Virus record (IMG/VR): IMGVR_UViG_3300026078_000072
Coordinates: 1-29,643 of that record
Source of the DNA: a virus
Length of the DNA stretch: 29,643 nucleotides
Direction: 5' to 3' (one strand)
Program-made: the position numbers and the translations under genes
In this document: in pieces, positions 1-29,643 of the stretch
Position numbering within the stretch: the first letter of the stretch is position 1
How the letters are laid out: each line of letters opens with the position of its first letter
The notes under the pieces: model-generated
Told to the model about the DNA's origin: nothing
Database searches by the model: none
The model's input: the letters and a program-made list of their open reading frames with translations, nothing else

Positions 1-1418
1 TCAATATTGGTTCCCGGAAACATTTTCTTGGCATAAGACAGCTTTTTTTCCGGTGCAAGCGGGTTCTTATCGGGATCATGACTGTGCGACATGACCACCA
101 AGTGACCGGCACCTTTACGACGTGCAGCATTTTGAACGGCAGAAACCAGTGCTGCGTGTCCACTTGTTGGTGGATTCATGCGCCCGAATGCAAAAACAAT
201 GGGATTATCACTTGGGTTCGCCTTGGTATTCAGATCGAAGTTGTGCTTGGAAAATTCGGCTCTGTCAACCAATTTTATCGGTGATCCATGACGATTTAAC
301 ACAAAACCTTCTGGTCCGGTTTTTTTATCATTAATTTTATGCTCAAACGGAGAATTCGAAGCCAGTGCCTTAATCACTGTCGTCTTGGCATTCTGTACCT
401 CTTTATGTAGTTTAAACAATGATCCAAGCGCATCAGCATCGCCAACTACTCGTTGCATCAAGGTGTCAAAGTGGTCTTTTTTCTGTTGTTTGTACCAGTC
501 GGTCTTAAGATTTTCCGTTCCCTTGATTTCCTGCTGCTTAAGAAAAACCAAATATCCTTCAACTGAAGGATCGCGATTTTCGCGAACTGAATGATTGACA
601 TATCGTTTTAAAGAATCTTCTTGTCCTGCAATCTTGGTATAGGCGTTTTCACCTTTACCCTTTTCCGACATTGACATTTCATGATTAAGTTCCGCAATCT
701 TTTTAAGATGACCGGCTAGTTTCTTCTGAAGTTGCGGCGTATAATCAATTTTTCCATGTATCTTGGGATCGATGATATGTACATCCGGGTCGTGTTTAAA
801 ATTTTCAAAATTTTCAATGGGAGAGGCCGACATATCATGAATATCGGTTCCGTCGTATTTGGTATGAAAAACAACACCCAATTTAGAACGGCGCACCAAC
901 TGTCCCATCGGAGAAGATTTTTCTACCTTGTAGGTAATTGTGTTTGGTGTAAATTCGAAATGTTTACCTTTTTCCTGTACGTCATTAGCAGAGTACATCA
1001 GATCACCTTGAAACACGCCGCGATGTGGAATGACTTTTGGTAGCAATTCCAGAGCCTGTTGAAGACGATGCGACAAATGCGGCGAGTGACCGTGATTTTT
1101 CTTAATATCTTCGGCAGAATAGTTGATCTTGGGTGTTTTATTGAAAACCGACTTGGTCCCCACGAAAAACTTACCGTTGACCGGATGACGACCGGCTATA
1201 ATCGAAGGCGAACCATCATATTTGGTGGAAATCTTCAGTCCGGTTTGCTTTCCGGAAAGATGTGAATGTAGGTCGTGTAGAATATCCAAAATAGAATGAG
1301 TACCAGAAGGACTTGAAGTTAGGGCCAAATCTTCCAGATGTTCAATATGATGTAGTTTGGACCCCGATTCAATCAGGAGTCCCCAGTATTCGTCTTCTTC
1401 AATTAGAAATGCGGTCAT
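1..1418 (-). CDS. Partial ligase-like nucleotidyltransferase fused to a nucleotidylyltransferase domain (DUF6267-like)
   Basis: The leftward reading frame starts at ATG 1418 and is open for 472 codons to the window edge, so the C-terminus is missing. The N-terminal part carries signatures of the DNA/RNA ligase nucleotidyltransferase superfamily: KYDGS at residues 66-70 (motif I, candidate nucleotide-accepting lysine K66), a FQGDLM stretch (motif III-like), and EGFVL followed by IKLVDR (motif IV/V-like). After about residue 410 there is FAFGRMNPPTSGH, which resembles the HxGH nucleotide-binding loop of NMN adenylyltransferase-type Rossmann enzymes. Long proteins of this kind, of unknown role, occur in environmental T4-like phages; I recall the label DUF6267. 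It lies 8 bases downstream of gene 41. A role in nucleic-acid end repair or NAD metabolism is only inference. Confidence 0.8.
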   Translation of the reverse strand, partial: MTAFLIEEDEYWGLLIESGSKLHHIEHLEDLALTSSPSGTHSILDILHDLHSHLSGKQTGLKISTKYDGSPSIIAGRHPVNGKFFVGTKSVFNKTPKINYSAEDIKKNHGHSPHLSHRLQQALELLPKVIPHRGVFQGDLMYSANDVQEKGKHFEFTPNTITYKVEKSSPMGQLVRRSKLGVVFHTKYDGTDIHDMSASPIENFENFKHDPDVHIIDPKIHGKIDYTPQLQKKLAGHLKKIAELNHEMSMSEKGKGENAYTKIAGQEDSLKRYVNHSVRENRDPSVEGYLVFLKQQEIKGTENLKTDWYKQQKKDHFDTLMQRVVGDADALGSLFKLHKEVQNAKTTVIKALASNSPFEHKINDKKTGPEGFVLNRHGSPIKLVDRAEFSKHNFDLNTKANPSDNPIVFAFGRMNPPTSGHAALVSAVQNAARRKGAGHLVVMSHSHDPDKNPLAPEKKLSYAKKMFPGTNI

Positions 1419-1426
1419 TCAAATAT

Positions 1427-2815
1427 TTATTTGAAACCATGAAACAGCGACTTGTCGAATTTTTGCTTGCTCAAAACCGGTTTATCGTCGTCCTGAGTAG
1501 GACCATTCACGATGTTTTCCTGGGCCGCTTGCTCCACGTTATAGAGGCGCATATGCTGGCGATCAAATCCAACAACAAACCGAACATCCATATGTGAATC
1601 GTTGTATCGATTCTTACCGGTTTGCTTCATAAGTAATTGATTCAGTTGTTCCAATTCTTCTGTGGACACCACCGCCAAAGTAAAATCGGCCGCCCATGCC
1701 GAGTTAAAAGAAGACGCCACACTGGTCAAATCAGGATCATTGGATGCATGACCACTTCGGTTTAGTTGTTGAGCAGTCCACAAAGAAGCATCGAATTCTT
1801 GAGCCAGAGAACGCAATTCTTCGGTTGCAAATTGCATGACCAAATGAAATTGATTCATGCTTACTGCACCTTTATAACGCACCGACCCGCAATTATTTAA
1901 TTGATCCACCACAATAATTCTGGGTGAAAAATTCTTCTTCAGACGTGCTTCCTGCAAGATGAAACGATAGTGATTGACATTAGATCCGGCAGTCGGAATT
2001 TCCCGAACAATCAAACGACCCTGCGTCTTTGCTCGCAACTTATTCATTTTCGCTTCGTAATTGTCCCAAGGGATATCTTGTAAGACGTTCATCGGGATAT
2101 CCAGAAGGTTAGCATCAATACGTTTGGAAACGTTTTCTTCGGATAGTTCTGCCGTCAGATACATCACATCATATCCAGCAAGCAACCAACTGGCCGTGAA
2201 ATGACACAGGATCATCGACTTTCCGACACCTGTACCACCTTGGACGATATTCAGGGTCTTTTTTTCGGCACCACCGTGGGTTACCTTATTTAACAGATCG
2301 ATATCAAACTTAATCTTTTCCTCTACTTTATGATAGTACTCGAAACGATCCTTGTAATCCTCGAAATATTCATGACCTACACGAGTATCAAAAGATACGG
2401 CGAGAGCATCTTGCATGATTTTAACGGCTGAATCCTTGGATGCATCTTTCTTTTCAATTAATGCGATACACTGGTATAGACCATTGTGGAACGCCCGATC
2501 TTTACAGAAACTTTCAGTGGTATCGAGCAGCCACTGCTTGTTGGTGTCTTCTCGTTTGATTCCTCCGATAAAAGAAGATACGTTTTCCCGGATGCTGTCG
2601 TTAATTCCACTTTTGTTGGAAAGATCGATGAATAAAGATTCAAGTGTTGGAGCAGTGTTATATTTGTTGTAGAAATCAGAAATGAGGTTCCAAGCAACTC
2701 GGTCCTTTGCATCTTCAAAGTATTCCTCTTTCAAAAACGGAAGAACTTTACGTGCGTACTCTTCATCAACAACCAAATTGTTGAGGATCATATTTTCGGT
2801 AAATTTTTCTGACAT
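1427..2815 (-). CDS. 41: Replicative DNA helicase, T4 gp41 / DnaB type
   Basis: This 462-residue protein is the ring-shaped 5'-3' helicase that unwinds DNA ahead of the leading-strand polymerase and works with the primase. A RecA-like ATPase core is visible: Walker A GGTGVGKS at residues 193-200 and Walker B IIVVDQL near 300-306, with a helical N-terminal domain before them. Its length is close to T4 gp41 (about 475). The ATG at 2815 is preferred to the TTG one codon earlier because it overlaps the stop of the upstream small gene as TGATG, a translational-coupling arrangement. Position after uvsX matches the T4 order uvsX-40-41. No primase (gp61) gene is seen in the window. Confidence 0.96.
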   Translation of the reverse strand: MSEKFTENMILNNLVVDEEYARKVLPFLKEEYFEDAKDRVAWNLISDFYNKYNTAPTLESLFIDLSNKSGINDSIRENVSSFIGGIKREDTNKQWLLDTTESFCKDRAFHNGLYQCIALIEKKDASKDSAVKIMQDALAVSFDTRVGHEYFEDYKDRFEYYHKVEEKIKFDIDLLNKVTHGGAEKKTLNIVQGGTGVGKSMILCHFTASWLLAGYDVMYLTAELSEENVSKRIDANLLDIPMNVLQDIPWDNYEAKMNKLRAKTQGRLIVREIPTAGSNVNHYRFILQEARLKKNFSPRIIVVDQLNNCGSVRYKGAVSMNQFHLVMQFATEELRSLAQEFDASLWTAQQLNRSGHASNDPDLTSVASSFNSAWAADFTLAVVSTEELEQLNQLLMKQTGKNRYNDSHMDVRFVVGFDRQHMRLYNVEQAAQENIVNGPTQDDDKPVLSKQKFDKSLFHGFK

Positions 2816-3009
2816 CAATAATCCGAAGGTCCATATCCCGCTGCTTCAAATGATTCGGAAACGGCAATTCGCATCAGGCGATGTAACTCGCCTTTAATTT
2901 CCATCAAAATAGCCTTGGGTTGGTGCGTATTAATTCCCCAATCCTCATTCATATCATGAACGTACTTAAGCATTTGAGTCAAGTAGGCTTCTGGACTATG
3001 CACTTTCAC
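2815..3009 (-). CDS. Small hypothetical protein between uvsX and 41
   Basis: The frame gives a 64-residue protein from GTG 3009. A second in-frame GTG at 3003 is better spaced from the G-rich run just before it and may be the real start. It overlaps the end of uvsX by 14 bases and its TGA overlaps the ATG of gene 41, so it sits inside a tightly coupled operon. In T4 this place is taken by gene 40 (a head-vertex assembly chaperone), but this product is about half that size and I see no similarity by eye. The sequence is predicted helical, without cysteine pairs or membrane segments. Function unknown. Confidence 0.7.
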   Translation of the reverse strand: MKVHSPEAYLTQMLKYVHDMNEDWGINTHQPKAILMEIKGELHRLMRIAVSESFEAAGYGPSDY

Positions 3010-3994
3010 CCCCCAGTGAAAATTCTTTTTTCACCGCTTCTTCCAGTCGTTCCATGATTTCCTTCGTGAAATAACGTTCCGCATTGGCATAGATATGTTT
3101 TTCATAATGTTTGGAACCATCCGGAAACTCATATTGTGTCGAAAGTTTTTTGAGAATTCCATGCTTCTCAGCAATAGGTAGCAAACCATAATAACGATGG
3201 AGGCCCCGACCAAAATCAAGTAGGGTTTCAACCGATTGTATTTCCTTTGAAAGACGGCTTTTAAACGTCTTGGCTGTGATAACCGATCCAACAACATCTT
3301 CTTTATCTTTATGCTGAGCCTTCGTCAAAGTGATAATCGTTGAGCAGTTAAACTTAGCACCTCCACCGCCTGAAACTACCTTGGCTTTTGCTTCCATCGG
3401 ATCGTATACGTGATTCGTAATAATCATGGGTACCTGATTATATCCCAACAGAAACATAACAGTACGAAACAACGAGCGAATGACTTGCTGTTTGGTCATA
3501 TCGCGAACGTTTTTTCCTGCCGCAGCATCCTCCAATTCCTTGATGCTTGGCATATTACCAAGAGAATCCAACACAATCATTAAAGGACGACGACCCTTCA
3601 GGTCTTTATAACCCTTCAGAACATTCAAAAGCTTTGTTTGACAATCCTGGATCGTCTCGGGATATTGAATGAAGAAACGTGCCGGATCGATATCTCGCTT
3701 GGCAACCATATGCTTATCCAGCGCGAATTCTGTGTCGAGCCAGTACAGTTCACCGTCGCCGGTTTTTTCCATCCAGGAACGCGCTATTCCCATTGTGAGA
3801 TAGGTTTTTCCAGTGGAAAATTCCCCGGCAAACATGGTAGCCCGGTTATCAGAAATTCCTCCATACATCGTCGCGGAAATCAGCGCATTCAATGCATAAG
3901 AACCGGTATCAACAAATCCACCGGCTGGAATATCCGATTCGTCAAAATCCTTATCAATACCCTTAACTACGTTTAAAATGGATTCGGTTTTCAA
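2996..3994 (-). CDS. uvsX: UvsX, RecA-like recombinase
   Basis: This protein of 332 residues forms filaments on single-stranded DNA and catalyses strand invasion for recombination-dependent replication; UvsY (9974-10408) is its loader. Visible marks are Walker A GEFSTGKT at 57-64, a Walker B-type LMIVLDSLG near 138-146, and a glycine-rich VSGGGGAKF segment in the region of the DNA-binding loop. It is shorter than T4 UvsX (391), mostly at the C-terminus. The start is TTG at 3994: no in-frame ATG precedes the conserved core, and the TTG overlaps the upstream stop as TTGA. It lies upstream of gene 41 in the same leftward operon. Confidence 0.96.
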   Translation of the reverse strand: MKTESILNVVKGIDKDFDESDIPAGGFVDTGSYALNALISATMYGGISDNRATMFAGEFSTGKTYLTMGIARSWMEKTGDGELYWLDTEFALDKHMVAKRDIDPARFFIQYPETIQDCQTKLLNVLKGYKDLKGRRPLMIVLDSLGNMPSIKELEDAAAGKNVRDMTKQQVIRSLFRTVMFLLGYNQVPMIITNHVYDPMEAKAKVVSGGGGAKFNCSTIITLTKAQHKDKEDVVGSVITAKTFKSRLSKEIQSVETLLDFGRGLHRYYGLLPIAEKHGILKKLSTQYEFPDGSKHYEKHIYANAERYFTKEIMERLEEAVKKEFSLGGESA

Positions 3995-4239
3995 TTAGTA
4001 AACTCCTTAAGTTTTCTTTCAAATTCTTCGATTTTGGCCACACGATTCGGCCAGTAAATGTAATCTTTTTCAGGGTTTTTCTTGAGATTATCAAAAAGAG
4101 GTTGGATGTAGGCCAAAATTTCTTTAAGACGAACTCGAATTACATCGTTTGCATCTTGCACCGGTTCCGGTTTTAAATCGGTTTTGTCATGAAACGAAAA
4201 GCCAAAATCATTATTTCCAAGGTCAACGTCGCTAGCCAT
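3991..4239 (-). CDS. Conserved-looking small acidic protein upstream of uvsX
   Basis: An 82-residue protein starting at ATG 4239; the TTG codon directly before it is unlikely to be used. The N-terminal half is acidic and low in structure. The C-terminal half is helical and contains DYIYWPNR, a pattern I recall from small proteins next to uvsX in other T4-like phages. Its stop overlaps the TTG start of uvsX by one base step (TTGA), so translation is probably coupled. Its role is unknown; a partner for the recombination machinery is only a guess from position. Confidence 0.75.
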   Translation of the reverse strand: MASDVDLGNNDFGFSFHDKTDLKPEPVQDANDVIRVRLKEILAYIQPLFDNLKKNPEKDYIYWPNRVAKIEEFERKLKEFTN

Positions 4240-4357
4240 CAATCACCATTATCTTTCCGCAATTCGCGCAGTATCCATATGTTTTAGTGTAAATGCAAAG
4301 CTTATGTTTGCAATTCCGCGAATATCCCCCTAATCGAATCCTGTGAATGATCCACAA
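4232..4357 (-). CDS. Possible small zinc-ribbon protein overlapping the end of gene 43
   Basis: A leftward frame ends at 4232 and encodes a C-terminal segment with C-x2-H, a further Cys, then YCANCGKI, a typical zinc-ribbon knuckle. It runs past the stop of gene 43 (4302) and overlaps the start of the next gene by 8 bases, filling an otherwise empty gap of about 60 bases. There is no ATG close to the motif. TTG at 4357 would give 41 residues; a TTG at 4432 would give 66. The Cys-rich tail looks selected, but start and expression are uncertain. Confidence 0.4.
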   Translation of the reverse strand: MWIIHRIRLGGYSRNCKHKLCIYTKTYGYCANCGKIMVIDG

Positions 4358-6773
4358 AAGTCCATCGAATTGCTTCAAGAATAGATTCAATTGGTTTTTG
4401 AAATACCTTTTCAAACTGGCGTTCCTTATCAATATACTCCATCAATCCAAATTCTTCGGGAAGTTCATCCGAAGCAGCAATCACAGTCTGATGGATGATA
4501 TTCGGCATTTTCAAATATGAGTAACGAATTTTATCCCCGTCATTAATATGCGGATACTTATTTTCCAATCCATATTTTTGCAGCAAATAATTGTAAATCA
4601 AACAACCCTTAACATGCATCGGAGTAGCCGAAATATAAATTGTACTCGGATGATGATATTTTGTCAATCCTTTCACTGACGAAGGAGAGGCGATTTCATT
4701 AAATGGTAATGATAGAAATTCCTGTTTATAGGCTGCACATGCATCCTGCACAGTTTTCTCATCCGTATTCATGATCTGAAATAGGGTCTGTTTAATCTTC
4801 GCACGCACCGCAAGCGGCGTTGATGATCGAACCGCCTCGATGCCCTTCATTTTAATTTTAGGCGGGTCCTGATACATTCCTTCGTCATCAATGACATTCA
4901 TGATGTACATCTTGGCCGCGCGCCAAATGGCCTTATCCGCGATTACCTCGCGATTGAATTTAAATTTTTGCGCAACCGCATTAATACCAGTGCTAAATTC
5001 AGTGCACCACGTCCCCGTAAGAGGAAGTATCTTCTCTTTAAAGATTTTGTCGATGGTTGAAACAATCTTTGTTCTGTCGCTGCCATCAAGGCCGAGTTTA
5101 GTGACAAGTGCATCAAGTGTAAGATGGATCGAGTCAGTATCGATTGCCACCACGTAATCGACGTTATCGGTACTAAGCGCATTGTTCATCCACCTGTTGA
5201 TTTTGTGTTCAATAAAACGAATCAGATACTGTCCCGTGGACGTAACGGATTCTGCCATATCCTCATCATAAAAACGGAAGTATTCGTTCGCCATTGCGCC
5301 GTATCCCCCGTTAAGTAGGATTTTCTGCGCATTTTGGTAATTGTCAAGTTTGGCAATGAGATATTCGTCGTTATTTTTCTTGGCTTCCTTTAGCTTGACT
5401 TTGGCTTCTGCTCTTTGTGTAAAAAGTTTTTCCATCAAGGCAGGAAAGAAACCTTGATTCTTTCGATCATAATAAACAGTGGGCGTTAAAACCACATTCT
5501 TTTCTTGTGCAAGTTTTGCAATATCTTCTGGTATTCCTTTCAACAAATCATGAACTTCCGTCTTATGATAAGAAATGATTTTCTCGGGTGAAATGTTGCA
5601 ACCCATGATGATGTGCGGGTACATCGACACCAAATCAATAGTGACAACCCATTTATGAAATCCAGCCTGTGGCTCTTTCACAAAACCACCTGCAATACGA
5701 CGAGTAGGTTCGTTTTTACTGGGCTGCGGAACCACCATCTTACGATCCAACAAGTAGTTGGTGATCATAATATCCCATGGTTTCACGGTCCCAAATACGT
5801 CGTTGTAGTTCACTTTGGCGTTGTATGCCATCTGAACTGCCTGACCGATGTAATTTAGTTTCTTGTTGATTTTATCGACCAGAACGCAATCGTAAATGTT
5901 GTAATCAATGTAGAGATCATGATCGCTCTCATAAAGATCATTGAGCGTACCATGTTCTGAGTAATCAATTTTTTCTTCTCCTATTTCAACCTTTGCGATG
6001 TGATTGAGAGAATAAGATTCTTCGTTTCCTAGTTTGAATTTCTTATAAAGCGGAAGGTAATCAATGATTGATACACCTCGAATATGATATTGATAATACT
6101 TGTCTTTGTTTGTTTCGACTTCCTGTTCCCAGACACTGCGGAATGGAGATAAACGTTTGATAGCACTAACACCCAGCAGGTTTCCAATCCGATTTATGAG
6201 ATAAGGAATGTCAAATTTTTCGATGTTCCAACCAGTGACAATGTCGGGGTCGAGTTTCTTCCATGTGTCTATAAAAGCCTCCAACATGGAAGTCTCATTT
6301 CGACACTGAATGTAGTTCGCCTTGGATTCCTTGTTTCTGTAAGGTTTTAAACCCAGAACAAACACCTTCCCGCCGCGAGTCATGGTGATTGCTGAGATAG
6401 GCCATTCAGCCTTCTTCGTGTCCGGGAATCCCTTTGTGGCTATTACTTCGATATCAACTGTAACCACTGAAATGAGAGAGGGATCGAATTCGACTACTCC
6501 TGGAAATTCATCGTTGATATACTGATAGACAAAATCTTGATTTCCAAAAACCTCATGATTCAATGCATATTTCTTGGCTGTATCAACATTTTTAAAATGA
6601 AGTTTTTCAAGACATTCACCATCCAGTGTATGCCAGTCTTCCGGACTCTTTCCTTTGATGAATAGATAAGGTTTGTAATCTAGCTCATCCTGAAATCGTT
6701 CGCCTTTTGCATATCCTCTACAAAATATTTTATCTTTTGATAGATAAACATTTGTGTAAAAATAATCGTTCAT
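4302..6773 (-). CDS. 43: Family B DNA polymerase, T4 gp43
   Basis: This 823-residue protein is the replicative DNA polymerase with 3'-5' proofreading. The exonuclease motif I is VTVDIEV near 105-110 (catalytic Asp and Glu), followed by the Exo II-type GWNIEKFDIPYL. Polymerase motif A is DLVSMYPHI, motif B is the KILLNGGYGA region, and motif C is IDTDSI with the catalytic aspartates. T4 gp43 has 898 residues, so this one is compact. The ATG at 6773 overlaps the stop of the preceding small gene (ATGA). It works with the gp45 clamp, loaded by gp44/gp62, whose genes lie about 20 kb away on the other strand. Confidence 0.98.
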   Translation of the reverse strand: MNDYFYTNVYLSKDKIFCRGYAKGERFQDELDYKPYLFIKGKSPEDWHTLDGECLEKLHFKNVDTAKKYALNHEVFGNQDFVYQYINDEFPGVVEFDPSLISVVTVDIEVIATKGFPDTKKAEWPISAITMTRGGKVFVLGLKPYRNKESKANYIQCRNETSMLEAFIDTWKKLDPDIVTGWNIEKFDIPYLINRIGNLLGVSAIKRLSPFRSVWEQEVETNKDKYYQYHIRGVSIIDYLPLYKKFKLGNEESYSLNHIAKVEIGEEKIDYSEHGTLNDLYESDHDLYIDYNIYDCVLVDKINKKLNYIGQAVQMAYNAKVNYNDVFGTVKPWDIMITNYLLDRKMVVPQPSKNEPTRRIAGGFVKEPQAGFHKWVVTIDLVSMYPHIIMGCNISPEKIISYHKTEVHDLLKGIPEDIAKLAQEKNVVLTPTVYYDRKNQGFFPALMEKLFTQRAEAKVKLKEAKKNNDEYLIAKLDNYQNAQKILLNGGYGAMANEYFRFYDEDMAESVTSTGQYLIRFIEHKINRWMNNALSTDNVDYVVAIDTDSIHLTLDALVTKLGLDGSDRTKIVSTIDKIFKEKILPLTGTWCTEFSTGINAVAQKFKFNREVIADKAIWRAAKMYIMNVIDDEGMYQDPPKIKMKGIEAVRSSTPLAVRAKIKQTLFQIMNTDEKTVQDACAAYKQEFLSLPFNEIASPSSVKGLTKYHHPSTIYISATPMHVKGCLIYNYLLQKYGLENKYPHINDGDKIRYSYLKMPNIIHQTVIAASDELPEEFGLMEYIDKERQFEKVFQKPIESILEAIRWTFVDHSQDSIRGIFAELQT

Positions 6774-6955
6774 TTATTTTCCAAATTTTTTATGTCTATT
6801 AATTCATCATAAGATGAAACCTTCACTGGATTCCAGTTAATGCATCCTGATCCTAACCAAGGACCGATTTTTAGACAAGTACATTTTTCCTTCATGGAAC
6901 ATGTCCCATAAAAGTTTTTAATATATTCAGCCAATTGGCCGTTTTGCTGGCGCAT
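6770..6955 (-). CDS. Small cysteine-rich protein upstream of gene 43
   Basis: A 61-residue protein from ATG 6955; a GTG at 6976 would add seven residues. The centre has a run of cysteines (GTCSMKEKCTCLKIG followed by GSGCINW) that could bind a metal ion. It overlaps the end of the GIY-YIG gene by 29 bases and its stop overlaps the ATG of gene 43, so it belongs to the same leftward transcript. I do not recognise a family. Coupling to polymerase translation is the only functional hint. Confidence 0.65.
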   Translation of the reverse strand: MRQQNGQLAEYIKNFYGTCSMKEKCTCLKIGPWLGSGCINWNPVKVSSYDELIDIKNLENK

Positions 6956-7382
6956 AATTCTGTTCCAACCATTCACCCATCTTCTTCTCAGGTTTGGAAT
7001 TTATCTCAGCGAGTTTAGTAGAGAGACGTTTCTGTGCTTCCTTACCTTTCTTCTTATCCCACTTAATCACCGTAAATTCAATAGCTTCATTGACGCCATT
7101 ACTTATTGCGTACTCGATGAATAAAGAGATTTTTTGGGAATGTGGATACCACTCGCCTCGATGCTTATACCGCTTCAGAAATTTATGGACATTCTTTTCC
7201 ATTTGAGGGGAACCTTTGGTGGTTCCAATCAAAGATAGTTTCCTTGGATTTCCAGTTTGTAGTTCCTTCAGTCTTGCTTCAGGATTTACTGAATACCCAA
7301 TCTTAACCATCAAATCATCTGTTATAAAGTATATCATATCATTATCCCATAGATAACCCAACCCCGCTGCCCTACCTACCAT
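6927..7382 (-). CDS. GIY-YIG-like nuclease, T5orf172/MUG113 type
   Basis: A 151-residue protein with a GIY-YIG-like core in its first 90 residues: MIYFITDDLMVKIGYS, then an arginine-containing helix (NPEARLKELQTGN), and further on HRGEWYPHS. This layout is the T5orf172 (MUG113) branch of GIY-YIG nucleases, common in phages as stand-alone or homing-type endonucleases. The C-terminal 50 residues are lysine-rich and may contact DNA. ATG 7382 has a weak AGGAC ten bases upstream; ATG 7337, at the domain start, is an alternative. The gene borders a 544-base gene-poor stretch, which fits a mobile or former mobile endonuclease unit. Confidence 0.85.
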   Translation of the reverse strand: MVGRAAGLGYLWDNDMIYFITDDLMVKIGYSVNPEARLKELQTGNPRKLSLIGTTKGSPQMEKNVHKFLKRYKHRGEWYPHSQKISLFIEYAISNGVNEAIEFTVIKWDKKKGKEAQKRLSTKLAEINSKPEKKMGEWLEQNYAPAKRPIG

Positions 7383-7926
7383 CCATCTGACTGTGTCCTG
7401 TTAGACAAGGATGATAAAAGTATATCAGAGTTTTTAAGGCAGATACATGATTGTTTATTTGATATCTAAGAATTGAAGAAAAGGGAACCATCAATCCTTA
7501 AAGATCAAGAAATCCAGACTGTGAGTGAAAGAATCAGTTTTTTGATAAAACCTATCTTTCTATCGGTTCACCAAGCCGCCTACCTCCTGAAGGAAACTAC
7601 TCCAGGCATCTTTTTAAAAGATTTAAGAATTAGGATGACTTTTCCTATATTCTTAAAGGATATGCTTTGGTCTGGTTATTCTCCCCTAGTATCATCGGGG
7701 TAGAGGCAGGGGGTTGCTCCTTACGCCTACTTGCTTGCTTTAGGAGGTTATAACTGCCCAATCTTTACCTGTGATAACTTATGTGACAAATGGAAAGTCA
7801 AACTCAATAGAGATTATTCCCTGGAATGATTCTTTCCCGATAAAATATGACAACAATATTCAGCCATACATCCGTCACTTTGCCTCAAAATCTACAAGCA
7901 GAAATCCCGCCTCAAGATTAAGTTCA
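7383..7926. other. Gene-poor gap of 544 bases, possible relic of a mobile element
   Basis: No convincing intact gene is present on either strand in a genome that is otherwise packed. A rightward frame from TTG 7473 runs to TAG 7701-7703, and after that single stop the same frame continues to a TGA at about 7828. The continuation includes NCPIFTCDNLCDKWK, a cluster of three cysteines. A short inverted repeat, CCCC (about 7683-7686) with GGGG (about 7697-7700), lies just before the stop, followed by G-rich sequence. A weak leftward promoter (TATACT near 7420) may serve the nuclease gene. It could be a decayed endonuclease or insertion element, or an unrecognised RNA; I cannot decide. Confidence 0.4.
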
Positions 7927-8415
7927 TCAAAGCAACTTTCTTACTTCCTCGATTACTCTATTTACAACCGTGGTTGCCCACGGGAATAACAGGTGTGTAT
8001 AACCTGTTTTAATTTCAATGTCAAATCCTGAATTTAGTCCAGCCGAAGAAAGTGCATCGGCATTGCTATAAAATAGGATGGAACGTTTTGTGTGTTTATG
8101 TTCAATTCGATGATTATTTTGACCAGCAAGCTGGGATTCAGCTATTGCAATCAACGTGTCCACATCGTATGTCTCTTGGAGAAGAGTGGTCGTCGTATTT
8201 CCCAGTGAATATCCAACCAAAACAATTTTATATCCGAGCTTGCGAAAGTTCTGGATATCTTTGGCTGCTGGATCAAAATCTACATAGCGATAGACCTTGG
8301 TGATAACACGAGGTGACAAGGATGCGACTTTGCGCGCCATCACTGGGATACCCATCGAAAAGAGGTATCCGCCTTGCCCCATAAAAAATAAAACTAAAAC
8401 TTTCTTTTCACTCAT
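7927..8415 (-). CDS. Small alpha/beta-hydrolase-like (lipase/esterase-like) protein
   Basis: A 162-residue protein from ATG 8415. It opens with a beta strand and glycine-rich turn (LVLFFMGQGGYLFSMG), and has VLVGYSLGN at about 66-73, the nucleophile elbow G-x-S-x-G with candidate Ser70. D100 or a later Asp and a histidine near the C-terminus (GYTHLLFPW) could complete a triad. It is much shorter than typical lipases (250 or more residues), so it is a minimal fold. The substrate is unknown; nothing suggests secretion. It directly follows the small gene at 8416 on the same leftward transcript. Confidence 0.7.
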   Translation of the reverse strand: MSEKKVLVLFFMGQGGYLFSMGIPVMARKVASLSPRVITKVYRYVDFDPAAKDIQNFRKLGYKIVLVGYSLGNTTTTLLQETYDVDTLIAIAESQLAGQNNHRIEHKHTKRSILFYSNADALSSAGLNSGFDIEIKTGYTHLLFPWATTVVNRVIEEVRKLL

Positions 8416-8589
8416 TTAATTCTCAAAAAATTTATAGGACCAGCCCTTTTGATTACAGTAGTTAACTGCTTTATTTACCGTCCAACCGGACATGTATTTA
8501 ATGATCGGTGCACATATTACCAAAATATTTCGTTCGACGGTGGCACCCGCAGTAAAATGCGGTGCTTCAATCCGAATCAAATGTATCAT
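8416..8589 (-). CDS. Short conserved-looking phage protein (57 residues)
   Basis: The frame starts at ATG 8589, with GGAAG five bases upstream, and stops immediately before the hydrolase ATG. The product has an N-terminal RIEAPHFTAG, then ICAPIIKYMSGW and YCNQKGWSYK. This order (APHF-AG, AP-I-KYM-GW, KGW) matches a short protein family I have seen repeatedly in phage accessory regions, always without known function. It is too short for routine ORF finding. Its start lies inside the preceding small membrane-protein frame, suggesting coupled translation. Function unknown. Confidence 0.75.
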   Translation of the reverse strand: MIHLIRIEAPHFTAGATVERNILVICAPIIKYMSGWTVNKAVNYCNQKGWSYKFFEN

Positions 8590-8671
8590 TGGAACTTCCG
8601 AGAATTACGATAATAAGGGGAACCAAAACAAAACCTGCAACAAGCAACATCACTATTGCGGTTTCGAACAT
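8567..8671 (-). CDS. Very small single-pass membrane protein (34 residues)
   Basis: ATG 8671 opens a 34-residue frame ending at TGA 8567. After MFETA come about 20 hydrophobic residues (VMLLVAGFVLVPLIIVILG) and a short acidic tail, SSNDTFDSD. This is a clear single membrane segment. It overlaps the genes on both sides by about 20 bases, as is usual in this region. The GAGGAAG upstream is rather far away (about 13 bases), so translation may depend on coupling. Role unknown. Confidence 0.55.
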   Translation of the reverse strand: MFETAIVMLLVAGFVLVPLIIVILGSSNDTFDSD

Positions 8672-8847
8672 ATCTTTTTAAATACTTCCTCTGGATTTTC
8701 TTTGACATGAAATTGAGCGGAAGCACCATCTAGCAGTATATATGAACCCGTTTGAAAGGGCGTAATACGCTGGATGCTGTCCGCACGAATATGAGTAGTG
8801 ATAGATGTTTCGGACTGACTTAGGGTTAAGGTGATAAAATGTATCAA
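8653..8847 (-). CDS. Small FlbD-like protein (64 residues)
   Basis: The best start is TTG 8847, which overlaps the stop of the upstream gene as TTGA and has GGAAAG upstream; a TTG at 8877 is possible but less well placed. The product reads as alternating beta strands, FITLTLSQSETSITTHIRAD, then SIQRITPF, GSYILLDGA and FHVKENPEEVFKKI. This strand pattern with a closing helix resembles the short FlbD-type family (HIRAD-I--I-P----G--I-L--G----V-E-PEEV), common in phages with no known function there. Confidence 0.65.
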   Translation of the reverse strand: MIHFITLTLSQSETSITTHIRADSIQRITPFQTGSYILLDGASAQFHVKENPEEVFKKICSKPQ

Positions 8848-9113
8848 TGTAATCTCTTTCCAAAAGTTTCTAGACAACCCAGACGGAAATGTGTTTCCTC
8901 AATATCGTGCATGAAAATTGGATTCATGTCGGCTTCGCGATAGATTTGGGCTTTCTCCAACAAATCATCCAGTTCCGATACGTCTCCCCCGGCATCCATG
9001 GCTTTTTCACGATATTTTTGAAATTCTTCTTCTGCGATTTCAATGTAACGCAAACCCAAATCATCAACGAGAACGATCTCTTCGGTTGAAATGTTGTTTG
9101 TCGGCGTATCCAT
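8844..9113 (-). CDS. Small acidic hypothetical protein, first gene of the leftward cluster
   Basis: An 89-residue acidic, helical protein from ATG 9113, with a strong AGGAGG four bases upstream. The TTG just before it is unlikely. Its stop overlaps the TTG start of the next gene. It is the first leftward gene after the divergent point near 9114-9151. Residues 25-60 look like a helical hairpin (EEEFQKYREKAM, then DDLLEKAQIYREAD). I do not recognise a family. Confidence 0.7.
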   Translation of the reverse strand: MDTPTNNISTEEIVLVDDLGLRYIEIAEEEFQKYREKAMDAGGDVSELDDLLEKAQIYREADMNPIFMHDIEETHFRLGCLETFGKRLH

Positions 9114-9138
9114 CAAACCTCCTGTTTCACTTATTTAT

Positions 9139-9146
9139 TATAAATA
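9139..9146 (+). promoter_or_regulatory. T4-type late promoter box TATAAATA
   Basis: The octamer TATAAATA is the exact -10 consensus read by T4 gp55-type late sigma factors, and gp55 is encoded here (12689-13174). It sits in the divergent gap and faces the rightward genes, the first of which precede a structural tail protein, as expected for late expression. It lies within an imperfect palindrome (TTATTTATTATAAATAA, 9131-9147). The ATG at 9152 would fall at or next to the expected start of transcription. Confidence 0.7.
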
Positions 9147-9151
9147 AGAAA

Positions 9152-9400
9152 ATGCTGATTAAGTGTACGGTTGGCGTCGATATTCTCTACTACCCGAAAC
9201 GGTCGCTGCTCTTGCAGTCGTTTTACTGGCAGACAGAGGATGTCGTTCCGGAAATCCCCAGGATTAAAAAATTCCTGGATTTTTGGAGACGAGAATTAGA
9301 CGCAACTATTAGTCAAATCAACATAATTCCATTCAGAGAAGGTGTCAAGTTTCAAAACGGTAAATTTTATGGCGAGTTTTCTTCAAAACAATCCCACTAA
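9152..9400 (+). CDS. Small hypothetical protein before the tail-tube-like gene
   Basis: An 82-residue protein from ATG 9152; the same frame stays open upstream but that part shadows the leftward gene. It contains VGVDILYYPKR near the start and RIKKFLDFWRREL in the middle, and ends against the next gene with a 32-base overlap. There is no ribosome-binding site between the late-promoter box and the ATG, so it would be translated from a leaderless or near-leaderless mRNA, or the first useful start on that mRNA is that of the next gene. Family not recognised. Confidence 0.6.
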   Translation: MLIKCTVGVDILYYPKRSLLLQSFYWQTEDVVPEIPRIKKFLDFWRRELDATISQINIIPFREGVKFQNGKFYGEFSSKQSH

Positions 9401-9938
9401 TCGGGATTTTCTATCACAAATTAATTTCCGCATGTTGTTGAAACGGGCGCCGAATGTGAGCTATTTTGTGCAGAAATTTAATGTGCCGGGTAAGCAGATC
9501 GACGGTATTCAGCAACCCAATCCGCTTGGTCAGATTTGGAAACCCGGAAACCGCGTTTATTACAACGAGTTGGTGGTTCAGTTTAAAGTCAACGAAACTC
9601 TTGATAACTATTTGGAAATTGCTGATTGGATCGATGGTTTGGGTCATCCATTTGATCTTGATCAGTATGCCGCACTCGCTAAGAACCCGGAATGGACCGG
9701 CGAAGGACTTGAATCCACAATTACTCTGATGATCCTCAACGCCTCTCGACAGGCAAACATCGAGGTCGTTTTTGACTGGTGCTGGCCATTTTTCTTATCA
9801 GATTTGGAATTTGATTCCACCGGAACCGAGGTGGATTTTCTTCCGGCGACCGTTAAGTTCTATTTTTCCGGTCCATACAAGATTTCCGTGGTTAATGCAC
9901 CGGTTGAGATCACCACACCCACCAAAGTAGAAGTCTAG
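9369..9938 (+). CDS. T4 gp19/gp54-family-like tail tube structural protein
   Basis: A 189-residue protein from ATG 9369; the GTG at 9342 lies further inside the preceding gene. It shows the pattern of the contractile-tail tube fold: a short N-terminal arm, FRMLLKRAPNVSYFVQ, then FNVPG, a GDKV-like loop (PGNRVYY), ELVVQFKVNETLDNY and DWIDGLGHP, and an Ig-like C-terminal strand set ending in KFYFSGPYKISVV. Proteins with this pattern are annotated as tail tube or tube-initiator proteins in environmental T4-like phages. Which of gp19, gp48 or gp54 it matches cannot be fixed by eye. It is the only obvious virion protein in the window. Confidence 0.75.
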   Translation: MASFLQNNPTNRDFLSQINFRMLLKRAPNVSYFVQKFNVPGKQIDGIQQPNPLGQIWKPGNRVYYNELVVQFKVNETLDNYLEIADWIDGLGHPFDLDQYAALAKNPEWTGEGLESTITLMILNASRQANIEVVFDWCWPFFLSDLEFDSTGTEVDFLPATVKFYFSGPYKISVVNAPVEITTPTKVEV

Positions 9939-9967
9939 TTGACATAAATTCTTCAACTTATTAGTAT
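9939..9967 (+). promoter_or_regulatory. Sigma-70-like promoter for uvsY (TTGACA-17-TAGTAT)
   Basis: TTGACA at 9939-9944 and TAGTAT at 9962-9967 are separated by 17 bases. The same words, TTGACATAAA and TAGTATG, recur at 27326-27353 with a 16-base spacer, which supports a shared phage promoter type read by host RNA polymerase. The expected transcription start, about seven bases after the -10 box, coincides with the ATG of uvsY at 9974. Confidence 0.65.
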
Positions 9968-9973
9968 GAATTG

Positions 9974-10408
9974 ATGAATTTGGAAGAAATACAGAATGAA
10001 TGGTCCATTGATTCCCGGATAGACCCCACAGAATTGGGTTTGGAATCAGCAAAAACCGCTTCTGTACATTCCAAATACCTTAAAGAGTTGATTGCCGCCC
10101 GTTTAAGCCTCGTACAGCTTCTTAAACAAAAGAAGCGACTACGCTTCGAGAAATGGGAATGGCTCACCACAGGGCCGTTTAAAGACGATACACGGGGTTG
10201 GAAATTTCCACCTTCGGGACAGATTTTAAAAGGCGATATTCCAACCTATCTGGACGGTGATCCGGATATTTTGGAAATAGAACAAAAAATTGGTTATACG
10301 GAAACCAAGGTGGAAACCCTGGTTTCAATTTTGAAACAGATAAATGACCGCCAATGGCAGATTCGTAATTCAATTGAATGGGTTAAATTTAAGGCAGGTA
10401 ACGGATGA
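9974..10408 (+). CDS. uvsY: UvsY recombination mediator
   Basis: A 144-residue protein, similar in length to T4 UvsY (137). The N-terminus MNLEEIQNEW, then IDPTELGLESAK and SKYLKELIAAR, follows the UvsY pattern, and the C-terminal half is a helical segment suitable for hexamer formation. UvsY loads UvsX onto single-stranded DNA covered by gp32 (no gene 32 in this window). ATG 9974 is chosen over TTG 9971 because the homologous sequence begins there. It has no upstream ribosome-binding site within its expected transcript. Its TGA overlaps the ATG of the speD-like gene (ATGA). Confidence 0.92.
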   Translation: MNLEEIQNEWSIDSRIDPTELGLESAKTASVHSKYLKELIAARLSLVQLLKQKKRLRFEKWEWLTTGPFKDDTRGWKFPPSGQILKGDIPTYLDGDPDILEIEQKIGYTETKVETLVSILKQINDRQWQIRNSIEWVKFKAGNG

Positions 10409-10767
10409 AAATGGTTGACGGCACCGGTCCATGGGGCAAACATCTTCTGGTGGACTGTAAAAATTATTCGCGAAGGTGGACTAAGGAGCATATTGCTAGA
10501 TTCATTGACGGTTTGATATTTTTATTGAAAATGAAAAAATTGGGTCCTCTTGTGATCGATGAAATGGACGAGGAAAATAACAAAGGCATTTCAGCTATTC
10601 AAATGATTACTACTTCTTCGATCACGTTTCACGAAGACGCGATTCGGAAATCGTTTTATTTGGATGTATTTTCTTGTTCTGATTTTGATGCTGAAAATGT
10701 TATTGATATGATCAAAGCATGGTTTGATCCTCAAGATATAAAATGGCAAGTGATTGAAAGAAATTGA
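10405..10767 (+). CDS. speD: S-adenosylmethionine decarboxylase-like (SpeD family) protein
   Basis: A 120-residue protein of the prokaryotic AdoMet decarboxylase family, which cleaves itself to form a pyruvoyl group and normally makes decarboxylated SAM for spermidine synthesis. The start GKHLLVDC, the segment TTSSITFH at 69-76 and FYLDVFSC at 84-91 fit the family. S71, H76 and C91 have exactly the spacing (+5, +15) of the catalytic Ser63/His68/Cys83 of the Thermotoga enzyme as I recall it, but the usual Glu before the serine and His after it are Thr and Ser. Phage SpeD homologues of this sort have been reported to act on other amino acids, so the substrate is open. It is embedded between uvsY and uvsW with overlaps on both sides. 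Confidence 0.85.
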   Translation: MKMVDGTGPWGKHLLVDCKNYSRRWTKEHIARFIDGLIFLLKMKKLGPLVIDEMDEENNKGISAIQMITTSSITFHEDAIRKSFYLDVFSCSDFDAENVIDMIKAWFDPQDIKWQVIERN

Positions 10768-12242
10768 TGATTGATATAGTCGTTGCTCCTTGCAACGCGA
10801 CGTTTGATAAAATTTTATCCGAACCAAGCATTGCCGTAGAGCTAGAAGAATACTTCAAGTTTCGTCCGAAGGGATACCAATTCAGCCCGAAATTCAAGAT
10901 GAAGTTCTGGGATGGATATATTCGTCCCTATTCGGCATTCAGGAAAACTTTATACTGTGGTTTGCGCCCGTTGGTTCAGAAATTTGCCGAGAAGTATAAC
11001 TACACAGTGGATTGGAAGATAGATAGTTCTCATACTGAATTTTCTGAATTCGAAGGTCGCGAATTTATCAAGACGTTGAATATTCCGGAAAAATACGATC
11101 CTCTAAAACCGGATCGAGATTATCAGGTTCATGCTTTTGTTGAGGCAGTGAGAAAAGGTCGTCTTATCGAAGAGAGCGCGACGGGATCGGGTAAATCACT
11201 TATCCTTTATCTGATTGCGAGATATCACAACTGTAGAACGCTGCTGACGACGACTAACACGGGACTCGTTGATCAACTCTACAAGGATTTCCTGTCCTAT
11301 GGTTGTCCGGAAGAGTTTCTTCACCGAATTTATTCGGGTCAGGATAAGAATAAGAACGCGCAGATTACAATCAGTACATGGCAGTCGATCTATAAATTAC
11401 CCGTGGAATGGTTTAAACCGTTTGGTTTATTTCTGGGTGATGAGGTTCATCATTACGAAGCCAAGTCATTGGTGACGATCCTGGAAAAACTGGTTGGCTG
11501 CGAAAAACGTGTGGGTGTGACCGGTTCTTTGGATGATGGTTCCAAGACCCATAAAATGGTTCTTCAGGGTTTGTTTGGTCCATTAACCAAAATAGTTTCG
11601 TTGGAAACTTTGATGGAACGTAAAGTTCTGGCACAGATGGATGCTATCTGTATCTTGCTGGAACACCCCGAAGACATTCGTGAAACGCTGAAGAAATCCA
11701 AAATTGAGGATGAAGTTAAATATTTGATTCATAGTGTAGCGCGTAACCGCTTCATAACAAACTTGACTTTATCTCTGAATGGTAATACACTTGTTTTATA
11801 TCGTTTTGTTGAAAGTCACGGCGAAGTTCTTCATAAACTTATATCTGCCAAGACTGATAGACCCATCTATTTCATTCATGGGGAAGTCAAAGGTGAAGAA
11901 CGTAACCGTATTTCACAGATTGTGAACGAAGAGAATAATGCGATAGTGATTGCGAGTACCGGGACGTTTTCGGAAGGCGTCAATATTCCGAATTTGCGTT
12001 ATATCATATCCACGCATTCCTATCGCACTAAAATTAAAACCAAGCAGTCACTTGGCCGAGGTAGTCGTAAATCCGACACCAAAACTGAATGCACTTGGTA
12101 TGATATCGGGGATGATTTGTCCTGGAAGAAGTGGCGTAATCACACCCTGAAACATTTTGACGAACGCATTGAATTGTATGCCAGGGAAGGAATTCCCTAT
12201 AAAATGTATAAGGTAAAACTTGGAGGGAATATTAGTGGCTAA
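10767..12242 (+). CDS. uvsW: UvsW DNA/RNA helicase
   Basis: A 491-residue superfamily 2 helicase. T4 UvsW (about 500 residues) unwinds R-loops and branched DNA and switches replication from origin to recombination mode. Seen here: an N-terminal UvsW-type domain with FKFRPKGYQF and WDGYIRPY, Walker A SATGSGKS at 137-144, DEVH at 225-228, a VTGSL motif III-like stretch, and QSLGRGSRKS as motif VI. ATG 10767 overlaps the upstream stop as TGATG; the TTG at 10764 is not needed. Its stop lies inside the next gene. Confidence 0.96.
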   Translation: MIDIVVAPCNATFDKILSEPSIAVELEEYFKFRPKGYQFSPKFKMKFWDGYIRPYSAFRKTLYCGLRPLVQKFAEKYNYTVDWKIDSSHTEFSEFEGREFIKTLNIPEKYDPLKPDRDYQVHAFVEAVRKGRLIEESATGSGKSLILYLIARYHNCRTLLTTTNTGLVDQLYKDFLSYGCPEEFLHRIYSGQDKNKNAQITISTWQSIYKLPVEWFKPFGLFLGDEVHHYEAKSLVTILEKLVGCEKRVGVTGSLDDGSKTHKMVLQGLFGPLTKIVSLETLMERKVLAQMDAICILLEHPEDIRETLKKSKIEDEVKYLIHSVARNRFITNLTLSLNGNTLVLYRFVESHGEVLHKLISAKTDRPIYFIHGEVKGEERNRISQIVNEENNAIVIASTGTFSEGVNIPNLRYIISTHSYRTKIKTKQSLGRGSRKSDTKTECTWYDIGDDLSWKKWRNHTLKHFDERIELYAREGIPYKMYKVKLGGNISG

Positions 12243-12699
12243 ATTACAATTAATTAAATTGCTTACCGGAGTTGAGATTGTTGGTGAAATGAGAACTCTC
12301 AATGAAACTGTAATTATTGATAAACCGATGCGACTAGTTGACTTACCACAACTGGATTTGTATTTTGCCAGGGTTTCGCCCTATACATTAGAGGATGTGG
12401 TGAATATTCCTCGTCATCATATTCTATTTGGTCCGCAGGACATCCTTCCTGAATTTGAAAAACTCTATCAAAATTGGGATAGATATTATACAGAATTTGC
12501 AAAGTCGATGAGTTTTGTCTTGCAGAAGACAAATGACCGTATGGAAAAATCTCTTCTGACTGAAAAGGAAATTAAGGAAGGTGGAGGTGGCGTGTCAGAT
12601 TTGGAAATTCATAATCTTTCGGGAGAAGATTTGACAGAAGAAACACTTAATGATATATTAGCTTCGTTTAAACCAACAAATAAAAAGAATGCCAACTGA
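12235..12699 (+). CDS. Sm-like (LSM)-type hypothetical protein after uvsW
   Basis: A 154-residue protein from GTG 12235, which has GGAGGG eight bases upstream; TTG 12220 lies before that site and is rejected. The first 80 residues look like an Sm/Hfq-type barrel: KLLTGVEIVGEM, TVIIDKPMRLVDL and IPRHHILFGP. A similar protein next to uvsW or 55 is common in environmental T4-like phages. The C-terminal half is acidic with a GGGG linker. RNA binding would be a reasonable inference but no key residue proves it. It overlaps uvsW by 8 bases and gene 55 by 11. Confidence 0.7.
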   Translation: MAKLQLIKLLTGVEIVGEMRTLNETVIIDKPMRLVDLPQLDLYFARVSPYTLEDVVNIPRHHILFGPQDILPEFEKLYQNWDRYYTEFAKSMSFVLQKTNDRMEKSLLTEKEIKEGGGGVSDLEIHNLSGEDLTEETLNDILASFKPTNKKNAN

Positions 12700-13174
12700 A
12701 GAACAACCAAAAAATTATTACATAAATCCCAAGAGATTATACACCGAGCTTCTTAAGTTTCATGAAGCGCGAGCACGGGGCGAAGACCCGGTAATCTCTG
12801 AATATATCGGACATTGTATAATTTTAATTAATGAGAAAATTGCATCTCGACCTAACTTTTCCTCGTATACATTTCTTCAGGATATGGTTGCGGACGGGAT
12901 TCTTCATTGTACGGCAGCGGTGAGTAAGTTTAATCCGAACTATCCCAACGCATTTGGATATTTTTCGACGGTGGCTTGGCGTGCTTTTTTGCAGAGAATC
13001 GCAGACGAAAAGAAACAAAATTACACTAAACATAAAAACTTTCAGAGGTTGCATCTATTCGAACAGATATCCGATACAGAATTCGGCGGTGATGTTGTAG
13101 ATAACGAGTATCAGAATCTTGTGATTCAGGAATTCGAAGAGAAGCTTAAAAAACAGAAAGATGCAAAGAAATGA
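12689..13174 (+). CDS. 55: Late-transcription sigma factor, T4 gp55
   Basis: A 161-residue protein that directs host RNA polymerase to TATAAATA-type late promoters and needs the gp45 clamp as activator. It carries a region 2-like segment: LQDMVADGILHCTAAVSKF, PNAFGYFSTVAWRAFLQRI and the DEKKQNYTKH stretch. Length and order match gp55 (185 in T4). A perfect TATAAATA lies at 9139-9146 in this window. The start ATG 12689 overlaps the preceding gene; the stop overlaps the next gene as ATGA. Confidence 0.94.
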   Translation: MPTEEQPKNYYINPKRLYTELLKFHEARARGEDPVISEYIGHCIILINEKIASRPNFSSYTFLQDMVADGILHCTAAVSKFNPNYPNAFGYFSTVAWRAFLQRIADEKKQNYTKHKNFQRLHLFEQISDTEFGGDVVDNEYQNLVIQEFEEKLKKQKDAKK

Positions 13175-13380
13175 GTAAAGATTCGCACCCTGAATGGGTT
13201 TACGATGAATTACACCATCCCTTGGATTTCTATGTGGCTGGTTATCGTTTCAAACCAAAGAATTTGGCGGATAGAGAAAATATGATCCGTGCTTTACAGA
13301 GTCTTTATGGAATTGGACGCAAGGATGTCAAGCGTGAATTTCGGCAATTGATAGGAGCAGTATATAATGAAACTGACTAA
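13171..13380 (+). CDS. Small hypothetical protein downstream of gene 55
   Basis: A 69-residue protein whose ATG overlaps the stop of gene 55. It contains LDFYVAGYRFKPKNL, then a helical NMIRALQSLYGIGRKDVKREF. No cysteines and no membrane segment. It belongs to a string of small overlapping genes between 55 and 47, where other T4-like phages also keep short unknown genes. Function unknown. Confidence 0.7.
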   Translation: MSKDSHPEWVYDELHHPLDFYVAGYRFKPKNLADRENMIRALQSLYGIGRKDVKREFRQLIGAVYNETD

Positions 13381-13600
13381 TGAAGAGTATCGTGAGTTTC
13401 GCAAGCTTAGACCAGAAGAAGGTTTGGCGGTGAATTTTTGGCGTCGTGTGGGAATTCGCTTGAACTTCGATTTCTATCCGGATACCGGTCCTTTGCCATC
13501 TGTACGAGTAAGACGAGACGGAGAGATTTCTTATTATTGGGTTGATCGTGAAGTGCAGAACCCGAATGTGACTTATGAAGAGGAAGAATATGAAGGATGA
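13367..13600 (+). CDS. Small hypothetical protein
   Basis: A 77-residue protein from ATG 13367 with AGGAG about ten bases upstream inside the previous gene. It contains FWRRVGIRLNFDFYPDTG, RVRRDGEISYYW and an acidic tail (TYEEEEYEG). It looks like a single small beta-rich domain. I do not recognise a family; the tight 14-base overlap with the preceding gene supports it being expressed in the same operon. Confidence 0.65.
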   Translation: MKLTNEEYREFRKLRPEEGLAVNFWRRVGIRLNFDFYPDTGPLPSVRVRRDGEISYYWVDREVQNPNVTYEEEEYEG

Positions 13601-13766
13601 ACATTTAGTGCCACTTCCTATAATTGATTTGGGAGAGAAGGCAACCATGGAAAATCTCGCGGAACATCATCGCGAAACTTATATCCAGCGACTGGAAGCA
13701 ACTGAGGCTTATATTCAGCGTGTTCTATATCGTGTCAAGAATTTACCAAAGAAAGATAGAAAATGA
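13590..13766 (+). CDS. Small helical hypothetical protein
   Basis: A 58-residue protein starting at ATG 13590, which has GAGGAAG a few bases upstream; ATG 13575 would add five residues but lies before that site. Most of the chain is one or two charged helices (TMENLAEHHRETYIQRLEA). Its stop overlaps the ATG of the following membrane-protein gene. Function unknown. Confidence 0.6.
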   Translation: MKDEHLVPLPIIDLGEKATMENLAEHHRETYIQRLEATEAYIQRVLYRVKNLPKKDRK

Positions 13767-14044
13767 ATATTATAGGCGGCATCCTTGCTTATTTGTTGAT
13801 TGGGTGGTTTGCGTCTATTGTCGTTAATGGTTTTCTTTGCTATCATATTAGCACAACAGATTATCGTGCATATGTTGATTTGGTTTCAATAGGAACTATT
13901 TTGTTTATTTGGCCTATTGCAGTTCCATTATTGATTGGATTTTTTCTTTGTTTTTATGCAGGTAAAATATCGATTTTCTTGACATTGGCTCTCAGAGATA
14001 AACTTATTGAACTCTTTCCATTGAAAGATAAAAGAAACCCATGA
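13763..14044 (+). CDS. Small multi-pass membrane protein
   Basis: A 93-residue protein with two or three hydrophobic segments: about residues 3-24 (ILAYLLIGWFASIVVNGFL), about 40-65 (VSIGTILFIWPIAVPLLIGF) and a weaker third to residue 75, ending in a charged tail. The fit is to the inner membrane of the host. No lysis-protein hallmark (such as a long charged C-terminal domain or signal-anchor-release) is seen, so I do not call it a holin. ATGA overlaps join it to both neighbours. Confidence 0.7.
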   Translation: MNIIGGILAYLLIGWFASIVVNGFLCYHISTTDYRAYVDLVSIGTILFIWPIAVPLLIGFFLCFYAGKISIFLTLALRDKLIELFPLKDKRNP

Positions 14045-14244
14045 AACAATCCGAAAAAATTCAAAATTTTCTTCTTGTCTTAGATCAATTTATTTCTGCT
14101 AAAATTGAATTGAATCATATTTATAATTTATGGTTACATCAAAATTATGATTTTGCTGTAGAGAATGCAAAAGTACATCATACTCATTGCTATGACAAGT
14201 TGATGTTATCTTTAATAGGTTTGCTAGATGATAAAACAATCTGA
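14041..14244 (+). CDS. Small hypothetical protein before dCMP deaminase
   Basis: A 67-residue helical protein starting at ATG 14041, overlapping the previous stop. It begins MKQSEKIQNFLLVLDQF, and the deaminase that follows begins MIKQSEKWDRFYLNL, so the two neighbouring starts share KQSEK and a similar spacing. This may be a local duplication of a start region or coincidence. The rest contains histidines (KVHHTHC) that could bind metal. Function unknown. Confidence 0.6.
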   Translation: MKQSEKIQNFLLVLDQFISAKIELNHIYNLWLHQNYDFAVENAKVHHTHCYDKLMLSLIGLLDDKTI

Positions 14245-14761
14245 AAAATGGGATCGTTTTTATCTTAATTTAGCTGAATATGTTTCGCGACTATCCAAAG
14301 ATCCATCCACAAAGGTTGGCGCAGTGGTAGTGAACTGGGAACATCAACAAGAATTCATTGGTTATAATGCCTTTCCCAAAGGTGTTCGAGATTTGATTGA
14401 ACGCTATGAAGATCGGAACCTGAAATATGAAATCATTCGTGCTGGTCATGCAGAGAGAAACGCAATTCGTAAGGCTAATATCGTGGGTATGGCCAGAGGC
14501 GCGTCCCTTTATGTATACCCTGTTTTTTCTTTTCCTCCTGTCTGCTCTGATTGCGCAGGTGAAGCAATAGCTTCTGGAATTGCAGAAGTTGTTGGTTACA
14601 AACCTAAGATGGATACAGTCGAAGAAATAGAACGAGTGAAGCGGTGGGAAGACTCTATTAAGATTTCTCGAATGATGTGCGAGGAAGCTGGTATAACTTG
14701 GCGAGAAATTGAACAAGAAAAAATGGACGATTATGCAGCAAGATTATCTGTTCATGCATGA
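14228..14761 (+). CDS. cd: Deoxycytidylate (dCMP) deaminase
   Basis: A 177-residue zinc enzyme that converts dCMP to dUMP, feeding thymidylate synthesis for phage DNA. Zinc and catalytic residues are visible as HAE (H74, E76) and PPVCSDC (C106, C109). The N-terminal VSRLSKDPSTKVGAVVV is the family's substrate-binding start. T4 Cd is 193 residues. The ATG overlaps the preceding gene by 17 bases. No thymidylate synthase gene is seen in this window. Confidence 0.93.
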   Translation: MIKQSEKWDRFYLNLAEYVSRLSKDPSTKVGAVVVNWEHQQEFIGYNAFPKGVRDLIERYEDRNLKYEIIRAGHAERNAIRKANIVGMARGASLYVYPVFSFPPVCSDCAGEAIASGIAEVVGYKPKMDTVEEIERVKRWEDSIKISRMMCEEAGITWREIEQEKMDDYAARLSVHA

Positions 14762-14770
14762 GGAAGTTCT

Positions 14771-15025
14771 ATGAATAAACGTTCTCCCATAGAAGAAGTC
14801 GCACGAAAGATTCGTGATGGTGAACCTCTTAGCGAAGTTGAGAGGGAGAAAATTTCCAAGACCATTATGGCCGTTGCTCAGCATTTTTATGAAAAATCTG
14901 GTGCTATGTTCATTTGTGGATATTCGGGAGACATTGGTTCGGATCGTCTTCCTCAGAATATTTTTGTTTCTCCATCGCTTGGGGCAGATGATAGCTGTGT
15001 TGTGCAGTATGTTAAGAAGGTATAG
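14771..15025 (+). CDS. Small hypothetical protein upstream of gene 47
   Basis: An 84-residue protein from ATG 14771, preceded by GAGGAAG. The N-terminal half is helical and charged (EEVARKIRDGEPLSEVEREK); the C-terminal half is hydrophilic and ends just two bases before the GTG of gene 47. I see no motif. It is probably co-translated with 47. Confidence 0.65.
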   Translation: MNKRSPIEEVARKIRDGEPLSEVEREKISKTIMAVAQHFYEKSGAMFICGYSGDIGSDRLPQNIFVSPSLGADDSCVVQYVKKV

Positions 15026-15027
15026 CA

Positions 15028-16086
15028 GTGAAGATTGCTTTAATTACTGATACTCATTGGGGTGTTAGACAAGATAGTATTCCGTTTTTGTTTAATGCCA
15101 AGAAATTCTTGGACGACGTATTTTTTCCAACACTTGAGGAAGAAAATATTGATACCATTATCCATCTTGGTGATCTATTTGATCGTCGTAAATATATTAA
15201 CTTTCTCACTTTGCAGCGTATCCGTACTGACTTCATTCAGAAACTCAGCGGCTATGATTTTCATCTTCTTCTGGGTAATCATGATATTTTCTATCGTAAC
15301 AATCTTGATGTCGTTTCTATATACGAATTGGGATTGAATGAAGATTTTAAAATATACAAGAATGCCACTGAAGTTGTATTTGATGGTTTAAAAATTTTAT
15401 TCGTACCGTGGGTATGCGATGAAAACTCAGAAAATACCTATAAATTAATTCAGGAAACAGATGCTACAATTGTTATGGGACATCTTGAACTCGCTGGTTT
15501 TCAGATGTACAAGGGTTTACCGAATCATGGAGGGGTTGACAGTAAATTATATCAAAAATTTGATGCTGTTTATTCGGGACATTATCATCATAAATCTTCT
15601 GCGGGTAATATTCATTACCTTGGAGCTTTTGCAGAATTTGATTGGTCTGACTATAATGATCCTCGTGGGTTTCATATTTTTGATACAGATACCAAAGAAA
15701 TTCATTTCATTGCTAATCCGTACCGAATGTTCCGCAAAATCTTTTACGATGACGTGGAAACAACTCTCGACCCTCTCATGGAGACAATTGATTCGTCATT
15801 GAAAAATACGGTGGTCAAAGTCATCGTAAAGAATCGAAAAAATAGTTTATGGTTTGATTGTTTCATTAGTCGATTGGAATCGATGGGGGTATTGAATTTT
15901 CAGGTAATTGAAGATCATTATAATATCGAAGTTGGAGCCGAACCGTTGGTGGATGGCGCAGAAGATACTCTTACATTCATGAAGAAGGTGATTGAAACAA
16001 CTAAAGTTCCAGAAGAGCAGAAACAAAAACTTGACGTATTCATGACTAGTTTATATCATGATGCATTGAAATTGGGAGTTGATTAG
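15028..16086 (+). CDS. 47: Recombination nuclease subunit, T4 gp47 / SbcD-Mre11 type
   Basis: A 352-residue metallophosphoesterase that, with gp46, processes DNA ends for recombination and degrades host DNA. The metal-binding motifs are all present: ITDTHWG near the start, HLGDLFDRR, LLGNHDIF, VMGHLELAG and YSGHYHHK. T4 gp47 has 339 residues. The start is GTG 15028; no in-frame ATG precedes motif I. It lies two bases before the TTG of gene 46, the usual arrangement for this complex. Confidence 0.97.
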   Translation: MKIALITDTHWGVRQDSIPFLFNAKKFLDDVFFPTLEEENIDTIIHLGDLFDRRKYINFLTLQRIRTDFIQKLSGYDFHLLLGNHDIFYRNNLDVVSIYELGLNEDFKIYKNATEVVFDGLKILFVPWVCDENSENTYKLIQETDATIVMGHLELAGFQMYKGLPNHGGVDSKLYQKFDAVYSGHYHHKSSAGNIHYLGAFAEFDWSDYNDPRGFHIFDTDTKEIHFIANPYRMFRKIFYDDVETTLDPLMETIDSSLKNTVVKVIVKNRKNSLWFDCFISRLESMGVLNFQVIEDHYNIEVGAEPLVDGAEDTLTFMKKVIETTKVPEEQKQKLDVFMTSLYHDALKLGVD

Positions 16087-16088
16087 AT

Positions 16089-17822
16089 TTGTTACTTCTT
16101 AAAAAATTGCGCTACAAGAACTTTCTTTCATCTGGTAACGCTTGGATAGAATTCGATCTGACGGCACATAAAAATGTGCTGATTGTTGGTAAGAACGGTA
16201 CCGGTAAGAGTACCTTTATCGACGCGTTGACGTTTGGGTTGTTTGGTCGTCCGTTCAGAAACATCAACATTCCACAGTTGGTCAATTCGATCTTGAAACG
16301 TGACATGATGGTGGAAGTGGAATTCTCCCATAACAATGTGGAGTATTTGATCCGTCGTGGGTTGAATCCGAAGTCAGCGACGCCTAAGACCCTGGAAATT
16401 CTTAAGAACGGGGAGTTGTTGTCTCAGGATGCCTCCAAAATTGATCAGCAAAAATTCATTGAAGATCATATTCTGCATACTAATCTGAAGACCTTTAAGT
16501 CCGTGGTGATTCTGGGTGCTGCTTCTTATACACCTTTCATGCAATTGGCAGCGGCCGACCGTCGTCAAATTGTTGAGGATTTGCTGGACCAGCAAGTCTT
16601 CACGGTGATGAATTCTTTGCTGGATGACATGAAGAAGGAAACAGAAAAGGAAATTTTCCATATCGAGAGTGAAAAAAATTCAATCGAAGGAAAGATTGAA
16701 TTAACCAAATCTCATATGGAAAATTTGCGTCAGATTAATGAGACGTTGATTGCTGAAAAGCAGAAAGACATTCAAGATCATCGGAAAGAAATTGAAGCGA
16801 CCCAGGCACAAATAGATAATTTTAATAACACGATATCCACGTTACAGGAACAAATTGCAGATAAACTTTCGGTTGAAGAGAAAGACGAAAAGTTGAAGCA
16901 GTTCCGGGTAAAATTGAATTCCAAGATCAAAGACCTGAATAAAGATATCAAATTTTTTGAAAAGAATCAAACTTGTCCTACCTGTGAGCAGGATATCGAT
17001 CCACATTTCAAGGCTGAAATGATCAAGGATCGAAATGAAACCATCGGTAAGAACATGGATGGTTTGCAGACGCTAGAAGCCGAATTACAAAAAATTAATG
17101 GGCGTCTTGCCGAGATAAAAGAAATCAGTGAAGCGATTCAAGAAAACAAGATGCAAATTTCGGTGCACAAGGCCAAGATCAGACACTTGACCGAAAGCAT
17201 TGAAGATACTCAGGAAGAAATTAAAAGCACAGAAAAAACTATTAACAACGAAGAGGATATGCAGGCTAAGATCGCCAAACTTTTGTCTCTGAAGGGGGAA
17301 ATTGAACAAAAATTTGGAGAAACCATGGATCAGAAGGAAGTCATGAAACTGGCTGCTATCCTTCTGAAAGACAATGGGATCAAGGCTAAGATTGTGAAAC
17401 AGTACATTCCTGTTATCAACCAGTTGATAAACAAATATCTGGCAGCCTTGGATTTCTTCTGCGAGTTTTATTTGGACGAAACATTTAATGAAACCATTAA
17501 ATCACGGGGCCGGGATATCTTCTCCTACAACTCGTTTTCTGAAGGTCAGAAACTACGCATCGACCTTGCCGTGCTGATGGCATGGCGTGCTCTGGCTAAG
17601 ATGCGTAATTCGATGCATTGTAATTTGTTGGTCTACGATGAAATCTTGGATCGTTCTTTGGATGGTGAAGGTGTAGATGAATTCATCAAAATACTTCAGA
17701 CATTGACAAAAAATCAGAATGTTTTTATTATCTCTCACAAGGAACAGTTCCTGGACAAGTTTGATAAGGTAATTCGATTTGATATGGTAAAGAATTTTTC
17801 TCAAATGATAGAGGTGAATTAA
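16089..17822 (+). CDS. 46: Recombination ATPase subunit, T4 gp46 / SbcC-Rad50 type
   Basis: A 577-residue ABC-type ATPase, partner of gp47. Walker A is GKNGTGKS at 34-41; two long coiled-coil arms flank the zinc hook CPTC at 296-299; the signature SFSEGQKLR and Walker B LLVYDEILD are near the C-terminus. T4 gp46 is 560 residues. The start is TTG 16089, since no ATG precedes the conserved first strand (LRYKNFLSSG). In the hook half the protein is rich in Glu, Lys and Gln as expected for a coiled coil. Confidence 0.97.
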   Translation: MLLLKKLRYKNFLSSGNAWIEFDLTAHKNVLIVGKNGTGKSTFIDALTFGLFGRPFRNINIPQLVNSILKRDMMVEVEFSHNNVEYLIRRGLNPKSATPKTLEILKNGELLSQDASKIDQQKFIEDHILHTNLKTFKSVVILGAASYTPFMQLAAADRRQIVEDLLDQQVFTVMNSLLDDMKKETEKEIFHIESEKNSIEGKIELTKSHMENLRQINETLIAEKQKDIQDHRKEIEATQAQIDNFNNTISTLQEQIADKLSVEEKDEKLKQFRVKLNSKIKDLNKDIKFFEKNQTCPTCEQDIDPHFKAEMIKDRNETIGKNMDGLQTLEAELQKINGRLAEIKEISEAIQENKMQISVHKAKIRHLTESIEDTQEEIKSTEKTINNEEDMQAKIAKLLSLKGEIEQKFGETMDQKEVMKLAAILLKDNGIKAKIVKQYIPVINQLINKYLAALDFFCEFYLDETFNETIKSRGRDIFSYNSFSEGQKLRIDLAVLMAWRALAKMRNSMHCNLLVYDEILDRSLDGEGVDEFIKILQTLTKNQNVFIISHKEQFLDKFDKVIRFDMVKNFSQMIEVN

Positions 17823-17830
17823 AAGTTTCT

Positions 17831-17932
17831 ATGACAAATTTAACCAAATTTAACAAGAATGTTGTCGTGCATTCTTCCGATTTTGATAAACGAAGTGAAG
17901 GAGTTTGGAATATGGATAATCAATTTAAGTGA
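17831..17932 (+). CDS. Possible 33-residue ORF, cut short by a 23-bp duplication
   Basis: ATG 17831 opens a frame that ends at TGA 17930-17932, inside the tandem duplication. Its last six residues, MDNQFK, are the same as the first six of the MazG-like protein. If one copy of the 23-base repeat were removed, this frame would join the MazG-like gene in phase. So it is either the former N-terminal extension of that protein or a chance open frame over its leader. A weak ribosome-binding site precedes it. Confidence 0.4.
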   Translation: MTNLTKFNKNVVVHSSDFDKRSEGVWNMDNQFK

Positions 17933-17953
17933 ATATGGATAATCAATTTAAGT
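17908..17953 (+). repeat. Exact 23-bp tandem duplication over the start of the MazG-like gene
   Basis: The 23 bases at 17908-17930 are repeated without change at 17931-17953. The unit includes a start codon and the codons for MDNQFK. The first copy follows a good ribosome-binding site (GAAGGAG, about 17896-17902) at normal spacing, with ATG 17912; the second copy carries ATG 17935, from which the long frame now runs. Because 23 is not a multiple of three, the first copy's frame hits a stop. Confidence 0.95.
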
Positions 17954-18339
17954 ATTGTACGCGTCCTATGGACCCTGAAAACCGTATATGGAGCTATTTG
18001 AATAGTATGGCTCGACTAGCCCACGAACGTAACAAAAAGTGGTGGTATACCAAAGACGGCGTTAAGCTGGACCGCAATAAGGGTGAGTTGCTTGCTTTGA
18101 TTCATTCTGAAATTTCAGAAGTCCTTGAGGGTGTGCGTAAGGATATGCCCGATGAAAAACTTCCTCACCGTAAGGCGGAAGAGGTAGAGCTTGTTGATGC
18201 TCTCATTCGTATCTTTGATTATGCAGGTGCTTTTGGGCTTGATATTTCAGGTGCGATGATCGAGAAAAATGAATATAACGCAAAGCGCGCGGATCATACC
18301 TATGAACATCGCGAAGGTAAACATGGAAAGAAATTTTGA
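17935..18339 (+). CDS. MazG-like nucleoside triphosphate pyrophosphohydrolase
   Basis: A 134-residue all-helical protein. The MazG-type metal motif is complete: E59-x2-E62, then E85-x2-D88 with 22 residues between, as in the ExxE(12-28)ExxD pattern. Such enzymes hydrolyse (d)NTPs to monophosphate and pyrophosphate; in phages they may adjust nucleotide pools or ppGpp signalling. GTG 17929 and ATG 17935 are both possible; I take the ATG because ATG 17912 in the first repeat copy marks the ancestral start. Translation probably comes by re-initiation after the six-codon MDNQFK frame. Its stop overlaps the next gene (TGATG). Confidence 0.85.
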   Translation: MDNQFKYCTRPMDPENRIWSYLNSMARLAHERNKKWWYTKDGVKLDRNKGELLALIHSEISEVLEGVRKDMPDEKLPHRKAEEVELVDALIRIFDYAGAFGLDISGAMIEKNEYNAKRADHTYEHREGKHGKKF

Positions 18340-18734
18340 TGGGTAAAGTTTTAGCTTTTATCTATGATGACTATAGTGAAACCGGTATTCAAGATTCTTT
18401 CGCTGGATATTATAAAGATGAAAATGATGCCAAAGAAGTTTTACGTGGTCAACGTCACGGCTTGAATTCTAATTTAGAAATATTAGATTTAAATACTTTG
18501 GGTTTTACGTATTATAAATGGGTACCCAGATATGAAGACAAATATGAATATGATGCTTTTGAATTAGTTGAAAGATATGGAAGCGAAAGAAGAGAAAAAG
18601 TAATAAAATATTTTTTGAAAGATCCTTATAAACCAGATACTGAATGGTTTCCTGTAATTCAAAGTGAGTGGGATGGAAGTATAAGAGATCCACGATGGGA
18701 CGAAGGTAAATGGTCCATTGAACCTAGAGAATGA
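18339..18734 (+). CDS. Hypothetical protein, 131 residues
   Basis: The ATG at 18339 overlaps the stop of the MazG-like gene. The product starts with a beta strand, VLAFIYDDYSETG, and is rich in Tyr, Trp, Asp and Glu throughout (YYKWVPRYEDKYEYDAFEL). Codon use is more AT-rich than in the flanking genes, noticeable in the middle. No motif is recognised. It sits between two nucleotide or DNA-modifying enzymes and may be a partner of one of them, but nothing shows this. Confidence 0.7.
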   Translation: MGKVLAFIYDDYSETGIQDSFAGYYKDENDAKEVLRGQRHGLNSNLEILDLNTLGFTYYKWVPRYEDKYEYDAFELVERYGSERREKVIKYFLKDPYKPDTEWFPVIQSEWDGSIRDPRWDEGKWSIEPRE

Positions 18735-18735
18735 A

Positions 18736-19317
18736 ATGGGAAAACGATCTAATTTTGAGCGACGAGAAAAGGATAACTACCCCACACCTTTCGAGGCAGT
18801 TAAACCTCTTTTACCATTTCTACGTAGAACTAAGTTCATTGAACCTTGTTGTGGTGACGGTGATTTAATCAAGCATTTGGAATCTGCTGGTCATGAATGT
18901 GTGGCGGCGACTGATATTCGTTTTAACTCAGAATTTGATGCAACGACGTTTGATTTTAAGGGAATGATTTGGACCTTGCAGCCTTTATGTTTCATCACCA
19001 ATCCACCTTGGGATCGAAAAATACTTCATCCGATGATTACTAATTTGCGTCGTCAGATGCCTGTTTGGCTTCTGCTAGATGCGGATTGGATGCACACAAA
19101 GCAAGCCTATGAACATTTGTTGTTTTGTCATGCCATTGTGTCGGTTGGTCGAGTAAAATGGATACCGGATTCGAAGATGACCGGCAAAGAAAATTGTTGT
19201 TGGTATTTGTTTGATAAAATTCAATATGAGCCATACAAATGTACGTTTTGGCCAAGAGGAATGTGGAATGGGCAACCTAATTACCAAGAATCTGGAAGCG
19301 CTGACGAGACCGTGTGA
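18736..19317 (+). CDS. Adenine-type DNA methyltransferase-like protein
   Basis: A 193-residue protein from ATG 18736 (TTG 18718 is inside the previous gene). It begins KRSNFERREKDNYPTP, has FIEPCCGDGDLI near 35-45 as SAM-binding motif I, and NPPW at 89-92 as the catalytic motif IV of amino-methyltransferases (N6-adenine or N4-cytosine). Size and order are those of small phage Dam-like enzymes without a separate target-recognition domain. It would methylate phage or host DNA; the target sequence cannot be read from the protein. No cognate restriction nuclease is next to it. It overlaps the deformylase gene by 50 bases. Confidence 0.85.
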   Translation: MGKRSNFERREKDNYPTPFEAVKPLLPFLRRTKFIEPCCGDGDLIKHLESAGHECVAATDIRFNSEFDATTFDFKGMIWTLQPLCFITNPPWDRKILHPMITNLRRQMPVWLLLDADWMHTKQAYEHLLFCHAIVSVGRVKWIPDSKMTGKENCCWYLFDKIQYEPYKCTFWPRGMWNGQPNYQESGSADETV

Positions 19318-19795
19318 GGTTTTCGATTTTCAGAATCCTCCGATGAATCCATTCGAGTTGTTGGATGAACTGAAAACTAAATCCTGGGAACATAATGGAT
19401 TGGGTCTAGCAGCCAATCAGATTGGTTACCCGTGGCGTGCTTTTATCATGCCTGCATCGCCGCAGGATATTATTGTATTCAACCCACGGATCGTTATGCC
19501 GTCTACAGAGCATGTTGAGTTAGAGGAAGGTTGTTTATCGTGGCCAGGAATTGTTTTGAAGATTTCACGACCGCAACATGTTCGCGTGCGCTATGCGGAT
19601 GTGACCGGCGACATTAAGACGCAGATGTTTACTGGTATGACCGCCAGAATTTTTCAGCATGAAACAGAACATTTGGACGGTGGTTTATTTTTTTCAAATG
19701 TTTCTCGTTTGGTTTTGGCTCGTGCGTTGAAGAAAGCCGAAAAACTCGGTCATAATTATGCGTCTCTACATTTGTTAAAATATGCGAAGGCTTGA
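19268..19795 (+). CDS. def: Peptide deformylase
   Basis: A 175-residue metal enzyme that removes the N-formyl group from new proteins. All three family motifs are present: GLGLAANQ at 44-51, EGCLS at 87-91 (metal ligand C89) and QHETEHLDG at 130-138 (H131 and H135 as ligands, E132 catalytic). The third motif has Glu where most have Asp (HExDH). ATG 19268 is the start; the longer frame from 19211 only shadows the methyltransferase. Phage deformylases are known mainly from marine phages, where they may speed processing of phage or photosynthesis proteins. Confidence 0.95.
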   Translation: MGNLITKNLEALTRPCEVFDFQNPPMNPFELLDELKTKSWEHNGLGLAANQIGYPWRAFIMPASPQDIIVFNPRIVMPSTEHVELEEGCLSWPGIVLKISRPQHVRVRYADVTGDIKTQMFTGMTARIFQHETEHLDGGLFFSNVSRLVLARALKKAEKLGHNYASLHLLKYAKA

Positions 19796-19800
19796 CATAA

Positions 19801-20265
19801 ATGAGTAGTATAGATAAAATTAAACAATCAAATCCAAAAGATTCAATCGGAGTCATGAAGGCTCCGTTTTCCACAATCCCAATGACCGTAATGGCGGAAT
19901 TGGGTGTGGCAATGTTGGAAGGTGCTGTTAAATATTCGCGCCATAACTACCGCGAAATTGGGGTTAGAGCTTCGGTTTATTTTGATGCTCTTTTACGTCA
20001 TGCGACGGCTTGGTGGGAAGGCGAAGATTTAGACCCGGATAGCGGGATATCACACGTCACAAAGGCGATTGCTACCCTTACCGTGCTGCGTGATGCGATG
20101 ATCCAGGCCAAGTGGGTTGATGATCGTCCACCCAAGGCAGTGCAGGGTGAATTCGGGCCGTTTCTTGTGGACCTTTCGGATAAGGTTAAGGAAATTGCCA
20201 AGAAATATCCCGAGGCAAAAATGCCTTATACAGAATTGGATTTGTATAAATTGAAGGAAAAGTAA
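19801..20265 (+). CDS. DUF5664 protein, putative dATP/dGTP diphosphohydrolase
   Basis: A 154-residue protein rich in conserved blocks: NPKDSIGVMKAPFSTIP, LEGAVKYSRHNYRE, ALLRHATAWWEGEDLDPDSG and HVTKAIATLTVLRDAM. This is the family labelled DUF5664 or dATP/dGTP diphosphohydrolase-like in phage annotation; the acidic and histidine residues (RH..AWW.GEDLD) form a likely metal site similar to MazG-type enzymes. It would remove purine dNTPs or damaged forms from the pool. ATG 19801 comes five bases after the deformylase stop, without a clear ribosome-binding site. Confidence 0.8.
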   Translation: MSSIDKIKQSNPKDSIGVMKAPFSTIPMTVMAELGVAMLEGAVKYSRHNYREIGVRASVYFDALLRHATAWWEGEDLDPDSGISHVTKAIATLTVLRDAMIQAKWVDDRPPKAVQGEFGPFLVDLSDKVKEIAKKYPEAKMPYTELDLYKLKEK

Positions 20266-20267
20266 TT

Positions 20268-20828
20268 ATGAGTCATGCTGGTTTAAATGATCTGGAATAT
20301 GCTTCTTTAGTAGTTGATACGAAGAAAGAAAAGAAGAAGAATTTATTTAAAGTTCGATTGCCTCTTCGCGCTTATCTTTGTGGTGGTATCCAGGGTTTGA
20401 GTGATGCCGAATGCAACGATTGGCGTGATTATATGATTGATAATCTCACATTTTCAAATGGAACTCATCGGTTTGAATTCATGAACCCCATGAAGAGGGA
20501 TTATAGAAAATACGACAAGTCCCTCACTGGTCGCGGCGATGAATTCACACGAGATATCGAGAAGCAGATTGTGGAATACGATAAGATCGATATTTCGTCG
20601 TCCCAGGTTTTATTTTATCGCTATGTGAAACCTTCCTCTGGTTCGTCCATGGAGTTGTTGCTGGCTCATCAGTGGGGAAAGTTGAATATCGTCATGGCTG
20701 ACCCGGATGTTCTGGTGTCGCCGTGGATTCATTATCATGCCCAAAAGGTATTTTCTTATACGGGCGTGGAAACATTTCAGCAAGCAACTGAATTTGCCTG
20801 GAATTATTTCTATGGAAATGCTACGTGA
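20268..20828 (+). CDS. Nucleoside 2-deoxyribosyltransferase-like protein
   Basis: A 186-residue protein. LRAYLCGGIQGLSDAE near 33-48 is the first strand and glycine turn of the nucleoside 2-deoxyribosyltransferase fold, and PSSGSSMELLLAHQWGK near 122-138 is the second conserved block, with E129 as candidate nucleophile. Such enzymes swap bases on deoxyribose and supply unusual nucleotides. The first 30 residues are charged and probably flexible. The ATG follows the previous stop by two bases; its stop overlaps the next GTG. Confidence 0.75.
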   Translation: MSHAGLNDLEYASLVVDTKKEKKKNLFKVRLPLRAYLCGGIQGLSDAECNDWRDYMIDNLTFSNGTHRFEFMNPMKRDYRKYDKSLTGRGDEFTRDIEKQIVEYDKIDISSSQVLFYRYVKPSSGSSMELLLAHQWGKLNIVMADPDVLVSPWIHYHAQKVFSYTGVETFQQATEFAWNYFYGNAT

Positions 20829-21118
20829 TTACACTTCGACAATGGAAACAGTTTTGTTTTAATCTGCGTTTGGTTATGCGATTTACAGATTTGTACATCG
20901 ACGGGCAGAAGATCGTAAACATCAGCCCAACAAACGTAATTCATACGCGTCCCAAGGGACAGTCGTTGATGGTTACAGGAAAACGTTATTCCTTTGAAGA
21001 ATCAGTAAATGCAAACCATACTTTGCATAATTTGTATGGTCGTGTTGTTACCTCCCCGCTTAGCCTTAGTAAATTACAAAAAATTCAAAAGGTTTTTCTG
21101 AAAGGTGAAAGAGCATGA
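20825..21118 (+). CDS. Small hypothetical protein, 97 residues
   Basis: The frame starts at GTG 20825, overlapping the upstream stop as GTGA, and ends overlapping the next ATG. The N-terminal segment FCFNLRLVMRFTDLYIDG is hydrophobic but not long enough for a firm membrane call. The C-terminal half is basic with a short helix (LSLSKLQKIQKVFLKGERA). No family recognised. Confidence 0.65.
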   Translation: MITLRQWKQFCFNLRLVMRFTDLYIDGQKIVNISPTNVIHTRPKGQSLMVTGKRYSFEESVNANHTLHNLYGRVVTSPLSLSKLQKIQKVFLKGERA

Positions 21119-22113
21119 CGAACCTACCAATTAGCTTTCAATATAAAAAAGAAATATATAATGAACAAACGTTTTGGCGCACGGAATTTTTCGGCGTGCG
21201 CACTGGAAATGTTGATTATTTTCTTTTAACATTTCGTACTGAAGAAAAATTGAAGGAAATTGCTAATTTTATTAAGTTGTTGTTGCCATCAGCTATTTCT
21301 CGACAGGAAGCTAATTTTTGTATGGAAATCCGGAATGGAAATGATAGTTATTTTTATCTGGATCGAACCTTCAGAGGAAAAGTTAAGGAATTCTCTTTGC
21401 ATGGATGGGGTTCCGAAGAAACACTTAAATATATAAAAACAAATTTCAAAAATAAATATCCAAACGATTATCCTAAAATCACGTGGTATTATAAGCAAGA
21501 CGGTGAAATCCGGAAGGATCGTTTTATTCTGGATAATCAAAAGCCCTATCATCCGGAGTTTTTTCCATGGATTCAAGAAAATCTAGTGGATGATTATATT
21601 AAATCGGATGTTCCGATTTTGTTGTTGTCGGGTGACCCTGGTACAGGCAAGACTTCTTTCATTCGCAATATTCTCTTCAAACATAAGATGCGTGCCATCG
21701 TGACTTACGAGGATGATCTTATTAAGTCGGATGCTCTGTTTGTGGAATTTATGACGGGTGAATATGATCTGCTTGTATTTGAAGATGCAGATTTGATGCT
21801 ACGATCTCGCGAGAAACATGGTAACGAAGGACTTGCTAAAATTTTGAACGTATCGGAAGGTTTGATCAAAATACCCAAAAAGAAGATCATTTTTTCCACC
21901 AATATCAGCGATTTTACCCAAATCGATGATGCGGTGATCCGTCCCGGTCGTTGTTTCAAGTTCCTGGAATTCCGTAATTTGACACAGGATGAAGCTATTC
22001 GTGCTTGCGCGGCTGCAAATATTCCCCTTGTACAAACACAGAAAGAATATACATTGGCGGAAATTTTCAATCCGCATATGAAAGTTGAGCAACGGAGAGT
22101 TGGATTCAGATGA
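21115..22113 (+). CDS. AAA+ ATPase with an N-terminal unknown domain
   Basis: A 332-residue protein. Residues 1-150 form a domain I do not recognise. From about 150 an AAA+ module follows: Walker A GDPGTGKT at 173-180, a Walker B-like LLVFEDADLML, sensor-1-type IIFSTN, and an arginine-finger-type VIRPGRCF. The Walker B reads FEDAD rather than the usual DE pair first, as in Bcs1- and FtsH-like modules. Its job may be remodelling a phage or host protein complex. It starts at ATG 21115 with ATGA overlap. Confidence 0.85.
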   Translation: MTNLPISFQYKKEIYNEQTFWRTEFFGVRTGNVDYFLLTFRTEEKLKEIANFIKLLLPSAISRQEANFCMEIRNGNDSYFYLDRTFRGKVKEFSLHGWGSEETLKYIKTNFKNKYPNDYPKITWYYKQDGEIRKDRFILDNQKPYHPEFFPWIQENLVDDYIKSDVPILLLSGDPGTGKTSFIRNILFKHKMRAIVTYEDDLIKSDALFVEFMTGEYDLLVFEDADLMLRSREKHGNEGLAKILNVSEGLIKIPKKKIIFSTNISDFTQIDDAVIRPGRCFKFLEFRNLTQDEAIRACAAANIPLVQTQKEYTLAEIFNPHMKVEQRRVGFR

Positions 22114-22280
22114 ACGCCAATTCGGAAAATTGGGATGACTTTGTAGATATACTGGAAGCTTATCGAAAAGAAAGTTATCCACATGCTAGCTTTCAGAATT
22201 ATTTGAAATACATTAAAGCCCGAGACGAAATGATCAAGAATGAAACAAAAAAATTCGGATTATGGTGGTGGGCGGTTTGA
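22110..22280 (+). CDS. Small hypothetical protein, 56 residues
   Basis: ATG 22110 overlaps the ATPase stop (ATGA) and opens a 56-residue frame ending at TGA 22280, filling the gap to the next gene. The product is helical and charged with an unusual end, KKFGLWWWAV, in which three tryptophans are followed by two hydrophobic residues; this could act as a membrane or partner anchor. No family recognised, but position and overlap support expression. Confidence 0.65.
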   Translation: MNANSENWDDFVDILEAYRKESYPHASFQNYLKYIKARDEMIKNETKKFGLWWWAV

Positions 22281-22295
22281 AAGAGGCATAAATAA

Positions 22296-22925
22296 ATGTA
22301 TTCGATTGTTGGTTCCTTCTCGGAAGAAAAGCTAATCGAATTGTGCAAAGCAAGTCAGTTTTCTTCGCCTTGTTCGCACTCTCTTTCCTACTATGATGTA
22401 AAAGGTCAGTATTTCTTTTCTTTGCGTCGTAGTTTGGGTTCAATCAATTACGACGATATTAAAATTGAAAAAGGTTTTTATTGTGTGGTTCACCATCAGA
22501 CCGGTGAATGGAAAAATATAAATTCTGTGCAACCTGCCGACAAAGGTAGTCACATTTTATGGAATAACGGTAGTTTAACTTGGGATGAAGTCGAACGTCT
22601 CCAGAAAAAACTTGAGATTGGATCATATAATCATTATTTCAAGTGGGACACATATCTACTTCTTTTGGATATGATCAAAGAAGGATATCCAAAAAACATT
22701 CAGGGATCTTTGGCTGGGTTATATTGTAACGAATATAAGAAAGATTTAATTTTATTTCGAAATCAACATTCGACTATGTATTTTGATAAGGATTTGAACA
22801 TTTCAAGTAGACATTTTGATGGAGCCGAAGCCATCGAACCGGATATCCTCTTGAAAATAGATTTTAAGAAGAAAAAACTAATTGAAGGTCACCCCTTTAA
22901 AACAATGGAGAATGTAAATGTTTAA
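22296..22925 (+). CDS. Degenerate class II glutamine amidotransferase-like protein
   Basis: A 209-residue protein that follows the order of class II (Ntn-type) glutamine amidotransferase domains: MYSIVGSFSEEKL at the start, a histidine-rich VVHHQTGEW, SHILWNNGSLTWDE, KWDTYLLLLDMI, and LILFRNQHSTMYFDKDLN with NISSRHFDG. In active members the second residue is Cys, the nucleophile (MCxIVG); here codon 2 is TAT for Tyr. The NNG also replaces the common HNG. So it is probably inactive as an amidase and might bind a ligand or be structural. No isomerase domain follows. The ATG is preceded by CATAAATA, one base from a late-promoter box. Confidence 0.65.
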   Translation: MYSIVGSFSEEKLIELCKASQFSSPCSHSLSYYDVKGQYFFSLRRSLGSINYDDIKIEKGFYCVVHHQTGEWKNINSVQPADKGSHILWNNGSLTWDEVERLQKKLEIGSYNHYFKWDTYLLLLDMIKEGYPKNIQGSLAGLYCNEYKKDLILFRNQHSTMYFDKDLNISSRHFDGAEAIEPDILLKIDFKKKKLIEGHPFKTMENVNV

Positions 22926-22945
22926 ACAATTGAATAAGGAGAAAT

Positions 22946-23986
22946 ATGAGTTCAGAAGTTACTAAAAATCCAAATCCCAACGGCGTTAATATCGAAATTT
23001 CGGCTTCTGAGCTAAAGAAATACAAGATATTCCTTGCGGTTCCTATGTACGGTGGTATGTGTGCGGGTGTGTTCACCAAGTCTATAATGGACTTGGGAGC
23101 TATGTGTATGCACTACGGTCTACCATGTCAGGCTTACTTCTTGTTCAACGAATCATTGATTACACGAGCAAGAAATTATTGCGTTGATGAATTCATGCGT
23201 TCAGATGCAACGCATCTGATGTTCATCGATGCTGACATTGGTTTCAATCCTAATGATGTGCTGGCATTGCTGGGTCTGACGATCCAGCGTCCTGATGTTT
23301 ATCATCTGATGGGCGGGCCATATCCCAAGAAATGTATTTCATGGGAAAAGATTAAGCTTGCGGTTGATAAGGGATTTGCTGATGTAAACCCCAACGAACT
23401 GGAAAAGTTTGTGGGTGATTATGTTTTCAATCCCAAGGGTGGACAGACGGAAATTCCGATTGGTGCACCGGCAGAAGTGTTGGAACTAGGTACTGGGTTC
23501 ATGATGGTGCCGAAGGCAACGTTCCAGAAATTTGCCGACGCGTTTCCGGATTATCTTTATCGTCCGGATCATGTACGTACTGCTCATTTTGATGGCTCAC
23601 GTAAAATCACGCAATTCTTCCAGGCGGAAATTGATCGGTACGATCCAACTGTGAAGTATAAGGACCTGATTACGGAAATTCTGCAAGATGGTGATCTCGA
23701 TAATGTTAAGAAGCGTATTCGAGAAGTAGATGTTGAAATCAACAAATTAATTGAGCAGAAGTCACTGCGATACTTGTCCGAAGATTATTGGTTCTCGCAA
23801 AAAATTCAGGAACTCGGATTGCGCGCTTGGTTGTGTCCGTGGATGCAGTTGAGCCACATGGGTAGCATGATTTTCGGCGGCTCATTGGCGGATCTTGCTC
23901 GAATTGGTGCACCGGCTACTGCCGCTGCCGATGAATTACATAAACATCGACAGGCGCAAGAGGCAAGAGATAAAGGAAAGAAGTAA
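22946..23986 (+). CDS. Putative glycosyltransferase (GT-A-like)
   Basis: A 346-residue protein from ATG 22946 with AGGAG six bases upstream. FLAVPMYGGMCAGVF near 29-43, NESLITRARNYCVDEF near 68-83 and FIDADIGF at 93-100 are the blocks of a phage glycosyltransferase-like family; the D-x-D (95-97) would bind the metal and nucleotide sugar. Further on ELGTGFMMVPK and the late SEDYWFSQKIQELG fit acceptor-site blocks. The acceptor may be phage DNA, a virion protein or a host glycan. It is followed by a 76-base gap with the gene 45 promoter. Confidence 0.8.
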   Translation: MSSEVTKNPNPNGVNIEISASELKKYKIFLAVPMYGGMCAGVFTKSIMDLGAMCMHYGLPCQAYFLFNESLITRARNYCVDEFMRSDATHLMFIDADIGFNPNDVLALLGLTIQRPDVYHLMGGPYPKKCISWEKIKLAVDKGFADVNPNELEKFVGDYVFNPKGGQTEIPIGAPAEVLELGTGFMMVPKATFQKFADAFPDYLYRPDHVRTAHFDGSRKITQFFQAEIDRYDPTVKYKDLITEILQDGDLDNVKKRIREVDVEINKLIEQKSLRYLSEDYWFSQKIQELGLRAWLCPWMQLSHMGSMIFGGSLADLARIGAPATAAADELHKHRQAQEARDKGKK

Positions 23987-24005
23987 TCCCTTATCCTGAT
24001 TTTAC

Positions 24006-24034
24006 TTGACCTAAACTACTCTCCTTCATATATT
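24006..24034 (+). promoter_or_regulatory. Sigma-70-like promoter for gene 45 (TTGACC-17-TATATT)
   Basis: TTGACC at 24006-24011 and TATATT at 24029-24034 have the ideal 17-base spacing. The word TTGACCTAAACT resembles TTGACATAAACT at 27326. Transcription would begin near 24041, inside the loop or right arm of the hairpin at 24019-24054, so transcripts from here lack the left arm. Confidence 0.65.
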
Positions 24035-24054
24035 TAAGTCTGTATGAAGGAGAG
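24019..24054 (+). promoter_or_regulatory. 12-bp hairpin covering the gene 45 ribosome-binding site
   Basis: CTCTCCTTCATA (24019-24030) and TATGAAGGAGAG (24043-24054) are perfect inverted copies with a 12-base loop. The right arm contains the AAGGAG ribosome-binding site of gene 45 (ATG 24063). A transcript read through from upstream would fold and hide it; one started at the internal promoter would not. There is no U-tract after it, so it is not a typical terminator. Confidence 0.8.
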
Positions 24055-24062
24055 ATTTTGTT

Positions 24063-24728
24063 ATGTATACTATGAAATTAAGTAAGGAGACGATTAAGAT
24101 TCTGGAGAATTTTTCCAGCATCAATAAGAATCTCCTGATTCGTCCTGGATCAACTCTCAGCACAATTAAACCGACCACAGAAGCGGTGTATGCTCGCGTT
24201 GACATTCCGGAAGTTTTTGAAAGTAAGATCGGCATTTATGATATCAGCAATTTGCTGGGTGCTTTGCGTCTCTTCGATGATCCAGAATTGGAAGTAGACA
24301 CCAATTCGTTGGTAATTCGTGAAGGTAACAAGCATCTGAAATATCATTTCGCCAGTGAAACCGTTCTTATTGCTCCCCCTGAAAACCTTGTTCCTGATCT
24401 GGTTGCCGATGTATCATTCACGGTATCGGCCCAGGAAATATCTTTCTTGGAAAAGATGGGAAATGTCCTGAAACTACCGGAACGTTCGATTTCCGGTGAT
24501 GGAAGACTCTTGACGTTGAATGCCTTGGATTCTAAGAACAAGGATACCAACATTCAAACAGTTGAAGTTGGTAATACCACTGAATTTTTCAACTTGATCT
24601 TCAAGGAAGAAAATATCAACTTGATGCCGGGTGATTACGAAGTTGGCATCATTAAAAAGTTTCGGGTGGCTCGGTTCAAAGGACCGGTTGAGTATTTCGT
24701 AAAATACGAACAAAACTCAACTATTTGA
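24063..24728 (+). CDS. 45: Sliding clamp, T4 gp45
   Basis: A 221-residue protein close to T4 gp45 (228). It tethers the polymerase to DNA and also activates late transcription by gp55. The start MKLSKETIKILENFSSINK is the gp45 pattern, followed by two clamp-fold repeats. ATG 24063 is at good distance from AAGGAG; ATG 24072 is where similarity to T4 begins, so both are possible and the first is preferred. Expression is likely controlled by the hairpin and promoter just before it. Confidence 0.94.
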   Translation: MYTMKLSKETIKILENFSSINKNLLIRPGSTLSTIKPTTEAVYARVDIPEVFESKIGIYDISNLLGALRLFDDPELEVDTNSLVIREGNKHLKYHFASETVLIAPPENLVPDLVADVSFTVSAQEISFLEKMGNVLKLPERSISGDGRLLTLNALDSKNKDTNIQTVEVGNTTEFFNLIFKEENINLMPGDYEVGIIKKFRVARFKGPVEYFVKYEQNSTI

Positions 24729-24798
24729 AATAATTCGCGGCGTAGGACCTAAACACATAAGTGTGGGACTGGTCGCCCCACTGCCGCGATCAATTATT
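24729..24798 (+). ncRNA. Structured leader RNA with possible pseudoknot between genes 45 and 44
   Basis: AATAATT-CGCGGC (24729-24741) pairs with GCCGCG (24783-24788) and, past a 3-base bulge, AATTATT (24792-24798): 13 base pairs. Inside, AGTG-T-GGG (24760-24767) pairs with CCC-CACT (24776-24782), leaving loop ACTGGTCG. The loop's GGTC (24771-24774) can pair with GACC at 24746-24749 upstream, an H-type pseudoknot. An ACAC/GTGT hairpin competes. The ribosome-binding site of gene 44 (GGAG 24801) starts two bases after the long helix. No U-tract follows, so this is not a terminator. Confidence 0.65.
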
Positions 24799-24810
24799 AT
24801 GGAGTTGTGA

Positions 24811-25743
24811 ATGATTGACCACTTTGTATGGGCCGAAAAATATCGTCCCCATTGCGTTTCCGACTGCATCCTTCCTCCTTCCCTGAAATCCATTTTTCAG
24901 GGCTACGTTGATCAGAAGAATATCCCCAATCTAATCCTTTCAGGCGGCCCAGGAACCGGTAAAACAACCGTGGCCAAGGCTATGTGCGAGGAATTGGATT
25001 GCAGCTATATGGTCATTGACGGGACGCGGGACGGTGATATCGCCACCATCCGCACCAAAGTTGAGCCGTATGCATCTTCTATTTCATGGAAGGAAGGTCG
25101 CAAGTACGTTATTTTTGATGAGGCAGACTATCTGACTCATAAGACGCAGCCAGCCCTGCGTAACCTCATGGAAGAATTTGCGAGCAATTGTGGTTTCATC
25201 CTGACCTGTAACTATGTCTCGAAAATCATCGAACCGTTGCAGTCGCGTTGCCCACCGATTCATTTTGTCTTTAAGAAAGAAGACAAGGTGAAAATGGCCA
25301 TGCAATTCTATAAGTCAGTTGAAAAGATGTTGCAGACTGAAGGTGTCGAATATGACAGCAAAGTCTTGGCTGCATTGATTTCCAAGTATTTCCCGGATTT
25401 TCGCCGGGTCATCAACGAGCTTCAAAAATACGCATCCAGGGGAAAGATTGATGTTGGTATTTTGTCGGATTTTACGGCTTCCTTCAAGGAACTTTGCGGT
25501 TTCATGAAAGAAAAGAATTTTACATCAGTGCGTAAATGGGTCGCGGATCACATCGATTCCGAACCGGCACACATGTTTCGTCAGTTTTATGACGGTGCGT
25601 CGTATTATTTCACACCGAAATTCTTACCGGAATTGGTTTTGATCATCGCGGAATATAGCCACAAGGCGGTTATGTGTCTGGATCAGGAAATCAATATGAC
25701 GGCATTTTTCGTGGAAGTTATGTTAAGAGCAGAGTGGATATAA
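24811..25743 (+). CDS. 44: Clamp loader large subunit, T4 gp44
   Basis: A 310-residue AAA+ ATPase (T4 gp44 has 319) that with gp62 opens and places the gp45 clamp on DNA. WAEKYRPHCVSDCI is the clamp-loader start; Walker A is GGPGTGKT at 45-52, Walker B IFDEADYLT, and LQSRCPPI gives the SRC motif with the arginine finger. ATG 24811 has GGAG six bases upstream. In T4 this mRNA is repressed by RegA, whose gene is 1.5 kb downstream here. Confidence 0.97.
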   Translation: MIDHFVWAEKYRPHCVSDCILPPSLKSIFQGYVDQKNIPNLILSGGPGTGKTTVAKAMCEELDCSYMVIDGTRDGDIATIRTKVEPYASSISWKEGRKYVIFDEADYLTHKTQPALRNLMEEFASNCGFILTCNYVSKIIEPLQSRCPPIHFVFKKEDKVKMAMQFYKSVEKMLQTEGVEYDSKVLAALISKYFPDFRRVINELQKYASRGKIDVGILSDFTASFKELCGFMKEKNFTSVRKWVADHIDSEPAHMFRQFYDGASYYFTPKFLPELVLIIAEYSHKAVMCLDQEINMTAFFVEVMLRAEWI

Positions 25744-25922
25744 TGTGGGTGCCGGAAGAAAAGATTTACATTGTGATGATGAAACATGGTGCAAATCAAT
25801 TTGTTCACGGTGTTTATCGCTCACGCGCTGCCGCAAAACAAGCTTTGGAACTACGTCAAGTCCAGGGATCAAATCCACCATATTGGTATTGGGTAGAGGA
25901 ACATATAATCAATGACCGTTGA
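25743..25922 (+). CDS. Small hypothetical protein between genes 44 and 62
   Basis: A 59-residue protein from ATG 25743, which overlaps the stop of gene 44 (TAATG). It begins MWVPEEKIYIVMMKHG and contains SRAAAKQALELRQVQG. It looks like a small beta-beta-alpha domain. It overlaps gene 62 by 11 bases, so it is an insertion of one small coupled gene into the usual 44-62 pair. Function unknown. Confidence 0.65.
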   Translation: MWVPEEKIYIVMMKHGANQFVHGVYRSRAAAKQALELRQVQGSNPPYWYWVEEHIINDR

Positions 25923-26304
25923 CGGTTTCCTTTTCCTGGAAGACATTTCCAAAAAGAAAGAAAACGTCCTCGAATTGAACCCGGAATTGGAAGAAGAATA
26001 TTCAGCCATTTTCGTCAATCGGGGACTGTCTCAATTCATGGATACGATTTTTCCTGCTAACGAGATGAATATTCGTCCATATTTAGATAACAAATTACAA
26101 TTCGACTATTTGTTTCACACGGTGCGTAAGTTGTCACGCTATGGTAAATGGGTCAAAAAAACACCTGAAAATGATTTTGATAGCCCGATTATCGCTCGAT
26201 ATTTCAATTGTTCGCTGGTCAAGGCCCGCGAATACGCGAAAATTCTAAATAATAAGCAAATAGATGAAATAAAAGAGAGGATGAAAACCGGGGGAACTGG
26301 TTAA
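25912..26304 (+). CDS. 62: Clamp loader small subunit, T4 gp62
   Basis: A 130-residue protein; T4 gp62 has 187, so this one lacks part of the chain but keeps the pattern: GFLFLEDISKKKENVLE, FVNRGLSQFMDTIFPANEMN, LQFDYLFHTVRK, and the helical C-terminus IARYFNCSLVKAREYAKIL. It is the non-ATPase partner in the gp44/gp62 loader. ATG 25912 lies within the end of the small preceding gene. The position between 44 and regA is as in T4. Confidence 0.9.
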   Translation: MTVDGFLFLEDISKKKENVLELNPELEEEYSAIFVNRGLSQFMDTIFPANEMNIRPYLDNKLQFDYLFHTVRKLSRYGKWVKKTPENDFDSPIIARYFNCSLVKAREYAKILNNKQIDEIKERMKTGGTG

Positions 26305-26314
26305 AAATAAGAAA

Positions 26315-26737
26315 ATGAGTGAAACATTTAATGATTTCGGAATCGAGGTGGAATTACCGTCAAAGGAAGATTTTCTCAAGGTTAAAGAAACTTTGACTCG
26401 TATCGGAATTGCATCAAAAAGAGAAAAAGCTTTATACCAATCAGCCCATATTCTCCATAAACGAGGTAAATATGCTATAGTACATTTTAAGGAATTGTTT
26501 GAATTGGACGGCAAGAAATCTGATCTCAATGAAGAAGACATCAAACGTCGCAATGCGATTACTAAGTTGTTGGAAGAATGGGGACTGATTAAGGTTGTTG
26601 AACGTGAAAAAATGATGGCGTTACAAACGTCCTTAAAACATACGAAAATCCTTCAATTTAGTGAAAAGAAGGATTGGAAACTTTTGGAAAAATATAAAGT
26701 AGGTAAAAAGAAGGAGACTAACTATGGCAATCATTAA
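26315..26737 (+). CDS. regA: RegA translational repressor
   Basis: A 140-residue RNA-binding protein that blocks ribosome binding on many early phage mRNAs, including its own and gene 44 in T4. The sequence closely follows T4 RegA: EDFLKVKETLTRIGIA, LYQSAHILHKRGKYAIVHFK, and LLEEWGLIKVVE. It is 18 residues longer than T4 RegA (122) because of a basic C-terminal tail (KVGKKKETNYGNH). The ATG 26315 is preceded by AAATAAGAAA, without a clear ribosome-binding site; the same 13 bases precede and include the ATG at 9152, which may be an operator. Confidence 0.96.
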   Translation: MSETFNDFGIEVELPSKEDFLKVKETLTRIGIASKREKALYQSAHILHKRGKYAIVHFKELFELDGKKSDLNEEDIKRRNAITKLLEEWGLIKVVEREKMMALQTSLKHTKILQFSEKKDWKLLEKYKVGKKKETNYGNH

Positions 26738-26915
26738 TAGAGCAGAGATAGCAAAACGTAAGGAAGAACTTAAGAAACTTCGCGACGCGGCAGTAGCTAA
26801 GGTCGAAGAAGGTGTCAATTTTGGCGTCGGCACATTCAAGAAGGCAGGTGACGTTGTTGTTGACGTTGCCGAAAATCTTGAAGAAAAGGCCAAGGAAGTC
26901 TTCGGAAAGAAGTAA
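26724..26915 (+). CDS. Small amphipathic helical protein
   Basis: A 63-residue Lys/Glu/Ala-rich protein from ATG 26724, with GAAGGAG eight bases upstream, overlapping the end of regA by 14 bases. Two amphipathic helices are likely (AEIAKRKEELKKLRDAAVAK and VVDVAENLEEKAKEVFGKK) around a GVNFGVG turn. It could bind membranes or nucleic acid; no family is recognised. Confidence 0.6.
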   Translation: MAIINRAEIAKRKEELKKLRDAAVAKVEEGVNFGVGTFKKAGDVVVDVAENLEEKAKEVFGKK

Positions 26916-26924
26916 TTTTTTGGT

Positions 26925-27122
26925 ATGAATCACGGTTACTACGCCAAAGTTCAAATCCAAGATCAAACTGGTGTGTGGCGTGATAGATATATTACACGCA
27001 ACGATCCTCAATACGTGTTCCAGGCGATGAAAAGTACTCAATCGTCGTACCCTTCATCCAGGGTACGCGCTATTGGGTTCAATGGGCAGGTAATTGACGT
27101 TTTTACCGGTCCTGTAAGATGA
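26925..27122 (+). CDS. Small hypothetical protein, 65 residues
   Basis: A 65-residue protein from ATG 26925. It looks like a compact beta-alpha-beta domain: YYAKVQIQDQTGVWRDRYI, a helix (DPQYVFQAMKS), then RVRAIGFNGQVIDVF. There is no strong ribosome-binding site; it starts nine bases after the previous stop. The stop overlaps the next ATG. Function unknown. Confidence 0.65.
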   Translation: MNHGYYAKVQIQDQTGVWRDRYITRNDPQYVFQAMKSTQSSYPSSRVRAIGFNGQVIDVFTGPVR

Positions 27123-27334
27123 TGTACTCAGAAAAACAATCTATTTTAATGGAAACTTTGAATAAAGCTTATCGTGAGCTAACCTGCAAACATTTCATAA
27201 GATTCTTGGATGAAGCTTGGGATGTTCGCAAAAATTGTATGAATGAAAAACTTAGTAGTGAATTAAAAGATACACTCAAACATATAAATGATGCATTTGA
27301 TCTAACTATAAAACATATTGAGGGGTTGACATAA
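27119..27334 (+). CDS. Small helical hypothetical protein, 71 residues
   Basis: The frame begins at ATG 27119 (or the ATG at 27122), overlapping the upstream stop. The product is nearly all helix (SILMETLNKAYREL, FIRFLDEAWDVRKNC, LKDTLKHINDAFDLTIKHIE). Its stop lies inside the -35 box of the next promoter, so the two share sequence. No family recognised. Confidence 0.6.
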   Translation: MMYSEKQSILMETLNKAYRELTCKHFIRFLDEAWDVRKNCMNEKLSSELKDTLKHINDAFDLTIKHIEGLT

Positions 27335-27353
27335 ACTCCTGAATCCTTAGTAT
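27326..27353 (+). promoter_or_regulatory. Sigma-70-like promoter before the small HTH-like gene
   Basis: TTGACA (27326-27331) and TAGTAT (27348-27353) with a 16-base spacer. It shares TTGACATAAA and TAGTATG with the uvsY promoter at 9939-9967. A 14-base palindrome follows near the expected transcription start. Confidence 0.65.
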
Positions 27354-27363
27354 GTAGTTTATT

Positions 27364-27377
27364 GGATCAATTGATCC
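27364..27377. promoter_or_regulatory. Perfect 14-bp palindrome GGATCAATTGATCC, candidate operator
   Basis: The palindrome lies 10 bases after the -10 box and 28 bases before the GTG of the downstream DNA-binding-like gene. A repressor bound here would block transcription start, so it is a candidate self-regulation site. It could equally form a short RNA stem. Confidence 0.5.
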
Positions 27378-27405
27378 TTATTTCAACCAAAATGGAGAAT
27401 GTGAA

Positions 27406-27618
27406 GTGAAGAATACTAGTAAGACAAGTAAGATTGATCGTTTGGCGAGCGCACTGGGTCAAGGCGAGGAACTGTCTGTTGCCCAGATTCGTGCCCGTTT
27501 CGGATTGGCCAACCCGACTTCGACTATTGCGAAGCTTCGTGTAGAGGTCTCCCCGAACCGTATTGATCTGGTGGAAACCCGTACCGGCGTTCGCAAGTAT
27601 AGCTACGTCGCTGTATAA
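27406..27618 (+). CDS. Small winged-helix/HTH-like protein
   Basis: A 70-residue protein from GTG 27406. ATGGAGAA lies upstream as ribosome-binding site. DRLASALGQGEELSVAQIRARF followed by TSTIAKLRVEV looks like a helix-turn-helix, with a C-terminal beta wing (RIDLVETRTGVRKYSYV). GC content is higher than in the preceding small genes, with codons such as CGT, CTG and GGC favoured. It has its own promoter, a palindrome and a strong terminator, so it is a single-gene unit, probably strongly expressed. It may be a DNA-binding regulator. Confidence 0.7.
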   Translation: MKNTSKTSKIDRLASALGQGEELSVAQIRARFGLANPTSTIAKLRVEVSPNRIDLVETRTGVRKYSYVAV

Positions 27619-27643
27619 TCAATCAAAAATCAAGATAAAGAAA

Positions 27644-27675
27644 AACCCCGGTTTGTGCCGGGGTTAATCTTTTTT
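27644..27675. terminator. Strong intrinsic terminator, probably bidirectional
   Basis: AACCCCGG (27644-27651), loop TTTGTG, CCGGGGTT (27658-27665), then AATCTTTTTT. On the other strand the hairpin is followed by TTTTT from the A-run at 27641-27645. It ends the long rightward block and stands between convergent genes. Confidence 0.9.
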
Positions 27676-27680
27676 AAAGA

Positions 27681-27734
27681 ACGGTGGGAAGTGGTTCTAA
27701 CTTAGGAAAGAACCTTACCCGAATGTTCCCACCG
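27681..27734. other. Long inverted repeat with inner hairpin in the convergent gap
   Basis: ACGGTGGGAA (27681-27690) pairs with TTCCCACCGT (27725-27734). Inside, GGTTCT (27693-27698) pairs with AGAACC (27709-27714). The remaining gap to 27791 shows no gene. On the leftward strand the outer stem is followed by TTCTTT, so it could serve as terminator of the leftward genes; the two-stem design is unusual for that. It is too short and lacks arms for a tRNA. Confidence 0.6.
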
Positions 27735-27791
27735 TCTTTCCACTACGTTTGCGTCCGACACGAAGAATTTCCACCTTCCTCGTATGGCGAC

Positions 27792-28037
27792 TTAGCCCGC
27801 AGCGGAAAGAGAATGTGATGTTGCGAAGTGACGCGTCCAGGCGTCTACTTCTTCGTTGGACAGCGGAGGTAGTACCTGAGATGTTCGACGTGTGAGCTTG
27901 TCACGTTCATGGCGTGCCCAGTAGTAGGCATCATCCAGGCTTCGAAATGGTTTAATGTGAAAATTTCCATAAAGTTTCACAAACCATTTTGATTGTCGTT
28001 TGACAATCTCAAAGGGTCCACAGTTAATGGTCTTCAC
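27792..28037 (-). CDS. Small hypothetical protein, last gene of the right leftward cluster
   Basis: An 81-residue protein from GTG 28037 with AGGAT about eight bases upstream. FEIVKRQSKWFVKLYGNFHI is a pair of beta strands and SLDDAYYWARHERDKLTRR a helix, a small AP2/Arc-like arrangement seen in many short phage proteins. The C-terminus is probably flexible. Function unknown. Transcription would end in the inverted repeats at 27644-27734. Confidence 0.65.
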   Translation of the reverse strand: MKTINCGPFEIVKRQSKWFVKLYGNFHIKPFRSLDDAYYWARHERDKLTRRTSQVLPPLSNEEVDAWTRHFATSHSLSAAG

Positions 28038-28092
28038 TTTTAGAGATCCTTTTGTCTGTTCATGAGAAGTTTACTCGGTCCTCCCCAAGTCA

Positions 28093-28284
28093 TCATTTTC
28101 CGCCAAGGAACTTTCTAAGTCTTTTTAGTTGCGAAGAAATCGCATTGCGTTGATCCATATCATCCGGTTCACCTTCAGACATATTATCGATATGAATTTC
28201 GATGCACCGAATGAGTGAATCCTTGGCCCACTTAGTTAAGTCACGTCCTTTGCCCCGTGGGGCATCGTTTGTATCGACGCACAT
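28093..28284 (-). CDS. Small hypothetical protein, 63 residues
   Basis: The ATG at 28284 has CGAGGT about ten bases upstream. The product begins MCVDTNDAPRGKGRD, followed by charged helices (LTKWAKDSLIRCIEIHID and AISSQLKRLRKFLGGK). It may be a small protein that binds a host target; no family is recognised. Gaps of about 55 bases on each side hold no other feature. Confidence 0.6.
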   Translation of the reverse strand: MCVDTNDAPRGKGRDLTKWAKDSLIRCIEIHIDNMSEGEPDDMDQRNAISSQLKRLRKFLGGK

Positions 28285-28339
28285 AACTTACCTCGTTAAC
28301 ACGTTACTCTTTTTACTCGCGGTTCACCTCATCATTGGT

Positions 28340-28987
28340 TTATTCTTCGTAGTGCACCGTTACATTTACATTATTTCGAGGGAACTTCAATATGTTTTCT
28401 ACATTAAATGCATCTTTTTTTTCGATGTTTCCCTCGAATATGTATCGGGTCAGTTGTCGGTAGTATTCACCCATGATGGAATAATTCAAAACCGTGATAG
28501 TGGGATCACATGCCCACATAACCAGGGGGTCCTCCACGGGAATCACGGCATGTCGCAGGATTGCTGTTCGGGGAATTATATCATGATAAGTGATATTTCC
28601 GAGGCATTCGAGGCTCGTTTCCCATGTGTGCTGAAATTCACGAATGAGTCGTTCCCTGAACCATTTGGTTCGGTGCACCATATCCAATCCATGAATTTCA
28701 GGAAATGCTGGGCTTTTGCGGGTGGCTTGCTCAAGGAAATCTTCGTCTGGTCCGAATAAATTGGGATCAAGAGCGTCGCCATCTATTTCCAGGATCAGGA
28801 CACGTTCGTTATTTTTTTTGATAGAACATTTCCCGTAATGTAAGGCATAGGCGTTTGTTAGATATACCACCTTTGGATGGCTGTTGACTGTATGCTGCCA
28901 GTTGCCTTTTCTGCGACCACGCGGGGTAATCCCACTCTCAAGGATTTGTTCCAAACGAGACGCGGTTGTTCCGTGATATAGCAACAT
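28340..28987 (-). CDS. ADP-ribosyltransferase-like protein
   Basis: A 215-residue protein that begins MLLYHGTTASRLEQILESGI, followed by PRGRRKGNW and KVVYLTNAYALHYG, then VLILEIDGDALDPN. This order (YHGT, -ILESGI-PRG, VYLT, a later acidic strand) is the ADP-ribosyltransferase fold of the RNA 2'-phosphotransferase/DarT-like side, with H5, Y42 and a Glu or Asp as candidate NAD-contact residues. I recall close relatives in other phages, unassigned. T4 uses Alt, ModA and ModB to modify host RNA polymerase, so a host-takeover role is possible. The gene starts 16 bases after a terminator hairpin. Confidence 0.65.
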   Translation of the reverse strand: MLLYHGTTASRLEQILESGITPRGRRKGNWQHTVNSHPKVVYLTNAYALHYGKCSIKKNNERVLILEIDGDALDPNLFGPDEDFLEQATRKSPAFPEIHGLDMVHRTKWFRERLIREFQHTWETSLECLGNITYHDIIPRTAILRHAVIPVEDPLVMWACDPTITVLNYSIMGEYYRQLTRYIFEGNIEKKDAFNVENILKFPRNNVNVTVHYEE

Positions 28988-29002
28988 GGTTCATCCCCCA
29001 TG

Positions 29003-29040
29003 TAAAAATAACCCGGTGTCCCTTTCCGGGTTATTTTTTA
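29003..29040. terminator. Intrinsic terminator of the 29082-29525 gene
   Basis: TAAAAATAACCCGG (29003-29016) and CCGGGTTATTTTTTA (29026-29040) form a stem of 13 or more pairs around a 9-base loop. On the leftward strand the GC core is followed by TTATTTTTA. It lies between the gene at 29082 and the ADP-ribosyltransferase-like gene, so the latter needs read-through or its own promoter. The opposite strand also has a T-run. Confidence 0.85.
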
Positions 29041-29081
29041 TCGCCCTTTAGACCACTTGTCTCTACATCTTTTGATATAGA

Positions 29082-29525
29082 TTAGGGTCTTTTAGGTGTT
29101 TTTAGCCCAGAGTGTACCGCTTTGGACGCCTTTATTTCTGTTAATGCAGCCGCTTTACGGACTTTTTGCTTTCTTGGCTTCCTGGCGGCTTCTTCTTCGT
29201 CCTCTTCTTCGTCGTGTTCAATCACCAAGTTATTTCGACCTTCCAGGAGGGCAGGACCATCCTCGATGTAGGACATATCAAGAGCACCGGCTTTCTTTAA
29301 GATATGCTTCACGTTCTCATTGGACGTGAGATACTCAATAGCCTGTGGCTTGGTCATGCGATGCGGTAGGCCAACAAACAAGAAGGTGCACATACCGGGT
29401 ACCGGAATCCAGTCCGCCTTACGACCGTTATTAACAGTCGTCACGTGCATTTTGACGGTCGGGGGCATGTCGCTGTTGGTGTGTAGGATAGACAACCCAA
29501 CTGCATTTATTAGTCGCTCGCTCAT
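29082..29525 (-). CDS. Hypothetical protein with acidic segment and basic tail
   Basis: A 147-residue protein from ATG 29525, which has GGGGAA seven bases upstream; the longer frame to 29576 includes the leader. Residues 1-100 look folded, with MHVTTVNNGRKADWIPVPG and CTFLFVGLPHRMTKPQAIEY. Next come an acidic run, HDEEEDEEEAA, and a lysine-rich tail (RKPRKQKVRKAAA, ending in KTPKRP), a layout common in nucleic-acid-associated proteins. It is the first leftward gene from a probable early promoter near 29590. Function unknown. Confidence 0.65.
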   Translation of the reverse strand: MSERLINAVGLSILHTNSDMPPTVKMHVTTVNNGRKADWIPVPGMCTFLFVGLPHRMTKPQAIEYLTSNENVKHILKKAGALDMSYIEDGPALLEGRNNLVIEHDEEEDEEEAARKPRKQKVRKAAALTEIKASKAVHSGLKTPKRP

Positions 29526-29590
29526 ATTGTGTTCCCCATTTCTTTCCTTTGTCCCGTGTCTGAGACATTCAAACACACATAACCGTCAAT

Positions 29591-29630
29591 ATATGTCAAG
29601 TTACAAACTTGCAAGAGGTTTTTGACATAT
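29591..29630. promoter_or_regulatory. Nested inverted repeats with divergent TTGACATAT boxes
   Basis: ATATGTCAA (29591-29599) and TTGACATAT (29622-29630) are inverted copies, giving a -35-like TTGACA facing outward on each strand. Between them CAAGTT-ACA-AACTTG (29597-29611) is a second palindrome. This is the likely promoter/operator region of the leftward gene at 29525 and of whatever is read rightward beyond the window. A good -10 box at 17 bases is not evident on the leftward side. Confidence 0.45.
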
Positions 29631-29643
29631 TTTTACGATCCCT

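Follow-up and report, generated by a model that had tools for sequence, protein, structure and literature searches.

A GC-rich stem-loop in the variable slot between the clamp and clamp-loader genes of a T4-type virus: a tentative role in separating gp45 from gp44

In T4-type phages the sliding clamp is required in much larger amounts than the clamp loader. These phages are also said (by Arbiol et al. in 2010, cited in PMC4177764) to carry PeSL cassettes, in which an early promoter is joined to a repeated stem-loop. The element described here, between genes 45 and 44 of a viral sequence record, resembles these cassettes in that a stem-loop sits between two genes of a T4-type genome, with a position that varies between relatives, but it has no early promoter and no U tract, and no second copy of it was found in the record.

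In both T4 and RB69, gene 44 is repressed by RegA, which binds RNA that is unstructured, rich in A+U and located at the start or beside it (PMC3014915). T4 RegA selects AAAAUUGUUAUGUAA, RB69 RegA selects AAUAAUAAUAAnA, and the T4 gene 44 operator is AAAUUAUGAUU (PMC3014915). Like these operators (of gene 44 and gene 45), our locus has A+U-rich RNA with an AUG beside the gp44 Shine-Dalgarno sequence, and RegA is encoded downstream; the difference is that RegA sites are unstructured, and the GC hairpin found here is no part of such an operator. The gene 32 pseudoknot operator of T4, T2 and RB69 is likewise a structured leader, which lies 5' of a gene for replication and has an A+U-rich ribosome-binding site after it (PMC3014915). 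However, it serves another gene, no sequence relation to it is seen, and a pseudoknot is not the fold predicted for our element. The clamp gp45 is also an activator of late transcription (PMC2988020).

We read the element as an intercistronic stem-loop, specific to its lineage and placed in a variable slot, which would insulate gp45 from gp44 or set their ratio, beside a RegA-operator-like site. This is a plausible reading and the one we prefer, yet by no means an assured one.

The gene module and the closing helix

The window, as we call the whole stretch of DNA analysed, is a virus record of 29,643 bases with a T4-type clamp and clamp-loader module around the gap of interest (Table 1). The nearest known gp44 relatives are about 50-55% identical, hence the record has no close relative. 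As originally predicted, genes 45 and 44 are 82 nt apart (24729-24810; sequence AAUAAUUCGCGGCGUAGGACCUAAACACAUAAGUGUGGGACUGGUCGCCCCACUGCCGCGAUCAAUUAUUAUGGAGUUGUGA). The accompanying statement that nearly all other genes overlap or nearly touch was overstated, given a gap of 76 nt just 5' of gp45, in which a promoter-like sequence is found together with a strong hairpin. A consensus scan calls that hairpin a terminator, unlike the element in the 45-44 gap. An in-frame upstream extension of gp44 is ruled out by a stop codon at 24808, and a mini-ORF 5' of gp44 (AUG GAG UUG UGA) was dropped, as it is not kept in relatives.

Table 1. Positions of genes and sequence elements in and around the 45-44 gap (window coordinates)
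Feature	Positions	Strand	Remarks
gp45, sliding clamp	24063-24728	+	Upstream cistron; PHROG 223, E 3e-57
gp45 stop codon TGA	24726-24728	+	Abuts the element
5' AU arm AAUAAUU	24729-24735	+	Conditional helix extension, directly after the gp45 stop codon
GC core helix, 5' strand CGCGGCG	24736-24742	+	Six GC pairs near probability 1 in three contexts
GACC	24746-24749	+	Complementary to GGUC 24771-24774; ~92% paired, nested helix
ACAC-AUAA-GUGU hairpin	24753-24764	+	Nested fold; ~29% in the ensemble
GUGGG/CCCAC hairpin	24763-24781	+	GUGGG 24763-24767, CCCAC 24777-24781; alternative pseudoknotted fold
GGUC	24771-24774	+	Partner of GACC 24746-24749
GC core helix, 3' strand UGCCGCG	24782-24788	+	Pairs with 24736-24742
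3' AU arm AAUUAUU	24792-24798	+	Overlaps RegA-operator-like AAUUAUUAUG (24792-24801)
AUGGAG	24799-24804	+	GGAG (24801-24804) is the gp44 Shine-Dalgarno, within the shared ATTATGGAG tail; aligned by eye with relatives' leaders
gp44, clamp-loader large subunit	24811-25743	+	Downstream cistron; PHROG 168, E 3e-105
56-aa ORF			Between gp44 and gp62
gp62	25912-26304		PHROGs
RegA	26315-26737		PHROGs
Family B DNA polymerase	4302-6773		Strand opposite to the clamp module

The arms AAUAAUU.CGCGGC (24729-24741) and GCCGCG.auc.AAUUAUU (24783-24798) give a closing helix of 13 bp with a 3-nt bulge, made up of 7 AU pairs, the bulge and 6 GC pairs. This is the 13-bp helix of the original prediction; when the gap is shuffled 1000 times with its dinucleotides preserved, 0.5% of the shuffles reach a closing helix of 13-14 bp, and one of such length is seen in 1.2% of the record's 82-nt windows. 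Pairing near 100% in longer contexts is limited to the GC part (6-7 bp, CGCGGCG/UGCCGCG); for the 7 AU pairs the pairing depends on context, being mostly 6-14% in two longer contexts and mostly 58-69% in a third.

Several other structures were seen in the window. The promoter-like sequence 5' of gp45 (24006-24054) reads TTGACC-17-TATATT, its -10 lying inside the hairpin CTCTCCTTCATA...TATGAAGGAGAG (z -6.4); a possible GGAG ribosome-binding site of gp45 is in the 3' arm, and the layout is that of the gp44-upstream hairpins of L072, L083 and L086. The 9-mer 'GACCTAAAC', common to this region and the element, was set aside, being part of the TTGACC -35 box there. A second compact fold at 27677-27740, with a CGGUGGGAA/UUCCCACCG closing helix and an inner GGUUCU/AGAACC hairpin, has no Rfam match and no gene assigned to it, and comes after a strong bidirectional terminator at 27644-27665. 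There is further a strong AU-rich double hairpin at 27940-28010 (z -4.8), and a perfect 23-nt tandem duplication at 17908-17953, close upstream of where an ORF begins (17929).

A possible pseudoknot in the window and a candidate one in another clade

The original prediction included a 4-bp, pseudoknot-like pairing of GACC with GGTC. The complementarity exists, but in the predicted ensemble GACC/GGUC is nested (~92%) outside the ACAC/GUGU hairpin and is no pseudoknot. The pseudoknotted form needs GUGGG/CCCAC in place of ACAC/GUGU, and this hairpin amounts to 1% in Vienna, which cannot model pseudoknots. For the H-type order GACC-13-GUGGG-3-GGUC-2-CCCAC the stacking sum is -18.7, which 3.3% of loop shuffles reach (p 0.033). 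An H-type scan of other leaders was exploratory, with 40 shuffles only, and its best window solution lies outside the originally predicted stems. Judging from these models, a pseudoknot in the window element is possible, but not favoured.

Other T4-like leaders carry AACGA-n-GCRGG-CUC-UCGUU-nUAAA...-CCYGC, 5' of TATATTATG. The loop pattern matched 57 IMG/VR contigs (L184-L240, with L199 as a chance match; an example is at L195:4165-4210, and L188 has a near-tandem repeat of the AACGA/UCGUU motif). With four loci on MAG contigs added, gp44 follows the motif in 60 of 61 loci and gp45 lies at most 900 nt upstream in 54 of the 61. Four loci with the motif (L145, L146, L150, L151) were searched against Rfam without a match. 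A second scan, in which the loop stem was freed, found at least two loci (L257, L346) with AGCGA/UCGCU, a two-sided change. The MAFFT alignment misplaced the length-variable loops, so the stems were excised before counting; in eight distinct rows with the variable loops cut out, 98.8% of cells pair, four pairs change on both sides against 1.6 in shuffles (6/500 as high), and covariation is 0.386 against 0.107 in shuffles (0/500), every slid control being far lower. Since the stems were located by complementarity, parts of the motif were fixed (UCGUU in the first scan, GGCUC in both) and the covariation of the first stem rests on one change, these figures favour, and do not prove, the view that AACGA/UCGUU and GCRGG/CCYGC form a candidate H-type pseudoknot that covaries in both stems. 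This candidate points to selection for RNA structure in the 45-44 slot of that clade.

The gap of the window does not belong to this family, as the motif (stem, CUC loop, UAAA) is absent from it. Both lie in the slot 5' of gp44 and share the H-type stem order and a 3-nt loop between the second and third strands; the sequences, however, are unrelated, the conserved CUCUCGUU and UAAA loops are absent in the window, and the first loop has 1-2 nt in the clade and 13 nt in the window.

Could the window element nevertheless be a pseudoknotted translational operator of gp44? The GUGGG/CCCAC hairpin would form, and within the loop closed by the GC helix its loop GGUC would pair with GACC further upstream; a protein of replication would then bind and repress gp44, like gp32 on the T4 gene 32 leader, an operator that provides the precedent (PMC3014915). 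The H-type geometry is better than 97% of loop shuffles, and the covarying H-type pseudoknot of the other clade occupies the same slot, but the sequence is unrelated to that family, Vienna prefers the nested alternative, 2 nt leave little room for a loop that has to span a 4-bp stem, and no credible match came from a one-sequence covariance model run on 148 other loci. We consider such an operator unlikely.

Two further observations concern the leaders of gp44. A third structure lies upstream of gp44 in three loci, L104:438-467, L108:1427-1456 and L142:1433-1462 (GUAGGU...GUGACCUAC), where GUAGGU/ACCUAC encloses an inner stem that differs by locus (CGAG/CUCG, GGGA/UCCC, GAUG/CAUC). In L056 and L057, whose gp44 is about 80% identical to that of the pseudoknot clade, the leader differs, and its hairpins AGUCAGGACA.../AGUCAAGACA... 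before gp44 keep pairing through two-sided changes.

The 45-44 slot in relatives and the candidate classes

Among 123 distinct 45-44 gaps (that of the window included), 54 are shorter than 40 nt, 20 have 40-130 nt (one being the window's) and 49 are longer. The slot is variable, and in many lineages it is structured by unrelated means. Relatives' gaps of 40-100 nt (n=16) contain an obvious single hairpin in 10 cases, T4 among them, and a tRNA in 2; in gaps of 40-130 nt the mean + strand z is -1.55. The hairpins are usually U-tailed terminators, some of which have a -10 box within their loop, and a strong one stands right before a T-rich TTATTATGGAG-like tail in, for example, L074, L148, L083, L072, L086, L088, L107 and L111. 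No strong hairpin is present in L098, L116 and L117, nor by whole-gap z in L143, and the UUCG hairpin in the T4 slot is not significant by shuffles (z -0.6). The tail AATTATTATGGAG of the window is common with relatives, some of which have the short AU-rich spacer TTTTTTGAATTTTTTATTATGGAG (alignment by eye); because of this shared tail, the element looks as if inserted into a short AU-rich spacer.

In L072, L074, L083, L086, L107 and L148 a TATAAT-like box lies in the stem or the loop of the hairpin; several of these hairpins are preceded by TTGAC, and most are followed by a run of T. Where a -10-like TATAAT or TATACT lies within the loop and TTGAC upstream, as in several relatives, the hairpin could, as we read it, end the transcripts that reach it and at the same time hold the start of a new one. 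These boxed hairpins in the same slot, and the mean z of the 40-130 nt gaps, make it conceivable that the window element is a degenerate intrinsic terminator or terminate-and-restart element that lost its U tract. Yet the consensus scan does not call the + strand element a terminator, no sigma-70-like promoter was found within it on that strand, and it is followed by AUCAAUUAUUAUGG, with no U run; this origin is quite unlikely.

Total stability raises the question of strand. On the mRNA strand the fold of the 70 nt has z -2.4 and is within the top 1.8% of 70-nt windows, while the whole 82-nt gap has z -1.2 (p 0.11) and the 53-nt core z -1.4; the + strand is thus modestly unusual at most in total stability, although chance would seldom give its closing helix. 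The minus strand stands out more (z -3.9 for the 70 nt, -3.7 for the 82-nt gap and -3.4 for the core), in part since a G-U pair takes the place of an A.C mismatch there, and the GUGGG/CCCAC hairpin is extended to a stem of 7 bp, one of them G-U. One might argue from the ordinary + strand value, from this better minus-strand fold and from the absence of the sequence in the closest relatives (L001, L002) that we are dealing with a non-functional AT/GC inverted repeat, a product of chance or of a slipped insertion, or with an element that acts on the minus strand or as DNA. The helix is rare in shuffles, though, no minus-strand gene that could use it was found near the gap, and the sole minus-strand promoter match (24821-24793) is weak, the region's match count being below that of its shuffles. 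We regard this explanation as improbable.

Known classes do not account for the element either. Rfam gave no match at gathering and none at E 10 (301 and 88 nt, both strands), which agrees with the original prediction, where no known class had been recognised; attC, ribozyme (twister, pistol) and riboswitch readings were likewise dropped for want of Rfam support. The element is no recognised riboswitch, terminator or tRNA, and the ligand-sensing leader once envisaged is not supported. It is highly improbable that it is a decayed tRNA or tRNA-like element, even though intact tRNAs sit exactly between gp45 and gp44 in two relatives (tRNA-Trp L090:890-963 and tRNA-Arg L109:1407-1481), ending in CCA before the same tail, and a 7-bp CGCGGCG/UGCCGCG helix followed by U-A, a 5-bp GUGGG/CCCAC arm before the 3' strand and an A-UCA end can be made out by eye, since ARAGORN and the Rfam tRNA model (RF00005, even at E 10) find none here while detecting both of those tRNAs as positive controls, and there is no anticodon arm or T-loop sequence.

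Homologues were sought by blastn against phages and plasmids at E 10 (chance matches only), by gapped and degenerate patterns in IMG/VR (none), and by the one-sequence covariance model in 148 loci (one match elsewhere at E 2.5, not credible). A gp45 query in IMG/VR gave no relative; a RegA query did, and their 45-44 gaps are different. The covariation proposed as a check thus found no support, no homologue having turned up in phages, plasmids, the IMG/VR patterns or the 148 loci. In all available relatives the gap is indeed unrelated, with only the AU-rich ATTATGGAG tail in common, which would speak against a function if they were close; the nearest has about 54% gp44 identity, so they are not. 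As judged by its sequence, the element is an orphan, one of a kind among the available relatives.

Proposed insulation of gp45 from gp44 and the RegA-like site

Insulation at the gp45-gp44 junction would work as follows. The element most likely acts in cis on the polycistronic replication mRNA, where the stable GC stem may limit ribosome coupling across the junction and may mark or protect the message of gp45 at its 3' end; in this way the clamp (gp45), which is abundant, would be kept apart from the less plentiful clamp loader (gp44/62). The earlier idea that the fold in the gap sets the gp45:gp44 ratio is supported in outline, as it fits the contents of the slot in relatives (terminators, promoters in hairpins, tRNAs and a covarying pseudoknot).

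The AU-rich base of the helix would add to this. Of 146 gp44 leaders, 77 contain TATTATG, as against 47 of the 611 other ORF starts in the same loci, counts from related rows and hence given without a P-value. In the window, UCAAUUAUUAUGGAG at 24790, a putative RegA site, agrees with the SELEX consensus of T4 RegA (PMC3014915) at 10 of its 15 positions. The AU portion of this putative site doubles as the 3' arm of the closing helix, so that helix closure would compete with RegA. Given the overlap with AAUUAUUAUG beside the Shine-Dalgarno sequence, closure may be set against access of RegA or of the ribosome. That the RNA forms in the cell, changes expression and competes with RegA is what we infer.

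Against insulation, it has to be said that the element has no homologue, its mRNA-strand z is -1.2, the minus strand folds better, the U tract is absent and the RegA match is 10/15. A broader hypothesis, in our opinion a rather doubtful one, is that RNA operators which differ by lineage have repeatedly settled at the 45-44 junction, where they set the ratio of clamp to clamp loader, the window element being one of them, pseudoknotted, bound by a replication protein and equivalent in function to the unrelated pseudoknot of the other clade. If lineages do repeatedly install different RNA devices at this junction, be they terminators, promoters inside hairpins, tRNAs or pseudoknots, it would offer a natural setting in which several answers to a single problem of stoichiometry can be compared, and the covarying pseudoknot of the other clade is its testable part.
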